A stretch of 64,000 nucleotides of DNA from Bacteroidales bacterium (GTDB taxonomy: Bacteria > Bacteroidota > Bacteroidia > Bacteroidales > UBA932), in the NCBI GenBank assembly GCA_016290385.1, contig JAEETO010000003.1:1-64000 (forward strand). Direction: 5' to 3'. Under the pieces are notes generated by a model. It ran no database searches. It was not told where the DNA came from and saw nothing but the letters and a program-made list of their open reading frames with translations. Of the stretch, positions 1 through 64,000 are shown piece by piece. Made by a program: the position numbers and the translations under genes. The stretch's first letter is position 1. Each line of letters starts with the position of its first letter.

Positions 1-2587
1 GGGCCAGCCGGGCGGCGCGACGGGCTTCCTTGCGGGCCTGGCGTTCCGCTTTGCGGAGGGCGCGCTTCTCGGCGCGGGTCAGCTTTTCGCTGCGCACGAC
101 GGTTTCCGGCGACGCGATATCGACGGTTTCGGCCGGCTTTTCGCGGTCGATGACAGGCTGCTGGTTGTTTTCGACGATAGGCTTGGAGACCTCAACGACG
201 GTGGTGTCGAGATTCCGGGTCAAGCCCGGAATGACGGTCGTGTCGGGCATGACAGTAGTAGTGTCCGTCATGACACCGATGGTATCGACAATTGATCGTA
301 CACCAACGCTGTCGACCACAGGTTGTACAACTTCCTCATCGTCATGCCTGGCTACCCCGATTTTTCCGTCATTCCGGGTACCTATTTCGTCATTCCGGGC
401 ACCTATTTCGTCATTCCGGGCTTGACCCGGAATCTCCAGGGCGGCGATGGAGTCCAAAGCTGCGGCGCGGGCCAGCGAGTCGCGCTCGCGCTCACGGCGC
501 TGCAGCTCGGCCAGCTTGCGCGCATTGATCTGCTCGAAGAGCTCGTACATGTACCCGTCGAAGAACTTGTTCGTCTGCCGATAGAGCGGCTTTTTCAGAT
601 CCACGTACTTCGAGCGCTCCGACACCCGCATCTGACGGTCCGTGATGGAATCACGCCGGGATGGACGCTCGGCGGCACGCCACTCGAAACCCTTGAGCCG
701 CTGCTTCGACATTTCCAACTCACCCACCGGATAGGCGTCGCTCTTGATCGACTCCATGTACAGCAGCCGCTGCGCCGTGCCGTCTTTCAGCGCGGCAGTC
801 ATCGATTTGGCCTCCTTGAGGTTGATGGTCGTGACCACGTCTTCGTCCACCATATAGAAAATAGCCGTCACGCCGCCCAGCGCATCGAAACGATAGATCT
901 TGTTGTCGCGGAACCAGCCCAGCATCTCCGTGCTCTTGATCTGGTTGTAGTGGACGCTGTCCTGTTCGGAGATGATCCAGGCATCGGTGATCATGCTGCC
1001 ACGGTCGAAATTGCCGTTGCGGAAGAGCAGCTGCATGTCTTCGGCGGTGAGCTGGTTACGGACCTCGTTCCAGAGGATGGGGCGCCCGAAGAGCCGGGCG
1101 ATGGAGTCGAGTTCACAGAAAACCATGGAGTCGCATGCGGCCTGGACGTCACTGCGGTACATCTTCACATTGTGCCAGGCATGCACGTATCGTATCGGCG
1201 TCGTATCCAGCACCACGGTATCCTCCATCGCCATGACAGCGGTGCTGTCAGGCATGACGCCGATAGAATCGACCATCGGCTGTACACCAACGCTGTCAAC
1301 GATTGGTCGCACACCGATGCTGTCAACAATCGGCTGAGGACCATCGTCCTCGTCATTCCGGGCTTGACCCGGAATCTTAGGCAGCTTCGCGAGCGAATCC
1401 AATCTTGCCAGCGAATCCCTTTCCGCCTGTTGCTGTTGCTCCACCCATTCCGGCGGAAGCTTGCCCACGGCACGCAACTTCGCGATGCGCTCCTGCTCCC
1501 GCTGCTCGCCTTCCTCAGCCCGTTTCTTCGACAACGCATCGAACAGCATGTCATCGAGCCGCTGCGCCGCTTCCTTGACCTCCTTGTCGGGAATGTCGCA
1601 ACGCGGCACCGTGTACACGAAGAACGAGTCGGCCCGCGCAAAGAGCGTATCGACCACATGGTCCTCATTCTCACCGTAATAGATAATGGCCGGATCGCCC
1701 GTCAGCAGGCCCCGCTGCGAAAGCGAGTCCGTGGCCGGCAGATATTGCATGTGATCGCCCAGATAGACGCTCTTGTTGGTCGTGTCCAGCACCTGGGCGT
1801 TGCGCAGAAGGTCGACGGCGCCGTCCATCTGATGATAATATACTTCGTCGGCCCAGGCATCGTAGGAAGGGTCGAACATGAAGACATGGTTGGTGAAATA
1901 GACCAGCCGCGTCGGGCGGTCGTACCAGCCGGCGTCGGCCCGGAGGAAACCGTCGTCGCGCCACAGGTAGGTATTGCGGCCGAAATGCGCACGCTCCGTC
2001 TCGTTGAAATAGCGCAGCTGGTTGGTCTTGATCTCGATCGAGTCCATGTAGAGCTCCACCTGGTCCTCGAATGAGAAGAGCCCCTCCTTGCCGTCGTAGG
2101 TGCCTTTGCGGCTCTCGATCACGTTGCCGTCCTTGTCTTTCATCGACCCGCCGTACTCGAATACGGCCACGCTGTCCTTGGTGTTGTAGGACAGGCGTTC
2201 TGTGCGCAGCGTGTTGCCATCCTTGTCGAAAAGCTCCACCAGCGTGCCGCGGAACAGGGCCCGGCTTTCATCGATCCAGTAGATCATCTCCTCGCTCTTG
2301 AGCATGGTCTTGTCCTGGATGATCTGCACGTTGCCGAAGGCTTCGATGTAGCGGCTGTCCACGTTCCACGACGCGGAGTCGCACAGAAGATAAGTGTCGT
2401 TGTGGAGGAAACGGGCATGCCCCTTCACCAGGCGGTACTGGGTGCCGTACTGCTCATACTGCTCGGCCCGTTCGGCCTCAAGCAGGCGGAAGACGCTGTC
2501 TTGCGAAGCGGTCTGGCTGAAAAGCGGCGCGCTGCCGCCCAAAATGAGCAGCAGCACCGCCAGCAGCATCCGTCGTCCCGCCTTCAT
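1..2587 (-). CDS. OstA-like LPS-transport family protein (3' end outside window)
   Basis: The reading frame opens at the ATG at 2587 and runs without a stop to the left window edge, giving at least 862 residues. An N-terminal hydrophobic signal sequence ending near FSQ is followed by repeated short beta-rich units (LCDS, YIEAFGNVQI, LRTERLSYN) typical of the OstA/LptA-LptD N-terminal fold, which carries LPS through the periplasm. The second half alternates more OstA-type sequence with charged low-complexity linkers rich in RRERERDSLAR. Those linkers carry in-frame palindromic elements (IPGQARND, VIPGLTRNL) and 9-residue tandem repeats. It starts 3 bp after the prolyl isomerase gene, and isomerase plus OstA is a sensible outer-membrane-biogenesis pair. 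Family assignment comes from pattern and neighbourhood, not a profile search. The inserts make it longer than I would expect for this family. Confidence 0.75.
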   Translation of the reverse strand, partial: MKAGRRMLLAVLLLILGGSAPLFSQTASQDSVFRLLEAERAEQYEQYGTQYRLVKGHARFLHNDTYLLCDSASWNVDSRYIEAFGNVQIIQDKTMLKSEEMIYWIDESRALFRGTLVELFDKDGNTLRTERLSYNTKDSVAVFEYGGSMKDKDGNVIESRKGTYDGKEGLFSFEDQVELYMDSIEIKTNQLRYFNETERAHFGRNTYLWRDDGFLRADAGWYDRPTRLVYFTNHVFMFDPSYDAWADEVYYHQMDGAVDLLRNAQVLDTTNKSVYLGDHMQYLPATDSLSQRGLLTGDPAIIYYGENEDHVVDTLFARADSFFVYTVPRCDIPDKEVKEAAQRLDDMLFDALSKKRAEEGEQREQERIAKLRAVGKLPPEWVEQQQQAERDSLARLDSLAKLPKIPGQARNDEDDGPQPIVDSIGVRPIVDSVGVQPMVDSIGVMPDSTAVMAMEDTVVLDTTPIRYVHAWHNVKMYRSDVQAACDSMVFCELDSIARLFGRPILWNEVRNQLTAEDMQLLFRNGNFDRGSMITDAWIISEQDSVHYNQIKSTEMLGWFRDNKIYRFDALGGVTAIFYMVDEDVVTTINLKEAKSMTAALKDGTAQRLLYMESIKSDAYPVGELEMSKQRLKGFEWRAAERPSRRDSITDRQMRVSERSKYVDLKKPLYRQTNKFFDGYMYELFEQINARKLAELQRRERERDSLARAAALDSIAALEIPGQARNDEIGARNDEIGTRNDGKIGVARHDDEEVVQPVVDSVGVRSIVDTIGVMTDTTTVMPDTTVIPGLTRNLDTTVVEVSKPIVENNQQPVIDREKPAETVDIASPETVVRSEKLTRAEKRALRKAERQARKEARRAARLA
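211..235. repeat. Palindromic element copy inside the OstA-like gene
   Basis: An 8-bp stem ATTCCGGG/CCCGGAAT with loop TCAAG. On the coding (minus) strand it is read in frame as VIPGLTRNL, at residues about 785-792 of the OstA-like protein. Its orientation is opposite to the other copies in this gene. Confidence 0.9.
276..329. repeat. 27-bp tandem repeat, two units, in the OstA-like gene
   Basis: Two adjacent 27-bp units (276-302 and 303-329) encode nine residues each, of the pattern V-V-D-S/T-x-G-V. The same 27-bp unit occurs three times at 1260-1340 in the same gene, also next to a palindromic element. Confidence 0.85.
341..435. repeat. Array of one full and three half palindromic elements in the OstA-like gene
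   Basis: Half units begin at 341 (degenerate), 368 and 389, and a complete palindrome spans 410-435. Spacings are 27, 21 and 21 bp, all multiples of three, so the array is translated as IPGQARND, EIGARND, EIGTRND and a degenerate IGVARHD without a frame change. Confidence 0.9.
1260..1340. repeat. 27-bp tandem repeat, three units, in the OstA-like gene
   Basis: Units at 1260-1286, 1287-1313 and 1314-1340 encode a PIVDSVGV-type nonapeptide three times. Eleven bases further on lies a complete palindromic element (1352-1377), the same composite arrangement as at 276-435. Confidence 0.9.
1352..1377. repeat. Palindromic element copy inside the OstA-like gene
   Basis: Complete 26-bp copy starting GTCATTCCGGG and ending CCGGAATCT, read in frame on the minus strand as IPGQARND at residues about 404-412. 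Confidence 0.9.
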
Positions 2588-2590
2588 GCG

Positions 2591-3949
2591 TTATTTCACC
2601 CAGCCTTTCCGTTCAAAATCGCAGCCCTGGAACATCGGATCGATGACGATGTAGGTACTCTTCTGTTTCTCGATGATGAAGTCCTCGATGGCTTTCATCG
2701 CATTCTTGTTGTTGACCTCGTCGATCAGGGTGCTGTAATCGTCCTGGTAGTTGGCCGTATGGGCCGGAAGGATTTTCTCCAGATAAAGAATCTTGTAGAT
2801 GGTATTGCCGTTACGGCCTTCGTTGTCGAGCGACTCGAAAGGCTCGGAGATGTCGCCCTCCTTCATGTTGCGCAGGACGTTGTAGTCGTTGGGCTTGAGC
2901 TGGTCTTTCTCGAAATACGAAGAACCGGTGTACTCGTCGGCCATCAGGCCGCCGTTGGTGGCGCTGTGGCGCTCCTCGGAGAACATGCGGGCGGCGTCGA
3001 AGAATGACAACGTGTCGCCGAGCACGAGGTTGCGGATGCTGTCGAGCTTGTGAAAGGCGCGCTCCCGGTCCTCGGAGGTGTACTGGGGCTTGATGAGGAT
3101 GTGACGGGCGTTGAACTTGTCGCCGTCGCGCTCGATGAGCTGGATGATATGGAATCCGTCGGGGGTCTCGACGACCTGCGACACCTGCCCCACCTTGAGC
3201 GACATGGCGGCATCGGAGAAGGCGGGCCAGAACACGGAACGCGAGGCCATGCCCAGTTCACCGCCCTTGTTCATGCTGCCGGGATCCTGCGAATAGAGGC
3301 GGGCCAGCGTCGAGAACTTCTCGCCATTGACGACGCGTTCGCGCAGGCCCACGAGGCGCTCCTTCACAGCCAGTTCCGCCGCTTCTCGGTCGGGATACAG
3401 GCCGATCTGGCGGATCCGGTACTTGGTGCTGACCATCGGCAGGTCTTCCACCGGAGTCTCCTCGCAATATTTCTTGATGTCGCGAGGCGTAAGTTTCGGG
3501 GTATTGGAGGCCACGTTGCGCTGCATCTCCTGGATGAGCGACTGGTCGGACATCACGGACCGCCACTCCTGGCGCAGCTTGTACAGGGGCTTGCCGAAAT
3601 ATTCCTCCATCTTCTGCTCGCCGCCCAGGGTCGTCATGACTTCGTTCATGCGCTGGTCGAGCATGGCCGACACCTGCGCATCGTTGACCGTCAGGGAGTC
3701 GAACTTGGCCTGGGTCAGGAAAAGTTTGGAAACGAGGAAATTTTCGAGGATTTCGCAGCGGGCGGTCTTGTCGACCACCAGGCCGCGGGCACGCATCATC
3801 TGTGCTTCCGATTCGATGTCCGAGAGCATCACGATGTCGTTGCCGATCAGGGCCACCGACTTGTCGATCACGCCGTCGTATTTCTGGGCGGCTGCCGGCG
3901 CCAGGCTCAGGATCAGGACCGTCACGGCCCAAACTATCTTATTCATCAT
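2591..3949 (-). CDS. SurA-like periplasmic peptidylprolyl isomerase
   Basis: A 452-residue secreted foldase with a signal peptide (MMNKIVWAVTVLILS, cleaved after AAAQ), an N-terminal SurA-type chaperone region and two parvulin (PpiC) domains at about residues 170-270 and 275-380. Visible parvulin signatures are FSTLARLYSQDP, GGELG and ETPDGFHIIQL in the first domain and ARHILIKP and FFDAARMFSEE in the second. It should help outer-membrane proteins to fold in the periplasm. The ATG at 3949 is chosen over a TTG 45 bp upstream because it gives a clean signal peptide and follows an A/G-rich stretch. guaB ends 48 bp upstream, and the OstA-like gene begins 3 bp downstream, so the two envelope genes are probably co-transcribed. 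Confidence 0.85.
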   Translation of the reverse strand: MMNKIVWAVTVLILSLAPAAAQKYDGVIDKSVALIGNDIVMLSDIESEAQMMRARGLVVDKTARCEILENFLVSKLFLTQAKFDSLTVNDAQVSAMLDQRMNEVMTTLGGEQKMEEYFGKPLYKLRQEWRSVMSDQSLIQEMQRNVASNTPKLTPRDIKKYCEETPVEDLPMVSTKYRIRQIGLYPDREAAELAVKERLVGLRERVVNGEKFSTLARLYSQDPGSMNKGGELGMASRSVFWPAFSDAAMSLKVGQVSQVVETPDGFHIIQLIERDGDKFNARHILIKPQYTSEDRERAFHKLDSIRNLVLGDTLSFFDAARMFSEERHSATNGGLMADEYTGSSYFEKDQLKPNDYNVLRNMKEGDISEPFESLDNEGRNGNTIYKILYLEKILPAHTANYQDDYSTLIDEVNNKNAMKAIEDFIIEKQKSTYIVIDPMFQGCDFERKGWVK

Positions 3950-3997
3950 TGCTTTTTTTCTCACGGGTGAAAGGTAGAGCAACTCTCGCGCCAAACC

Positions 3998-5464
3998 CTA
4001 GCGCGTAGAGTAGTTCGGAGCTTCGCGCGTGATCGTCACGTCGTGCGGATGGCTTTCCACCATGCCGGCAGCTGTGATTTTCACGAACTTGGCTTCGCGC
4101 AGCGCGGCCAGGTCGGGCGCGCCGCAATAACCCATGCCGGCGCGCAGGCCGCCCACCAGCTGGTAGATCACCTCGGCGAGCGTTCCCTTGTACGGCACCT
4201 GGGCCACGATGCCCTCGGGCACGAGTTTCTTGATGTCTTCTTCCATGTCCTGGAAGTAGCGGTCCTTCGAGCCTTTCTGCATGGCTTCGAGCGAACCCAT
4301 GCCGCGGTAGGACTTGAACTTGCGGCCGTTGAGGATGATGGCCTCGCCGGGGGCTTCCTCCACGCCGGCGAAGAGCGAACCGGCCATGATGGTGCTGGCG
4401 CCGGCCGCCAGGGCCTTGACGATATCGCCCGAGTAGCGGATGCCGCCGTCGGCAATCACCGGGATGCCGCTGCCCTTGAGGGCTTCGGATGTGTTCATAA
4501 CGGCGGTCAACTGCGGCACGCCGATACCGGCGATGATGCGGGTGGTGCAGATGGAACCGGGGCCGATGCCCACTTTCACGGCGTCCACGCCGCATTCTTT
4601 TAGGGCGAGGGCCGCTTCGGCGGTGGCGATGTTGCCGGCCACGATCTGCAGGTCGGGGAAGGCGGCGCGGATCTTCTTGATGGTCTTGAGCACGCCCAGG
4701 CTGTGGCCGTGTGCCGTGTCGAGCACGACGGCATCGACCTGTGCACTCATCAGGCACTCCACGTCTTCGAGGCTGTGGGAATTGATGCCTACGGCGGCGG
4801 CGACGCGGAGACGGCCGAGGCTGTCTTTGCTGGCCTTCGGGTTGTCCTTGAGCTTGATGATGTCGCGATAGGTGATCAGGCCGGCCAGGCGTCCGTCGGC
4901 ATCGACCACGGGGAGTTTCTCTATGCGGTGCTTACGCAGCACTTCCGTGGCTTCGGGGATCGTGGTAGAAGGTCCGACGGTGATCAGGTGCTCGCTGGTC
5001 ATCACGTTCTTGATCGGGGTTTCGGGCTGCTCCTGAAAACGGAGGTCGCGGTTGGTGACGATGCCGATCAGGTGCCGGCCTGCGTCGACCACCGGGATGC
5101 CGCCAATGTGGTTCTGCGCCATCAGCCGCAGGGCGTCGCCCACGGTCGCATTGACGTCGATGGTCACCGGGTCGTAGATCATGCCGTTCTCGGCGCGTTT
5201 GACCTTGCGCACATGCTCCATCTGCATCTCGATCGGCATGTTCTTGTGGATCACGCCCATACCGCCCTCGCGGGCGATGGCGATGGCCAGGTTGGCATCG
5301 GTCACGGTATCCATGGCGGCCGAGACGATCGGCACCTGGAGCGGGATTTCGCGGGTAAAGCGGGTCTGGATGTCCACTTCACGGGGAAGGACTTCGGAAC
5401 GGGCAGGAATGAGCAGCACGTCGTCGTACGTCAGTCCCTCCATGATGATCTTGTCGGTATTCAT
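3998..5464 (-). CDS. guaB: Inosine-5'-monophosphate dehydrogenase
   Basis: A cytosolic 488-residue enzyme oxidising IMP to XMP with NAD+, the committed step of guanine nucleotide synthesis. The catalytic loop GPGSICTTR with active-site Cys306 is intact, as are the substrate motifs [19 protein letters not shown] and the late RGMGS flap. Two CBS domains occupy about residues 95-205 in the usual place inside the barrel. Length is normal for the bacterial enzyme. It has its own -7 box 27 bp upstream of the ATG and is followed after 48 bp by the SurA-like gene. Confidence 0.97.
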
Positions 5465-5490
5465 AAGGCGCAGAAACAGGTATATTTTGG

Positions 5491-5498
5491 CAAATATA
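5491..5498 (-). promoter_or_regulatory. Bacteroidota -7 box upstream of guaB
   Basis: TATATTTG on the minus strand matches TAnnTTTG, with the ATG 27 bp downstream. The box is one arm of a 7-bp inverted repeat (5481-5498, TATATTT-TGGC-AAATATA). The -33 position holds only a weak GTTC. Confidence 0.5.
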
Positions 5499-5530
5499 CG
5501 AATTATTCTGTCAACTTGAACAGTTCCGCC

Positions 5531-8500
5531 CTACTCGTATGTGACGGTCCAGCCGGCCGGGCAGATGGCGCCCCAGGTAGAATACCAGTTAACAGCATTC
5601 TGGATCGAAGTGTTCAGAATGATTACTCCATTGGACGCGACGCCATCGCACCAACCGCTCTCACCACTCTTTTGAAACACGTTGGCAATCCAGTTTGTTC
5701 CGAGCATCTTAATGTGGTTCAACTTACTGCAGCCAAAAAACATTCGCTGGTAGGCTCCGGTGACAAGCTTCGTAGCTGTGAGGTCAGGCGCGTACTCCAG
5801 GGATGTGCAGTTGTAGAACATGTTGCGGTAGCAGGTATTGCCCAAGTTCGTGGCCGGCAGGAACTGAGGACCACGCACCAATTCGGTGCAACTGTCGAAC
5901 ATCGACTTATATTCATCGGTACTGAGAGACTTCATCGGCAGCACAAGGTCGTATGCATCGATAAGACCCGTTTGCGCTTTGAAGAAATCTACAAACGTGT
6001 CTCCAGTTACCGTCTCGCCGTGCGTGGGATAATCGTCACCGACCATGAGCGAGGCAAAGTTCCCGCCCACTTTGAACCGACCTCCTGTGGCAGAGAACGC
6101 ACCGGTAACTTTCCATGTCTTTTTCGATGTCTTACTGCCGGCCTTGAAACTGACCTTCTGACCCGCAGTAAGAGGTATGGGTAAATTCTGGGTGTAAGAA
6201 GTCCATATCCCGTCATCAATCTTATATTGGAGTCCTTCGTAGTTCAGTTTGACGGTGCAATTATCAACGGCTTCGACCCAGAAGTGATTGTCAGGGACGA
6301 TATAAGGCTCAACGTTTTGGAAGGAAACGCTCGCCTTGTAACAATGTTCGTTATAGACCCAGATGGTCGTGGCACTTTGGACCTCAGTAGTCTTAAAGTA
6401 ACAGTAGAAAGTACGCACTTTCCCGTTTGTGGGCAGGTTCGCATATTCATTCCAGGTCAGTGTCCTGATGAAGTGAAAAGCGTCTGTATCTTTGAATTCA
6501 GCTTGGTCCGTAGCAATCGAAGGCCCAGAAACGACAGGCATATCCATATTCTTTGAGACGTCTGGACTGATGGTCATGGCCTCAGGCTCAACGATGAATT
6601 CCAACGGGAACATGGATTCCGGCAATTCCGAATTAATGGTTACCGCCAGGGTAACGGGCGTTCCTTCGACAGTAAAAACAGGGTCTGTACAAGTAAGCGT
6701 CAGCGGTATCTTGTTTTCGTAGGATTTCCAGCCCTTGTTGAAATACTCATTATAGACCCAGATGGTCGTGGCGTTAACGTCTCTGTTGGACTTAAAATAG
6801 CAGTGGAATGTTCGCTGCCCGTCGTCGTTCACATCAAGGCTCAAAAACTCATCCCATGTGAGTGTCCTGAGAAAGTAGAAAGCCGGGGTATCTTTAAAAG
6901 CTGATTCTGTCGTGGCTATCGAACGCCCGGAAACGACAGGCATATTGATATCTCTCCCTGTGTCCGGTGTCAGTGTCCGGGCCTCAGGCTCGACGATGAA
7001 TTCCAGCGGGAACATGGATTCCGGCAGTTCTTTAGGAATGTTTATACCTACGTCAATGGAAGTATTCGTGGTAAGTGGAACAGGATCGGTGCATGTGACC
7101 GTCAGGGGCTGCTTGTTCTGCAGCGTGATTTCCACCTCCCGGTACAGGCGCAGGTCCTGGGGGTTGCCGGGGTTGTGGCCGGTAATCTTGATCTTCTGGG
7201 TCTTGGTCACGTCCAGCGGTTCAACTGTGTTGAAACGAATGGTTCTGATTCCTTCCACACCGCCCACCGTGGCCGCCTCGGGAAAAAAGAAACCTCTTGT
7301 AGGAACACGGTTTTCGTTGTCGTCATAGAGGATGAGTATGTCGTCGGAACCGTCAGTCATGGGCTCCAATTCCACCCTCACGGCAACGGTGCTAGTATTA
7401 GGCACGTCCGAATTCACGCTGTTGAAAAAACGTGCATACAATTCATAGTAGCCTTCTTCCGCCGGACCACTGTAGGTCCTGGTCATGAAGGGCTCCACCA
7501 CGAGGCGGGTTGTGCCGTTGGAGATGTCGGAAAGATGACGCATGGAAACATCGGCCGATATGTCTTCCGCGCCCGAAGAATTGACGGCTGCATCAGGGGT
7601 GAGAACGCCTTCGGAGGATATTCTGTGCACCTGGATGTTATAGTAGAAATTCCTGTAAATGGGGTAGTACTTGTAGACAGTCTGGGTGCCTTCTGCCTTG
7701 GACTCCATCAGGTCGATGCGATAGTAGTACCAATTGTCGTCGTCTTCAAATTTACCGCATACTATGATGAACGTGGGGCCGATCTTGTCTGTAGGAACGC
7801 CGCGCTCATAGATGTAGAAGCCGCGCTCGGTGTCGTTCGGGTCGTAAAGGACGACTCGGCCTTCGCTGGTGGAAGGATCCTCGAACTCGGAAGCGGGAGG
7901 CACAAAGTCGTTCAGTGCGACGCCGGCCGGCATGTTGCCGAGGTAGTTGATGCTCTCTTCCAGCTGTTCGAAGCTGCTTTTTTCATAACCGCTGAGCCGA
8001 TAGCCGGAGGGCGGATTGAAATCAAAACGTTGCTCCGCAACTGGCTCGTTGCTACGGTACGGCACCACGGATCCCCTTTCAGGATAGAAAATCACAGCGT
8101 AGCTATGCAGCAGGAAATTGTCTGAGGCGTTGGTCACATGGATCTTGGCGAAGTTCCTGATGAGCGGGATGTACTGGAAAAAACCCTGGGTTTCATCGTC
8201 CGGAACATAGCACCCGTCCTGCTTCATCGGCTTCTGGGTGTTGGGGTCGATCTTGGCCTTGATGTGCGGCACGTACAGTTTTTGCCAATAGGCCTGCTTG
8301 TTGTTGTAGGACAGCAGTCCCGGAAGGTTCTGGTAGGAGTAGGAACCGGTGATCAGCTGGTTCTCGTCCACGTTGCCCAGGATATGGATGGTGCGACCGA
8401 AGTCGGATATTTCCAGCTGGACCTTGAATCGATACAGCGTGGTGTGCCTGTCTCCTCCGGAAAGGGGATAGTATTCCTGTGGAATTTCATAATCCGGAAT

Positions 8501-8785
8501 GCTATCCAACAGTGTAGCCTTCCTTATGTATTTAATGCTCTGGCTGCTGCCGCAGACGACCAGGTATATCTTGTCCGGGTCCAGGTAAGGCGTGCCGGTG
8601 ATGTTGCCGTCGCCGTCTTCCAGCGACTTGGTGGCAGGAAGCACGGGAATGTCTGGCACGGAGAAGGTGATGGTCACGGGAGCGCCTTCGAGAGAGCCAT
8701 CCACAGCCGAGCCACCCTGCTCAAGCTCAGCCATGCAGGACACCGTCATGAGGAGTGCGATAAAGTATACGATCAACTTTCTCAT
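5531..8785 (-). CDS. Fimbrial tip-like lipoprotein, DUF4906 type with BspA-like C-terminus
   Basis: A 1084-residue predicted lipoprotein with lipobox Cys17 and the TK motif at residues 52-53 shared by the other fimbrillins of this operon. The first half resembles DUF4906 proteins found at the end of Bacteroides fimbrial operons. Two ~130-residue units (about 560-690 and 697-825) repeat, each opening with PLTxTCTDPV and sharing LPESMFPLEFIVEPEA and TTIWVYNE. The C-terminus has three MFxxCTxL-type units like DUF285/BspA surface proteins. The likely role is distal adhesin. The ATG at 8785 overlaps the upstream stop (ATGA), which suggests translational coupling; a GTG 42 bp upstream is rejected. 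It is the last gene of the operon. Confidence 0.75.
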   Translation of the reverse strand: MRKLIVYFIALLMTVSCMAELEQGGSAVDGSLEGAPVTITFSVPDIPVLPATKSLEDGDGNITGTPYLDPDKIYLVVCGSSQSIKYIRKATLLDSIPDYEIPQEYYPLSGGDRHTTLYRFKVQLEISDFGRTIHILGNVDENQLITGSYSYQNLPGLLSYNNKQAYWQKLYVPHIKAKIDPNTQKPMKQDGCYVPDDETQGFFQYIPLIRNFAKIHVTNASDNFLLHSYAVIFYPERGSVVPYRSNEPVAEQRFDFNPPSGYRLSGYEKSSFEQLEESINYLGNMPAGVALNDFVPPASEFEDPSTSEGRVVLYDPNDTERGFYIYERGVPTDKIGPTFIIVCGKFEDDDNWYYYRIDLMESKAEGTQTVYKYYPIYRNFYYNIQVHRISSEGVLTPDAAVNSSGAEDISADVSMRHLSDISNGTTRLVVEPFMTRTYSGPAEEGYYELYARFFNSVNSDVPNTSTVAVRVELEPMTDGSDDILILYDDNENRVPTRGFFFPEAATVGGVEGIRTIRFNTVEPLDVTKTQKIKITGHNPGNPQDLRLYREVEITLQNKQPLTVTCTDPVPLTTNTSIDVGINIPKELPESMFPLEFIVEPEARTLTPDTGRDINMPVVSGRSIATTESAFKDTPAFYFLRTLTWDEFLSLDVNDDGQRTFHCYFKSNRDVNATTIWVYNEYFNKGWKSYENKIPLTLTCTDPVFTVEGTPVTLAVTINSELPESMFPLEFIVEPEAMTISPDVSKNMDMPVVSGPSIATDQAEFKDTDAFHFIRTLTWNEYANLPTNGKVRTFYCYFKTTEVQSATTIWVYNEHCYKASVSFQNVEPYIVPDNHFWVEAVDNCTVKLNYEGLQYKIDDGIWTSYTQNLPIPLTAGQKVSFKAGSKTSKKTWKVTGAFSATGGRFKVGGNFASLMVGDDYPTHGETVTGDTFVDFFKAQTGLIDAYDLVLPMKSLSTDEYKSMFDSCTELVRGPQFLPATNLGNTCYRNMFYNCTSLEYAPDLTATKLVTGAYQRMFFGCSKLNHIKMLGTNWIANVFQKSGESGWCDGVASNGVIILNTSIQNAVNWYSTWGAICPAGWTVTYE

Positions 8786-11376
8786 GGCTCTCTGTCTCCC
8801 CATACGAATTCCGTGCGCGGATTCCACTGCTCGTCGCCCCAGTACCAGGCGTCATAGACGCAGCGGAGGTACGCCATGTCGGCCGTACTACTTGTCACTG
8901 TGCCATTTGTTCTATTTACGTTCACGACACCGTTGGCAGACCAATACACTCCACTGAACATCGATTCAAAAACGCCTTTAGCCGAGAGTTGGGCGATAAA
9001 TTTTATTTCGCTCTTGGTCGGGATGCGCCACCTACCGCCCGGGAAGCCGTCTTCCTGATACCCGGCACAGCGCCATTTTGCCTGATTCGCGGTGATTGTT
9101 CCGAATTCAGTACCGCCCAGCTTGGTGGAAATTCTGTAAGCGGGAGCGAGCATGTTCTCCGTGCGGTCGGAATTTTCTGTGGGGCGATAATACATCAGTG
9201 GTCTGATCTCTCCTGTCAAGGCCAAATCTGTATTCACATCTCCGTTCACAACCCACGCGGAAGAGAAGTTGGACGCGCCACCAGTCCGGTCCGGAAGGAC
9301 TGCATCCCCGGCATCAGTGCCGTCGTTCACGAAACTGTACCCCAGCACAGGCACGGTCGTGTCGTAGCCGTCGATGCGGGGGTCGCCGATCACGAATTCG
9401 GAATTACTGGGAAGCACTGTCACGTTGATCCTGAATATGTCGCGACCGCCGCCCGTATACCATACGGTACGCCACTGATATTCACGCTTGTTATTGTCCG
9501 TGGAAAGTTTGTAATAGGGCTCCGAATTATTTCCTGTCCTGATGAAGCGCCCGTTGTCTATATAGACGTAGCCCCAGGGCTTGTTTAGCCAGGGCTTTTC
9601 AGAAGAAATGGGATAAAATGGTGTACCGTTGTTGTCGCTGGTGGCCCTGATCTCGCTGTCGGAATTCGGACAGGATTCGATATAGATACCCGGATACTGG
9701 ATGATGGTGATATGCTTCAGGTATTCGCTGTAGGGGTATACACCTTCAGTAAGGTCGTCGTGGACAATGTCAAACTCGATGGTGTAGGGAGAATAATCGA
9801 AGCCGTCCTCTGTGTATTTGTTCTGGAGGGTGTGGTTGAACTCGATAGTGGTGGATGTATTGGTAATCCACTCGGACGGTTCGTATGCAGGATCACCGTT
9901 CGGATCCTGATCTTGGCCGGTGTAGTCCAGATAATACGTTCCCGTGGACGTGTCTTTCCGCACCCATGCGTGGTACTTGGTGTTGTATTGATCGACCACC
10001 TCGCTTTCGTTTTCCTCCGTGATTACGCCGTAATACGGCCGGGTCGCCTTCTGTGAGCCATCGACTATCATGACGTCGTGGCTCGAAAGGAAAGGAATGC
10101 TCAGCGTAGTTAAATTGTTGAGCTCTTTCGGATTCGTGTCTACGGAAAGGTAACGCGCCTTGCTGATGACGGCATACTTGTCAATGGGAACGCTCTTGTT
10201 CTGCCAGTCCAGGATATAGCAAGTGGGTTGGATGATGGCCTGGCCCTCGTCCGTCTCCGAGCCCAGGATGGACACATCAATCTTGAGGTGGTACCAGTTG
10301 TTCCTTTCCAGGCTGGTGACGGGCAGGATGACCTTATAGTAGTACTTGCGCCTGTCGTAGGTATAGCCGTTGGCCTCCGTGCGGCGCCAGTCCATCTCCA
10401 GTTTGAGATACGGCTGCTTCTGGGGCTGGCTGTAATCCGGCCGGCCGGTAGACCACGCGACAGGATAGGAATACATCGGATAGGTATTGTAGTAAACCTT
10501 CTCCTCCGATCCAGAACCAACCGTAGTCGGGCTCAGGTATTCCACGCCGTTGTCCCTGACAAAGGGGCGCTTGCTTTCTTCGGCGTCATAGGAGAAAAAC
10601 TCAGGGCTTGTGTTTTCGGAACCGTTTATAGTTCCAAGCTTTACGTTCTTGGCCCCGTCCACCAGGTAGATGCGCATGGTGTGCAGGACCGGCGTCCATA
10701 CCTCGGCCGGGACGTCGGGGTCGTTGACATGTTTCAGCGTCACTTGCTCTTCAACAGAGATGGCCGTGGTCATCTTGGCGGCAAAACGACTTACATTTAT
10801 GGTTCCGCTCACGCTGATATCCGAGGACTCGTTATAGGTAACCACGGTTTTTCCGTCCATCAGGAAGCTGTCCTGAATGTAGTCGTTTTCAGATTCGGCA
10901 AAGTCGGTAATGATAGGGATGGCGGCCAGTTCCGAAAGGGATGTACCGTCCAGGGCGCCGCCGGGGGCCAGTTCACCGGGATAATTGACGACGGCATAGA
11001 CCGTAGCGCGCATATTGTTCGCTGCCGTAAAGATCTCCCGGGCTTTGACCCGTGTGATCACCAGGTTGAAAGTGGCCTCCCACCTCCCTTCGGTATAGTT
11101 GACCGGATCTTCCTCGGGGTCCACCCGATGGTGATAGACGGCATCGGCGTCACTGGCAGGGGCGTCTCCGGGATAGAAGAAGAAGTCGACGGACTTGATG
11201 AGATTCTCGTTGAACCGTGTCTCACCGTCTGCCGGTTCCGATTTGGTAAGGGCGGGATCTTCGCACCGGACGGTAAGCATCAGGCCGGAGTCGGCGATTT
11301 CAAGGCCGGGTTCGGTGAAACATCCTGCCATAAGGAGCAGGGGAAAAAGGATCAGAATATGGAACCACTTACTCAT
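8782..11376 (-). CDS. Fimbrillin-family minor subunit lipoprotein with FISUMP-like C-terminus
   Basis: An 864-residue lipoprotein (lipobox Cys19) with the TK motif at residues 44-45 followed by a FimA-like N-terminal pattern (SVDFFFYPG, TVYAVVNYPGEL). The C-terminal ~120 residues contain GGRWRIPTKSEI, GVYWSANG and AYLRCVYD, the arrangement of FISUMP/Fib_succ_major domains common on Bacteroidota surface proteins. It overlaps the upstream gene by 8 bp and the downstream gene by 4 bp, so it is inside one transcription unit. Accessory or tip subunit is the best reading; the binding target is unknown. Confidence 0.7.
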   Translation of the reverse strand: MSKWFHILILFPLLLMAGCFTEPGLEIADSGLMLTVRCEDPALTKSEPADGETRFNENLIKSVDFFFYPGDAPASDADAVYHHRVDPEEDPVNYTEGRWEATFNLVITRVKAREIFTAANNMRATVYAVVNYPGELAPGGALDGTSLSELAAIPIITDFAESENDYIQDSFLMDGKTVVTYNESSDISVSGTINVSRFAAKMTTAISVEEQVTLKHVNDPDVPAEVWTPVLHTMRIYLVDGAKNVKLGTINGSENTSPEFFSYDAEESKRPFVRDNGVEYLSPTTVGSGSEEKVYYNTYPMYSYPVAWSTGRPDYSQPQKQPYLKLEMDWRRTEANGYTYDRRKYYYKVILPVTSLERNNWYHLKIDVSILGSETDEGQAIIQPTCYILDWQNKSVPIDKYAVISKARYLSVDTNPKELNNLTTLSIPFLSSHDVMIVDGSQKATRPYYGVITEENESEVVDQYNTKYHAWVRKDTSTGTYYLDYTGQDQDPNGDPAYEPSEWITNTSTTIEFNHTLQNKYTEDGFDYSPYTIEFDIVHDDLTEGVYPYSEYLKHITIIQYPGIYIESCPNSDSEIRATSDNNGTPFYPISSEKPWLNKPWGYVYIDNGRFIRTGNNSEPYYKLSTDNNKREYQWRTVWYTGGGRDIFRINVTVLPSNSEFVIGDPRIDGYDTTVPVLGYSFVNDGTDAGDAVLPDRTGGASNFSSAWVVNGDVNTDLALTGEIRPLMYYRPTENSDRTENMLAPAYRISTKLGGTEFGTITANQAKWRCAGYQEDGFPGGRWRIPTKSEIKFIAQLSAKGVFESMFSGVYWSANGVVNVNRTNGTVTSSTADMAYLRCVYDAWYWGDEQWNPRTEFVWGDREP

Positions 11377-13087
11377 CTCCGTTCCAATTCTTTTTGAGGA
11401 GGATCCTGTAATAGTCGATGGACTCGGAATCCAGGTCTATCCATCGCTCATTGTCGCCTATCTCGACGCAGAAATGGAGGTCAATGTAATTGCCTTCCAG
11501 TTCCGCATCCGTATGGGCGCCGGGATTGCAGGAGATTACGAATTCTATCTTGCAGTCCTCCGTCCTGCCGTCTTCCGGATGCTGGTAATTCGGGTAAATG
11601 ACCTGCTCCATGGGCGAGACATTGAAGATCCCGTCGACCTTGGTGTGTCCCTGGAGGGCGCCTGCAACAGGCACCACGTGCAGTTTCTGGCCCACCGGCG
11701 TGGCGATAAGGATATCGCCCTTGATGACATTGGGCTGACCGTCCAGTGTGTGCCAGAACTCAATGTCGTAGTATCCGCCCGGTTTCTGTATCTTGTTGTA
11801 TGTGGCCGGTTCGGTCTCAGGAATGGTGAAACGACGCACTACATTCACTATACTGGTACTGGTGGTGTAGTCCATATCGTATGTGCTCTTGTCCCAGGGA
11901 AGGACCACGATCTTGAATTGCAGGGTCTTTGTGGCCTCAGCAAAGTAGGCATAGAGTATCCAGGAGTGGTTGCGGGTGAGCACATTATCAGACGGCATGT
12001 AGAATGTGACGGTCTGGTCCTCATCCCCGGCATTGTAAAGGATGGTGCCGGAAATACACTTGTCGGTTTCCCGAATGTAGATGGGACCGATCTGGGAGGA
12101 TGTGCCAATGGCCGCATCGAGGCGGCTTTCGTATTCCCGGGCTGTTTCCAGCTCGTGACCGGAGCAGCGGAACAGCAGCGAGTCCGGATGCGCGGAGATG
12201 CTCAAGTCGCTGTTCTGTATAAGAGGTAAGATACCTTCTTCGGTTTCTTCTCCGGCAATTACTGTCGAGAGGGGGGTGTATCCGACAATTTCAAAAGGAT
12301 TATCGGTTGCACCATATTTGTGGTCGGTGAATAGCTTTTCAGACGCGGCAATCTGGCAGTCATGCCCCGCGGCCGTCCCACCGAACGTTATGCTTTTGAC
12401 CAAGCAGGCCGGGTTGCTCGCAACGGCGGGATCCGTGTCCGTGGCCGGAGTTCCCTGTTGGCAGAAGACGAAACGGATCTTGGATACGGCCCGGGTAAGG
12501 GTTACCTCGGAGACGTTGAGGACCGGATAGCCCCCGGCGACGGGAGCTGCTTTGCGCACCCCGGACATGGGAAGCCCGGCGTCGGGAACGGACATGGTAA
12601 GGGGGGTAGGGCCGAAAGCGGAACCGGTGATGACTGCGGCTTCGAGTTCAGCACGCACGGTCCCTTCCCCAAGGGAGGCATGGCCTGTCGATGCCGCATT
12701 GGCCAGGGCATATACGTCAACCCTGGCTTCGCTCTGACTCAGGAGGGCGAACATCTCCCGGCTCAGGGGCATTCCAAAACGGGTGATGGTGGAATGGGGA
12801 AGACCGGTGCTCGCAAGATCAGCGGCGTTAAAGCCTTTGTAACCGACAAGCTGTCCGTCGCTGGCTCCTCCGCTGATAAATACCCACAGTTGTAGAGAAT
12901 TGATGTTTTTCTCGCTGCTCAGGGCTCCTACCCTGCCCGTTTCGGCTTTGGTGGCCAGGATGTCGGGGATGTAGATACTGACCGACAACTCCGCAAGTTC
13001 CTCCTCTTCCGGATGATGACAGGAGATGACAGGCAATGCTGCCAGAAGCATCACCGTCATGCCTATGATATGTATCATCCTTTTCAT
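11369..13087 (-). CDS. Fimbrillin-family minor subunit lipoprotein
   Basis: A 572-residue lipoprotein with lipobox LPVISC (Cys23), an acidic spacer and the strand-plus-TK motif SIYIPDILATK at residues 37-47. The following SLQLWVFISGG and VDVYALANAA match the FimA/Mfa fold. It sits 11 bp after the preceding fimbrillin gene and overlaps the next by 8 bp. By analogy with Fim and Mfa systems, where several accessory subunits follow stalk and anchor, it is probably an accessory subunit. No enzymatic motif is visible. Confidence 0.65.
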   Translation of the reverse strand: MKRMIHIIGMTVMLLAALPVISCHHPEEEELAELSVSIYIPDILATKAETGRVGALSSEKNINSLQLWVFISGGASDGQLVGYKGFNAADLASTGLPHSTITRFGMPLSREMFALLSQSEARVDVYALANAASTGHASLGEGTVRAELEAAVITGSAFGPTPLTMSVPDAGLPMSGVRKAAPVAGGYPVLNVSEVTLTRAVSKIRFVFCQQGTPATDTDPAVASNPACLVKSITFGGTAAGHDCQIAASEKLFTDHKYGATDNPFEIVGYTPLSTVIAGEETEEGILPLIQNSDLSISAHPDSLLFRCSGHELETAREYESRLDAAIGTSSQIGPIYIRETDKCISGTILYNAGDEDQTVTFYMPSDNVLTRNHSWILYAYFAEATKTLQFKIVVLPWDKSTYDMDYTTSTSIVNVVRRFTIPETEPATYNKIQKPGGYYDIEFWHTLDGQPNVIKGDILIATPVGQKLHVVPVAGALQGHTKVDGIFNVSPMEQVIYPNYQHPEDGRTEDCKIEFVISCNPGAHTDAELEGNYIDLHFCVEIGDNERWIDLDSESIDYYRILLKKNWNGDE

Positions 13088-13098
13088 TTTCCTGTCCG

Positions 13099-14769
13099 TC
13101 AGTATGAAAGTTTGATTCCTCCGGGTTCAACCTGAATCCAGTCCATTTCTACGGTTACACCAATTTCCAACTGCGGGTCCCGAAGGTCGGGGACGGTGTT
13201 GTAGGCGTTGCCCAGTTTGAGCACTTTTACATAGACCGTGGTCTTACAATCGCGGGAGAACACGCTGTCGATAATTTCTCCATCAGGATTAGAGCCTTCC
13301 GAAGGCTTGAGTTCCCCGGCCAGGTAGAACTTGCATCCGGGCGGCACAGTGCCTTGCTGGCACTGGAAGGCAGACGAGGTGTTGTTCTGGAATTCCAGCG
13401 CAAAATGTACGGACTCGTCACTGGCTGTGGGAAGCACCAGCACCTGGGCATACTGCGACGTGTTGCCGAGGGTGATGCCACTCACAGTATTGTCATATAT
13501 AAACTGAAACTCGTCCAGGTCCGATGAAATGGGAGTGAAACTGTAGTCCACCTCCCTCTGCTCCCCGATGATGATGCCGGTCAGGGGGCATCCTGCCACC
13601 GCTGCAGTAGATGCATCCAGCGCTAAGAAGTGGAACTCCACAAGCCCGACGCCATATTGCATCTGGTCCACGATAGCGGCAGATCGGGTTGCAGAGGTAA
13701 CGGAAAAACCCTCCGTATAATGGGAAAGAATGTTGCCCCACGTGTAGTTCTGGGGATTATATTGTTGCGCGATATCGTCGGCCGAAGATGTCTTGATAGC
13801 GCTGTTGGCATAGTACCACAGGCTGGGTGGATAGCAGTACAGGGGCGTTGGTATGAGTGAGATGTTCACCCCGTTGAGGAGCTTTACGAACCTGTGTCCG
13901 TTCCACCACATTCCTACCGCTCCTTCCGGAATACCGTAGGTGGAAGGAAAGCCATTCGCCGCGGTGCGGGCTGTCTGAAGCGGGGTAAGGCGCTCCATAA
14001 TGGCGTTGATGGCATCCGGATTAGTGCCACTGTATAGGGAAAGTGCTCCGAGGATGTTCTGTTCGAAACGGTAAAGGGTCTGGTACGAACAGGCGGAAAT
14101 CTCATTCTCGGTAGTGAAAACATCCAGGAAGGCCAGGATATCCGCATCGTTCGACGCCTGGAGGGCTTCGACCACGCCATTGAGTGCCGCGATCAGGTTG
14201 TCAGCAGTCTGGCCGACGGCGCTTGCATCGGCCGTCTCAAGAATGGTTTCCAGGTTGAAGCTGATGTCTCCCGACATTTGCGGATTATCCAGTCCGGAAG
14301 GCGTCAAGACACCGTTTTTATGCTTCCCCTCCACGGTAGATACGGAACCGTTGTCCACCGCTTTTCCATATGCGAGCACCCGGTTCATGAATCGGGGAAG
14401 GATGGCTATGTTATACAGATGAGCGTTGTTGTTGGCCACGAGACCGGTTTTTCCGATCGCGGAATTCTGGATAACCACATTGCGGTCTCCCCACCTGGCG
14501 TTGCCGCCCGCTACAGGATTCGCCGACTCCGTCTTGAAAGGAATCACATATACCTGTTCGATCCCCCGGAAACCGGATCCGTCCTGGGTGATGACGGAAC
14601 TCATCTTGGTGGCCGGCCCCTCTGAAACATCCCCCGGCGACCTAAGCGACAGAGCCAGAGAGATGGCATTATACGAGTCCTCGGTCCCCTCCCATTCCAG
14701 CGGGCGCACACACCCGCTGGAAAGAAGGGCCGAAAGAGCCAACAGTATGAATGCCAATCTGACGTTCAT
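13099..14769 (-). CDS. Fimbrillin-like lipoprotein (possible stalk or accessory subunit)
   Basis: A 556-residue lipoprotein (lipobox Cys20) with the TK motif at residues 54-55 (GPATKMSS). It resembles the preceding gene product in layout: a VYVIPFKTE strand near residue 75, a VLAYGKAV segment, and a C-terminal PxxCKFYLAGEL followed by VPDLRDPQLEIGVTVEMDW. The two are probably paralogues. It starts 15 bp after the stop of the upstream fimbrillin and ends 11 bp before the next. Confidence 0.7.
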   Translation of the reverse strand: MNVRLAFILLALSALLSSGCVRPLEWEGTEDSYNAISLALSLRSPGDVSEGPATKMSSVITQDGSGFRGIEQVYVIPFKTESANPVAGGNARWGDRNVVIQNSAIGKTGLVANNNAHLYNIAILPRFMNRVLAYGKAVDNGSVSTVEGKHKNGVLTPSGLDNPQMSGDISFNLETILETADASAVGQTADNLIAALNGVVEALQASNDADILAFLDVFTTENEISACSYQTLYRFEQNILGALSLYSGTNPDAINAIMERLTPLQTARTAANGFPSTYGIPEGAVGMWWNGHRFVKLLNGVNISLIPTPLYCYPPSLWYYANSAIKTSSADDIAQQYNPQNYTWGNILSHYTEGFSVTSATRSAAIVDQMQYGVGLVEFHFLALDASTAAVAGCPLTGIIIGEQREVDYSFTPISSDLDEFQFIYDNTVSGITLGNTSQYAQVLVLPTASDESVHFALEFQNNTSSAFQCQQGTVPPGCKFYLAGELKPSEGSNPDGEIIDSVFSRDCKTTVYVKVLKLGNAYNTVPDLRDPQLEIGVTVEMDWIQVEPGGIKLSY

Positions 14770-14784
14770 GGAATGGGCCAGATG

Positions 14785-16953
14785 CTAAAGTCCGATGTTA
14801 TAAGTATAGCCGGTGTGCCATTTGAGGTCAACAGAGAGACCGAGCGACATCTGGGTACTGGAAAGGTTCGGTACGGTGACGTAAGCGTTCTTCAGGGACT
14901 CCTCTCCAAGCGTGAAGGTTGCGGAGGTCACGAAGTTCTGAATAAATACACGGTTGATCTTTTTGGAGTGGCCGGCGACTTTTCCGCTGGGCACAGCCTC
15001 ACTGTCGATGCCGTACACGGGAGGAATAGCGTATTTGCCGTCATCAGGCCACACCGGCAGATTGAGAACGGATGCGCTGGTAGCCGTAGCGACGGGAAGT
15101 TCTGCAATTAGGTAGAAGATGCCGTCCTTGGGTACAATGTTGTCCTTGCCCCAGAAAGGATCGCCTTCGTTCTTGAACTCAAGAGCGACCCTGACCGAGG
15201 ACTGAGCGTCATCACCAAGTGTCTTATTGTAATTGTCGAGGACCAGCGTGTAATTCTCGCTGCCGGTCGGCGTGGGGATGGTGCTGCTTGCGATGGCGTC
15301 ATCGTAAACCACATACGTAAACTCGCTGCCTGTCGTGACCTTGGGGAGGAACTGCCAGTCCACAGATTTGCACTGGCCACCGACGAGGACGCCGGTGAAT
15401 GTAAGGTGATGGTTGTCGGTTGGGATAAGGTTATCGTTGGCGTCGCCGGTCCTGGCAGACTTGTTATCCTTGAAGTTAGCCAGTCCGGAAGCAATGGCGA
15501 TCTTAGATTCCAGCAGGGCCACGCCATAGTTGATGTTGTTGCGCACCGCTATGCCACGGGTGTTGGACTGAACCCTGGAATTTATCTGCCAGCTATTGGC
15601 CGTCCATTTGTTGCCGGATGAGGTGTCGTCGTCCCAGGGATTAACGCCGTTGGGGTAATCGGCAGTGGTGACATCCTTGTTTGTGGTGCGTATAGGGGAA
15701 TTAACGTAGTATGCGAGTTCAGCAGGGTAGAGGTAATTGTTGGGATTGAACTCATTACCGGGGTTTGCAAGAGCCTGGTTAGGATCCAAATACTCAAACT
15801 TTCCGGTGGTAGCAACATAATTTAACTGGGCTGCACCTTCAGGAATAAGGAATTGGGTATGAGGGAAACCGGCAACGTCGGTCACGCCGGAGAACTTGGC
15901 GTCCCAGGCAGCTGCATCAGCAATACCCGTCGAGGCACTATTGGCGATGACATTTGCTTTGATGCTGCTGAGGCCCTGATACTCCATCGCATCTGTGAAG
16001 TAGCGCCCCTTGCGCTGCATGATCTCGTCAGCGAGACGGCAGGCGTTAGCTTCTAAATTACTGGTAGGATTTGCGCCTTGAACCGTCTTGACGACATCGA
16101 TGAGGGAAGTCATCATACTCTTGACCGCAGCCGAAGATCCGGCACGGTACTCACCGCTCTCAATCGCGGTGAAGGTTGAATAGGCAGCACCGAGGATTTC
16201 CTCGAGACCGGACAAGCTCGGGCGCAACGTAGGATCGTCATATTTGGCACCAAGGTCTTTCCAGGAAAGGGCGGGAAGGCCTGTATACTGGGTCTTGGGA
16301 TCAGCGGGATCTCCCGGAGCGGTATATGTCTCCGAGGCGGGCATGTCAGGGATACTGGAGGATATGATACGGTTGAGAATGAAAACCAACAGGTCTCCGG
16401 TATGCTTGTAATTGGTCTCATTCTCGAGCCTCTGAATGAGGTCGAAATGCGAGGCGGAAGGTGTCGAGGAAACATTGTAGCTCATCCTGCCGGTAGCGCT
16501 GCCAGGGGTGGCGTTGATAGCCTTGCCATAGAAGAGAATAGCATCCACGTCAACGGGGACGTTAAGCTGGACGATACGATTGGAGCTTGCGGTTGCGTTG
16601 GTTCCGGCGTTGATAGAGCCGTTGGAAAAAAGTGTGCCAAGCTCAAAGTCGCGATCTGTGGCTAAATCGGATTTGAGAATGAAAGGCTCAACGGAAAAGT
16701 CAGTTTTGCTCATGCCGGTCTTGAAAGCCATGACATGGGCATTGTCAATACCGAGAAAGTTATTTGCCCTCTGCACATTGGTGGATGTCATCTTGGTCTG
16801 CGGAGAACCTGTATTGACACTCAGGACGAACTGGGTGGTCACCTCTTTGGTCTCGGGGTTGAAATTGGGATTCACTTCGATGGACTCCGTGCAGGACACG
16901 GCCCCAAAAAGCAAGATGAATCCCAACAGGGGAATAAATGATTTTGTTCTCAT
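14785..16953 (-). CDS. Fimbrillin-like lipoprotein, candidate main stalk subunit
   Basis: A 722-residue lipoprotein (lipobox Cys21) with TK at residues 53-54 (SPQTKMTS). FimA-like segments include AHVMAFKTG, DAILFYGKAI and a late GIFYLIAELP. The last residues LSVDLKWHTGY align with VSVQLNWQQGM at the end of the anchor protein, suggesting a shared closing strand. It is the first fimbrillin after the anchor gene and is preceded by the only sizeable, very A/T-rich gap inside the operon, which could give it separate expression. That placement is why I favour it as the stalk subunit; no copy-number evidence exists. Confidence 0.7.
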   Translation of the reverse strand: MRTKSFIPLLGFILLFGAVSCTESIEVNPNFNPETKEVTTQFVLSVNTGSPQTKMTSTNVQRANNFLGIDNAHVMAFKTGMSKTDFSVEPFILKSDLATDRDFELGTLFSNGSINAGTNATASSNRIVQLNVPVDVDAILFYGKAINATPGSATGRMSYNVSSTPSASHFDLIQRLENETNYKHTGDLLVFILNRIISSSIPDMPASETYTAPGDPADPKTQYTGLPALSWKDLGAKYDDPTLRPSLSGLEEILGAAYSTFTAIESGEYRAGSSAAVKSMMTSLIDVVKTVQGANPTSNLEANACRLADEIMQRKGRYFTDAMEYQGLSSIKANVIANSASTGIADAAAWDAKFSGVTDVAGFPHTQFLIPEGAAQLNYVATTGKFEYLDPNQALANPGNEFNPNNYLYPAELAYYVNSPIRTTNKDVTTADYPNGVNPWDDDTSSGNKWTANSWQINSRVQSNTRGIAVRNNINYGVALLESKIAIASGLANFKDNKSARTGDANDNLIPTDNHHLTFTGVLVGGQCKSVDWQFLPKVTTGSEFTYVVYDDAIASSTIPTPTGSENYTLVLDNYNKTLGDDAQSSVRVALEFKNEGDPFWGKDNIVPKDGIFYLIAELPVATATSASVLNLPVWPDDGKYAIPPVYGIDSEAVPSGKVAGHSKKINRVFIQNFVTSATFTLGEESLKNAYVTVPNLSSTQMSLGLSVDLKWHTGYTYNIGL

Positions 16954-17015
16954 GATAGTGTGAGTTTTAAATGATTAATTGTTGTTTGTATAATATAAAT
17001 ATTGTTTTTGTTTTG
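16954..17015 (-). other. A/T-rich leader between anchor and first fimbrillin gene
   Basis: A 62-bp gap, overwhelmingly A and T, in an operon whose other junctions are overlaps or gaps of 15 bp or less. I find no exact TAnnTTTG box. It may be an mRNA processing site or a leader for higher expression of the fimbrillin. Confidence 0.4.
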
Positions 17016-18185
17016 TCATAATTCGGTATTATAACCCATTCCTTGCTGCCAGTTCAACTGCACGCTCACGCCCACCACGGTCGAATCATTGGCGGGTTCG
17101 GGCGGTTCGGGCGGTTCGGGCGGGAAGTCAGGGCCGCCGGGGTCGGGGTTATAGGGTTTGTGTTCGGGCGTACCCGTGAAACTGCCGTTGGCGGTGAGCC
17201 AGCCTTTGACGATCAGCAGATGGCCTGCCTGCAGGGGCTTGCCGATATAGATTTCGTTGCGGGTGACCGTGTTGTCCGGCATGGTCACATAGAGGTAGAT
17301 GGTCCAGATTTTCGGATAGGTTCCGATGACTTCATCGCTCACGTTCGGGCTGGGGAAGCCTACGCCGCAGACCATGAGCGGAACTTTTTTCCAGCGGGTC
17401 CAGAAGGCGTCGTACACCCAGGTTTCCGTTTCAGAGGAAACATCCTGGTCGCTGCCCATGAAAGGCATGATATCGATTTCGTCGGTTCCGATGAGAGTCT
17501 TGTTGTCGAAAGCAAACGCGCTGTCGAGGATCTTGAAGGAGTCGGCAAATCCGCCATAATCGGCACGGATGCTCTTCACGTCGCAGGAGTCGCGATTGAT
17601 GATCAGGGCGGCGGCGGCATTGACCATCTGGAACTCTACATCGTAGTGCTGGTCTTCCCTGTCGCGCACCGTCAGGCGCTTGCGGGCGCTGAAAAAAGCG
17701 GTAGGCTGCGTGGGAAGTTGTTCTTTCTTTTTCTGGACCAGCCTGAGAATGTCGAAATTGCCCTCCGCTCCTTCCAGCGTGACGTCGGGCACGGCCGACA
17801 CGTTGGCGGAACCGGCCATGCGGTAGTCGGAGGCAGCAAGCCGGATCTCGAATTCACGCTGGCCTGCATCCATGATTTCATGCTGCTCATGCGTCATCTT
17901 GCCGCGCCTGCGCTGGTCGTAGAAGTACATATCTACTTCATGGACGGAGCTCACGAAGACATGTTCCAGATATTTTTCAAGGGCTGCCCGGACGGGCCGG
18001 TCGTGTTCCGTGCCGATTTTATCGTCCATCTCCTGTTCCTTGTTGCTCTTTAGGTTGAGCGAACAGGTCAGCGTGATCTCTTCCGGGCAGTCATCGATCT
18101 TTTCGTCGATGAGGCCGCAGCCCGGCAGGGACGTCATGACCATCAGGTCTAGCGAGAATATCGTCAACAACTGCCTCAATTTCAT
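17016..18185 (-). CDS. Mfa2/FimB-like fimbrial anchor lipoprotein
   Basis: A 389-residue lipoprotein (lipobox LPGC, Cys23) with the Mfa2/FimB N-terminal pattern: a second Cys motif DDCPEEITLTC, then a HEVDMYFYDQ strand and later INRDSCDVKSI. Such proteins hold the fimbrial base in the outer membrane and set its length. Unlike the five downstream subunits it has no TK motif 20-35 residues after the lipid Cys, as expected for an unprocessed anchor. A proline/glutamate linker encoded by 9-bp repeats precedes the last strand. The ATG at 18185 overlaps the upstream stop (ATGA); an upstream in-frame start is rejected for lack of a signal peptide. Confidence 0.8.
   Translation of the reverse strand: MKLRQLLTIFSLDLMVMTSLPGCGLIDEKIDDCPEEITLTCSLNLKSNKEQEMDDKIGTEHDRPVRAALEKYLEHVFVSSVHEVDMYFYDQRRRGKMTHEQHEIMDAGQREFEIRLAASDYRMAGSANVSAVPDVTLEGAEGNFDILRLVQKKKEQLPTQPTAFFSARKRLTVRDREDQHYDVEFQMVNAAAALIINRDSCDVKSIRADYGGFADSFKILDSAFAFDNKTLIGTDEIDIMPFMGSDQDVSSETETWVYDAFWTRWKKVPLMVCGVGFPSPNVSDEVIGTYPKIWTIYLYVTMPDNTVTRNEIYIGKPLQAGHLLIVKGWLTANGSFTGTPEHKPYNPDPGGPDFPPEPPEPPEPANDSTVVGVSVQLNWQQGMGYNTEL
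17095..17121. repeat. 9-bp tandem repeat coding for a PEP linker
   Basis: Three copies of a GGTTCGGGC unit encode PEP-PEP-PEP in the anchor protein. Slippage would change linker length in steps of three residues without a frameshift. Confidence 0.8.
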
Positions 18186-18943
18186 CGCTCCTCCCCCTTT
18201 TCTTTCTTGTTGAATGTATAGACGATGTTCACGCCGATCTTCGGCAGGAGCGCGACGCCGCTGCGCGGGCCGATCTGCCGGCCGCAACTGGGGCATTCAT
18301 AGGCCATGTCGCTGTACCAGCCGGCGGAAAGGCCCAGTTCGGCCTCGATCCGCCAGTGACGGCTGAGCGGATAAGCGTAGCCATAGAACAAGCCGGCGCC
18401 CAGCAGGTCGCCCTGCACGCGCTGGTCGTTCAGGACCGGATAGAGGTTGAACGGAAGCTTGAGGGCCCCCAGGTTGTAGTGGATGTACAGCAGGTCCGCC
18501 CCGAAATAGTGACCTTGGCTGACAGCCTTGGGATAGTAACGGAATTCCGGGACCAGAGCTAGGTGGCGCCACTTGCTCAGGTTGGACGGGGTGTTATCCC
18601 AGATGAGGAAACGGTCCCAGGACTTGAAACCGAAGATGCCGCCGATGCTGGCATGACGGCCCAAGGCGATTTCCATCGAAAGGTTCATTGCCCCGATGGC
18701 ATCGTAAGCGATGTTGTTGCGCAGGGCAAAGGCGGCCGCAGGGTTATTGTTGCGATAGACCGGTTTCGTCTCCTGCTGGGGAAGGGTCATCAGGGAGTCG
18801 GCCAACACGCGCTCGGCCCGGGCTGCAGGAGTATCCTGCGCAAAGGAATAGGTTGCGGCGAAAGGGTTGAAGAAAAAGCCTATGATCGTCACAAATATTA
18901 CCTTGCGGAACAGCGTCGGTGCTATGTCGGGCAGCCAGTTCAT
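18182..18943 (-). CDS. DUF3575-like outer-membrane protein, first gene of the fimbrial operon
   Basis: A 253-residue protein with a signal peptide (cleaved after FAQ) and alternating beta-strand sequence such as ALVPEFRYYP and HYFGADLLYIHYNL, closing with IGVNIVYTF. This is the layout of DUF3575 beta-barrel proteins that start many Bacteroides fimbrial operons. A CPSC motif lies near residue 220. It is followed by the anchor gene with a 4-bp overlap. It may help to place or export the fimbria, but that role is not established. Confidence 0.75.
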   Translation of the reverse strand: MNWLPDIAPTLFRKVIFVTIIGFFFNPFAATYSFAQDTPAARAERVLADSLMTLPQQETKPVYRNNNPAAAFALRNNIAYDAIGAMNLSMEIALGRHASIGGIFGFKSWDRFLIWDNTPSNLSKWRHLALVPEFRYYPKAVSQGHYFGADLLYIHYNLGALKLPFNLYPVLNDQRVQGDLLGAGLFYGYAYPLSRHWRIEAELGLSAGWYSDMAYECPSCGRQIGPRSGVALLPKIGVNIVYTFNKKEKGEER

Positions 18944-18978
18944 TCCTTTCTTCCAAGGGCTAATACCTCATATTCTTA

Positions 18979-18986
18979 CAAATGTA
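18979..18986 (-). promoter_or_regulatory. -7 box of the fimbrial operon
   Basis: TACATTTG on the minus strand, 35 bp before the ATG at 18943, with AAGAAAGG just before the start. The -33 position (GTGG) is weak. A GATCGTT/AACGATC inverted repeat at 19047-19065 lies about 60 bp further upstream and could be an operator. Confidence 0.5.
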
Positions 18987-19126
18987 CTAAAAAAGTGCGA
19001 CTTTTCCACATTTTATGAACCTAAGTTTATGAAAAATAAACCCCCTGATCGTTTTTGGAACGATCTTTACAGAATTTGTAATAATTTTGACAGTTTCGAA
19101 ACGGAAAGTTTCGGTACTGGTGCGAG

Positions 19127-20152
19127 TTACAGCCAGCGGCGGAGCTCTTCGATGTGTTCGAGCGGGGTGGCCCAGCTGGTGGCAAAACGGACGGCGGTGT
19201 GGTCAGGGTCGACGCGGTCCCACAGGTCGTAGGCGACGTGTTCGGCGAGGGGCTTTAGTTTCTTGTTTTCCAGCACGACGAACTGCTGATTCGTAGGAGA
19301 GTCGATGAAGAAGGTGCAGCCCTTTTCTTTCAGCATGGCTTTCAACCGCATGGCCATATCGATGGCGTGGCGGCTGATCTGAAAGTAGAGATCGTCGGTG
19401 AAAAGGGTGTCGAACTGGATACCGAGCAGGCGCCCCTTGGCCATCATGGCGCCGTGCTGCTTGGTGATGGTATAAAAATGTCTGGGCGCGTTGGCGCGGG
19501 GAAAGACTACCGCTTCGCCGCAGAAGCAGCCTACCTTCGTGCCGCCGATGTAGAACACGTCGCATAGGCGCGCGAGTTCGGGCAGCGTCAGGTCGCAAGC
19601 CGGGCTGGCGAGGCCGTAGCCCAGCCGGGCGCCGTCGATGAACAGCGGCAGCTTGTAGCTGTGGGCGATACCGGCGATTTCTTCGAGCTCCTGCTTCGTG
19701 TAGATCGTGCCGTATTCCGTGGGGAAAGAGATATAGACCATCCCGGGGAAGACCATGTGCTCGTAGTTCGGGTCGGTGGTGGCAGCCTCCAGGTATTCGC
19801 GCAGTTCCGTCGGATCGATCTTGCCCTGGTGGCCGGGGATGGTCAGCACCTTGTGGCCCGTGTATTCCACGGCGCCGGCCTCATGGACGCCGATATGGCC
19901 CGTCTCCGCAGAGACCACGCCTTCGTAGTCCTGCAGCATCGCCGCAATCACGGTCGAGTTGGTCTGCGTGCCGCCCACCAGGAAGAATACTTCCGCCTCT
20001 GGTGCTTCGCACGCCGCGCGGATCTTCGCTTTCGCGCTCTCGCAGTAATGGTCCACGCCGTAGCCCGGCAATTGTTCCAGATTCGTGGCCATCAGGCGCT
20101 CCAGAATTTTCGGATGCGCCCCTTCGCTATAATCGCAAGTAAAAGATATCAT
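19127..20152 (-). CDS. Low-specificity L-threonine aldolase-like PLP enzyme
   Basis: A 341-residue cytosolic fold-type I PLP enzyme of the beta-eliminating lyase / threonine aldolase family, which splits threonine or allo-threonine to glycine and acetaldehyde. Visible are the PLP Lys206 in GGTKVG, Asp173 in FIDGARLG and the phosphate-binding GGTQTN at residues 60-65. Length is normal. It stands alone: a palindromic repeat cluster separates it from the tricorn-type gene upstream, and the fimbrial promoter lies downstream. Related aldol-type or aromatic amino acid lyases cannot be excluded. Confidence 0.85.
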   Translation of the reverse strand: MISFTCDYSEGAHPKILERLMATNLEQLPGYGVDHYCESAKAKIRAACEAPEAEVFFLVGGTQTNSTVIAAMLQDYEGVVSAETGHIGVHEAGAVEYTGHKVLTIPGHQGKIDPTELREYLEAATTDPNYEHMVFPGMVYISFPTEYGTIYTKQELEEIAGIAHSYKLPLFIDGARLGYGLASPACDLTLPELARLCDVFYIGGTKVGCFCGEAVVFPRANAPRHFYTITKQHGAMMAKGRLLGIQFDTLFTDDLYFQISRHAIDMAMRLKAMLKEKGCTFFIDSPTNQQFVVLENKKLKPLAEHVAYDLWDRVDPDHTAVRFATSWATPLEHIEELRRWL

Positions 20153-20169
20153 TAGTTATTGCTTATTTC

Positions 20170-20269
20170 GTCACCCCGGACCCCGATCCGGGGTCTGAGA
20201 TTCCGGGTCAAGCCCGGAATGACGGGAAGATCAAGCCCGGAATGACGGGAAGATCAAGCCCGGAATGAC
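20170..20269. repeat. Cluster of palindromic elements
   Basis: A GTCACCCCGG-type copy (20170-20196), a complete ATTCCGGG copy (20199-20223) and two half copies at a period of about 23 bp. The cluster ends 6 bp from the stop codon of the tricorn-type gene and fills the gap to the aldolase gene. Confidence 0.9.
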
Positions 20270-20275
20270 GGATTA

Positions 20276-23200
20276 TTATTTCATGCCTGCAAGCATTTCG
20301 CGGACGGCGGCTTCGAGCTGCTTGTCTTCGCCGCGGAGGCGGGAGGCCGGGTCATTGTCGACGCGGACGTCAGGTTCGATTTGCAGGTTCTCCATGTAGC
20401 GCTGCTTTTCGGGAATCCAGCCGCCCACTTCGGGGATGCCGAAGACCATCTGCGGATGGATGAGCGTCTCCCACCACACGGCGGTCATCGTGCCAGGGAC
20501 CGGCATGCCGATGAGCTTGCCCAGACCCAGCGTCTGGTAGGCGAAGGGGAAGCCCGACGCGTCAGAATAGCAGTCCTCGCACATCAGCACGCAGGAAGGC
20601 TTGTTCCATTTGTTGTAGGGCTCAGTGCCGATATACTGGCCACGCGGACGCCATTCCGCATAGGCCTTGCCGCCCAGGAGCGTGACCAGGTCGTCGTGGA
20701 GCCAGCCGCCGCCGTTGTGGCGGATGTCGACAATCAGCGCCTCGCAAGTGCGGTATTTGCCAAGGGCCTTGGAATACACTTCGCGGAAGGACGGCGAGTC
20801 CATGTCCTGCACGTGTACATAGCCCACGCGGCCGCCCGAAAGCCGCTCCACCATCTCCTCGCGCTGGCGTACCCAACGGCGGTAGAGCAGCGCGCTTTCG
20901 TTGGCCACTGGCTTGACGATCAGGTCTTCGTCCTTGCCGCCTTTGCGCACCGTCACCAGGATTTTCTTGCCTGCCTTCCCGGCCAGGAGCGGGAACCAGT
21001 TCTCGCCCGGAGCAATGGTGTGGCCGTCGATGGCCATGATCAGGTCGCCGGCTTTGATCTGGCTGTCGGCCAGATCCAGCACGCCGCCCGGAAGCACTTC
21101 TGCGATACGGAGGCCTTCGCCGGCGTAGGCGAGGTCGTAGATCACGCCGAGCCGGCCGAGCGTTTCACCGCCGGAAGGGCGGTAGCGGGCGCCCGTGTGC
21201 GAGCCGTTGAGTTCGCCCAGCATCTCGGACAGCATCTCCTGGAAGTCGAAATAGTTGTCGATATAGGGCAGGAACTGCGCGTAGTTCTCACGGTAGTATT
21301 CCCAGTCGGTGCCATGCAGGTTCGGATCGTAGAATTTCTCCTTCACCTGCTTCCACACGTGCGAGAACATGTATTCGCGCTCGGCCTTCGGCTTGAACTC
21401 GAATTCGCCGCTCAGATTGATCTGCTTGGTCTGGCCGCCGGCCAGCGTAACCTTGGTGATGCCGCGTCCCGTCAGGACGTAGATAACGCTGCCGTCGGAC
21501 GAAGGGGTGATGCGGCCGCTGACGCCACGGGCCAGCACCTTCACGCTTCCTTCGCGCAGGTCTTTTTCGCAGAGGCCCATGCCGCTTTCTAGCGGTGTCA
21601 CGTAATAGAGCTTACGGCCGTCTTTCGAGAGATAATGGTCTCCGTAAGGTGCGGAGGCGCTGGTCAGGCGCCGGACGCGGGCTTCACGCCCTTCGAGGGT
21701 CAGCTCCAGTTTCTTGGGCTTCTCCTGGGCCAGGGAATCTTTCTTCTCTTCTTTGGCCAGTTGCTTCTCGCTCTTGCCGCTGAGCAGTTTCTCGATCTCC
21801 TCGTCTTCCTTGTCCTGTGCGAACTTGCTCATCTCCTTGCCGTCGAAGAACATGATGTAGATGTCGCTGTGCGCGCCCCAGCTGCCATGGCTGCGGTAAC
21901 CGTTCTTGTCGGTTTCCCAGGTCATGGCCTTGCCGCCGAGGGCCCAGCGGAAGCTGGCGTCGCCGTAGCCGCTCTCGGTCAAGTCGGTTATCTTGCCGGT
22001 AGAGACTTCGATCAGGGCGATGTCGACATTGTTCCAGCCGCCGTTGGCCATATATTCGGTCAGCAGGTATTCGCTGTCGGGGCTCCAGGCGAAGGACTGG
22101 TCGCCGTCGCGGTACGAGTAGTTGGCGCCTTTGAGCAGGGACTTGACGGCGCCGCCTTTCGTGGGACGGACCACGAGTTCCGTGCGGTCGCGCAGGTAGG
22201 CCACCCATTTGCCGTCGGGCGAGACTTCCGGCTGGAAGCTGGTGACGCCGGGTTCGGAGAAGAATTCCTCCTTCGTCTTGACGGCGTAGGTGAAGAGTTT
22301 GTCGTTCTTTTCGGTCAGGACGGTGCGCCAGATGCCCCAGCAGCCGTTCCTTTCAGCGGCATAATAGAGTTCGCGGCCATCCTTCGAGAAGCTGACGCCG
22401 CGCTCCTGTTCGGGGGTGTTGGTGATGCGGCGAGTCGTGCTGTAGTCCGTGGCCGTCACGAAGACGTCACCACGGTAAACGAAGGCTATCTCCTTCCCGT
22501 CAGGCGAGACGGCCATCGCCGTGATGCCACTGTTGAAATTGAGCTTCACCATGTCGCGTTCGTTCTCGTCGCGTACGACGGTGATCTCGAGCTTGCGGGG
22601 CTGCTGGCCCTCCTTCAGGGTATACAGGTCGCCGTTCTGGGAATAGGCCAAGGTGCCGTTGTTCGCTACGGAGACATAGCGCACGGGGTCCTTCTCGTAG
22701 CGGGTCAGCTGCGTGGCTTTGGCCGGGTTGCTGACGCTGCTGCGGAAGAGGTTGATGGTCTTGCCACCCTGCTCGCTCAGGTAGTAGAACGTGTCGCCGT
22801 CGGCGGCCCAGACGGGCTGTCGGTTCTCGCATTCCTGCCGGGTAAGCTGCGTGAAATTGCCGTCCTTGCACAGCCAGATGTCGCGGGTGACGGAAGAAGT
22901 ATGGTGCTTGCGGAACGGGTCTTCGTAGCCTTTGTAGTCTTCATAGAGAATGGCGCCGTCAGGCCGGACGCTCATCTCCGACATGGTGATCGAGCTCAGC
23001 AGGGCCGGGCGGTTCCTGGTCGGCTGATCGCCGTCGGGCGAGACGGCCCAGACCTGGGCGTCGCCCGGGAAGCCGTCGAACTGCACATCGGGTTGCAGGC
23101 TGGCCGTGAAGGCGATGCGCCCGTCAGGCAGCACGGCCTTCGGCGTCTCGTTGCCGGGATAGTTGGTAATGCGTTTCGGCTTGCCGCCTTCGGCCGGCAT

Positions 23201-23503
23201 GAGGAAGATGTCCTTGCTTCCTTCACGGAAAGAGCTGAAGAACAGTTGTTTGCCGTCGGGCGTCCAGACGGGGTCGGAGTCGTAGGCGCTGTTGGTGGTC
23301 AGCTGCTGGGCCCGGCCGCCCGTCACGGGCACGACATAGATGTCGCCCTTGTACGAGAAAGCGATCTGGGTTCCGTCGGGAGAAATGGCGTTCTTGCGCA
23401 GCCAGCGCGCCGTCTCCTGCGCATTCAACGTCGGCGCCGTTGCGGCGCACATCATCAGCAGCATTCCCGCTGCCAAAAAAGCAAAGGAAATCGTCCTTTT
23501 CAT
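20276..23503 (-). CDS. Secreted tricorn-type protease (WD40-like propeller, PDZ, S41)
   Basis: A 1075-residue protein with a signal peptide ending NAQ. The N-terminal ~600 residues form TolB/WD40-like propeller blades (SPDGTQIAFSY, WTPDGKQLFFSS, SPDGKWVAYL). A charged KE-rich segment follows near residue 590, then a second set of blades, a tricorn core domain, a PDZ domain (GGVLDLADSQIKAGDLIMAIDG) and a C-terminal S41 peptidase domain with IRHNGGGWLHDD and the nucleophile region YSDASG (Ser about 980). Tricorn homologues degrade peptides; this one is probably periplasmic or cell-surface. It is monocistronic. Confidence 0.9.
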   Translation of the reverse strand: MKRTISFAFLAAGMLLMMCAATAPTLNAQETARWLRKNAISPDGTQIAFSYKGDIYVVPVTGGRAQQLTTNSAYDSDPVWTPDGKQLFFSSFREGSKDIFLMPAEGGKPKRITNYPGNETPKAVLPDGRIAFTASLQPDVQFDGFPGDAQVWAVSPDGDQPTRNRPALLSSITMSEMSVRPDGAILYEDYKGYEDPFRKHHTSSVTRDIWLCKDGNFTQLTRQECENRQPVWAADGDTFYYLSEQGGKTINLFRSSVSNPAKATQLTRYEKDPVRYVSVANNGTLAYSQNGDLYTLKEGQQPRKLEITVVRDENERDMVKLNFNSGITAMAVSPDGKEIAFVYRGDVFVTATDYSTTRRITNTPEQERGVSFSKDGRELYYAAERNGCWGIWRTVLTEKNDKLFTYAVKTKEEFFSEPGVTSFQPEVSPDGKWVAYLRDRTELVVRPTKGGAVKSLLKGANYSYRDGDQSFAWSPDSEYLLTEYMANGGWNNVDIALIEVSTGKITDLTESGYGDASFRWALGGKAMTWETDKNGYRSHGSWGAHSDIYIMFFDGKEMSKFAQDKEDEEIEKLLSGKSEKQLAKEEKKDSLAQEKPKKLELTLEGREARVRRLTSASAPYGDHYLSKDGRKLYYVTPLESGMGLCEKDLREGSVKVLARGVSGRITPSSDGSVIYVLTGRGITKVTLAGGQTKQINLSGEFEFKPKAEREYMFSHVWKQVKEKFYDPNLHGTDWEYYRENYAQFLPYIDNYFDFQEMLSEMLGELNGSHTGARYRPSGGETLGRLGVIYDLAYAGEGLRIAEVLPGGVLDLADSQIKAGDLIMAIDGHTIAPGENWFPLLAGKAGKKILVTVRKGGKDEDLIVKPVANESALLYRRWVRQREEMVERLSGGRVGYVHVQDMDSPSFREVYSKALGKYRTCEALIVDIRHNGGGWLHDDLVTLLGGKAYAEWRPRGQYIGTEPYNKWNKPSCVLMCEDCYSDASGFPFAYQTLGLGKLIGMPVPGTMTAVWWETLIHPQMVFGIPEVGGWIPEKQRYMENLQIEPDVRVDNDPASRLRGEDKQLEAAVREMLAGMK

Positions 23504-23601
23504 GTTTATTCTGGTATTATTCGTTTCTTTCCGTTTGATTGTGGAAAGTTACGAATATTTTCCGGCTCTGCCAAGCCGCTCTTCCCTCAAAGTGTGACAC
23601 G

Positions 23602-23629
23602 AAAAAAGGCCACCTGTTTCCAGATGGCC
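23602..23629 (-). terminator. Rho-independent terminator of the 46-codon gene
   Basis: A 9-bp stem (GGCCACCTG/CAGATGGCC, one G-T pair) with a 4-nt loop, followed on the minus strand by six T. It lies 27 bp after the stop of the small gene. Confidence 0.8.
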
Positions 23630-23655
23630 CTATCGGATGGCGGAAGATTGTGGCT

Positions 23656-23796
23656 CTATTCTTCAGTATTCCAGTCCTTCAGAATATAGCCTTTCACCCA
23701 TTTTGGCCCCTCTTTTCGAGGAACTTTCTTTGCTTGATCCTCGCTGATTGTAATGCGGACGGATCTTTCACATACATTGATAACTATCTTATTCAT
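23656..23796 (-). CDS. Small 46-residue protein of unknown function
   Basis: ATG at 23796, stop TAG at 23656-23658. The product starts MNKIVINVCERSVRITIS and is strongly basic in the middle (KKVPRKEGPKWVKG), ending DWNTEE, with no signal peptide or membrane segment. It is bracketed by two intrinsic terminators pointing the same way, so it forms its own short transcription unit. The upstream TACATTTC at about 23816-23823 is one base from a -7 box. This framing supports a real gene despite its size. I do not recognise the family. Confidence 0.55.
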   Translation of the reverse strand: MNKIVINVCERSVRITISEDQAKKVPRKEGPKWVKGYILKDWNTEE

Positions 23797-23857
23797 ACGA
23801 ATTTAAAAATGTGCGAAATGTAAAGACCGTTGATTCAAGTAGCGCATCCGATTTATC

Positions 23858-23887
23858 AAAAAAAGCACCTATCTGGAAATAGGTGCT
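23858..23887 (-). terminator. Rho-independent terminator upstream of the 46-codon gene
   Basis: A perfect 9-bp stem AGCACCTAT/ATAGGTGCT with a 6-nt loop, followed on the minus strand by seven T. It would stop transcription coming from the 24-26 kb side. Confidence 0.75.
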
Positions 23888-24033
23888 TAAAATAGTTATC
23901 AGTGAGTGTGAAATCTCACATCATTCGTATGATGCTGCGAAGTTACAACGTTTTTTTCAGACTCAAGCCGCAAAAAAGCAATTTATGTAGATTTTCTATT
24001 GCCACACCTGGCGATTCTCTTTTTGTTGCATCA

Positions 24034-24083
24034 CCCCTCAGCGACACAGACGGGAAGGATCAACTGTCTGTGTCGCTGGAGGG
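24034..24083. repeat. Strong hairpin
   Basis: Arms 24039-24051 and 24066-24078 (CAGCGACACAGAC and its complement) pair perfectly over 13 bp and extend to about 17 bp with one bulge. The loop is 14 nt and there is no T-run, so it is not a standard terminator. Confidence 0.85.
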
Positions 24084-24131
24084 AAATGAGCTGATGACGT
24101 TTGTCATCGTAGCGGTTAAGCGGAGCTTGTT

Positions 24132-24272
24132 GGGGTAGGTCCTGCTACGTTTTGGGGTAGGTCGAACGGAATGGTCGGGACCTATCCCTCAAATAAGCTT
24201 CGCAGAGCATCGGGCGGTGTAGGTGTCAACCCATTTGTTCGACCTACCCCAAAATACATCGACACCTATCCC
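24132..24272. repeat. Cluster of six GGGRTAGGT-type motifs, partly as an 18-bp inverted repeat
   Basis: Plus-strand copies at 24132-24141, 24154-24163 and 24216-24225; minus-strand copies at 24179-24188, 24241-24250 and 24263-24272. Two of them form a perfect 18-bp inverted repeat (24150-24167 with 24237-24254). Another pair (about 24214-24228 with 24260-24274) interleaves with it. Confidence 0.75.
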
Positions 24273-24615
24273 GCCTGAGGGTTCCAAAAAAGAGGTTATC
24301 TCCCGCCAGGGCTGCGGCGAGATAAAGAAGGTCTCGCCGCGCCTCCAGCAAAAGAACCTAGCGGTCGATGAGTACAGTCCCTTCGCCGTAGTGCTTTCAA
24401 CCTAAAACGCTACGGCGTCCCTCCCTAGCGACACAAGCCGCCAGCCCGCCAAAGTGTGACACGCGAAACGCTAAGGAATGCGCAACAACAAATCTTTCCG
24501 TGGAACGACCCCATGTAATGAGGGAGTCGTTCCACCGCCAAAGTGGCCACAGAGCTCAAAACTCAATCTGCGGTGTCACAGTTTGGCGGACAAGGGTAGA
24601 GGGACACGGAACGGA

Positions 24616-26409
24616 CTACAGGAAATACCGCAGGCCGAAGAGGAGGGTGAGATACCCGGCCGAGCCGGGCATGAAGGAAATGACAGAGCTAGGCAGGATA
24701 AGGGAGGGCGCGCCGAAAAGGGAAGAGACGGGCGCGCCGGAGGTGGCGTAGCGGCAGTAGCCGGTGAGCTGGATGGTGTGGGTGCGGCCGGCGGCCTGGA
24801 AGAAGATGTCCTGGCTGAGGCGGGCCTCAATGGCATTCGTCCATGAAAGGGAGGCCGGCGACTGGTTGTCGACGACGCTGCCGCCATCATAGAGTACGGA
24901 CAGTGTCGTAGCCAGATGGCCAAGGTATTCTCCCCGGAAAGAAAAGCCGCCGAGGACGCGGTCGCGGACGCTGCCGTCGCTGCGCGTATAGGACGCCAGC
25001 ACCCAGGCACTATTGGCGAACGGCCGCTCGAGCCGTGCCGTGAGCGCATAGTGACTGTCAAGGACGTTGCGCGTGGAGATATAGAAGGGTCTGCGCCAGG
25101 ACTGGCCGTAGATTCCTTCGAAGGTCAGCTTGAAGGCAAGCGGCAGCCGCATGTCGAAAGCGGCCAGATTCTTCCAGATAGTACCCTCGCCACGCCGTCC
25201 GTAGACCGCCGTACCGGCGCGCAGCACCAGCCTGCCGTCACCCATCATGTCGTAGTACATGCTCACGCGCGGAGAGAAAGCAAAGGGGATAGAAAAACGG
25301 ACGCCCGCCAGCAAGGTGAGACGGCGTCCAAGACGGATGGCATCCTGCACATAGATGTCGCCATGCGTCGAGGTCGAATCGGCCAGCATGAAGTTCTGGT
25401 ACGAGAACTGGACGCCGGCCAGCATCCGGTGCCGGCCCGTGACGTAGGTAAAATCGTCGGAAGCAAGAAGCTGACGGGAATCGCCGGTCTTATACCATCC
25501 TGCCTGAAATCGCATCGACAGTTGCTCGGCCAGCGAAGAGGTAAGGCCCGCCGCAATCCAGCTTTCACCAGTGCTGCCGATATAACCGTCAGACCCTATG
25601 GCCAGCCGGCCGCCGGAGAGATCGAGCCGGAAGCTTTCGTTCAGGCGCGCATCCAGCCGGGCGGCGCCAGAAAGTGCATCCATGCCGCTGCGGCCAGGCG
25701 TGGCACCATATTGCAGACCGCCGAAAAGCTGATAGTCCTGACTCCCGAGCGGAGTGGCTATGTTCAAGCCGCCAATTCCGTAATTACGAATTTCCTTCGC
25801 GGCCGGAGCATCCAGTGAACTGGAAGAAAAAAAGTCAGGCCATTCGCTGTGGCCATAGAAGCCATACGCCGAGCCGTGGAAACGGTTGCTGCCGACAGGC
25901 GCAATCCACTGCTGGGAAGCCCCGGCCAGCGGAGACTCCTGCCGCACGTCGAAAGCAACCGGCGTATAGATGCGCTGGCTGACCAGGTCGTAACCCAGCG
26001 GTGATACCGGCACCGCTCCCCCACCCAGCTCCGGACCGAGGCGCAGCGACGTAGCGGCCTCGTCGACATGGACATACGAAGTCTTCGCCTCCAGATCGGC
26101 GTCGACCACGGTGTTCTGCCCGGCATAGGTAAAGACATTGCGGGCGGTCAGCGGATCGTAGCCGAAGTAATGGATACGCAGCGTATAAGGTCCGCCCGGC
26201 AGCACGTCAACCAGCTGCCACCAGCCGCCGCGACCTGTCGTGGCGTAATACTGGGCATTGGTCTGCTGGTGGATGGCCACCACGGTCACGCCCTCGATGG
26301 GACCGTTTTCATCGGTAACACGGCCGCCGAGACTGGCCGTCCCGGTCTGCGCCGCCACTGGCAGCGTTGCCAGCAGAAAAAGTATGATGGTAAAGAATCG
26401 TCTGATCAT
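24616..26409 (-). CDS. TonB-receptor-like outer-membrane barrel lacking most of the plug
   Basis: A 597-residue protein with a signal peptide (ends VAAQ), a carboxypeptidase-D-like regulatory domain at about residues 25-105 (GGRVTDENGPIEGV, PGGPYTLRI), and a barrel ending LLFGLRYFL. It is related to the two ~1100-residue receptors upstream: AFDVRQESPL and GSNRFHGSAYGFYGHSE match their AFDVRQSN and GTNTFKGTVYGYYHNE. Between the regulatory domain and FDVRQ only about 50 residues remain, against about 110 in the paralogues, so most of the plug core is missing and the barrel is also shorter. The ATG at 26409 gives a clean signal peptide; an upstream start is rejected. Confidence 0.7.
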   Translation of the reverse strand: MIRRFFTIILFLLATLPVAAQTGTASLGGRVTDENGPIEGVTVVAIHQQTNAQYYATTGRGGWWQLVDVLPGGPYTLRIHYFGYDPLTARNVFTYAGQNTVVDADLEAKTSYVHVDEAATSLRLGPELGGGAVPVSPLGYDLVSQRIYTPVAFDVRQESPLAGASQQWIAPVGSNRFHGSAYGFYGHSEWPDFFSSSSLDAPAAKEIRNYGIGGLNIATPLGSQDYQLFGGLQYGATPGRSGMDALSGAARLDARLNESFRLDLSGGRLAIGSDGYIGSTGESWIAAGLTSSLAEQLSMRFQAGWYKTGDSRQLLASDDFTYVTGRHRMLAGVQFSYQNFMLADSTSTHGDIYVQDAIRLGRRLTLLAGVRFSIPFAFSPRVSMYYDMMGDGRLVLRAGTAVYGRRGEGTIWKNLAAFDMRLPLAFKLTFEGIYGQSWRRPFYISTRNVLDSHYALTARLERPFANSAWVLASYTRSDGSVRDRVLGGFSFRGEYLGHLATTLSVLYDGGSVVDNQSPASLSWTNAIEARLSQDIFFQAAGRTHTIQLTGYCRYATSGAPVSSLFGAPSLILPSSVISFMPGSAGYLTLLFGLRYFL

Positions 26410-26416
26410 GATATTG

Positions 26417-26424
26417 CAAAGATA
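26417..26424 (-). promoter_or_regulatory. -7 box close to the start of the plug-less receptor gene
   Basis: TATCTTTG on the minus strand ends 7 nt before the ATG at 26409, predicting a leaderless or nearly leaderless mRNA. Confidence 0.5.
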
Positions 26425-26453
26425 CACATTTTCGGCGGACCTTCGGCGGCGGA

Positions 26454-26483
26454 CAAAAAACAAGGGCGGCCCGAAGGTCGCCC
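26454..26483 (-). terminator. Intrinsic terminator after the receptor gene at 26.6-29.9 kb
   Basis: An imperfect GGGCG-rich hairpin (GGGCGACC...GGGCCGCCC) followed on the minus strand by TTGTTTTTTG. It is close in sequence to the terminator at 30002-30028. Confidence 0.6.
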
Positions 26484-26490
26484 TGTGTGA

Positions 26491-26603
26491 GATTCCGGGT
26501 CAAGCCCGGAATGACGTGTGGTCGAGCCCGGAATGACGTGTGGTCAAGCCCGGAATGACGTGTGGTCGAGCCCAGAATGACGTGAAGTCAAGTCCGGCAT
26601 GAC
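26491..26603. repeat. Array of one full and four half palindromic elements
   Basis: A complete copy (26491-26515) is followed by four GTCRAGYCCRGMATGAC half copies at a 22-bp period. The array lies between the TonB receptor stop (26635) and the terminator. A small GCGCCA/TGGCGC hairpin follows at 26609-26622. Confidence 0.9.
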
Positions 26604-26634
26604 GTCCCGCGCCAGATGGCGCTGGCGGAAGCCA

Positions 26635-29600
26635 TTAGTTGAAATAGTACTTCAGACCGAAGAGGAGCTGCCAGCATTCCGTGGGGCTCTTGTAGACCTT
26701 GTTCCAGGTCTCGGTCGGATAGGCGCCGTCGACTTTGTTCATCGAGTAGACCGGGACACCGCCATCGACATGGTCGAGCTTCAGCACGGCATTGGAATAG
26801 GTGCCGTTGGAAGTGGTGTAGCAGGACCAGCGGGTCACACCCCAGTTGGAGTTGAACAGGTTGCCGATGTTGTCGATGGAGACGCTCAGCTGGAAGTTGT
26901 GTTTGGTCTTGCCGATCTTGAAGGCGAAGTCCTCGGCGATGCGGGCGTCGAAGCGGTGCGTCCAGGGAGCCGGTGCGGAGTAAGCCTCAGCATACTGGCC
27001 CTTGTGGTTGCTCAGATACTTGTCCTGCTCGAGGAATGCCCAGAAGGCATTCTTGTCGGCGTCGCTGACGAAGCGGAGCTCTTCTTTCGAAGCCGGGATG
27101 TACATCATGTCGGAGGCGATGCCGTCACCGTTCATGTCGTTGGAGTAGACATAGCTGTAGCTGCCGGCGGTGTAGCCGCTGTAGTAGAGGCTCAGGTGCA
27201 GGCCGTTGCCACCGAACACCTTGAAAGGAAGGAAGTAGCTGACGTTGGCGATCAACTTGTCAGGCACCACATACTGCGAGCACTGCAGGGTCGCACGGTT
27301 CGGGCCGTCCACCGTGTAAAGGTTGGTGTAGGCGCTGGTGGCGTTGGAACCCGGCATGCCGGAGATCTCCTTGTTGACGGTGTGCGTATAGGCCATCATC
27401 AGGTCGAGGTACTTGACCGGGGTGGCCTTCAGGGTCACGTTGGCGATCCAGCCATAGCCCTGGTTGGTGTTGGTCAGCACGTAGGCGGCATCTGCGCTGC
27501 CATACTTGTAGTCGCTCAGCGTACGGTAGTTGATGCGGTTGTCGTTGCCGGAGAAACGACCGCCCTTCGCGACAGCGGCGTCGTTGATGTTCCAGTCGAC
27601 GAGACGGACACCGTGGATGGTCTTGTTGAAGATACCTTCAGCGGTGATGGAGAACGGGAAGGACGTCGGGAAGTTGTAGTCCACGGCGATGGAGCTCTTC
27701 CAGACCTGCGGCATCTTGAAGTTGCGGTCGACACCGTTGATGGTCTTCTGCATGTTGCCTTCCGAAGCGGAGATCGTACGTTTCAGACCGAGGGCGTCCT
27801 TGATCTTGTCGGTATCGGTCATCATCTTGCCACCGGCCATCAGTTTGTCGAGGGCGGCGGCCACTTCGTCGCTGTACACCACCTGGCCGTTCTTCAGCTG
27901 GCTGGAGTAAACAGCCTGGTTGAGGATCATACCGGAGTTGGTCGGCATGTTGGTGAAGAACACCAGCGGGAGACGGCCCTGGAACAGGCCGGTACCACCG
28001 CGGACGGTGAGGCTCTTGTCTCCCAGGACATCCCAGTTGAAGCCGACGCGCGGGTTCACCTGGACAGTGGTCTTCGGCCAGAGGCCCGTATCAACGGTGT
28101 TGGAACCCATCTTGTAGTTCAGGATGGCATTGTTGGTGATCAGGTCGGAGTTGTCGTAGATGATGGTATCGAAACGGACACCGTAGTTCAGCTTGAAGCG
28201 GTCGGTGACGTTCCAGTCATCCTGGGCATACACACCGAGCTGGTTGTAGTTGATCTGTGCGGTTTCCGGCGAGTTGTCATAAGCATAGTAGAGGCAGAAG
28301 CTCAACGGGCGGGAGCCGTTGAGGAAGTCGTCGACACTGGCGAAACGGTAGTAACCCGTACCGTTGCGGATGTAGGAGTTGTCCGCGAACATGTGCTCGT
28401 AGTTGATACCGGCGGTAATCTTGTGCGAACCGGCGTAGTAGGTGAAGTTGTCGGTCACGTTCCAGACCTTGTTGGTCACACCGTTCTTATAGGTGAACAG
28501 CTCATAACCGAACGAGGTGGCCGGCTTGAAGTTGCCGCTCGACAGATCCCAGTTGTCCATGATGTCGACGTGCGGGAAGATGTCGGAGTTCGAGCCGCGC
28601 TGGTCGTTGATGAACGAGTAGGTGGCGATCAGCTGGTTGGCAGCCTTCTCACCGAAACGGCTGTTGAGCTCGGCAGCGAACGAGGTCACGTTGTTCTGCT
28701 GGCTGTACATGTTGTTGGAGAACGGCTGGGCCTGGTCGCTGGCACGGTTGAAGCTCTTGTTACGGTACTTGTCATCGCAGGAGTTGCCGTTGGGGGCGTA
28801 CCAGGTCAGGTTCTTCGTATGGTTGAAGCGGAAAGCAAGCTTGTGGTTCTGGTTGATGTTCCAGTCGATGCGGGCCAGGATCTTCATGTTCGAGGTGCCG
28901 CCCGGGAAGTTGTCGTAGGAACCCGGATTGTAACCGTAGTCATTGACCAGTTTTTTCTTCACGGCCTCCAACTGATCCTTGGAAATACCCTTGCCGATGC
29001 CGTTGGTCTTGATGGCCTGGCCCGGCTGGTCGTTCAACTCGAAGTTGGCGAAGAAGAAGAGCTTGTTCTTGACGATCGGACCGCCGAATGTGGCGCCGAT
29101 GGTGCGGATGAGCTCAGGATCGCGGTCGCCGAGGTCTTCACCGGCGACCTTGTTGCCACGCAGCTTTTCGTTGTGATAGTAACCGTAAACCGTGCCCTTG
29201 AAGGTGTTGGTACCGGACTTCGTGATGGCGTTGATGCCGCCGCCCACGAAGTTGCTCTGGCGTACGTCGAACGGAGCAACCACGAGCTGTATCTCCTCGA
29301 TGGCGTCGAGCGAGATCGGCGTACCGCCGCCCGGCAGGTTGGAGCTCAGACCGAAGTTGTTGTTGAAGTTCGCACCGTCAACGGTGAAGTTGGTGGAACG
29401 GCCGTCGCTGCCGGCGAAGCTCATGCCGTTGGCATACGGGGAGAGCTTGGTGATGGCGGCGATGCTGCGGCTGGAGTTCGGCAGCTCCATCATCTCGCGG
29501 TTGGAGACGTTGGTGGAGGCACCGGTCTTCTCCGTGCCGAATTTGGTGGCAGAAGCCACGACCACCACTTCCTGCAGGTTCTCTGCATTGTCTTCGAGAA

Positions 29601-29922
29601 CCACGTCACGCGTCAGCGTTTCACTCAGCTTGAGGGTAATGTCCTGATAAACAACAGTCTTGTAACCCAGCAGCTGATATGTGACTTCATACGGGCCACC
29701 CGGGCGCATACCCTGGATGGTGTAACGGCCCTCGTTGTTGGAGAGGGCGAAATACTGGGTACCCGAAGGGGTGTGGACGGCGACGACAGCGACACCGGGA
29801 ACGGCGCCCTGCACATCGGTGATCTTGCCGCTCAGGGAGGAAGTCGTCATCTGCGCGTTCAGCGAAAGGGAGACGAACAGCCCGAGAGCTGCGAGAACGA
29901 AAAGCTTAAATGCTTGTTTCAT
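26635..29922 (-). CDS. TonB-dependent receptor (Oar-like), copy 2
   Basis: A 1095-residue outer-membrane transporter: signal peptide (ends LNAQ), carboxypeptidase-D-like domain at about 29-110, plug with TNFTVDGANFNNNFGL, IEEIQLVVAPFDVRQSN and GGGINAITKSGTNTFKG, and a large barrel ending FGLKYYFN. It is a clear paralogue of the receptor at 31601-34903 (shared HTPSGTQYFALSNNEGRY, GMRPGGPYEVTY). No SusD partner follows, so it is not a SusCD glycan porter. It has its own promoter and terminator. A ligand cannot be read from sequence; its neighbours suggest nucleic-acid-derived material. Confidence 0.9.
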   Translation of the reverse strand: MKQAFKLFVLAALGLFVSLSLNAQMTTSSLSGKITDVQGAVPGVAVVAVHTPSGTQYFALSNNEGRYTIQGMRPGGPYEVTYQLLGYKTVVYQDITLKLSETLTRDVVLEDNAENLQEVVVVASATKFGTEKTGASTNVSNREMMELPNSSRSIAAITKLSPYANGMSFAGSDGRSTNFTVDGANFNNNFGLSSNLPGGGTPISLDAIEEIQLVVAPFDVRQSNFVGGGINAITKSGTNTFKGTVYGYYHNEKLRGNKVAGEDLGDRDPELIRTIGATFGGPIVKNKLFFFANFELNDQPGQAIKTNGIGKGISKDQLEAVKKKLVNDYGYNPGSYDNFPGGTSNMKILARIDWNINQNHKLAFRFNHTKNLTWYAPNGNSCDDKYRNKSFNRASDQAQPFSNNMYSQQNNVTSFAAELNSRFGEKAANQLIATYSFINDQRGSNSDIFPHVDIMDNWDLSSGNFKPATSFGYELFTYKNGVTNKVWNVTDNFTYYAGSHKITAGINYEHMFADNSYIRNGTGYYRFASVDDFLNGSRPLSFCLYYAYDNSPETAQINYNQLGVYAQDDWNVTDRFKLNYGVRFDTIIYDNSDLITNNAILNYKMGSNTVDTGLWPKTTVQVNPRVGFNWDVLGDKSLTVRGGTGLFQGRLPLVFFTNMPTNSGMILNQAVYSSQLKNGQVVYSDEVAAALDKLMAGGKMMTDTDKIKDALGLKRTISASEGNMQKTINGVDRNFKMPQVWKSSIAVDYNFPTSFPFSITAEGIFNKTIHGVRLVDWNINDAAVAKGGRFSGNDNRINYRTLSDYKYGSADAAYVLTNTNQGYGWIANVTLKATPVKYLDLMMAYTHTVNKEISGMPGSNATSAYTNLYTVDGPNRATLQCSQYVVPDKLIANVSYFLPFKVFGGNGLHLSLYYSGYTAGSYSYVYSNDMNGDGIASDMMYIPASKEELRFVSDADKNAFWAFLEQDKYLSNHKGQYAEAYSAPAPWTHRFDARIAEDFAFKIGKTKHNFQLSVSIDNIGNLFNSNWGVTRWSCYTTSNGTYSNAVLKLDHVDGGVPVYSMNKVDGAYPTETWNKVYKSPTECWQLLFGLKYYFN

Positions 29923-29959
29923 AGATATTTAGGTTGTTTTGTGGATTTTCTTTCCGGCG

Positions 29960-29967
29960 CAAAGGTA
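29960..29967 (-). promoter_or_regulatory. -7 box of the TonB-receptor gene (copy 2)
   Basis: TACCTTTG on the minus strand, 37 bp before the ATG, with CTTG 20 bp upstream as the -33 element. Confidence 0.6.
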
Positions 29968-30001
29968 GAAAACCCCGACGGGATATGCAAGGAGTTTTAA
30001 C

Positions 30002-30028
30002 AAAAAAGGGCGGCCCGAAAGCCGCCCT
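30002..30028 (-). terminator. Intrinsic terminator of the 34.9-30.1 kb operon
   Basis: A perfect GGGCGGC/GCCGCCC stem with a six-base loop, followed on the minus strand by six T. It separates the two receptor transcription units. Confidence 0.8.
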
Positions 30029-30031
30029 TGA

Positions 30032-30091
30032 GATGCCGGGTCAAGCCCGGCATGACGATTGTCACGTCACCCCGGGCTTGACCCGGGGTCT
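30032..30091. repeat. Two palindromic elements
   Basis: An ATGCCGGG variant (30032-30056) and a CACCCCGGG variant (30066-30091). The second ends 6 bp from the stop codon of the OB-fold lipoprotein gene. Confidence 0.9.
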
Positions 30092-30097
30092 GGAATA

Positions 30098-31585
30098 CTA
30101 GTCCGCCGGAGTGTGGCTGAAATAGAAGCCGCCGTTGACCTGCGGAGTACCCTTGTAGGTGCTCTTCGGGCCGATGACCGTCAGGATGTCACCCACCTTG
30201 AGGCCCTTGGCCGCGACGACACCCTTGCGGGCATCACCCGTGGCACCCCAACCCGGGTAGCAGCCATAGACATACAGGCGGTTGCCTTCGCTGTCCTTCA
30301 GGTAGATGTTGCCATAGGCTTCGTTGGCAATCTCATCGATGATGCCGGAGACCATGTAGTATTCGGTCTTGGAATCTTCCTTGCTGATGAATTCAGGGAT
30401 GGTAACGGGATCCACCAGGTCCACGATCACTTCGATGTGTCCTTCGACCATCTGCGGGGAATCCTTGTAGGCGCCGCGTTTGCCCACGACAGTGACGATG
30501 TCACCCGGCTCAAATGAGGAGTCGAAATTGTCTGCCCGGTAGACCAGCGTCTCGCCAGACCAGTCGGAGATATAGAAGCTCTTGCCTTGTTTGTCGCTGG
30601 GATACAGGCGGGTAATAATACCGGTAAGGCGGTACTGCGTGTTGCCCACCGGTGCTGCGAGGAACTCTGCCACGGAGCACTCGATGATGGCGCCCTTCTG
30701 GGTGAGGGTCTGCTGGCAGGTGTAGTCCTTCTTGCCGTCGGTGGTGCGGAAGGTGATCGTGCAGTCACGGTCGCCGCCTTCGTTGGGATCAGCGAAGAAA
30801 ACAATGGTGTTGCCGGCAAGGGCGCTGATGGAGAGCCAGTCGGGCAGGCCTTCCACATAGACACCGGTACCTTTATTGTTGAGACTTACTCTGAACTCGC
30901 CACCTGCGACCGGGAGGATCGCATCTTCCGGATCGGTTCCGGCAATCTTGATGAGCGATTTGTTGACATTGATGACCTGGGCGTCGACAAGTTCGACCGT
31001 ACCGTTGTAGGTGGTCTTCGGGCCCTGGACGGTCACCTCGTCACCGACTTCGATGCCGAAGCTGCTCCAGGCGTAGTTGCCGGCGGAGTTCACCGTACCA
31101 TAGATATAGATCTCGCCGGTGTCATCCTTGAGATACCAGTTGCCGTAGTTCGTATTGGCGATGGACGTGCAGATACCCGTGACCATGTATGTCTTGCTGT
31201 CGGGACCGGCGATCACCTCGGCGCAGGTAGCGGGAGAGACAACGGCCAGGCCCTGGATGACATTGATGTTCTGCTTTTTGCTGCCACAGGAAATCGCCAC
31301 TTCGGCGGTACGGCCGTCGAGGGTCTTGGATGCGGAGAAAGTAACGTTGGTCGATCCGGCGGAACCGGAGGCCGGCGAAATGGTAAGCCATTCGGGGCAG
31401 GTCGGAATGCTCCAGCTTTCCGTCGCTTCGACGGTGATGGTGGTAGAGCCGCCGTCCATGTTGATGGCCACGTAGGAAGAGGAGACCTTCACTTCGTCGA
31501 GATAGTGGTCGGGCTCAATCTGGTTGCAACCGGCTGCAAGGGCCAGGATGGCGACCAGCGAAACAAGGATATTCTTGATTTTCAT
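30098..31585 (-). CDS. BACON lipoprotein with three OB-fold-like repeats
   Basis: A 495-residue lipoprotein (lipobox LAAGC, Cys20). After an N-terminal BACON-type domain (about 35-115, ending INVIQG) come three OB-fold-like units near 117-215, 305-395 and 405-495, marked by YMVTGICTSIANTNYGNWYLKD, TQYRLTGIITRL and YYMVSGIIDEIANEAYGNIYLKD and by VGDxxTVxGPKxTYxGTxQ endings. A second BACON-like segment lies between the first two. Such OB-folds (YhcR/DUF5689-like) occur with secreted nucleases. It starts 15 bp after the TonB receptor gene, so it is probably that receptor's surface partner. Confidence 0.75.
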   Translation of the reverse strand: MKIKNILVSLVAILALAAGCNQIEPDHYLDEVKVSSSYVAINMDGGSTTITVEATESWSIPTCPEWLTISPASGSAGSTNVTFSASKTLDGRTAEVAISCGSKKQNINVIQGLAVVSPATCAEVIAGPDSKTYMVTGICTSIANTNYGNWYLKDDTGEIYIYGTVNSAGNYAWSSFGIEVGDEVTVQGPKTTYNGTVELVDAQVINVNKSLIKIAGTDPEDAILPVAGGEFRVSLNNKGTGVYVEGLPDWLSISALAGNTIVFFADPNEGGDRDCTITFRTTDGKKDYTCQQTLTQKGAIIECSVAEFLAAPVGNTQYRLTGIITRLYPSDKQGKSFYISDWSGETLVYRADNFDSSFEPGDIVTVVGKRGAYKDSPQMVEGHIEVIVDLVDPVTIPEFISKEDSKTEYYMVSGIIDEIANEAYGNIYLKDSEGNRLYVYGCYPGWGATGDARKGVVAAKGLKVGDILTVIGPKSTYKGTPQVNGGFYFSHTPAD

Positions 31586-31600
31586 ATTGCAGTCTCTTTA

Positions 31601-34600
31601 TTAGTTGAACAGATATTTGATACCCACGGAAGCATACCAGCACTGTCCGAGACCATGGCTCGGAACCCAGAGAGCGGTGTCGCCGCTGATGGAAGCCGGC
31701 GTGGAGAAGGTTGCATAACCGTCGGCGTCGACGCCTTCATACTTGAGGATGCGGGCATCGGAACCGATGGCAGGATTGAGGTACTTGCTCACGCCCCAGC
31801 TGGAGTTGAACAGGTTGAGGACGTTCTTCAGGTCGAGGCAGAGCTGCAGGGTATTGGTGTTCTTGCCGCACTTGATGGTGAAGTCGTGCTTGTAGCCGAA
31901 GTCCAGGCGGTGTACCCAGGGGCTGTAGAGGCTGTAGCCTTCTGCATATTGGCCCTGGTGGCTCCGCAGGTACTTCTCATTGTGGACGAAGTCCATGAAA
32001 CGGGTCTGGTCGCTGGCCGAGACGAAACGGAACTGGCGGCTGGAAACCTCCTCATCGGTCGGGATGTAGAGGGCGTCGTAGTTGTAACCGTCGCTGTTCA
32101 TGTCGTTCGACAGCATGTAGGAGTAGTTGGAACCACCGCGCCATGCCTCATAGATGAAGCTGTAGTGGTTGCCGGCCTTGTCGTGGTGCGTGAGGGATGC
32201 GACCACACGGTCAGGCGTCACATACTGCGAGTTGTGGAGCTTGATGTAGTTCGGGCCCTCGTTGGTCGGCACATAGGTGAAGGCCGACTCGGCGGCGGAA
32301 CCCGGCATGCCGGTGATTTCCTTGCTCACGGTGTGCGTGTAGGCGGCACTGAAGCTCAGGCTCTTGATCGGCTGCATCCTGATTTCGGCGCTGGCGCTCC
32401 AGCCATAACCCTTGTCCGTGTTCTCCAGGACGAAAGCCTTGGTGGCGTAGCGGAAGCCGGCAGGATAGATCGGACGGTTGTCGGCGCCGTTGAAGCGGGC
32501 GAAACCGGCCACGTTGCTCATGCTCCAGTCGGAGATGGCCACGGCGTTGATGGTCTTGTTGAAGATACCCTCTGCCGAGAAGGTGAACGGGAAGGAAGTC
32601 GGGAAGCTGAAGTCGAAGGCCAGCGAGCTCTTCCAGACCTGCGGCATCTTGAACTTCGGATCCACACCGTTGACGGCGGAAGGTTTTGTACCGTCTTCCG
32701 GTTTCACCGTGCTCGGATAGCCGAGGGAGATGAGTTTCTGGTAGAGGGCGTCGATCGTAGCCTTGCCGTTGGAGTCGGTCACCAGGCCGCCGTCGAAGAC
32801 GTTCATCGAGAAGCCCCTGGCTGCGGCATTCTTGGCATTGATCTGTGCCTGGTACTGCACCATACCGCTGTTGGTCGGCATGTTGGTGAAGAACACGAGC
32901 GGCAGACGGCCGGAGAAGAGGCCCGTACCGCCACGGATCTTGAAGCTCTTGTCGCCGAAGACATCCCAGCTGAAGCCCACGCGCGGCGAGAAGGTCACGC
33001 TCGAGTTCGGCCAGCGGCCGGTGTCGATGTGCTGCTCCGTATAGTTATACTTCTTGGGATAGTAGGCGATGTCCTTGATGGCGTTGTTGGTCATCAGGTC
33101 GCCGTTGTCGAAGAACAGGCCGTCGATACGCAGGCCATAGGTCAGTTTGAAGCGGTCGTTGACGTTCCATTCGTCCTGGGCATAGATGCCGGCCTTGTGG
33201 AACTGGACGCGGGCGGCCGGATACTGCTCACCGTCGTAACCGTAGGTCAAGCAGACGACCTCAGGGACACGGCCGTTGAGGAAGTCGTCGAGGGTCTTGT
33301 AGCGGTAGTAACCGGAACCGTTGCGCATGTACTGGTTGTCAGCCATCTGGTATTCGTAGCTGATGCCGCCGGTGATCTTGTGGCTGCCCTTGTACCAGGT
33401 GATGTCGTCCTTGACATTGGCCACGGTGTTGTGCACGGCGTTGTTCCAGGTAAACAGCTCATAGCCGAGGGCCATGTAGTTGTTGGAGCTGGTGTCGTCG
33501 AGGATATCGATGAACGGGAACTCCTCGGAGTTGGTGCCGCGGACATCGTCGAGCTTGGAGAAGGTGGCCAGGAACTGGTTCGACAGGTTGTCGGACAGGC
33601 GGCTGTTCAAGTCGAGAGACCAGGTGCTGACGATGTTCTTCATGGAGTACATCGCGTTGGCGAAGGACATGGAATACTGCGACATACGGGAGCCGGACAT
33701 ACGCGTGCCACCGTCCATGGAGCTGCCGTTCGGCGAGTTCCACACGTTGTTCTGCGTGTAGTTGTAACGGAGGGCGAGCTTATGCTTGTTGCTGATGTTC
33801 CAGTCGAGGCGGGCCAGGATCTTCATGTTCTTCTCATTGGCCGGGAAATCGGTGTAGGAACCCGTGTCATAGCCGTATTTGCTCTTCACGTAGTCCGACA
33901 CGCGCTGCAGGTCGGAGAGTTTCGTACGGGAGATGAAGTTGTCGGGGTCGGCCACGCCGTTCGTGGAACCCTGCCAGCGGTTGACGATGGTCGGAATCTT
34001 GGAAAATTCACCGTTGACGAAGAAGAAGAGCTTGTTCTTCACGATCGGGCCACCCAGGGTGAGGCCGTAGGTGGTCGAACGGTCCTTGGCGCGGGCGCCG
34101 GCGATCTGCTCGCCTTCTACCGTGTCACCGCGGAGGTTCTCGTTACGGTGATAGACATAGGCGCTTCCGCGGAAGGTATTCGTACCGGACTTCGTGATGG
34201 CGTTCACGCCGCCGCCGATGAAGTTGGTCTGGCGGACGTCAAACGGGGAGATCACGACCTGGAGTTCCTCGATGGCATCGATGGAGATCGGGTTGCCGCC
34301 GCCGGGAAGGTTGGAGCTAAGACCGAAGTTGTTGTTGAAGTTGGCACCGTCCACCGTGAAGTTGGCCAGACGGCCGTCGCTGCCGGCGAAGCTCATGCCG
34401 TTGCCGCCGTACGGCGACAGGCGGGTCACGTCGGTGATGGAGCGGCTGACACTCGGGAGTTCGGTGATCTGCCGGTTGGAGATGTTGGTCGCGGCACCTG
34501 TCTTCTCGTTGGAGAACTTGGATGCGGCGGATGCGACCACGAGGGCTTCGGAGAGGTTCTGCGCAGCCGTCCGCAGGCGCACGTTCTGCTGATAGGTCTC

Positions 34601-34903
34601 GGCCAGGGCGAGCGTGATGTCAGGAATCACGAGCGTCTGGCAGCCGATCAGGGAGTAGGTCACTTCGTACGGACCACCGGGGCGCATACCCTGGATGGCA
34701 TAACGACCCTCTTCGTTGGCCACAGCATAATACTGTGTCCCGGAAGGGGTGTGGACCGCGATGATGGTCGCACCGACCAGCGGCTCGCCGCCTTCATCGA
34801 CGATCTGTCCGGCGAGGGCCGAGGTGGTCACCTGGGCCTGGGCCGAAAACACCATCATCAGGAAGGCTGCTGCAGCCAGGAAACATTTGAATGTTTTTTT
34901 CAT
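31601..34903 (-). CDS. TonB-dependent receptor (Oar-like), copy 1
   Basis: An 1100-residue outer-membrane transporter: signal peptide (ends SAQAQ), carboxypeptidase-D-like domain at about 25-110, plug with ANFTVDGANFNNNFGL and FDVRQTNFIGGGVNAITKSGTNTFRG, and a barrel ending VGIKYLFN. It is paralogous to the receptor at 26635-29922 over its whole length. It is followed after 15 bp by the OB-fold lipoprotein gene, the usual receptor plus surface-lipoprotein arrangement. I find no exact -7 box in the A/T-rich 34904-34990 leader. Confidence 0.9.
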   Translation of the reverse strand: MKKTFKCFLAAAAFLMMVFSAQAQVTTSALAGQIVDEGGEPLVGATIIAVHTPSGTQYYAVANEEGRYAIQGMRPGGPYEVTYSLIGCQTLVIPDITLALAETYQQNVRLRTAAQNLSEALVVASAASKFSNEKTGAATNISNRQITELPSVSRSITDVTRLSPYGGNGMSFAGSDGRLANFTVDGANFNNNFGLSSNLPGGGNPISIDAIEELQVVISPFDVRQTNFIGGGVNAITKSGTNTFRGSAYVYHRNENLRGDTVEGEQIAGARAKDRSTTYGLTLGGPIVKNKLFFFVNGEFSKIPTIVNRWQGSTNGVADPDNFISRTKLSDLQRVSDYVKSKYGYDTGSYTDFPANEKNMKILARLDWNISNKHKLALRYNYTQNNVWNSPNGSSMDGGTRMSGSRMSQYSMSFANAMYSMKNIVSTWSLDLNSRLSDNLSNQFLATFSKLDDVRGTNSEEFPFIDILDDTSSNNYMALGYELFTWNNAVHNTVANVKDDITWYKGSHKITGGISYEYQMADNQYMRNGSGYYRYKTLDDFLNGRVPEVVCLTYGYDGEQYPAARVQFHKAGIYAQDEWNVNDRFKLTYGLRIDGLFFDNGDLMTNNAIKDIAYYPKKYNYTEQHIDTGRWPNSSVTFSPRVGFSWDVFGDKSFKIRGGTGLFSGRLPLVFFTNMPTNSGMVQYQAQINAKNAAARGFSMNVFDGGLVTDSNGKATIDALYQKLISLGYPSTVKPEDGTKPSAVNGVDPKFKMPQVWKSSLAFDFSFPTSFPFTFSAEGIFNKTINAVAISDWSMSNVAGFARFNGADNRPIYPAGFRYATKAFVLENTDKGYGWSASAEIRMQPIKSLSFSAAYTHTVSKEITGMPGSAAESAFTYVPTNEGPNYIKLHNSQYVTPDRVVASLTHHDKAGNHYSFIYEAWRGGSNYSYMLSNDMNSDGYNYDALYIPTDEEVSSRQFRFVSASDQTRFMDFVHNEKYLRSHQGQYAEGYSLYSPWVHRLDFGYKHDFTIKCGKNTNTLQLCLDLKNVLNLFNSSWGVSKYLNPAIGSDARILKYEGVDADGYATFSTPASISGDTALWVPSHGLGQCWYASVGIKYLFN

Positions 34904-34993
34904 AAATGATGTTTGGTTAATGATTGATATAGTAAATAGTTATTTTGTTGTTTCTAATGAGATTGTGCTCGCTTTGCTGCGCATTCCCTTCGG

Positions 34994-35018
34994 GATTCCG
35001 GGTCAAGCCCGGAATGAC
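34994..35018. repeat. Palindromic element
   Basis: Complete ATTCCGGG-TCAAG-CCCGGAAT copy ending 5 bp from the stop codon of the nuclease gene. Confidence 0.9.
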
Positions 35019-35023
35019 GTATT

Positions 35024-37093
35024 CTATAATCCCCATGCGCCGGCATCGAATTTTGATTCTGCTTCTTTTTCGTATTCGTCTTTCAGGTTGTGGAAGAAAT
35101 TGAAGCCCGTACGCTTCTCCAGTTCCGCCACGGAACAGGCTTCGTTCTTGCTGATGGTCTGGCTGCCGTAACTGCGGTTCTCCAGCCAGAAGCCGATGGC
35201 CGAGTAGCCGCCGTTGGCGGATCCGGCCTTGTACTTGAGGACAGCCTTGAAATAGGCTTTCGGCACGGCCACGGGCTTGCCCACGGCATCGTTGGTATAT
35301 TGGATCGCCTCCCCTTCTTCGGTACGGAGCACGCAGCCTGTCACGACGTAGACCGTGTCGGACGAGGAGATCTGGTTGCGGACCAGTTCCTCGAGTTTCT
35401 CCCAGATGCCCTGGTTGAGGTTCTGGTTCTGTGGTGTTATGTTGGTATAATAGAATGTCTGCTCGTTGGCGGCGACGGTACACAGGCGGTCGGCCGAAGG
35501 AAGCTGGTGGCCGCGGTCCCAGCCGGCATAGCTGCGGGACACGTCACCCTGGTAGCGGCGCGGCACCAGCGGGTCGTAATCCCATTTGTCGGTGCGCGAA
35601 ACCCCGCGGGTCATGCCGCTGTAGAGCGGATAGGCCACCCAGAGCGCCACGCGGTTGTCCAGGTCGTACCAGAAGGAATAGTTGCGCACGTTATAATCTT
35701 TGTAGACCATGTCGTGGCTGAAGTAAGCCTTCCCTTCCGCCGCCTGGATGAAGGGCAGCTCAAGCCAGGAGGCCACGGGACTCGGCACCACGGCTTCCAG
35801 CGGCTGCTGGTCGATCGTGAAGGTCAGCGTGTTGGGCGTGACGGAGGCTTCCGTCGCGAACGTGATCACGGCCTGGCGGCCTTCCGAGGTACTCGGATTT
35901 TCGGTATAGCTAATGACGACGTTGCCGCCGGTCGTGCCGGAAGAAGGCGTCACGGTGAATGCGTCGCTTGAAGACTTGGCCGTCCACGGAACGTTGGCGG
36001 AGACGGTCAGGGTGAGCGAACCGGCGTCACCGCTGACGGAGGCTTCGGTCTTGGCCAGGGAGAAATATGGATCACTCGCGAAGCGCGGGCCGGTCAGGCC
36101 GGCGAAGTCGGCTTTCTCCGAGACGACCATCTGGATGCGCCCGGCATATTTGCCGGCGATACCTTTGAGCGTGCCGCTGCCGGTGGGGACGGGATCGTCC
36201 TTGAACACGGCATATTGGGAGGTGAACAGGTCGAAGCTGCCGCCATCCTTGCCTTCGAAAGTCACCGAGCCTTTGTTCCCGGCCGCATAGAACGACTGGC
36301 CGACGAAAGTATCTTTCAGCTGCACGTCGGACACGGCCACGTACATCGATTCGAATTTTCCGCTCAGCAGCTCTTCGATGGTGATCTGCCGGGGCGTGGG
36401 CGTCGTCTCGCCAAGGTAATCCACATTGCTCAGCGACAGATTCTTCACCTGGATGGCACCGTCCGAATAGACGGAAAGGATCTGGTTCTGCAAGTGGACG
36501 CGCACTTTATGTCCGCGGGCGAAAGTCTTGTTGTCGCCGTCACAGTAAAGCATCAGACCGGCCTCGCCGTCGGAGATGATGATGGTCTTGGCGGAACTGT
36601 AGTTGTTCAGGCCGCCGTCGGTATCGCGGCGATAGTCGCTGATGACGATTCCTTCAATAAGGATGTCTTCCTTGATCGTATAATCCTTACCCGGATACAG
36701 GGCGCGGATTTCGCTGATGGTCTTGGTCACGGACGCGGGCTTCACATACATCTGCTGCGAGACGCTGACTTTCTTCTGGTCGTCGACAGACTCGACGGTA
36801 ATCGAACCCGTGCGCGCGTCGGCAGCGTTGGTGGAAACGGTGACCGTCACCGTACCGGTGCCGCTACCCGAGGAGGGAGTGACACGGATCCAGGATTCGG
36901 AAGTACGCGCATACCACATTCCCTTGCAATTCACCGCGAAGGTTGCCGAGCCTCCTTCGGCCGTAAATTCCAGAGAGGAAGGAGCTACCGAGACCGTCAG
37001 TTTCTCGGGTGCCGGTTCGGGCTGCGGCTTCTCGCACGACGCCAGGACCAGGGCCAGTCCGGCAAAAAGAAATAATAGGCGAAGGGCTTTCAT
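35024..37093 (-). CDS. Surface lipoprotein DNA/RNA non-specific endonuclease (NUC1) with BACON and DUF5689-like domains
   Basis: A 689-residue lipoprotein (lipobox LASC). Order: BACON domain (about 30-105), DUF5689-like region with an OB-fold (about 115-330), second BACON domain (about 330-420), and a C-terminal NUC1 beta-beta-alpha-metal nuclease. The nuclease signature DRGHQLPSADR (Asp526, catalytic His529) and the metal Asn region TPQNQNLNQGIW (about 560) are intact. It should cut DNA and RNA at the cell surface. The ATG at 37093 is chosen for the signal peptide; an upstream start is rejected. A -7 box lies 21 bp upstream. It is just upstream of the receptor/OB-fold operon. Confidence 0.88.
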   Translation of the reverse strand: MKALRLLFLFAGLALVLASCEKPQPEPAPEKLTVSVAPSSLEFTAEGGSATFAVNCKGMWYARTSESWIRVTPSSGSGTGTVTVTVSTNAADARTGSITVESVDDQKKVSVSQQMYVKPASVTKTISEIRALYPGKDYTIKEDILIEGIVISDYRRDTDGGLNNYSSAKTIIISDGEAGLMLYCDGDNKTFARGHKVRVHLQNQILSVYSDGAIQVKNLSLSNVDYLGETTPTPRQITIEELLSGKFESMYVAVSDVQLKDTFVGQSFYAAGNKGSVTFEGKDGGSFDLFTSQYAVFKDDPVPTGSGTLKGIAGKYAGRIQMVVSEKADFAGLTGPRFASDPYFSLAKTEASVSGDAGSLTLTVSANVPWTAKSSSDAFTVTPSSGTTGGNVVISYTENPSTSEGRQAVITFATEASVTPNTLTFTIDQQPLEAVVPSPVASWLELPFIQAAEGKAYFSHDMVYKDYNVRNYSFWYDLDNRVALWVAYPLYSGMTRGVSRTDKWDYDPLVPRRYQGDVSRSYAGWDRGHQLPSADRLCTVAANEQTFYYTNITPQNQNLNQGIWEKLEELVRNQISSSDTVYVVTGCVLRTEEGEAIQYTNDAVGKPVAVPKAYFKAVLKYKAGSANGGYSAIGFWLENRSYGSQTISKNEACSVAELEKRTGFNFFHNLKDEYEKEAESKFDAGAWGL

Positions 37094-37114
37094 CAGGACA
37101 TAAAGTCTAACCTG

Positions 37115-37122
37115 CAAATTTA
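37115..37122 (-). promoter_or_regulatory. -7 box of the nuclease gene
   Basis: TAAATTTG on the minus strand, with ATTG 20 bp upstream as a weak -33 element. It is divergent from the metK promoter, which it overlaps. Confidence 0.6.
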
Positions 37123-37131
37123 CCAATAATT

Positions 37132-37162
37132 TTTGTTTCCCGCAATTAATATCCTACCTTTG
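37132..37162 (+). promoter_or_regulatory. metK promoter (TTTG-N19-TACCTTTG)
   Basis: A good Bacteroidota promoter: TTTG at 37132-37135, 19-bp spacer, TACCTTTG at 37155-37162. The ATG lies 62 bp downstream, so metK has a real leader, unlike several neighbours. Confidence 0.75.
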
Positions 37163-37224
37163 CGGCCTAAAACCAAGTGGATGGATTTGACTGCTTGCCA
37201 ACCACTCTAAAAAAGGCTAAAATT

Positions 37225-38466
<1,242 letters not shown>

Positions 38467-38826
38467 GCGCAAGGCTTTCCGGACCGGCTTTTCGAGACCG
38501 GGTACATACACATCGTAGCTGACGCGGGCGGAAGCAGCGTCCTCGTCGAGTTCGATGGTAACGATTTTGAAAGAGGTCTGTTCAACGGCCTCTTTTATTT
38601 TTTGTGCCAGGTCGGCGGACAGGGATTCCTGGTCTTCGGCTCCCTGTGCGACCAGGGCGGCGAAGCGCGGCGTGCATAAGGAGGCAGCGGCGGCGTAATC
38701 CGCTGCATAATAGGCCTTCAGAAAGGATTCAGCCGCGGCTTCGACTTGCTTCTCGGGACGCTGGCAGGCGGCCAGAGCCAGCAGGGTCACGACGCAGAGC
38801 GCAAAGGACAGATACTTTTTCATGGC

Positions 38827-41340
38827 TTACAGGTCCAATTCAACTACGGTGATGCCCGCGCCTCCCTGCTGCACCGCCTCATCGCGAAACGAAGCCACGG
38901 AAGGGACGGTCTTGAGGTACTTGCGGATCTCTTCGCGGAGCACGCCGTTGCCCTTGCCATGCAGGATCTTGACCTGTCCCACGCCCACCATCGTGGCATC
39001 GTCGATGAAGTGCATGACGATGTCGAGGGCGTCGGCCAGGCGCTGGCCCCGGATGTCGATCGTGGGCTTGAATTCGAGCTTGCGGCGGCTGATCGATTCG
39101 CTGTCGTAGTGGATGACCGGACGGAAAGTGCTGCGGGTCTGCTCCTTGTATTGCTGGTTGGAGATCTTTTCAACTTTGCCGGGGGCGATCTTCGAGATGA
39201 TGCTTCCGACCGACACGGAGATATATTTGGCGGCGATCTGCGTGACTTCGCCCACCATGTTGTTGTCTTTCAAACGAACTTTATCACCCACCTGCAACGG
39301 CGTTTTATCTGCTCTGTCCGTTACTCCCGGCTTGCCATCCTTGCCGTCATGCCGGGCTTGACCCGGCATCTCGCCCCGCCGCTCCTTACGCACCCGCTCC
39401 CGCTCTTTCCGCTCCGTGATCTTCTGCATCTTCCGCTCAATGGCGGCGTCGTTCTCGCTGGGCTTCTCTTCCTTGAGGGTTTCCTTGAATTTCGTGAGTT
39501 TCTCACGCGCCAGGCGGGTCTTGTCGCGCTCGGCCTGGGCCTCGCGGATCTCGCGAATGGTGCGTTCTACCTGCTTGTTGGCCTCGGACACAATGTCGGC
39601 GGCTTCGGCACGGGCCTCGTCGAGCATGCGCTTCTTGAGCGCCTTGACGTCTTCGAGCTCTTTCTGGTATCTGTCGGTGAGGCTCTCCAGGGTCTTGTCG
39701 GTACTCTTGATGCGGGCGAGTTTCTCGTCGAGGACGCGGCGGCTGCGGGCGATCTGGCGAAGGTTGCGCTCGATGTTGACGAATTCGCTGCCGGCCCGTT
39801 GCTCGGCATCCTTGACCACGTCGGCGGGCAGACCCATCTTCCGGGCCAGTTCAAAGGCGAAGGAATTGCCGGGCATGCCCTGCTGGAGCTGGAACAGGGG
39901 CTTGATGGCGGCGCCGTCGAAAAGCATGGCGCCGTTGACCACGCCGGTACTCTTGTCCGCGTAGAGCTTGAGGTTGGTGTAATGGGTGGTGATCACGCCG
40001 TAGGCGCCCAGGTCGTCGAGCCGTGCGAGCACGGCTTCGGCGATCGCGCCGCCTGCGGCGGGCTCGGTGCCGCTGCCAAATTCGTCGATCAGCACGAGGG
40101 AATGCTCGGTGGCATGCGTCAGGATCTCCCGCATGTTCTGCAGGTGTGAGCTGTAGGTGCTCAGGTCGTTTTCGAGCGACTGGTCGTCGCCGATGTCGAT
40201 GAAGATGCTGTCGAAAATCAGCATTTCGCTCACTTCCGAGGTGGGGATGAGCATGCCCCACTGGAACATGTACTGCAGCAGGCCCACCGTCTTGAGACAC
40301 ACCGACTTGCCGCCAGCGTTCGGGCCGGAGATCAGCAGGATGTGCTTCTCGCGGCTGAGCGAGAGGGTCAACGGCACAATCTCTTTTTTCTCGCGCCGGA
40401 GCGAGGCTTCCAGCAGCGGATGGCGGGCGCGGCGCAGGTTCATCTCGCCGTTGTCCGACAGCACGGGCATGCCGGCGATCATGTCGAGGGCCACCAGTGC
40501 CTTGGCGCGGATGAAGTCGATCTCGCCGATATATTCGGAGGCGGCGATCAAGCCGCCGAGGTATGGCCGGAGAAATTCGGTGAAGACGAAGAGGATTCGG
40601 GCGATCTCGCGCTGTTCGTCGAACTGGAGTTCGCGGATCTGGTTGCCCAATTCCACGATTTCGAAAGGTTCGACGAAAGCGGTCTTGCCACTGGCCGACT
40701 CGTCGTACACGATGCCGGGCAATTTCTTCTTGCTTCCGGCTGCCACGGGAATCAGCACCCGTCCGTCGCGGACCACCACTTCGGCGTCGGCCTCGACCAG
40801 GCCTTCGCCCTTGGCATTGCCCAGGATGGCATTGATGCGACGCGACACCTGTCCCTCCTTGGAACGGAGGGTGCGGCGGATCTCGGCGAGTTCGGGCGAT
40901 GCGTTGTCGCGCACTTCGCCGTTTCGGTCGAGGATGGCTTCGATGCGGCGGCTGATTTCCGGATCGTAGCTGACCGATGCGGAGATCTGCCGGAGCATGG
41001 GATAGAGGTCGTCCTTGCAGTCGCGGAAAAAGGCCAGGATGCGGCGCAGGGTATCAAGGCTGGTGCGCAGGGCGCGCAGCGACGGGAGGTCGATGCTGGT
41101 ATTTTCGGCCTGAATCGGCAGCAGGAATTCCTTGGTGTCGAGATAGCCGCCGGCCGGGAAACTGTCTTCAAACAGGCAGATGAGCCGCATCTCGTCGGTC
41201 AGGCGGAGCCGGAACATGATTTCGTCGGGGTCGCGCGACATCTGTTCGGCGGCAACTTTCCGACGGGCATATTCTGTAACGGCTTTGGCGGCGATCCTGT
41301 CCCGCACCTTGTCGAATCCGATTTTCTGTTCGAGTACCAT
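38827..41340 (-). CDS. mutS2: Endonuclease MutS2
   Basis: An 837-residue MutS2 with a DNA clamp/lever region, an ABC-type ATPase with Walker A GPNAGGKS (about 338-345), Walker B LVLIDEFGSGTEP and H-loop ITTHYTNLK, a long charged coiled coil (about 540-660), a KOW-like segment and a C-terminal Smr domain (DIRGQRLADAL, LHGKGNGVLR). MutS2 suppresses recombination and/or rescues collided ribosomes. Residues 658-665 (MPGQARHD) come from a palindromic element inserted in frame between the coiled coil and the KOW segment, a tolerant linker. It begins 15 bp after cdaA. Confidence 0.95.
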   Translation of the reverse strand: MVLEQKIGFDKVRDRIAAKAVTEYARRKVAAEQMSRDPDEIMFRLRLTDEMRLICLFEDSFPAGGYLDTKEFLLPIQAENTSIDLPSLRALRTSLDTLRRILAFFRDCKDDLYPMLRQISASVSYDPEISRRIEAILDRNGEVRDNASPELAEIRRTLRSKEGQVSRRINAILGNAKGEGLVEADAEVVVRDGRVLIPVAAGSKKKLPGIVYDESASGKTAFVEPFEIVELGNQIRELQFDEQREIARILFVFTEFLRPYLGGLIAASEYIGEIDFIRAKALVALDMIAGMPVLSDNGEMNLRRARHPLLEASLRREKKEIVPLTLSLSREKHILLISGPNAGGKSVCLKTVGLLQYMFQWGMLIPTSEVSEMLIFDSIFIDIGDDQSLENDLSTYSSHLQNMREILTHATEHSLVLIDEFGSGTEPAAGGAIAEAVLARLDDLGAYGVITTHYTNLKLYADKSTGVVNGAMLFDGAAIKPLFQLQQGMPGNSFAFELARKMGLPADVVKDAEQRAGSEFVNIERNLRQIARSRRVLDEKLARIKSTDKTLESLTDRYQKELEDVKALKKRMLDEARAEAADIVSEANKQVERTIREIREAQAERDKTRLAREKLTKFKETLKEEKPSENDAAIERKMQKITERKERERVRKERRGEMPGQARHDGKDGKPGVTDRADKTPLQVGDKVRLKDNNMVGEVTQIAAKYISVSVGSIISKIAPGKVEKISNQQYKEQTRSTFRPVIHYDSESISRRKLEFKPTIDIRGQRLADALDIVMHFIDDATMVGVGQVKILHGKGNGVLREEIRKYLKTVPSVASFRDEAVQQGGAGITVVELDL
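39346..39369. repeat. Palindromic element inside mutS2
   Basis: GTCATGCCGGG-CTTGA-CCCGGCAT, the ATGCCGGG variant also seen at 30032. It is read in frame on the minus strand as MPGQARHD. Confidence 0.9.
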
Positions 41341-41355
41341 GGGCGGGACGAAGGC

Positions 41356-42138
41356 TTATTTATAGGATTCCTCGATGGCCAGTCGCAATTCCGTGATACT
41401 GCCCATCGTCTTGATCTGTCCTTCCTGGACGAAGGAGATATGGCCGGTTTCTTCCGAGACCACGATGACCGAGGCGTCGCTGACTTCGGAGATGCCGATG
41501 GCGGCGCGGTGGCGCATGCCGTAATGGGCGGGGATATCCTGCCGCTGCGTGATGGGCAGCGTGCAGCGGGCCGCCAGGATACGGTTCACGGAGAGAACCA
41601 TGGCTCCGTCGTGGAGAGGGGAATTCTTGAAAAATATGTTCTCGATGAGGCGACGGCTGATGCGGGCGTCGATCTCGTCGCCCGTATCGATGATATCGCC
41701 CAGGGCCGATCCGTGCCGGAGGACGATCAGGGCGCCGGTGCGGGTCTCGGCCATCTGGCTGCATGCGGCCGTCAGTTCTTCGAGTTCGGCGGGCTGCATG
41801 CCGGCCGATCGGGTCTGGCGGAACAATTTGCTGAAGATGCCTTTCTGGGCGGCGGCCGAGGTACTGGAGCTGATGCGCAGCAGGAAGCGCCGGATCTCCG
41901 GCTGGAAGATCACCAGCAGGGCTACGACGCCCACGCCCAGCACCTGTCCCAGGATGAACGACAGCAGCTTCATGCCCAGCGCGCGCGACGCAATCCAGAC
42001 GACATAGAGCAGCAGGATTCCCAGGAAGATATTGACCGCCGACGTCCCTCGTACCACCCGGATCAGCCAATAGATCAGCAACCCGACCATAATCACGTCG
42101 AGCACGTCAATCCACGATATATCTATGAAATCGAACAT
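41356..42138 (-). CDS. cdaA: Membrane diadenylate cyclase
   Basis: A 260-residue cyclic-di-AMP synthase. Three N-terminal membrane segments (about 10-30, 34-52, 58-80) precede a DisA_N domain with the catalytic DGA (177-179, SPLHDGAM) and RHR (209-211, GMRHRAAIG) motifs. c-di-AMP controls osmolyte and cell-wall homeostasis. It leads the unit cdaA-mutS2-DUF4878 lipoprotein with gaps of 15 and 3 bp. Its -7 box ends only 7 nt before the ATG. Confidence 0.95.
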   Translation of the reverse strand: MFDFIDISWIDVLDVIMVGLLIYWLIRVVRGTSAVNIFLGILLLYVVWIASRALGMKLLSFILGQVLGVGVVALLVIFQPEIRRFLLRISSSTSAAAQKGIFSKLFRQTRSAGMQPAELEELTAACSQMAETRTGALIVLRHGSALGDIIDTGDEIDARISRRLIENIFFKNSPLHDGAMVLSVNRILAARCTLPITQRQDIPAHYGMRHRAAIGISEVSDASVIVVSEETGHISFVQEGQIKTMGSITELRLAIEESYK

Positions 42139-42145
42139 ATTCGAA

Positions 42146-42153
42146 CAAAGATA
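42146..42153 (-). promoter_or_regulatory. -7 box close to the start of cdaA
   Basis: TATCTTTG on the minus strand, with 7 nt between it and the ATG at 42138, predicting a leaderless or very short leader. Confidence 0.55.
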
Positions 42154-42173
42154 GTAAATATTTCGAATATCTC

Positions 42174-42231
42174 GTCATTCCGGACTTGATCCGGAATCTC
42201 TCCCCCTCACCACGGGCTTGACACGAAGTCT
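42174..42231. repeat. Palindromic element plus a degenerate copy
   Basis: A complete GTCATTCCGGA variant (42174-42199) and a decayed copy ending near 42231, 5 bp from the comF-family stop codon. Confidence 0.8.
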
Positions 42232-42236
42232 TTACA

Positions 42237-42965
42237 TTATTGCCCGGCGTAAGCCAGAGTCGCACAACTTATTTCAAAGTTAGCGGCGAGGAGCGGTGTG
42301 GCGCAGGCGGCGAGGGTGGAGCCGGTGGTCAGGGTGTCGTCGATGAGCAGGATATGACGGATGCCCTGCTGCTGCAGGTCAGCGGCGCAGCGCAGATCGA
42401 CCGCAAAGGCACCTTGTACGTTCTTCGTTTTGGCAGCACCATGCAACTTCGTCTGTGTCTTCGTGTTTCTTCGCCGCCGGAGCAGTTTCGTCTCGACAGG
42501 CAGCCCCATCGCCTGCGCCACGCCCCGGGCAATCAGTTCGGCCTGATTGTAGCCGCGTTTCCAACGGCGCAGCGGATGCAGCGGCACGGGAACGACGGCC
42601 TGGCAGCCCCGGAACATCCGGCTCGCTGCCATCTGCCTGCCCAGCAGTTCGCCCATACGGACGGCCAGCTGCCGTCGGTTGCCGTATTTGATACCATAGA
42701 GGATGCTCCTGTAGTCACTTTCCGTCCGGAAAAAGAACAGCGAAGCCGCATCCTGAACCTCGAAGCGCCGCGCCAGCCGCTCGAACGCCGCATTCTGCAC
42801 GATGTCCCACTGGTACGTCATCGGCAATCCTTCCAGGCAAGCCGCACAGACATCCCATTCGTCTTCAGCCAGAAACTTTTTGCAAACCACGCATTTCCGC
42901 GGAAAAAACAATTCCCGCAGCCCCCGGATGCTCGATGATAACTGATGAATCAATCCGTCGCACAT
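42237..42965 (-). CDS. ComF family phosphoribosyltransferase-like protein
   Basis: A 242-residue protein with an N-terminal zinc-ribbon-like Cys4 cluster (Cys25, 28, 40, 43), the ComF signature VPVPLHPLRRWKRGYNQAE and a PRPP loop LLIDDTLTTGSTL near the C-terminus. ComF supports natural transformation in competent bacteria, but homologues are widespread and their substrate is unknown. It stands alone, divergent from the YhbP-like gene. Confidence 0.88.
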   Translation of the reverse strand: MCDGLIHQLSSSIRGLRELFFPRKCVVCKKFLAEDEWDVCAACLEGLPMTYQWDIVQNAAFERLARRFEVQDAASLFFFRTESDYRSILYGIKYGNRRQLAVRMGELLGRQMAASRMFRGCQAVVPVPLHPLRRWKRGYNQAELIARGVAQAMGLPVETKLLRRRRNTKTQTKLHGAAKTKNVQGAFAVDLRCAADLQQQGIRHILLIDDTLTTGSTLAACATPLLAANFEISCATLAYAGQ

Positions 42966-43009
42966 ATCGCCCGCCTCGAAGATTTGAAGGCAAGATAGGA
43001 AATAATGCG

Positions 43010-43017
43010 TAATTTTG
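43010..43017 (+). promoter_or_regulatory. -7 box close to the start of the YhbP-like gene
   Basis: TAATTTTG on the plus strand, 6 nt before the ATG at 43024, with TTTG at 42983-42986 as a possible but widely spaced -33 element. Confidence 0.45.
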
Positions 43018-43023
43018 CAAGGT

Positions 43024-43467
43024 ATGATCGACCAACGGATTGTAGATTTTATCGGGGAGCACCATGTGCTGACGGTGGCGTGCGTGTCGCCGGAAGACGG
43101 GCCGTGGTGTGCGAATGCTTTCTATGTATTTGACGAACAGGAAGAAGGCTTTATCATCACTTCGGAAGAGAAGACGCGGCACGCACAGTTGTTTCTGGAG
43201 AATCCGCGGGTTGCCGGCTCCGTCGTGCTGGAGACCGAACAGGTCGGCAAGATCCAGGGACTGCAGTTCACGGGTACCGTCGGCCGTTGCGACGGCGGCC
43301 TCTTCGACCGCTGCCGTCTGAAATATCTCAAGCGCTTTCCCTACGCCGTCTTCAAAGGCGGCGAAGTCTGGCTCATCACCCTCGACACCCTCAAATACAC
43401 CGACAACCGGCTGGGCTTCGGCAAGAAACTGCTATGGCACAGAGATTCCGGGTCAAGCCCGGAATGA
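43024..43467 (+). CDS. YhbP-like flavin-fold (pyridoxamine phosphate oxidase superfamily) protein
   Basis: A 147-residue split-barrel protein resembling E. coli YhbP (UPF0306): WCANAFYVFDE, SEEKTRHAQLF, RVAGSV, and the closing KYTDNRLGFGKKLLWHRDSG. YhbP itself has no proven function. The last residues SSPE and the stop codon come from a palindromic element beginning at 43444; the conserved RDSG is partly coded by the element. ATG at 43024 is chosen over a TTG 9 bp upstream. Confidence 0.8.
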   Translation: MIDQRIVDFIGEHHVLTVACVSPEDGPWCANAFYVFDEQEEGFIITSEEKTRHAQLFLENPRVAGSVVLETEQVGKIQGLQFTGTVGRCDGGLFDRCRLKYLKRFPYAVFKGGEVWLITLDTLKYTDNRLGFGKKLLWHRDSGSSPE

Positions 43468-43526
43468 CGAGGGATCAAGCCCGGAATGACGTTTTTTATC
43501 GTCACCCCGGACCTGATCCGGGGTCT
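43444..43526. repeat. Palindromic elements filling a convergent gene junction
   Basis: A complete copy (43444-43468) overlapping the stop of the YhbP-like gene, a half copy ending near 43490, and a CACCCCGG variant (43501-43526) ending 4 bp from the stop of the S46 peptidase gene. Confidence 0.9.
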
Positions 43527-43530
43527 GAGT

Positions 43531-45501
43531 TTACTGAAGCATTTCTGATAATAGTGCGTCCATATGGGCATAGTCGCGGAGGAGCCAGAGGACATAGCGG
43601 ATGTCAACGCAGATGCAGCGGTTCATGGCGTCGACGAAATAGGTGTCGCCGGCCAGCGACTCCTTGTTGCCGTCGAAGGCCAGGCCGATCAGTTCACCTT
43701 TGGCGTTGAGCACCGGCGAACCCGAGTTACCGCCCGTGATATCGTTGTCCGTCAGGAAATTGACGGGAATCTCCGGGTTGCTCTGCAACAGCTCCCGGAA
43801 GTCCGGTTTCAGCGTGAATTCGTAGTCATCGGGGTTGAATTTCTCCAGGATGCCTGCCGTCCGTGTGCGGGAGGCCAGCGACACCGCGTCGCGCGGCTCG
43901 ATGGGTCGCACCTTGCCGTAAGTGATGCGCATGGTGGAGTTCGCATCAGGATACATCGGCTGCTTCTTGGCCAGCTTCATCTGATAAACCGCGTCTTTGA
44001 ATTCTTTCTCCAGGGAACTCTTGCTCACGCCTGCCTCGATTTCATCGCGTTTCTCGTTGAACTGCACGATCTTGCACGAAGTGAGCGCATCGTGGATGTG
44101 CCCGTCGAACACCTCGTTGAGCATGGCATCGACATCCCCGCCGAAGCGGTCATAGAGACCACGCAGATAGTCTCCCCAATAGTCACGGCGCACATATTTG
44201 AAGAACTGGTTGAGCGAATAGCGCAACAGGTCGCGCTCCACCCGCATGTCGAGCGACGCCAACTCCTTGGCCGCCATCACCGTATCACCCCGCTGCAAGG
44301 CATTGGAATAGCGGTGCAGGTTGGTGCCGCGCACCAGCGTCTCCTGAAAATAGACGATCTGCTGGTTGATGCCCGCCACATCTTCGTATTTCTGGCCCAG
44401 ACGGTAGATCAGGTTGGAATTGCCCAGCCATTTCTGGAGCTGCTGCTCCTCGGTCCGCTTCGCGTCGACCACGCCGAAACGGTTGTAGCAATAGATCTCA
44501 CCTTCGCGAATCTCCTGCACGTTGCTCAGGCTGAAATAACGGTCGGCATATTTGAGGCGGACGGCCACGTCCTCGTTCATCCATTTGTCCATGATCTTCA
44601 TCTGGTCGAGCCGGAACTGCGCCTGGATGGGATTCTGGATCTGCAGGATCTCCTCGACGGCATAGGAAGACGCATAGCGGTTGGTCCGTCCGGGATAGCC
44701 GATGACCATGGTGAAATCTCCGTCCTTGATTCCGGCCTGTGAGATCTTCAGGATCTTTCGGGGATGCATCGGCACGTTTTCGGGCGCGTATTCCGCCGGC
44801 GAACCGTCGGGCGCCGTATAGATGCGGTAGATGGCAAAATCTCCCTTATGCTGCGGCCACTCCCAGTTGTCGGTGTCGCCGCCGAACGACGCGACGCTCA
44901 CCGGCGGCGCCGCTACCAGCCGCACGTCGCGATACACCTGATAGAGCGCCATGTAAAACTTGTTGCCATTGTAGTACGACGAGCAGATGAGTTCACCCTG
45001 GCCTTCGTAGATCTTGCCGTACTTCTCTTCGACCTGACGATATACCCGCCGCATGGCCATGGGCTTGTGCGCGACGTCGAACTCCTGGCGCAAGGCCTGG
45101 ACTTCGTCGGTCACGTCCCATATCTTCTTGAGGAAATAGATGGCCTGCCCCTTGACGGGAAGTTCCTCATCGCGCCGCATGGCCCAGAAACCGTCTTCCA
45201 GATAGTTGTGGCCCAGGGTGCTCAAGGCGTGGATGTCGCTGTAGGCACAGTGATGGTTGGTGATCATCAGGCCGTCGTTCGAGATCATGCTGCCGGTGCA
45301 GCCGAAAGCGAGGGCCACCACGGCGTCGGAGAGGCTTTCCTGCTCCTCATCGTAGAGCACCTTGGCGTCGAGCTTGAGGCCGGCCGCCTTCATCCGCTTC
45401 TCCAGGGCGCGGTCGATGGTGTTGATCATCCACATGCCTTCGTCGGCGAAGGCCGTTGCGGCGCACAACGTCAGCGCTGCCGCCAGTATCCATTTTTTCA
45501 T
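43531..45501 (-). CDS. S46 dipeptidyl peptidase, DPP7-type
   Basis: A 656-residue periplasmic serine dipeptidyl peptidase with a signal peptide (ends TAFA) and an intact triad: His in ITNHHCAY (83/84), Asp in GGDTDNWEWP (209-211), Ser593 in GGNSGSPV. The residue 18 after the catalytic serine is Gly611 (FDGN). In the P. gingivalis enzymes this position is Gly in DPP7 (hydrophobic P1) and Arg in DPP11 (acidic P1), so DPP7-like specificity is predicted. It releases dipeptides for amino-acid-based growth. The ATG at 45501 opens the signal peptide. Confidence 0.93.
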   Translation of the reverse strand: MKKWILAAALTLCAATAFADEGMWMINTIDRALEKRMKAAGLKLDAKVLYDEEQESLSDAVVALAFGCTGSMISNDGLMITNHHCAYSDIHALSTLGHNYLEDGFWAMRRDEELPVKGQAIYFLKKIWDVTDEVQALRQEFDVAHKPMAMRRVYRQVEEKYGKIYEGQGELICSSYYNGNKFYMALYQVYRDVRLVAAPPVSVASFGGDTDNWEWPQHKGDFAIYRIYTAPDGSPAEYAPENVPMHPRKILKISQAGIKDGDFTMVIGYPGRTNRYASSYAVEEILQIQNPIQAQFRLDQMKIMDKWMNEDVAVRLKYADRYFSLSNVQEIREGEIYCYNRFGVVDAKRTEEQQLQKWLGNSNLIYRLGQKYEDVAGINQQIVYFQETLVRGTNLHRYSNALQRGDTVMAAKELASLDMRVERDLLRYSLNQFFKYVRRDYWGDYLRGLYDRFGGDVDAMLNEVFDGHIHDALTSCKIVQFNEKRDEIEAGVSKSSLEKEFKDAVYQMKLAKKQPMYPDANSTMRITYGKVRPIEPRDAVSLASRTRTAGILEKFNPDDYEFTLKPDFRELLQSNPEIPVNFLTDNDITGGNSGSPVLNAKGELIGLAFDGNKESLAGDTYFVDAMNRCICVDIRYVLWLLRDYAHMDALLSEMLQ

Positions 45502-45542
45502 CTGCAATGTAAGCATTTAATTATCAACGTTTTATATAAACT

Positions 45543-45567
45543 CACCCCTTTCTCTGAAAAGGGGGTG
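45543..45567. terminator. Hairpin between the DUF6850-like and S46 genes
   Basis: A CACCCCTTT/AAAGGGGTG-type stem with one bulge and a short loop. It could end the upstream operon, although the T-run is weak. Confidence 0.4.
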
Positions 45568-45619
45568 ATTTTCCATAATCACCTATGTATCAGCTGCGTA
45601 CATTGCAGCGAAAGAGCGG

Positions 45620-47035
45620 TTAAAAAATAAAGCCGAGCGTCAGCGAGGCGGCGTGGCGCGTGCCGTCGTCATCGAGGCGGGTCGAGGACTCGATGCTGTA
45701 GTGCGCCTGCACATAGCAGCGGCCGCTGGCCGAAGACCATTTCAGGTCCAACGCACCCAGATAGTTGTTCCCTTCCCAATAGTCCCACTGCCTCAGCAAC
45801 GGCTCCTTCAACTGCCATTTCGTTACATCACTGTACGTATCATAATCCATAGCGTAACCGAGCATCGGCGTCAGCCTGACAGGACCCAGGGGAATCGATA
45901 CGCCCAGCGTTGTAGTGAACGTATGATAGCGCTGGACGAAGTGCTGCGGATATTCGGTATAGGTGTGCTCAAAGCCCAGGTTGGAAAGCCCCACCAGCAT
46001 CTGCCATGACGTACCGAAAGTATAGCGCACTTTCTCGAGATGCGACCGCCGCCAATAGCAGAACACCGGGTCGCCGTAGGTCACCCAGACGCGGATGCGC
46101 GAAGCAGGATCGAGTTCCTGCCGCTGGAGGGGACGGAAACCCTGCATCGTCGAATAAGTAAAGGAGGCCTCAACGACATGCGCCGGCCCGAACGACAGCG
46201 ACAGCTCGTCTTCCCAGGTCCAGGAACGCGTCGTACCGAACTGCTGGTTGTTGTAGCCGACTTCGGTCTGCGCACTCTGCTGCCAGGAAGCCCGCAAATC
46301 GTTGTGCAGGGCGGTCCGGCCGGCCGACCAGTCGAACTGGAAGCCGCCGAAGTAACGGTTGTTCTCCTTGAAGCGACGGTTCTCCGCGCTCGCATAGCCG
46401 CTGCCATGAACGACCCAGAGGCCATAGACATCGAAGAGTATATGCTCCACGCTCGATGAAATCTGCGTGTACTCCACCCGCTCCGTCGTGCGCTCGTAGC
46501 CCAGATTCAGGCCCAGGCCGACACCGCCGGTCCGCCAATGGACACCTGGCGACACCCGGAAATCCATGAACGTATTCTTGTTGCGCAGGTCTTTGTGCTT
46601 GGCCATCAGCGCCACGTCGTAGGACAGGTCCAGGCCAAGCGACCAGTGATCGCCGAGCGGCAGGCCCGCGCCCGCCTCCATCGCGTAGCGCTCCAGCGAG
46701 AGATTTCCCGGAATCGAGTCGGCCAGCATGAAAGGTGTCTCCAAAGGGTTGATCCAGCCGCGCCAGGTACTGCCCGTCGCGTATTCATAACCGTAACCGA
46801 AATGCCCGTACAGGCTCACCTTGCCCAACTTCTGCCGCGAAGAAGCATCGAGCGTCCCCTGCAGCGCAGAAGCCGGCATGTAGACATCCCGCAGCCGCCC
46901 CGTCTCGCCGCTCACGCCCAGCGACACATCCACATACGACGTATCCGTCAGCACCAGCCTTGCCGCATTCCTTTCCTGCGCCCCCGTGGCCAGACTCAGC
47001 ATCATCAGTAGTACTATGATAGCCAGTTTCTTCAT
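45620..47035 (-). CDS. DUF6850-like outer-membrane beta-barrel protein
   Basis: A 471-residue protein with a signal peptide (ends ATGAQ) and amphipathic beta strands throughout (KVSLYGHFGYGYEYATGS, SWSLGL-type, YGYAMDY-type), ending SLTLGFIF, a typical barrel terminus. It overlaps the DUF4876-like gene by 4 bp (ATGA) and ends a five-gene operon. The name is from memory of the TonB receptor / DUF4876 / DUF6850 arrangement. Function unknown. Confidence 0.65.
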   Translation of the reverse strand: MKKLAIIVLLMMLSLATGAQERNAARLVLTDTSYVDVSLGVSGETGRLRDVYMPASALQGTLDASSRQKLGKVSLYGHFGYGYEYATGSTWRGWINPLETPFMLADSIPGNLSLERYAMEAGAGLPLGDHWSLGLDLSYDVALMAKHKDLRNKNTFMDFRVSPGVHWRTGGVGLGLNLGYERTTERVEYTQISSSVEHILFDVYGLWVVHGSGYASAENRRFKENNRYFGGFQFDWSAGRTALHNDLRASWQQSAQTEVGYNNQQFGTTRSWTWEDELSLSFGPAHVVEASFTYSTMQGFRPLQRQELDPASRIRVWVTYGDPVFCYWRRSHLEKVRYTFGTSWQMLVGLSNLGFEHTYTEYPQHFVQRYHTFTTTLGVSIPLGPVRLTPMLGYAMDYDTYSDVTKWQLKEPLLRQWDYWEGNNYLGALDLKWSSASGRCYVQAHYSIESSTRLDDDGTRHAASLTLGFIF

Positions 47036-48231
47036 CGCAGTCTCGGTTGAGGATCGCTGTCGGGAATGAAATCAGCATCCGAATTGTTCGTATCCATGAA
47101 AACTTCGATTCCCTGATCGTGGAAATCAAGCTTGCGCGTCACGCACTTGCCCGAATAGTGCCCCGAACGCATCCAAACATACGACGCGTCCACCGTGCCC
47201 GGCAACCGTTTGATCGCGCCAGCCGGCGAATCGACACATTCCACACCATCGAGAATCCAGTCCTTCGCAATGTGCCAGTACTTCGTGCCCGAACTCTTTC
47301 CCGGCTCGAATCCCTCCCAGATATCCGCCTGCGCCTGCCAAGCCGTCACACCCATCGAAGGACGGAACACCACGATCGCCGGACTATGGATTGACAGCGC
47401 CCAGGCATTGCCCTGGCCTGTCATGTAAAGCACCATCGGCACCACCCCCGCCGCAATCTCATGCCGTGAAAGCGTCTCCGACCAGCAGCCGAAATGCGCC
47501 CGGTTCAACTGCAGCGCCGACGTGGCCCGCCCACGGTGGTCCACCGCCGCGATGCACGCCACCACCGCCGACTCGCCCGGCGCCAAAGGATAGGTGTGCC
47601 CGTCGCCCGGGAACATCCAGAACATCTGCGCGATCGGAATCGTGTCACGCCCAGCCCAGGCATTGTTGCCCGTCGTCGAATTGTAAGGATAAATCGCTGC
47701 CAGGCACAGCGAATCAAGATAGACGGTCTGCCCGCCCGGACCCGCGTTGTTGTAGATCTCGATATACGTGTCTTTCGTATAATTGGCCCCTTCCAGCGTC
47801 GAAGACCCGTGGAAATAGGCCTCCCGGATGATCACCGGATTGGGGACCACCACGTTGAGCAGAATCTCCAGCAGCGGCTCGCGCGCCTGTCCCTGCGCAT
47901 CGATCAGACTGGTTCCCGTCAGCAGGAACTCCTCGCTCGCCCCGTTGACGGCGATGCGGGTGCTCGTAAACCAACCCGCCGCCATCACATCGTATTTCCC
48001 GGGCTGCACCTCGAAATGCACCCGGCCCGAAGCGTCCGGATGCTTGATGTAGCCGAAGTCGGCGTTCTTGTTCTGCAGCCGCACCTCGAGTTGCGTGAGG
48101 TCGATGGTCACCGGCTCATCCGGACGCAGCACCAGCTGCACGTCCACCGCCGCCACGCAGGGCGCCTCGCGGTAGCAAGCAGGAGTCGCCAGCAACACGC
48201 AGAAACCAACTATCAAGGCAATTCGTCTCAT
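47032..48231 (-). CDS. DUF4876-like lipoprotein
   Basis: A 399-residue lipoprotein (lipobox ATPAC, Cys19). A first beta domain (about 30-125) of carboxypeptidase-regulatory style (VHFEVQPGKYDVMAAGW) is followed by a longer domain with EAYFHGSSTLEGANYTKDTYIEIYNN and LAPGESAVVACIA, resembling lamin-tail/DUF4876 folds. It starts 3 bp after the TonB receptor and is probably its surface partner. No metal or enzyme motif is evident. Confidence 0.65.
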   Translation of the reverse strand: MRRIALIVGFCVLLATPACYREAPCVAAVDVQLVLRPDEPVTIDLTQLEVRLQNKNADFGYIKHPDASGRVHFEVQPGKYDVMAAGWFTSTRIAVNGASEEFLLTGTSLIDAQGQAREPLLEILLNVVVPNPVIIREAYFHGSSTLEGANYTKDTYIEIYNNAGPGGQTVYLDSLCLAAIYPYNSTTGNNAWAGRDTIPIAQMFWMFPGDGHTYPLAPGESAVVACIAAVDHRGRATSALQLNRAHFGCWSETLSRHEIAAGVVPMVLYMTGQGNAWALSIHSPAIVVFRPSMGVTAWQAQADIWEGFEPGKSSGTKYWHIAKDWILDGVECVDSPAGAIKRLPGTVDASYVWMRSGHYSGKCVTRKLDFHDQGIEVFMDTNNSDADFIPDSDPQPRLR

Positions 48232-48234
48232 AGG

Positions 48235-51105
48235 CTAACGGATGGATATTTTGACTTCCGCGCCGAAATAAAGCGGCGTGTTGCGGTCGTTCGGATACTG
48301 GGTGACGGTATTGCGGACACGGCCCCGCAGGTTCAGGAAGTTGTTGGCGTAGAACGAAACAGTCGCCCATTTGCCAATCTCCTTCGACAGGCGGATGTTC
48401 AGCATCCCGTAAAAAGGATAGCCCTGCCGGACGTAGTATGTATCTGTGTTGGTGGTCAGGATGAGATTGCGGTACTGCGGATCCTGCGCCATCTCGTCGG
48501 TAAACGGCTGGAAGCGGCCGGCACGGTCCATGATGTACAGCGGGCAGACCTTCCAGGTTCCGGCCTCCGGATCGTAGACCGCCATGTCCCTGCCCTCGAA
48601 ATTGCAGATATTGCGGGAACTCTCGAAGAAAACCATCTGCGCGGTGAGCGTCACCACCATGGCCAGTTGCGGAATGTGCGTGATGAAACGCACGTTGGTG
48701 TTGAAACGGTCCTTGACCGACCCGTTCGAAGTCGTGGAGGAACCGCCGTAGATGCCGACCCAGGGATAGCTTCGCCCGTTGGAGGTGCCGGCATAGAGCC
48801 GCTGTGTGTAAGAAGTGCTGCGTGATTCGATGTGCATCCAGGCACCGCTTACGTTGACAGACGTTTCGATGGCTGGAATCTTGGCCATGTCGAGCGTGAA
48901 TTCCACTCCCCACTTGTCGGTGGCGATGTCGTTGGCAGGGCGCGACAGCGAGAGGAAGGTGGTGTCGGTGATGACGGGCAGCGGCTGGCCGTCCATCTTC
49001 ACGCTGCCGATCTGCCATTGGAGATCCGCCCCGGAAGGCAGCACGACCTGCGAAGGCGCGCCATTCTTCCAGGTGTAGCCATAACGACTGTAGACCATCG
49101 GCGTGTATTCCGTGACAAAGCCATACCCGTCGCGCATCTGTTCGAAGAAGCCCACCAGCGAGCCGCTCACGCGTCCGGCGTCGAATTCAAGGCCCGCCTC
49201 ACTATTGCGGCTCCGCTGCAGCTTGAGCGAAGGATTGGTGGTCTCGGCCCGCTGGGTGGTCACCACCGCGAGGCCGAAATTGTTGGCATCGAAGTCGTTG
49301 TAGTAGAACGACACCATGTCCTTGTAGGCCGGCTCGGGATAAAGATAGATCATCGACGGCATTTTGGAAGTCAGGCCCCAGCCGCCGCGCAGCACCAGCT
49401 GCCGCAAGCCCGAACTGCGTTTGACCAGCGTATAGCGCGCATTCACGCGGGGTTCGATGCCGAAAAAGGCACCCGTGTTGATGCCCGAGGCCAAGATGGT
49501 GTTGAAGCGGGCGCCAGCCTGAATTTCGAGCAGCGTGCCGCCGATGGGAAACTTGAGATTGTCTTCCACATAACCCGTGAGCGCATGCAGGAAGGGGATG
49601 TCACGATAGGAGCGCTCCCTGAAAGCGGTAGCGGAACCCGGTGAAGGCGGCATCGTCGGATCGAAGACCTTGCCCCGGCCGACGTTGCCCTGACTCTTCC
49701 ACTCGAAACCGGCGAGCACCTTATTTGTCACTGCGCCGTACTTTCCCGTCTGGTGCGCAGTCAGCTTGGCCTGCGCATCGATCGGCCGGCCATAGACCTT
49801 CACGTCGGAATAATACTGGGCGGGCGTGAAAAAGGCTTCGTTCTCGCCGTCGTACATGGCCGTTGATGTAGGCGTGCGACCAGCGGAACCCTGATACACC
49901 CGGCTGCGGGAGAACTGGTCGGTGATGCTGCCGGCCACGAGATACTCCAGGTTGGTGATCCAGGGCTTGTTGAGAATCCAGCGGCCGTTCACACCCAGAC
50001 GAAGGCCGCGGTCGCGCGACTGTGAAAGCTCGTCCAGGTCGAGATCAGGATCGCTGGCATTGGTGGCATTCGACCAGTTGCCGCGCAGCTTGGCGTTGAC
50101 CGTGAACCGGCCGCGGAAATTTCCCGACCAGCCGGCCTGGAAATTTACCCGGTTGTAAGCCGAAGAAGGCGTGCGCACGTCACTGGCTGCATGCGCATAG
50201 TCGGCGTCGAAGTTGATCACGCCGCCTTTTTCTCCCAGCGAATAACCTTTGCCAAAGGATATCTGCTTGAGCTGCGGATCGGCCTTGAGGCGGATTTCCC
50301 ACGGCGTCACGCCCGCCTTGGTCTTGACCACCACGGCGCCCGAAGTGAGGTCGCCATAGACCACCGACGGAATGCCGCGGATCACCTCGACCGATTCGAT
50401 GTTGTCGGTCGAAATCTGGCGGGAGTCCACGCCACCGCCAGCCGTTGAAGCCACATTGCTTTCCCCGCCGCCCATCGCCGTTCCCGTCGAGAGCATCTGC
50501 AGGTTGGCATCGTTCGAGAACGAGGCGCCGTCCACGATCAGCGCCGTGCCTGCCACGTTGGCGGCGTTCGTGCCGATGTCGCGGATGGAAAGGGTTCCCA
50601 CCTGTGTCAGAGAAGGATTCTCTGTGACGCTGCCGGGCAGCAGCTGCATCACGTCACGCAGGCTGGAGGGCTGGATATGCTCCAGCGTCTGCTTGGAAAT
50701 CTTCGATGCCGTGGTCATCTCGCCGCCTTCCTTGGCGGTGACCACCACTTCGTCGAGCGTCAGGCTCGAAATGGCCAGCTCCACTTTCAGGCGGGAGATA
50801 TTGCCTTTGACTTCCAGGGGCAACTTCAGCGTCTTGTACCCCAGAAGATCGAATTCGAGCTCATGCTTGCCGGCCGGCACGGCTGCCAGTTCAAAGCGGC
50901 CGTCGGCATCGGTCACGGCCCAAAGCCCCAACTCGCGGATGACGACCGAGGCCATGACCACCGGCTCGCCGGAGCCGCGCTCGACCACCGTCCCGGCCAC
51001 TTTGAACCGGGACGGCGTCTGGGCGGGGGACATAGTGAAACTGCCTGCCACCAAAGTGGCAAGCAGCAGCACGAAGCGGACGGCCTTGTTATAGCGTCCG
51101 CACAT
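48235..51105 (-). CDS. TonB-dependent receptor
   Basis: A 956-residue outer-membrane receptor with a signal region (ends SPAQ), a carboxypeptidase-D-like domain (about 33-115, VAGTVVERGSGEPV), a plug with TLSIRDIGTNAANVAGTAL-type, IESVEVIRGIPSVVYGDLTSGAVVVKTK, and a barrel ending YFGAEVKISIR. It is not closely related to the two Oar-like receptors. It lies 3 bp from both neighbours in an operon with BACON lipoproteins upstream and DUF4876/DUF6850-like genes downstream. No SusD-like gene is present, so polysaccharide uptake is not implied. Confidence 0.92.
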   Translation of the reverse strand: MCGRYNKAVRFVLLLATLVAGSFTMSPAQTPSRFKVAGTVVERGSGEPVVMASVVIRELGLWAVTDADGRFELAAVPAGKHELEFDLLGYKTLKLPLEVKGNISRLKVELAISSLTLDEVVVTAKEGGEMTTASKISKQTLEHIQPSSLRDVMQLLPGSVTENPSLTQVGTLSIRDIGTNAANVAGTALIVDGASFSNDANLQMLSTGTAMGGGESNVASTAGGGVDSRQISTDNIESVEVIRGIPSVVYGDLTSGAVVVKTKAGVTPWEIRLKADPQLKQISFGKGYSLGEKGGVINFDADYAHAASDVRTPSSAYNRVNFQAGWSGNFRGRFTVNAKLRGNWSNATNASDPDLDLDELSQSRDRGLRLGVNGRWILNKPWITNLEYLVAGSITDQFSRSRVYQGSAGRTPTSTAMYDGENEAFFTPAQYYSDVKVYGRPIDAQAKLTAHQTGKYGAVTNKVLAGFEWKSQGNVGRGKVFDPTMPPSPGSATAFRERSYRDIPFLHALTGYVEDNLKFPIGGTLLEIQAGARFNTILASGINTGAFFGIEPRVNARYTLVKRSSGLRQLVLRGGWGLTSKMPSMIYLYPEPAYKDMVSFYYNDFDANNFGLAVVTTQRAETTNPSLKLQRSRNSEAGLEFDAGRVSGSLVGFFEQMRDGYGFVTEYTPMVYSRYGYTWKNGAPSQVVLPSGADLQWQIGSVKMDGQPLPVITDTTFLSLSRPANDIATDKWGVEFTLDMAKIPAIETSVNVSGAWMHIESRSTSYTQRLYAGTSNGRSYPWVGIYGGSSTTSNGSVKDRFNTNVRFITHIPQLAMVVTLTAQMVFFESSRNICNFEGRDMAVYDPEAGTWKVCPLYIMDRAGRFQPFTDEMAQDPQYRNLILTTNTDTYYVRQGYPFYGMLNIRLSKEIGKWATVSFYANNFLNLRGRVRNTVTQYPNDRNTPLYFGAEVKISIR

Positions 51106-51108
51106 GGT

Positions 51109-52470
51109 TTAGTTGTTGTCCTTGACGCAACGCAGCGAAGCCGCCGAACGGAAACCGACGTTGGAGCCGTTGCAGGTATACTCTGCCTCCGTGGCCTTGT
51201 TGGTCATGGGCATGAATCCGGTAAACATGACATTCTTGATGCCGCTTCCCGGATCGTCTTTCGTATTGTAAGTGATGGATGCGAAGCTCGAACCGCAATA
51301 GAAACCCGAAGCCAGCCACTCATAGCCCTTCAGCGCGCCCATCAGCGTACCGGTGGTCTTGGTCAAGTCGTTGATCGTGACGGCGCCCCAGGGATGCATG
51401 TTGAAGCCATCCGCATTGAGCATGGCGATGGAACCATTGGCTCCGTCATAATAGGGAGCCTCAGGATTGGTCGCTGCTCCCACGCTCTTGCCAACCAGGC
51501 TGACGATATCGGCTTTGGTCGGGACATGCCAGCCTTCCGGGCAGATACCTTGTCTGCCTTCCACGGCCTTTGCCTTCTCTTCCGTTGTAATGTCTCCCAA
51601 ACTCAGGCCCAGTGCCACCTCGCTCTGATAGAGATAGCCGCGTTCCTTGATGTCTGCGGAAGATGTCGAGAAAACAGCTGCACCGTTTTCATAAACCAGC
51701 GGATAATAAATGCCTGCGAGCACATTTCCGGCATCGGATGAGGGAGTCCTGCCGTTGGGAACATACCGGAGGTTTTCGGTCATCCACCATTTGCCGTCCT
51801 TCATCTTTTTCACCTTGTAGGTCTCTCCGGCATATACAAGGATGCCGCCGGCCTGGACGACGACAGCCGAGACGTCGACGCCACCTGCGGCAGTCTTGCA
51901 GGAGAGCTGGAAATAGAGGTCGCGGTCTTCCAGGCCCGGGTTGACAGGAACCGTCACCTCGACGGCCGTCGTGCCGGCGTCGCCGCCAGATACGTTAAAT
52001 TCGACGTCACCCACGCAGAACATCGTCCAGGGAGCGTTGGCCGTCACCGTCATCTTGATGACTCCGCCCGAGGCAGAAACTTTCTCGCCATCGGCATTGA
52101 CGATCTCGTCGATCTTGATCGAAGCGCTGCCGGCCGGGCAGAGCTGGCTGATCGAGACGGTCTGACGGGCCGTTTCGCCACGGCTGGTGCAGACGACGCT
52201 GACGCTCGCGCTCTGGAAAGAGGCGGTGGTGTTGGGCTTGACCGTAATGGTGAAATAGCCGTTTCCGGTACCGGAGGAAGGAGAAACGCTGACGATGCCG
52301 CTGTTGTCGGGAGTGACGTCCCAGACATTGTTGGCGGTTACCTCGATGGACTGGGAACCGCCCGCTTCGCTGAATTCAAGGGCGGTCTTGCTGAGCGAGA
52401 GGACCGGAGCCGGTTCGCAGGCCGCAAAAAGGAAAAGGCCTGCCGCTAAGATTACAATAAACTTTTTCAT
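51109..52470 (-). CDS. BACON lipoprotein with FISUMP-type C-terminal domain
   Basis: A 453-residue lipoprotein (lipobox FAAC, Cys18). Two BACON-like domains (about 20-115 and 115-210) precede a FISUMP (Fib_succ_major) domain with GKWWMTENLRYVPNG, GICPEGWHVPTKADI and GFRSAASLRCVKD. Such proteins often bind ligands at the cell surface. It is second in the operon, 22 bp after the first BACON gene and 3 bp before the TonB receptor. Confidence 0.8.
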   Translation of the reverse strand: MKKFIVILAAGLFLFAACEPAPVLSLSKTALEFSEAGGSQSIEVTANNVWDVTPDNSGIVSVSPSSGTGNGYFTITVKPNTTASFQSASVSVVCTSRGETARQTVSISQLCPAGSASIKIDEIVNADGEKVSASGGVIKMTVTANAPWTMFCVGDVEFNVSGGDAGTTAVEVTVPVNPGLEDRDLYFQLSCKTAAGGVDVSAVVVQAGGILVYAGETYKVKKMKDGKWWMTENLRYVPNGRTPSSDAGNVLAGIYYPLVYENGAAVFSTSSADIKERGYLYQSEVALGLSLGDITTEEKAKAVEGRQGICPEGWHVPTKADIVSLVGKSVGAATNPEAPYYDGANGSIAMLNADGFNMHPWGAVTINDLTKTTGTLMGALKGYEWLASGFYCGSSFASITYNTKDDPGSGIKNVMFTGFMPMTNKATEAEYTCNGSNVGFRSAASLRCVKDNN

Positions 52471-52492
52471 ATGCAGTGCTTTAATTATATCA

Positions 52493-53107
52493 TCAACCCT
52501 CCTGGATCACTGTCAGTGTGACACTGACTCCGGGATGTGTCTGCAACTGGAGTTGTACCTTGAACGTCCGCGCCAGACCCTCGTCGTTGGCAGGAATGTC
52601 CAGCGTAACAGTCGTGGTATTGGGGCCGCCGCTGAGCGGTTCTGCCTGGAAATCCACACCGCCATCGACCTTCACCAGCGACCAGACTTCGTTGGAATTG
52701 ACGGAGAAGCGCACCTTGCCGCCCTCGGAGCCGATGGTCTTGACATCTTCATCCTCACAGAAAATGAAGGGATAGCAGTCCTGCGTCACCACGACGTTGG
52801 AGTTGCGGGAAAGATCGCCGTAGGTGGAGATGAACTTGAGGCGGATGGCCTTGGTATATCTTTCCGTGTTCGGGGCCACTACCACATGGACGGACGTGGT
52901 ATAATCGCCGGATGACGGGGTAACCGTCACGGCATCGTCGGAAACTTCGCAGGTCCAGCTGCCATTGGTAAAGATCACGTCGTCGAATTCGCCGCCGTCG
53001 GGGCCGAATTCAAAAGTGGACACGTCGGGCGTGACATAGAAATTGGTATCCTGGTCGCAGGACACTGCCATCAGGCAGAGGAACACAAGTAGCAGATAAC
53101 GTTTCAT
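52493..53107 (-). CDS. Two-domain BACON lipoprotein
   Basis: A 204-residue lipoprotein (lipobox MAVSC, Cys17) with two BACON-like domains: one at about 25-110 ending NVVVTQD, one at about 115-204 ending LTVIQEG. It is the first gene of the TonB receptor operon. It is divergent from another BACON lipoprotein gene, 45 bp away, with which it shares the control region. Confidence 0.8.
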   Translation of the reverse strand: MKRYLLLVFLCLMAVSCDQDTNFYVTPDVSTFEFGPDGGEFDDVIFTNGSWTCEVSDDAVTVTPSSGDYTTSVHVVVAPNTERYTKAIRLKFISTYGDLSRNSNVVVTQDCYPFIFCEDEDVKTIGSEGGKVRFSVNSNEVWSLVKVDGGVDFQAEPLSGGPNTTTVTLDIPANDEGLARTFKVQLQLQTHPGVSVTLTVIQEG

Positions 53108-53152
53108 ACTGCAAAATTATCATTTTTTTTTCATACCTTCGCATCCCAAACA

Positions 53153-53536
53153 ATGAGGATGGCACACAAACTTCCGGCTTTTCTGGTCAGCGTCTTTCTG
53201 GTGCTGACCGCCGCGGCCCAGTTCACGGGCTGCGAGAAATACGTGCTGCCCGACATCAGCCTTTCGCCCGACACCCTCTATTTTCGTGCCGGAGCCGATT
53301 CGGCCGACATCCAGCTCCACACCAATGTCATCACCGCGCCGGAGCAGGACGACGACGCCCACTGGATCTCCGCCTGGCCCGAATGGTTCGACGCCGACAG
53401 CCCCGTGACGATCTATGTCAAAGAAAATACCGATTCGACATCGCGAATCGGTATCCTCTATTTCAGGTCGGAAGCTGTAGAAAAGAAGCTGGTCGTCATC
53501 CAGGAAGGATTAGATTCCGGGTCAAGCCCGGAATGA
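53153..53536 (+). CDS. Single-BACON lipoprotein with C-terminus supplied by a palindromic element
   Basis: A 127-residue lipoprotein (TGC lipobox, Cys27) with one BACON-like domain (LSPDTLYFRAG through KKLVVIQEG). BACON domains usually end at VIQEG. Here the frame continues LDSGSSPE and stops inside a palindromic element, as in the YhbP-like gene. It is divergent from the BACON/TonB operon and convergent with the C69 gene. A second in-frame ATG at 53159 is possible. Confidence 0.7.
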   Translation: MRMAHKLPAFLVSVFLVLTAAAQFTGCEKYVLPDISLSPDTLYFRAGADSADIQLHTNVITAPEQDDDAHWISAWPEWFDADSPVTIYVKENTDSTSRIGILYFRSEAVEKKLVVIQEGLDSGSSPE

Positions 53537-53556
53537 CGAGGGGTGTCACCCCGGGG
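53513..53556. repeat. Palindromic element and partial copy between convergent genes
   Basis: A complete copy (53513-53537) contains the stop codon of the BACON gene. A partial CACCCCGGGG copy (53545-53556) ends 1 bp from the C69 gene stop. Confidence 0.9.
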
Positions 53557-53557
53557 T

Positions 53558-55216
53558 TTATTTCTTTACTTCCATGACGTTACCGTGGTCTTTGACCACG
53601 CCGCGGAGCCAGCGTTCCCGGAACTTGGGATGAATGGGTGATTCCGGAATGGGCTTGCCGGAACCGTTGGACTGGAAGGTGCCGTCCGGATTCTGGCGCT
53701 TGACATTGCCGTCCATGTATTTCACCAGCAGATAGTTGCCCAAATCCGTCCATTTGTCGAACAGATACTGCGAGCGGTGCTGGCACCATTCCGTGAACAT
53801 GCGCCTGGCCTGGCTTTCATTGCCGTTCTCCACCATCTTGAGCGCCCGTGCATCCAGGGTTTTCACCATTTCGACATTCTCGTTTTCATACTCGTCGATG
53901 GCCGCGCGGATCTCGGGTTGCACCCGGTCGTAGAACAGATAGGCGAACTGCGCCACTCGGTTGAAAAGCCAGAAGGCCGAGGTCGGACTGTATTCGAGCA
54001 TCGAGCCGTTGCCCTCACGGAAGCATTCGGGGACATCGTTAATATTGGTATAGATGGGTGTCAGGGCGCTGAAGGCGGCATCGTCCACTGCGAACCAGAG
54101 CAGGCCGCCCACTACGTCGGGCAACCAGCTGCGGGCCTGGCCCAGATACCAGAAACCGGTCTGCTGCGTGGCAATCGAACGCTCGAACAGGTATTCCTTG
54201 CCGTCAAGCTCAAAACTCATGGGACGCCAGCGATAGGGCGTACGGCTCACGCCAGCACCCAGGTCCTCGCTGAAATCGAGGGGCGTGCCTTCATAATGGT
54301 CACGCATCACGTCGGCCAGGGCCTTGACGGTCACTTTCTGCGCGGGCTTGACATAGAGCGGCATCTTGTTGGCGGGATTCTCTCCCAGGGCGAAATCGAG
54401 ATACTTGTCTGCGTCGAAATTGGCACCACCCAGCAGGCGGAAAGCCGACCACACGCGCGCCTCGCAGCCGCGGAGCGCACCCCAGTCGGCCGGGCAGTAG
54501 GCATCGCAGAAGCTGAATTCTGCATCGCTGCCCGTAAAGAAACCCTTCTCCCGGGCAAACGAGATCACGTCGGGCGCGTAGAGGCAGTTTTCCGGATCGT
54601 TGAGCGGAAAATGATGGATGCGGCTCTGGTTGGCATGCGCGCAGATCATGCCGTCGGGGATGCGGACCGCTACCCAGACAGCGCCTTTCTGCTCACCTGT
54701 GCCCACGATCTCGAAGATCCAGCACTCGTCCTTGTCTGCAATCGAAAAACTCTCACCCTCAGAGCAATAGCCGTAGGTCTGCACGAGCTCGTCGATGATT
54801 TTGATTGCCTCGCGGGCCGTGCGGGCGCGCTGCAGCGTGATGTAGATCAACGAACCGTAGTCGATGATGCCGTCCTTGTTCTCCAGGCCCGGGCGGCCGC
54901 CGAAGGTGGTCTCCATGATGATAAGCTGGTGCTCGTTCATGTTGCCCACGGTCTGGTATGTGTGGGGCACCTGGGCGATCTTGCCACGGTAAAAGCCGCT
55001 GTCCCAGTCATATACGTCGAGCAGCGACCCGGCCGGATGATTGGCGGCGGGACGAAAATAAAGCTCTCCGAAAAGCTGGTGGGAATCGGCGGCGTAGGTT
55101 ACCATGCAGGAACCATCGGCGGAGGCTCCCTTGGTTACGATGACGTTGGTGCAGGCGTCTGCCGCGGGGTGCGAGAAGAGCAGCACGCAGGCGGCAAGGG
55201 CGAGGATTCGTTTCAT
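53558..55216 (-). CDS. C69 family peptidase (PepD-like, N-terminal nucleophile)
   Basis: A 552-residue secreted peptidase. Signal peptide cleavage after ADA exposes Cys22 (CTNVIVTKGAS), the expected nucleophile of C69 dipeptidases. Further family features are TYAADSHQLFGE, ETTFGGRP, LEN, the GYCSEGESFSIADKDECWIFEI core and IPDGMICAHANQSRI. It probably trims dipeptides in the periplasm and would complement the nearby S46 enzyme. Confidence 0.9.
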   Translation of the reverse strand: MKRILALAACVLLFSHPAADACTNVIVTKGASADGSCMVTYAADSHQLFGELYFRPAANHPAGSLLDVYDWDSGFYRGKIAQVPHTYQTVGNMNEHQLIIMETTFGGRPGLENKDGIIDYGSLIYITLQRARTAREAIKIIDELVQTYGYCSEGESFSIADKDECWIFEIVGTGEQKGAVWVAVRIPDGMICAHANQSRIHHFPLNDPENCLYAPDVISFAREKGFFTGSDAEFSFCDAYCPADWGALRGCEARVWSAFRLLGGANFDADKYLDFALGENPANKMPLYVKPAQKVTVKALADVMRDHYEGTPLDFSEDLGAGVSRTPYRWRPMSFELDGKEYLFERSIATQQTGFWYLGQARSWLPDVVGGLLWFAVDDAAFSALTPIYTNINDVPECFREGNGSMLEYSPTSAFWLFNRVAQFAYLFYDRVQPEIRAAIDEYENENVEMVKTLDARALKMVENGNESQARRMFTEWCQHRSQYLFDKWTDLGNYLLVKYMDGNVKRQNPDGTFQSNGSGKPIPESPIHPKFRERWLRGVVKDHGNVMEVKK

Positions 55217-55266
55217 TCTGTCAGGATTTTGGTCTGGTTTTGTTCCACGAAGATAAAAAAATCACT

Positions 55267-55274
55267 TATCTTTG
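55267..55274 (+). promoter_or_regulatory. -7 box close to the start of the small secreted protein gene
   Basis: TATCTTTG on the plus strand, 4 nt before the ATG at 55279, predicting a leaderless mRNA. Confidence 0.55.
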
Positions 55275-55278
55275 CCAA

Positions 55279-55695
55279 ATGAACCGTATTCTTCCCATCC
55301 TCCTTTTTGCAGCGACGCTGCTGCTGGGCGCCCCGGTCGCACTGGCGCAGGAACCGCAGCAGCCCGATATCGACGAAGTCATCGCCAAGCAGATCGATAA
55401 CCTGACCCGCACCTTCAAGCTCGACGAAGTGCAGGTGTTCTACGTCGATTCGATCCTGCAATACAACTTCCACGCGCTGAACGACGAATTCGAAGAAACC
55501 CGGAAAGGCGGTGCCAGCAACGCCGAAACCTTCCAGGCTATCTCCGACAAATGGATGGATGCCACCGACCAGGCCTTCGAGCGCGTCTTCACGGAAGAGC
55601 AGTGGAAGAAATACATGAAGTCGACTTACGGCAAGGAGAAAATGCGCCGCGACAAACGGATGAGCGAACGCAATCCTTCCGCATCACAGAAATAA
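55279..55695 (+). CDS. Small secreted helical protein, function unknown
   Basis: A 138-residue protein with a signal peptide (ends ALAQ). The mature part is largely helical and charged, with VDSILQYNFHALNDEFEE and a basic C-terminus (YGKEKMRRDKRMSERN). It could be a periplasmic chaperone-like protein of the Spy/CpxP size class, but I see no diagnostic LTxxQ motif. Its last 70 bp overlap the convergent HAD gene. Confidence 0.7.
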   Translation: MNRILPILLFAATLLLGAPVALAQEPQQPDIDEVIAKQIDNLTRTFKLDEVQVFYVDSILQYNFHALNDEFEETRKGGASNAETFQAISDKWMDATDQAFERVFTEEQWKKYMKSTYGKEKMRRDKRMSERNPSASQK

Positions 55696-56279
55696 TAGTT
55701 TGCAGGGATTCCCTGCATCCCCCGGTTTTTCCAGTCAGCCAGCGCGAAATCGCATCCTGCGGCATGTCCGCACTGGTAGTCGTGCATCGTGTCGCCGATG
55801 TAGAGCGTCGTGGCCGCTTTCGCGCCCGTTTTGGCGAAATACGCCAGCATCGGGTCGGGGAAAGGCTTGTGGCGCACGGAGTCGGCCGCACACACGACGG
55901 CGTCGAAACGCGGCAGAAGCTGGGCCAGATGCGGGTCGTATTCCAGTTCGAACTGGGAGCGGGACGTGACCACGCCGGTCCGCACGCCTCTTTCTTTCAG
56001 CGCATCGAGCGTCTCCTCCACCCCGGGGAACGGCGTCACCAGGTACATCAGTTCCTGGAAATGCTCCTCCCAGACTTCGGCGAAACGGTCTTTGTTGGAG
56101 TAGCCCAGCGTCGCGGAGGCCTTGGCGCTCGGAATCCCGAAAAAGTTGTAGGCCTCGTCGTAGCTCACTTCGCGGCCGGTCAGTTCGCGGATGGTCTGCA
56201 TGAGCGAGAGCACGCCCGTGCGCTCGGTATCGAGCAGCGTGCCGTCGATGTCGAACACGAAGTCGGTGTAGGCTTTCAT
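55626..56279 (-). CDS. HAD-superfamily phosphatase, phosphoglycolate-phosphatase type
   Basis: A 217-residue cytosolic HAD hydrolase: motif I FDIDGTLLD (Asp10, Asp12), helical cap, motif II TSRS, motif III Lys in HKPFPDP, motif IV YIGDTMHDYQ. The subfamily is phosphoglycolate phosphatase / beta-phosphoglucomutase-like; the substrate is not predictable. It overlaps the upstream EEP gene by 4 bp (ATGA) and the convergent gene by 70 bp. Confidence 0.9.
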   Translation of the reverse strand: MKAYTDFVFDIDGTLLDTERTGVLSLMQTIRELTGREVSYDEAYNFFGIPSAKASATLGYSNKDRFAEVWEEHFQELMYLVTPFPGVEETLDALKERGVRTGVVTSRSQFELEYDPHLAQLLPRFDAVVCAADSVRHKPFPDPMLAYFAKTGAKAATTLYIGDTMHDYQCGHAAGCDFALADWKNRGMQGIPANYYFCDAEGLRSLIRLSRRIFSLP

Positions 56280-57241
56280 CGCTTGTCGATCTTGATGAGC
56301 ACCGGCAGGTGGTCGCTGTAACCGTTGTCGAAGGTGTTGCCGTAATAGCTGCGGCGCGGGGCCCCTTTGCGGAGCATGAAATTGCGGCTGAAGATCTCAC
56401 CGTAGTGGTTTTTGCCGTCGATGCGGCAGATGCGGAAGCCCTTGAGCCCGGAATAGGAGGGCAGCATGTTGTTCGAGACGATGATGTTGTCGTAGAGCAC
56501 CCAGCGGTGGTTGTGGATACTGGTCCCCTTCCCTTCGTCGGAGAGTTTCCAGAACGGATTGAAATACTCCCCGTCCGGCACGTTGAAAATGTTCTTGTGC
56601 GCCCGGAGCAGCATGGCAAGCGATTCGTCGGAAGGATTGTCGTTCATGTCGCCCAGGATCACGACCTTGATGTCGGGATAGTCGCGGCGCATGGCGGCGG
56701 CATGGTCGCGCAATGTCTCGGCGCCGGCCCGCCGGAAACCTTCGGAGGCGGCGACGCCGGTCCGGCGCGACAGGAAATGGCAGATGTAGAAGGCGAACAT
56801 CTCGCCGTCGAGGGAGCCCCAGGCCGACAGGATGTCACGGCCGATGTACTCCCGCCCGCTGCGCAGTACCAGCTTCAGCGGCTCGCAGCCCATGAGCGTA
56901 AATTTGTCGGGGCGATAGAGCATGCCGACCTCCACGCCGCGGGCGTCGTTCGATTCGAAATGGATGCATTTGTAGTGAGCACCTGTCATCCGTTTCTGCG
57001 CCACCAGGTCCTGCAGGACCTTGAGGTTCTCGACTTCCGACACGCCGGCCACTACCGGGAAACCGTTGTGGGCCGAGGCGACAGCCGAGAAGATTTCGCT
57101 CAGGTTCTCGAGTTTCTTGAGGTACTTGTCGCGGGTCCAGCGCCGGTCGCCCATCGGGGTGTACGCGTCGTCATCGGTCTGGGGATCGTCTATGGTATCA
57201 TAGAGATTCTCGAGATTGTAGAACATCAAGGTATAAGCCAT
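56276..57241 (-). CDS. Endonuclease/exonuclease/phosphatase (EEP) family protein
   Basis: A 321-residue EEP-fold protein without a signal peptide. Visible are FYNLENLYD, the catalytic Glu in GVSEVEN, RGVEVGMLY, ILGDMNDNPSDES and the C-terminal SDHLPV His. Bacteroidota members are often annotated as nucleases or phosphatases; the substrate is uncertain. It is translationally coupled to the HAD gene. Confidence 0.87.
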   Translation of the reverse strand: MAYTLMFYNLENLYDTIDDPQTDDDAYTPMGDRRWTRDKYLKKLENLSEIFSAVASAHNGFPVVAGVSEVENLKVLQDLVAQKRMTGAHYKCIHFESNDARGVEVGMLYRPDKFTLMGCEPLKLVLRSGREYIGRDILSAWGSLDGEMFAFYICHFLSRRTGVAASEGFRRAGAETLRDHAAAMRRDYPDIKVVILGDMNDNPSDESLAMLLRAHKNIFNVPDGEYFNPFWKLSDEGKGTSIHNHRWVLYDNIIVSNNMLPSYSGLKGFRICRIDGKNHYGEIFSRNFMLRKGAPRRSYYGNTFDNGYSDHLPVLIKIDKR

Positions 57242-57245
57242 ACCA

Positions 57246-57253
57246 CAAATATA
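57246..57253 (-). promoter_or_regulatory. -7 box close to the start of the EEP gene
   Basis: TATATTTG on the minus strand, 4 nt before the ATG at 57241, predicting a leaderless mRNA. Confidence 0.55.
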
Positions 57254-57320
57254 AGAAAAATCTGGGATAATTCGTGCAGTTTTGCTATCTTAGCGATTTA
57301 TTATATTGGATGATTCCGGC

Positions 57321-58634
57321 ATGAAAAAAATATACGAAAACAATTTCTGGTACTATGTGCTTCGGTATCTTACCGATGCCTTTTTCCGGGGTTGTTTCAA
57401 GCGCTTGCAGTATGTCGGTCGCAAGAACGTTCCGAAAGACGGCGCCGTGATCCTGGCACCCAACCACTGCAACGCCCTGATGGATGCTTTCGGCGTCCTG
57501 GACATGGACCACAGCCACAAGGTATTCGTGGCCCGCGCCGACATTTTCCAGAACCCGATTGTCAAGAAGTTCCTCACTTTCTTGAAGATTATGCCCATCC
57601 ACCGGGTGCGCGACGGTTTCCGCAGCGTGCTGAGCAGTGACGAAACCACAGAAAAATGCATCGAGGTACTCAACAATCAGGTGCCTTTCTGCATCTTGCC
57701 AGAAGGAACGCACCGCTCGATGCACAGCCTGCTCCCGTTGGGTAAAGGCTTGTCGCGCATTGCCTGTGGCGCAGCCAGGACGATCACGGACGGACGGCAC
57801 GTGTACATCGTGCCCATCGGACTGGAATACGGCGACTATTTCCGCCTGCGGTCAAGCCTGCTGGTATCCATGGGACAGGCCATCGACGTGACGGAACTGA
57901 TCGCCGCCCACCCGGAAATGAACGAGCCCCAGCTGCTCAATCTGATCCGCGAACTGACGGCCGACAGCCTGAAGCAGCAGATTGTCTACCTCCCGGATGA
58001 CGGCGACTACGAAGCCGTCTGGGAGCTGGCGAAACTCATGAGCGGCAACATTTCCGAATACCGGCTGCAGGAACGCAAGGCAGCCAACCGTGCAGCCGTG
58101 GAACAACTGGAACGGCTCCGCGAACAGAAGCCGGACAAGGCCCGGACGCTCTTTGAAAAGGCCGTAGCCTGGAAGCAGGCACGGCAGGAAGCCAAAGTAA
58201 GCCTCCACGCCGCCCGCACCCGCCACCCGCTGGGCGCAGCGCTGTGGCGGACGGTCAAGATGCTCCTGGCCCTTCCCTTCGGGCTGGCCTTCACGCTGGT
58301 CTCCGTCCTGGCCTGGGGCGGCGGCGAATGGCTTGCCGGACGCACGGATGACCCTTCTTTCCGCAACTCGCTCCGCTTCGGCGTCGTGACGATCGTGTGG
58401 ACCATCCTGCTGATCGTCGCCGCGGTGGTGCTGTTCTGTACGGTCAGATGGTACTGGGCCCTGGCGGCGCTTGTGCTGCTGATGCCGGCCCCCTTCCTGG
58501 CCTATGAGTGGTTCGAGCAGCTGCGGCGGCTGGCCTCCTCCTGGCGCTACCTGTGCAACAGCCGCCTGCGCCGCCAGAAGCAGGTTTTGATGGATGAACT
58601 GAATGAAGATTTGGAAACAAATAAAAAACAATGA
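57321..58634 (+). CDS. PlsC-like acyltransferase with C-terminal membrane segments
   Basis: A 437-residue acyltransferase of the 1-acylglycerol-3-phosphate family: the NHCNALMD motif (His49-x4-Asp54), a PIHRVRDG block and ILPEGTHRSMHSL. A charged helical region (about 240-300) and two or three membrane segments near 310-390 follow. The ATG at 57321 is chosen; a TTG 15 bp earlier and a 4-codon ATG frame at 57310 are rejected. It may remodel phospholipid or acylate another lipid. The Omp85-like gene follows after 4 bp. Confidence 0.85.
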   Translation: MKKIYENNFWYYVLRYLTDAFFRGCFKRLQYVGRKNVPKDGAVILAPNHCNALMDAFGVLDMDHSHKVFVARADIFQNPIVKKFLTFLKIMPIHRVRDGFRSVLSSDETTEKCIEVLNNQVPFCILPEGTHRSMHSLLPLGKGLSRIACGAARTITDGRHVYIVPIGLEYGDYFRLRSSLLVSMGQAIDVTELIAAHPEMNEPQLLNLIRELTADSLKQQIVYLPDDGDYEAVWELAKLMSGNISEYRLQERKAANRAAVEQLERLREQKPDKARTLFEKAVAWKQARQEAKVSLHAARTRHPLGAALWRTVKMLLALPFGLAFTLVSVLAWGGGEWLAGRTDDPSFRNSLRFGVVTIVWTILLIVAAVVLFCTVRWYWALAALVLLMPAPFLAYEWFEQLRRLASSWRYLCNSRLRRQKQVLMDELNEDLETNKKQ

Positions 58635-58638
58635 TAGC

Positions 58639-59907
58639 ATGAAAAAACTTTTTGTTCTGCTGGTCGCCCTGACCATGGTCGCCGGGGCGTCGGCCCAACA
58701 GAAGAAAGCCGTCGAGAAGACAGGGTTCTCGTTCGGCGGTTTTCCGATTGTGGCTTTCGACCAGGACAAGGGCCTGCAGCTCGGCGCTCTGGCCAACATC
58801 TATGATTTCGGCAAAAGCGGCTGGTATCCCAACCCCCGGCAGCAGCTGTATCTGGAAGCTTCCTGGTTTACCAAGGGCTCGCAGCTCTACACGCTGAGCT
58901 ATGACAACCGTTTCCTGATTCCGGGCGTACGCTTTTCCTTCGCCGCCCAGTTCTACAATGAAAAAGCGCTGGACTTCTACGGCTTCAACGGCTACGAATC
59001 GTACTTCGATGCCGATCTGAACACAAAAGGATTCTACAAGATGGGCCGGAAGCTCCCTTACGGCAAGCTCGACTTTACAGGAAAGATCGTCGGCAACCTT
59101 TACTGGAAATTCGGCTATCACTTCAAGTATTTCATCCTGAATGAGTTCGAAAACGACAACACGAAGACCCTGCCTTACGAGAAAACGCTCTTCTCCTGGT
59201 ACAAGGACCTGGGCATGATCGCCCCCGACGAGCACAACGGTGGCATGTCCAGCGCCTGGCGCGCCGGCCTGTGCTTCGACAACCGCGACGTGGAGAACGC
59301 CCCGACCCGCGGCGTCTGGGCCGACGCCTTCATGGAATGGGCACCCAAGTGGATGGGCACCAACAAGCCCTACGGCCGTTACTACGCCGTGATGCGGCAG
59401 TATATCCCCTTCATGAAGAATGGCAACCTGGTCTTCGCCTACCGTGCCAGCGTACAGGGCTTCATCGGCAATCCGGCTTTCTACATGCTGCCTTTCGAGT
59501 CGATCCTGGGACCCGGCTATGACCGCGACGGTTTCGGCGGCTACCGCACCATCCGCGGCATCATGCGCAACCGCATCCAGGGCAAGGCCATCTGCTATTT
59601 CAATACCGAGCTCCGCTGGCGTTTCGCCACGGTCACCGTCCTCAAGCAAGAGCTGACCTTCGGCGCCAACGCCTTCTTCGACGGTGGCCGGGTGCTGCAG
59701 AACTACAGCTTCACCGAACCCAAGTCGGGCTATCCTGATTTTCTCACCCAAAAGGGAGTTGAGAAATTCCACCTGGCAGCCGGCGGCGGCCTGCGCTTCA
59801 TCCTCAACAAGAACTTCATCATCGCCGTCGACTACGGCCGTGCCTTCAACAAGCAGGATAACGGCAAGGGCGGTTCCCTCTACATCAATACCGGATATCT
59901 CTTCTGA
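58639..59907 (+). CDS. Omp85-like outer-membrane barrel without POTRA domains
   Basis: A 422-residue protein with a signal peptide (ends ASAQ). The mature part begins directly with a FGGFPIVAFD strand and is barrel-sized. Omp85/BamA features are GYRTIRGIMRNR (equivalent to the VRGF lid motif) and a late DGGRV strand; it ends INTGYLF with a terminal aromatic. No POTRA repeats fit between signal and barrel. It is followed, with a 1-base overlap, by three related lipoproteins. Confidence 0.8.
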   Translation: MKKLFVLLVALTMVAGASAQQKKAVEKTGFSFGGFPIVAFDQDKGLQLGALANIYDFGKSGWYPNPRQQLYLEASWFTKGSQLYTLSYDNRFLIPGVRFSFAAQFYNEKALDFYGFNGYESYFDADLNTKGFYKMGRKLPYGKLDFTGKIVGNLYWKFGYHFKYFILNEFENDNTKTLPYEKTLFSWYKDLGMIAPDEHNGGMSSAWRAGLCFDNRDVENAPTRGVWADAFMEWAPKWMGTNKPYGRYYAVMRQYIPFMKNGNLVFAYRASVQGFIGNPAFYMLPFESILGPGYDRDGFGGYRTIRGIMRNRIQGKAICYFNTELRWRFATVTVLKQELTFGANAFFDGGRVLQNYSFTEPKSGYPDFLTQKGVEKFHLAAGGGLRFILNKNFIIAVDYGRAFNKQDNGKGGSLYINTGYLF

Positions 59908-61370
59908 TGCCTATGAAAAAATTCCTCTGTTCCCTGCTCGTGGTGGCGGCCGGCCTTCTTTCGACAGCCTGCCACGACGAGATTATCCAGAAACTCGACG
60001 AGCTGGAAGACCGCACCGACGAGCTGCTGCTCATGTGCAACCAGCTGAACGAGAATCTGGGCACCCTGCAGAACCTGGTGGAAGTCATCCAGCGGCAGGA
60101 CATGATCACCGGCATCACGGAGATCCGCTCAGGCAACACGGTGACGGGTTACCGCGTGAATTTCGTGCAGCACGAACCCATCACCATCTACAATGGTTCC
60201 GACGGCAAGAAGCCGCTGGTCGCCAGCCGGCAGGACCCCGACAACCGGAACTACTACTGGACGGTCCAGTATGGCGACGATGACTGGGACTGGCTGTACG
60301 CCCCTGACGGCACCAGGATGCTCGCCGTCGGCGTGCTGCCCTATGTCACAATCCGCAACGGGATGTTCGTTTTCTCGACCGACGGCACGAACTGGATCGA
60401 ACTCGGCAAGGCCGACGGCGAAGACGGCGACCAGATGTTCAAGAGCATCGACACCTCCAATGCCAATTACGTGATCATCACCCTCACCACGGGTGAGGTT
60501 TTCAAGATCCCCACCTACAGTGCTTTCCTGGCGCTCAAGTACGAGTACGACAAGGCCAATGAATCGGTGGACGCACAGGTGGAGATCATACGCGCCACGC
60601 AGGAAAAACTGACCTGGATCACTTCCATCGATCCCATTCTGGATGGCACTGACACCACGGGCCTGACTGTATCCCTGTCGAACGGCAAGCAATTCAGCAT
60701 CCACGACTGGACCACGACGCTGAGCCCCGCCATCTTCGTCAAGCGCGACACCGACGGCCACCTGTACTGGGCCTACACCATCGGGCTGTCCCCGGAGACC
60801 TGGGTCCTCACGCCCGAAGGAAAGAAAGTCCCCGCCGAGACCGGTTCCGTAGAAACCCCGCTGGTTTCCGTGACCCGCGACACCGACGGCCAGTATTACT
60901 GGGTGGTCATTACCCGGGACAGCACCGAGTTCCTGCGCTCTAAGGTCGCCGGCGACTGGCAACCCCGCGCCATCGATTCGGTCCAGCGGATCTTCCTGTC
61001 GGTCGACAACTATGCCGACTCCCTGGTCCTCGTGCTCAAGGACAGCACCCGTTTCGTCCTGCCCAAGCAATACAGCGTCACTTTCTCCGATGCCGACGGA
61101 AAACCCATCAACGGGAATATCTCCATGAAAGGCAAGACGGAGACCGTGGTCCGCTACCAGGCCAGCGGCAACAATCCTTCACTGTCCCTGCTCACGCAGG
61201 GAGGACTCAGCGCTTCGCCTTCGAAACTGGAAAACGGCGATCCCTGTTTTGTGGTCAAGACCGATTATGGTTTTTCTGCTGCAACAGCCAAGATCGTCGC
61301 GGTGTTCACCTTCCCGGAGGACGTCTCACCCGTCACCATTGTCAAAACCTTCACCGTCTCAAAGGAGTAA
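59907..61370 (+). CDS. DUF4988-like coiled-coil lipoprotein, copy 1
   Basis: A 487-residue lipoprotein (lipobox LSTAC, Cys22). The first ~45 mature residues form a heptad coiled coil (IIQKLDELEDRTDELL). A beta module follows (ITGITEI, GYRVNFVQHEPITIYNGSDGKKP, YYWTVQYG), then a second coil near 215-235 and a second module (WITSIDPILDG, LYWAYTIG). DUF4988 is also called the PL29 lyase N-terminal domain, but no lyase domain is present. The ATG overlaps the Omp85 stop by one base (TGATG); the ATG at 59913 is an alternative start. Confidence 0.75.
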   Translation: MPMKKFLCSLLVVAAGLLSTACHDEIIQKLDELEDRTDELLLMCNQLNENLGTLQNLVEVIQRQDMITGITEIRSGNTVTGYRVNFVQHEPITIYNGSDGKKPLVASRQDPDNRNYYWTVQYGDDDWDWLYAPDGTRMLAVGVLPYVTIRNGMFVFSTDGTNWIELGKADGEDGDQMFKSIDTSNANYVIITLTTGEVFKIPTYSAFLALKYEYDKANESVDAQVEIIRATQEKLTWITSIDPILDGTDTTGLTVSLSNGKQFSIHDWTTTLSPAIFVKRDTDGHLYWAYTIGLSPETWVLTPEGKKVPAETGSVETPLVSVTRDTDGQYYWVVITRDSTEFLRSKVAGDWQPRAIDSVQRIFLSVDNYADSLVLVLKDSTRFVLPKQYSVTFSDADGKPINGNISMKGKTETVVRYQASGNNPSLSLLTQGGLSASPSKLENGDPCFVVKTDYGFSAATAKIVAVFTFPEDVSPVTIVKTFTVSKE

Positions 61371-61373
61371 GCC

Positions 61374-62849
61374 ATGATGAAACACAAATCTCTCTTCTCT
61401 CTCCTCCTGCTGGCGGTGCTGCTGTGCGGCTGCCATACGCAGATCGATTCCGACATCAGGGTCCTGGAACGGCGCATCGAAAAACTCGAACAGCGCTGCA
61501 ATGAAATGAGCACGACGCTGAGCGGCATCCGGACCATGCTCGACAACCTGAACCAATACGACTTCATCACCGACATCAAGCCTTTCTATACCAACGGGGC
61601 CGTAGCCGGCTATACCATCAGTTTCACCCACTCCGATCCCATCGTGCTCTACAACGGAACCGATGCCGAAACGCCGATCCTGGGCGTGAAGAAAGGAGAA
61701 GACGGGATCTGGTACTGGTCGGTCCGCTATCCTTCGCAGTCCGAAGATACGTTCATCACCGACAATTTCGGTGTCCGTATCCGGACTGATGCCGGATCCC
61801 CGCTCATCAAGATCGAGAACGGCCACTGGATGGTCTCCTATGACAACGGCGATGTCTGGCGCGACCTGGGCCGAGCCACCGGTGAAGACGGCGCCTCGTT
61901 CTTCTCCAGCGTAGAGAACAAAGGCGACTACATCCAGTTCAACCTGCTCAACGGAACCACGATCCAGGCCCCGACCTGGGCCGCTTTTGAAAAGCTGCAG
62001 GAGAATTGCCGCAAGACCAACGAGAACGTGGCATCGCTTACCTCGCTGGTGAAGCAGCTTACGGAAAAAGTATATGTCCAGAACATCTTCCCGATCCTGG
62101 ACAAACGCGACACCATCGGTTTCAGCCTCCGGCTATCCAATGGCAAGACCTATTCCTTCTACAACGGCCAGGGCACGAACGTGCCGGTCATCGGCGCCCG
62201 CACGGCAAGCGGCAGCGCCGATCCGGACGCCCTGTACTGGACCATCCGTTACGGGAACGATCCCGTCCAGTGGATCCTGGATGAAAACGGCAATAAGATC
62301 CAGGCAAACGCCCCCGAAGGCAAGACCCCGAAGATCTCGCTCCAGCAAGTGAAGGGAGACCCGACCTGGTACTGGGCCGTCGCCTATGGAGACGGCGCCC
62401 CGGCCTTCCTTCTATACAAGGGAGCCAAGGTCGCGGCCAGCGTCGTGGTTCCGGAAACCGTGGTCCAGAAGGTCGTACAAGTCACCGACGACATGGTCCG
62501 CATCACCATTGCAGAAGGCCTGAGCGCGGAGGTTCCGCTACCACATGCCATCCAGGTCAAATTAACCTCACCTGTCGTCCGTGACACCCTGGTCATCGGA
62601 TCGGGACAGACGCTCAGCTTCCGTTGCATCATTGAAGGGGCCGACGAGAAGACAGATTTGCTTCCGGTCTGCGATGAATATTTCTACGCCACTGCAACGA
62701 CAACAACGAGCGACCATTCGGACTGGAAGATTTCCGTCACGGCGCCGACGCCTTTCAAGGCCCCGTCCAGTTCCAAACTCAATCTACTGATCTCCAACGG
62801 ATACGGACAGATGAAAACCGTTGTCTTGAACCTGCAGCCCAAAGAATAA
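61374..62849 (+). CDS. DUF4988-like coiled-coil lipoprotein, copy 2
   Basis: A 491-residue lipoprotein (lipobox LLCGC, Cys20) with the same coil-beta-coil-beta architecture as copy 1: coil DIRVLERRIEKLEQR, module FITDIKPFYTNG, GYTISFTHSDPIVLYNGTDAETP, IWYWSVRYP, then FPILDKRDTIGFSLRLSNGK, LYWTIRYG. It has a clear Shine-Dalgarno (AAAGGAG) overlapping the previous stop, unusual for this phylum, consistent with translation from a polycistronic mRNA. Confidence 0.75.
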   Translation: MMKHKSLFSLLLLAVLLCGCHTQIDSDIRVLERRIEKLEQRCNEMSTTLSGIRTMLDNLNQYDFITDIKPFYTNGAVAGYTISFTHSDPIVLYNGTDAETPILGVKKGEDGIWYWSVRYPSQSEDTFITDNFGVRIRTDAGSPLIKIENGHWMVSYDNGDVWRDLGRATGEDGASFFSSVENKGDYIQFNLLNGTTIQAPTWAAFEKLQENCRKTNENVASLTSLVKQLTEKVYVQNIFPILDKRDTIGFSLRLSNGKTYSFYNGQGTNVPVIGARTASGSADPDALYWTIRYGNDPVQWILDENGNKIQANAPEGKTPKISLQQVKGDPTWYWAVAYGDGAPAFLLYKGAKVAASVVVPETVVQKVVQVTDDMVRITIAEGLSAEVPLPHAIQVKLTSPVVRDTLVIGSGQTLSFRCIIEGADEKTDLLPVCDEYFYATATTTTSDHSDWKISVTAPTPFKAPSSSKLNLLISNGYGQMKTVVLNLQPKE

Positions 62850-62862
62850 GGAGGATACGACC

Positions 62863-64000
62863 ATGAAAAGAACATTTCTGACTGTCTGCATTCTGCTGTC
62901 CACCCTCCTGCTGGGAGGCTGCCATGAAGATATCGAGCGGCGCATCAACGCCCTGAAAGAAGATGTCTCGACCATCGAACAACGCCTGGCTACGCTCAAC
63001 GAAGGGATCCGCAGCCTTTCATCGCTGGTGGAAGCCCTGGAGCAGAACGAACACATCACCAGCATCTCGCCCTGGACCGTCGGCAGCTGGAGCGGTTACT
63101 ATGTGACCTTTACCAGCGGCACCGTCCTGTCGCTGCGCAACGGTATCGACGGCGTCGCTCCCATCGTCGGCGTCAACTACAACGAAACCTTCAACGCCTA
63201 CTACTGGACCATCCAGATGGGCCCGTCGGGTACCGTGAACTGGATGACCACCAGCACCGGCCAAAGGGTCCGCGCCACGAGCATCGTGCCGGAACTCAAG
63301 ATCGAAGACGGCGTCTGGTGGTACAGTTTCGACGGCAGTTCCTGGGTCAAGGCCGGCTGGGGTCCCGCACAGGGAGAAAGCGGCTCATCGGTGTTCTCGA
63401 GCATCGATACTTCCGATCCCTACTATGTGACCTTCACGCTCTCGAACCGTACCAGCTTCAAGATTCCGACGCAAAAGGCCATCGACGAACTGAATGCCCA
63501 GTGCAACTCGCTCAACAAGTCGATTGAGGGCTATTCCCGGCTGGTCAACGAGATTCCTTCGTCCACCTTCGTCAAATCCGTATCGGAATTCGAGGAAGAA
63601 GGGACCAGCGGCATCCGCATCACCCTGGAAGACGGGCAGGTGCTCACCATCCGCAACGGCTATGACAACCGGGACTCCGTGCTGCTGAGTGCCCGGAAAT
63701 ATACGGACGGCAAATCCTACTGGGTCTATCGCAGCCATTCGGACCAGGAATATCAATGGCTCCGCTATGAGGGCAAGATGATCTGTGTCTCCTATGAAGA
63801 CATCACGCCCCATATCGGCATCACCGAATCGATGGGACAGCTCTATTTCACCGTTACCATCGGCGACGGAAAGACGGAGTTGATGCGCGATGCGAAAGGT
63901 AACCCCGTATGTGCCACCGGCAAGCTGGTCGAAGACTTCTTCAAGGCCGCCGATTTCTCGGATTCGCGCCAGGTGGTCCTGACCCTGTCGGACGGAACCC
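62863..64000 (+). CDS. DUF4988-like coiled-coil lipoprotein, copy 3 (cut by window edge)
   Basis: At least 379 residues; the frame is open at the right edge. Lipobox LLGGC, then a coil DIERRINALKEDVSTIEQR, modules HITSISPWTVG, GYYVTFTSGTVLSLRNGIDG, YYWTIQMG and FVKSVSEF, ITLEDGQVLTIRNGYDN, SYWVYRSHS. A near-perfect Shine-Dalgarno (AAGGAGG) lies 7 bp before the ATG. It is the third tandem paralogue. Confidence 0.75.
   Translation, partial: MKRTFLTVCILLSTLLLGGCHEDIERRINALKEDVSTIEQRLATLNEGIRSLSSLVEALEQNEHITSISPWTVGSWSGYYVTFTSGTVLSLRNGIDGVAPIVGVNYNETFNAYYWTIQMGPSGTVNWMTTSTGQRVRATSIVPELKIEDGVWWYSFDGSSWVKAGWGPAQGESGSSVFSSIDTSDPYYVTFTLSNRTSFKIPTQKAIDELNAQCNSLNKSIEGYSRLVNEIPSSTFVKSVSEFEEEGTSGIRITLEDGQVLTIRNGYDNRDSVLLSARKYTDGKSYWVYRSHSDQEYQWLRYEGKMICVSYEDITPHIGITESMGQLYFTVTIGDGKTELMRDAKGNPVCATGKLVEDFFKAADFSDSRQVVLTLSDGT

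Follow-up and report, generated by a model that had tools for sequence, protein, structure and literature searches.

Small palindromic repeats that carry an unpaired terminal tag have been described in several groups of bacteria, and two families are close to the repeat studied here. In the survey by Di Nocera et al. (2013, PMC3733652), the CGTC-tagged REP superfamily is reported from Bacteroidetes and from inside genes of several species, including repair genes, for which the author speculated on a role, and the RPE-4 and RPE-6 elements of Rickettsia conorii are listed as members. In Rickettsia, the RPE group at a given site differs between orthologs, among them those of IleRS and a RecB-family exonuclease (PMC3767692), which is a close parallel to the situation described below. 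Our literature search for in-frame REPs in Bacteroidetes beyond PMC3733652 gave only a survey of HuH endonucleases. In this study, we have analysed a stretch of 64,000 nucleotides (the window) from an uncultured ruminant-gut Bacteroidales bacterium, together with its draft genome (154 contigs, 83.5% complete; G000 below) and its relatives. The host genus is that of 'Candidatus Cacconaster', a name that we met in a single paper, on horse faeces.

A tagged palindrome in the linker of MutS2

The gene that carries the element is mutS2, as indicated by its match to the MutS2 equivalog TIGR01069 (score 782 bits, cutoff 400, E=5.8e-235) and by the Pfam domains MutS_V (residues 336-515) and Smr (residues 761-835). 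The features of this locus are the following:

38827-41340, minus strand: mutS2, the host gene, 837 aa, with TIGR01069, MutS_V and Smr matches
39345-39348, plus strand: CGTC tag of the palindromic repeat
39349-39356, plus strand: 5' arm of the stem
39357-39361, plus strand: loop, CTTGA
39362-39369, plus strand: 3' arm of the stem
39370-39372, plus strand: tail, CTC
39346-39369, minus strand: in-frame reading MPGQARHD, MutS2 residues 658-665, in the predicted disordered linker

These parts make up a 28-bp unit (39345-39372, plus strand) of the form CGTC-ATGCCGGG-CTTGA-CCCGGCAT-CTC, that is, a tag, an 8-bp stem, a 5-nt loop and a tail. A preliminary description had reported an in-frame palindromic copy of 24 bp at 39346-39369, and we recovered both its letters (plus strand, GTCATGCCGGGCTTGACCCGGCAT) and its translation as MPGQARHD. 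The same description placed the element between the coiled coil and the KOW/Smr regions, which agrees with the AlphaFold2 model of the protein: a helix at residues 629-654, pLDDT below 50 at 651-678 and a beta domain from residue 687, ahead of Smr. Residues 651-678 are thus predicted by the model to form a disordered linker. The palindrome is free of stop codons in four of its six frames, and all four are in use in predicted genes of the present genome, as E[MI]PGQAR[HN]D, V[IM]PGLTR[NH]L, RH[SA]GLDP[EA]S and R[CF]RVKPGMT; one copy uses a fifth frame, in which a change in its loop abolishes the stop. Judged by its sequence anatomy, the repeat is a CGTC-tagged REP, a family that has already been described.

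Copies in the window, the genome and other genes

In the window, 10 copies were found with at most three mismatches, as against none in 100 shuffles, and the genome holds 103 copies, as against none for a reversed-pattern control. Besides the mutS2 copy, the window contains:

211-235, minus strand: in-frame copy read VIPGLTRNL, in the predicted gene at 2-2569 (minus strand)
410-434, plus strand: in-frame copy read EIPGQARND, with adjoining degenerate half-units, in the same predicted gene
1352-1376, plus strand: in-frame copy read KIPGQARND, in the same predicted gene
20199-20269, minus strand: intergenic full copy; its tag side carries two half-units of period 23, each made of the tag, 5' arm, loop and TCTTCC
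26491-26582, minus strand: intergenic full copy; its tag side carries about three half-units of period 22
30032-30056, minus strand: intergenic copy of the G/C variant that it shares with the mutS2 copy
30066-30090, plus strand: GTCACCCC variant, head-to-head with the copy at 30032-30056
34994-35018, minus strand: intergenic copy immediately 3' of the gene at 35024-37126 (minus strand)
43444-43468, minus strand: copy with one tag-side half-unit, overlapping the 3' end of a small predicted gene
53513-53537, minus strand: intergenic copy

The predicted gene at 2-2569 (856 aa) combines its three full in-frame elements with a degenerate repeat tract (VDSIGV.. units). The anatomy of the repeat was counted on 117 elements in 415 kb of DNA around the genomic copies, with genes called by a simple coding model that had been trained on these 415 kb. 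The 8-bp stem is perfect in 102 of the 117, and subfamilies of identical copies differ from each other by matched base changes (ATTCCGGG/CCCGGAAT, n=45; ATGCCGGG/CCCGGCAT, n=15; ATGCCGGA/TCCGGCAT, n=8), with further stem subfamilies having CCCGG/CCGGG cores. The loop is mostly CTTGA, rarely CTCGA, CCTGA or CCCGA, and the base that precedes GTC in the tag is C in 111 elements and T in five. An inverted neighbour lies on the tag side of 16 elements and on the tail side of one. Among 396 sampled Bacteroidota genomes, 42 have the general pattern in at least one copy, and the present genome has the highest number (80).

The preliminary description proposed a genome-wide search for in-frame copies, and these proved to be common: 43 of the 117 elements lie wholly inside predicted genes and 11 more overlap a gene end. 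Intragenic copies are depleted relative to chance, yet numerous, because about 93% of the 415 kb is called coding. That about a third of the copies in this genus lie inside predicted genes, with all four stop-free frames used, appears to be new. By domain search, the hosts include IleRS, whose synthetase and anticodon domains have two copies between them, an AddB-like PD-(D/E)XK nuclease, an AlkD-type DNA alkylation repair protein, TsaB, PrmC (two), two ABC-F proteins, CutC, CbiG, FtsX, GH3 and others; in a SufE/FeS_assembly fusion the element sits between the two domains, and Mfd has at least two in-frame elements. The mfd gene is split over two contigs that overlap in sequence (the end of C133 and the start of C16 in G000). 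A pattern like that of MutS2, with empty orthologous sites, was found in about 20 other genes. In five relatives, the same loops of the orthologs are empty, differently filled or occupied by other repeat-like sequence, and several sites that are occupied in G000 are empty in its close relative G026; host-gene sites therefore show presence/absence variation between sister species. For a possible enrichment of the insertions in disordered linkers, structure prediction covered MutS2, where the linker is predicted to be disordered, and the domain borders of the other genes gave a mixed picture, with inserts between domains in the SufE fusion, IleRS, Mfd and CbiG and in loops within domains in CutC, TsaB, AlkD and FtsX. 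Besides MutS2, from which the search started, three of about 25 hosts are repair genes (Mfd, AddB-like and AlkD), a raw count that is suggestive only of an enrichment; the copies in these genes and in MutS2 could hint at a role. As a separate observation, genome G004 fills the same loops of AlkD (L240) and of an FtsX-like protein (L297) with different repeat-like inserts, of the types CHSERSEES and SPQNDN, which suggests that several intragenic repeat families exist in the genus.

A second property of the repeat is its polarity. Of the 117 copies, 19 have a head motif in the same orientation no more than 50 bp away on their tag side, and one has it on its tail side, where it belongs to a complete second element. 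The resolved half-units consist of the tag, the 5' arm, the loop and about six further bases. In 15 of the 19 cases the nearest half-unit shares the stem variant of its full neighbour (p ~0.002 under random draw), and for this reason the half-units look like local duplications. Polarity to the tag side holds genus-wide: G000, G007 and G018 have 27, 12 and 11 hits, and their opposite-polarity hits (1, 0 and 3, respectively) look like background. In a DUF5009 gene (contig C83 of G000, about 6900-7170), one of these arrays encodes about a dozen 8-aa units of the KEVKSGMT type. To our knowledge, and within the limited literature searched, tag-side arrays of half-units have not been described.

We found no linked transposase: 3-5 kb around each of 20 Y1_Tnp genes from 10 genomes contained no element or half-element with up to two mismatches, and G018 has 35 copies of the element and no Y1 match. 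This agrees with PMC3733652, according to which CGTC REPs seem to be without a dedicated transposase. Many genomes of the genus carry one to five copies of a family of about 310 aa (L071-L090) whose N-terminal half is Y1_Tnp-like and whose C-terminal part is long; it is not flanked by the palindrome.

The MutS2 site across the genus

MutS2 proteins of species from the same genus were aligned, and the site was found occupied in about a dozen related species, with different stem variants and in two reading frames. The palindrome directly follows the RGE codons in G000, G001, G015, G018, G023 and G027, where it is read as PGQA, SGQA or PGRA, and it is read in another frame, as VKPGMT, in G007 and G032 (linkers GTCATGCCGGG.. 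in G000, GTCATTCCCGG.. in G018/G023, GTCATCCCCGG.. in G007, GTCATCCCGGG.. in G032 and GTCATGCCCGG.. in G027). A further insert breaks the palindrome in G026, G033 and G036, and the element of G011 resembles a relic. The breaking insert (linkers L032 and L041/L043) holds CTCTCGCTTCGCTCGGGTC, a sequence that is repeated in five genomes of the genus. Among the aligned proteins, the element is absent from G003, G028, G034, L168 and all more distant relatives. In the seven distinct intact copies, 96.4% of stem cells are paired and seven changes affect both sides; stem covariation is 0.286, as against 0.079 when shuffled and at most 0.083 when slid, for a small set of seven sequences that are not independent of phylogeny. 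In the peptide, the M-to-I and H-to-N replacements are coupled because the DNA pairs, which argues that it is the DNA, and not the peptide, that is maintained. Given the different stem variants, the two frames and the empty sites, the peptide is therefore not conserved and the DNA hairpin is.

Based on these results, we consider it likely that a CGTC-tagged REP landed in the MutS2 linker and persists as a DNA hairpin that is tolerated there, rather than as a selected peptide. The best reading of the element is that of a selfish or mutationally self-maintaining DNA palindrome. A 28-bp hairpin copy would have entered the disordered linker that joins the coiled coil to the C-terminal beta/Smr region. 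The simplest timing for this is the common ancestor of one subclade of the genus, and the copy would have stayed because four of its frames are free of stops and the linker tolerates extra residues. Selection would then keep only the downstream frame and not the peptide. In this view it is the hairpin that persists: its stem changes are paired, and one lineage has shifted the frame in which it is read. The symmetry of the stem would probably be kept by hairpin-templated correction (template switching in the hairpin) and/or by turnover among copies. We infer that carrying the element is neutral for MutS2, and that its copies have spread as selfish DNA. A bolder and distinctly speculative extension, to which we give little credence, would be that CGTC palindromes stay perfect and grow without a dedicated transposase, through a switch of template between the two arms of the hairpin and through polar switching once the loop has been passed, the latter leading to tag-side arrays and then to protein repeats inside genes. 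If true, the family would be driven by replication and not by a transposase.

Another possible history, although we think it rather unlikely, is that the linker of MutS2 has been hit repeatedly, as an insertion hotspot, by palindrome variants that inserted independently in different species, as opposed to a single old insertion that diverged. The different stem variants and two frames at the site could be explained in this way, as could the unrelated sequence that G004 holds there and the different repeat types in the AlkD, FtsX-like and ABC-F loops of sister species. However, the elements at the MutS2 site share their orientation and an ATCTC junction beside the RGE codons (the flank of G032 differs), and the frame has changed only once on the MutS2 tree. 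Parsimony on this tree, which was built without the linker, requires three changes for presence, one for frame and two for the stem core; its deep branches are weak, so that a single insertion followed by losses is not cleanly separable from repeated insertion.

It is much less probable that mutS2 retains the element for regulation as an RNA hairpin, that is, as a terminator, an mRNA-stability signal or an attenuation signal. Intergenic copies are mostly in unidirectional (38) or convergent (17) and rarely in divergent (5) positions, as for other REPs, which would fit such a role. The mutS2 copy, however, lies about 520 bp ahead of the stop codon and is not followed by a U-run on the coding strand, the 43 copies within predicted genes occur in both orientations, and only part of the genus has the element. 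That the octapeptide would be a functional MutS2 motif under selection may be suggested by the repair and ribosome-rescue function of the host gene and by the several species with GE[MI]PGQA[RG][HN]D, but we reject it as very improbable: MutS2 of element-free relatives lacks the octapeptide (its conservation there would have spoken against the preliminary description), G007 and G032 read the element in another frame, M/H and I/N covary through base pairing, and the same peptide occurs in unrelated proteins. Lastly, an artefact of metagenome assembly, conceivable for such a fragmented draft, has a negligible probability since independent assemblies from several hosts show the same MutS2 site with intact open reading frames.

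The evolutionary evidence at this one orthologous site is unusually clear. More broadly, defined orthologous sites in essential genes allow one to trace how elements insert, are replaced by variants, change frame and are lost, and the compensatory stem changes at a fixed site, together with the strict polarity of the half-units, provide testable handles on how such repeats persist.

Comparison with described repeat families

GTAG REPs and REPINs, which are associated with RAYT transposases, are likewise small palindromes, dispersed and with a terminal tag that stays unpaired. Our repeat is not a GTAG REP mobilised by a RAYT, as it has no GTAG tag and the Y1 transposase genes examined in the genus are not flanked by it. 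The dRS3 elements of Neisseria (CGTC-1) are, like our repeat, CGTC-tagged and clustered in arrays, but differ in their host and, according to PMC3733652, in belonging to a family with a 4-nt loop.

The nearest described type is CGTC-2, with its 8-bp stem and 5-nt loop (PMC3733652). CGTC-tagged REPs are recognised by a CGTC (or TGTC/CCTC) tag that is left unpaired at one end, a stem of 8-9 bp with AT as its first pairs, a loop of 4-5 nt, and a high dispersed copy number in which head-to-head pairs are commonest and no transposase is flanked; our repeat has each of these, with a stem of the form ATnCC... and a short tail, and it shares with the superfamily the presence of copies inside genes, repair genes among them. 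The differences are the tail, which reads CTC(A/T) here (T at +1 in 109 of 117 elements, C at +2 in 78) in place of the usual CCA, and the present host genus and tag-side half-unit arrays, which the parts of PMC3733652 available to us do not mention.

The comparison with Rickettsia RPEs, already drawn in the preliminary description, holds well, as our repeat is an in-frame, protein-coding palindromic element of this type with in-frame copies throughout the genome. RPE-4, RPE-6 and RPE-7 (PMC3767692) are in frame within housekeeping genes including those for IleRS, a RecB-family exonuclease and UvrC, and share an ATGAC motif (the complement of GTCAT); in both systems the elements lie in frame within conserved genes and are tolerated in exposed or flexible regions. 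Unlike our repeat, they belong to another phylum, have other stems and form longer inserts (68-192 bp in the R. japonica table, PMC3767692). RPEs proper reside in Rickettsia/Rickettsiales, and the host here is one of the Bacteroidales. The earlier statement that Bacteroidota have no described equivalent was too broad and only partly right, given that CGTC REPs are reported in Bacteroidetes and within genes; the heavy and shifting presence of the repeat inside housekeeping genes of this genus appears not to have been described previously. Our results extend the "selfish DNA inside proteins" of the Rickettsia type to a genus of gut Bacteroidales with dozens of related genomes.
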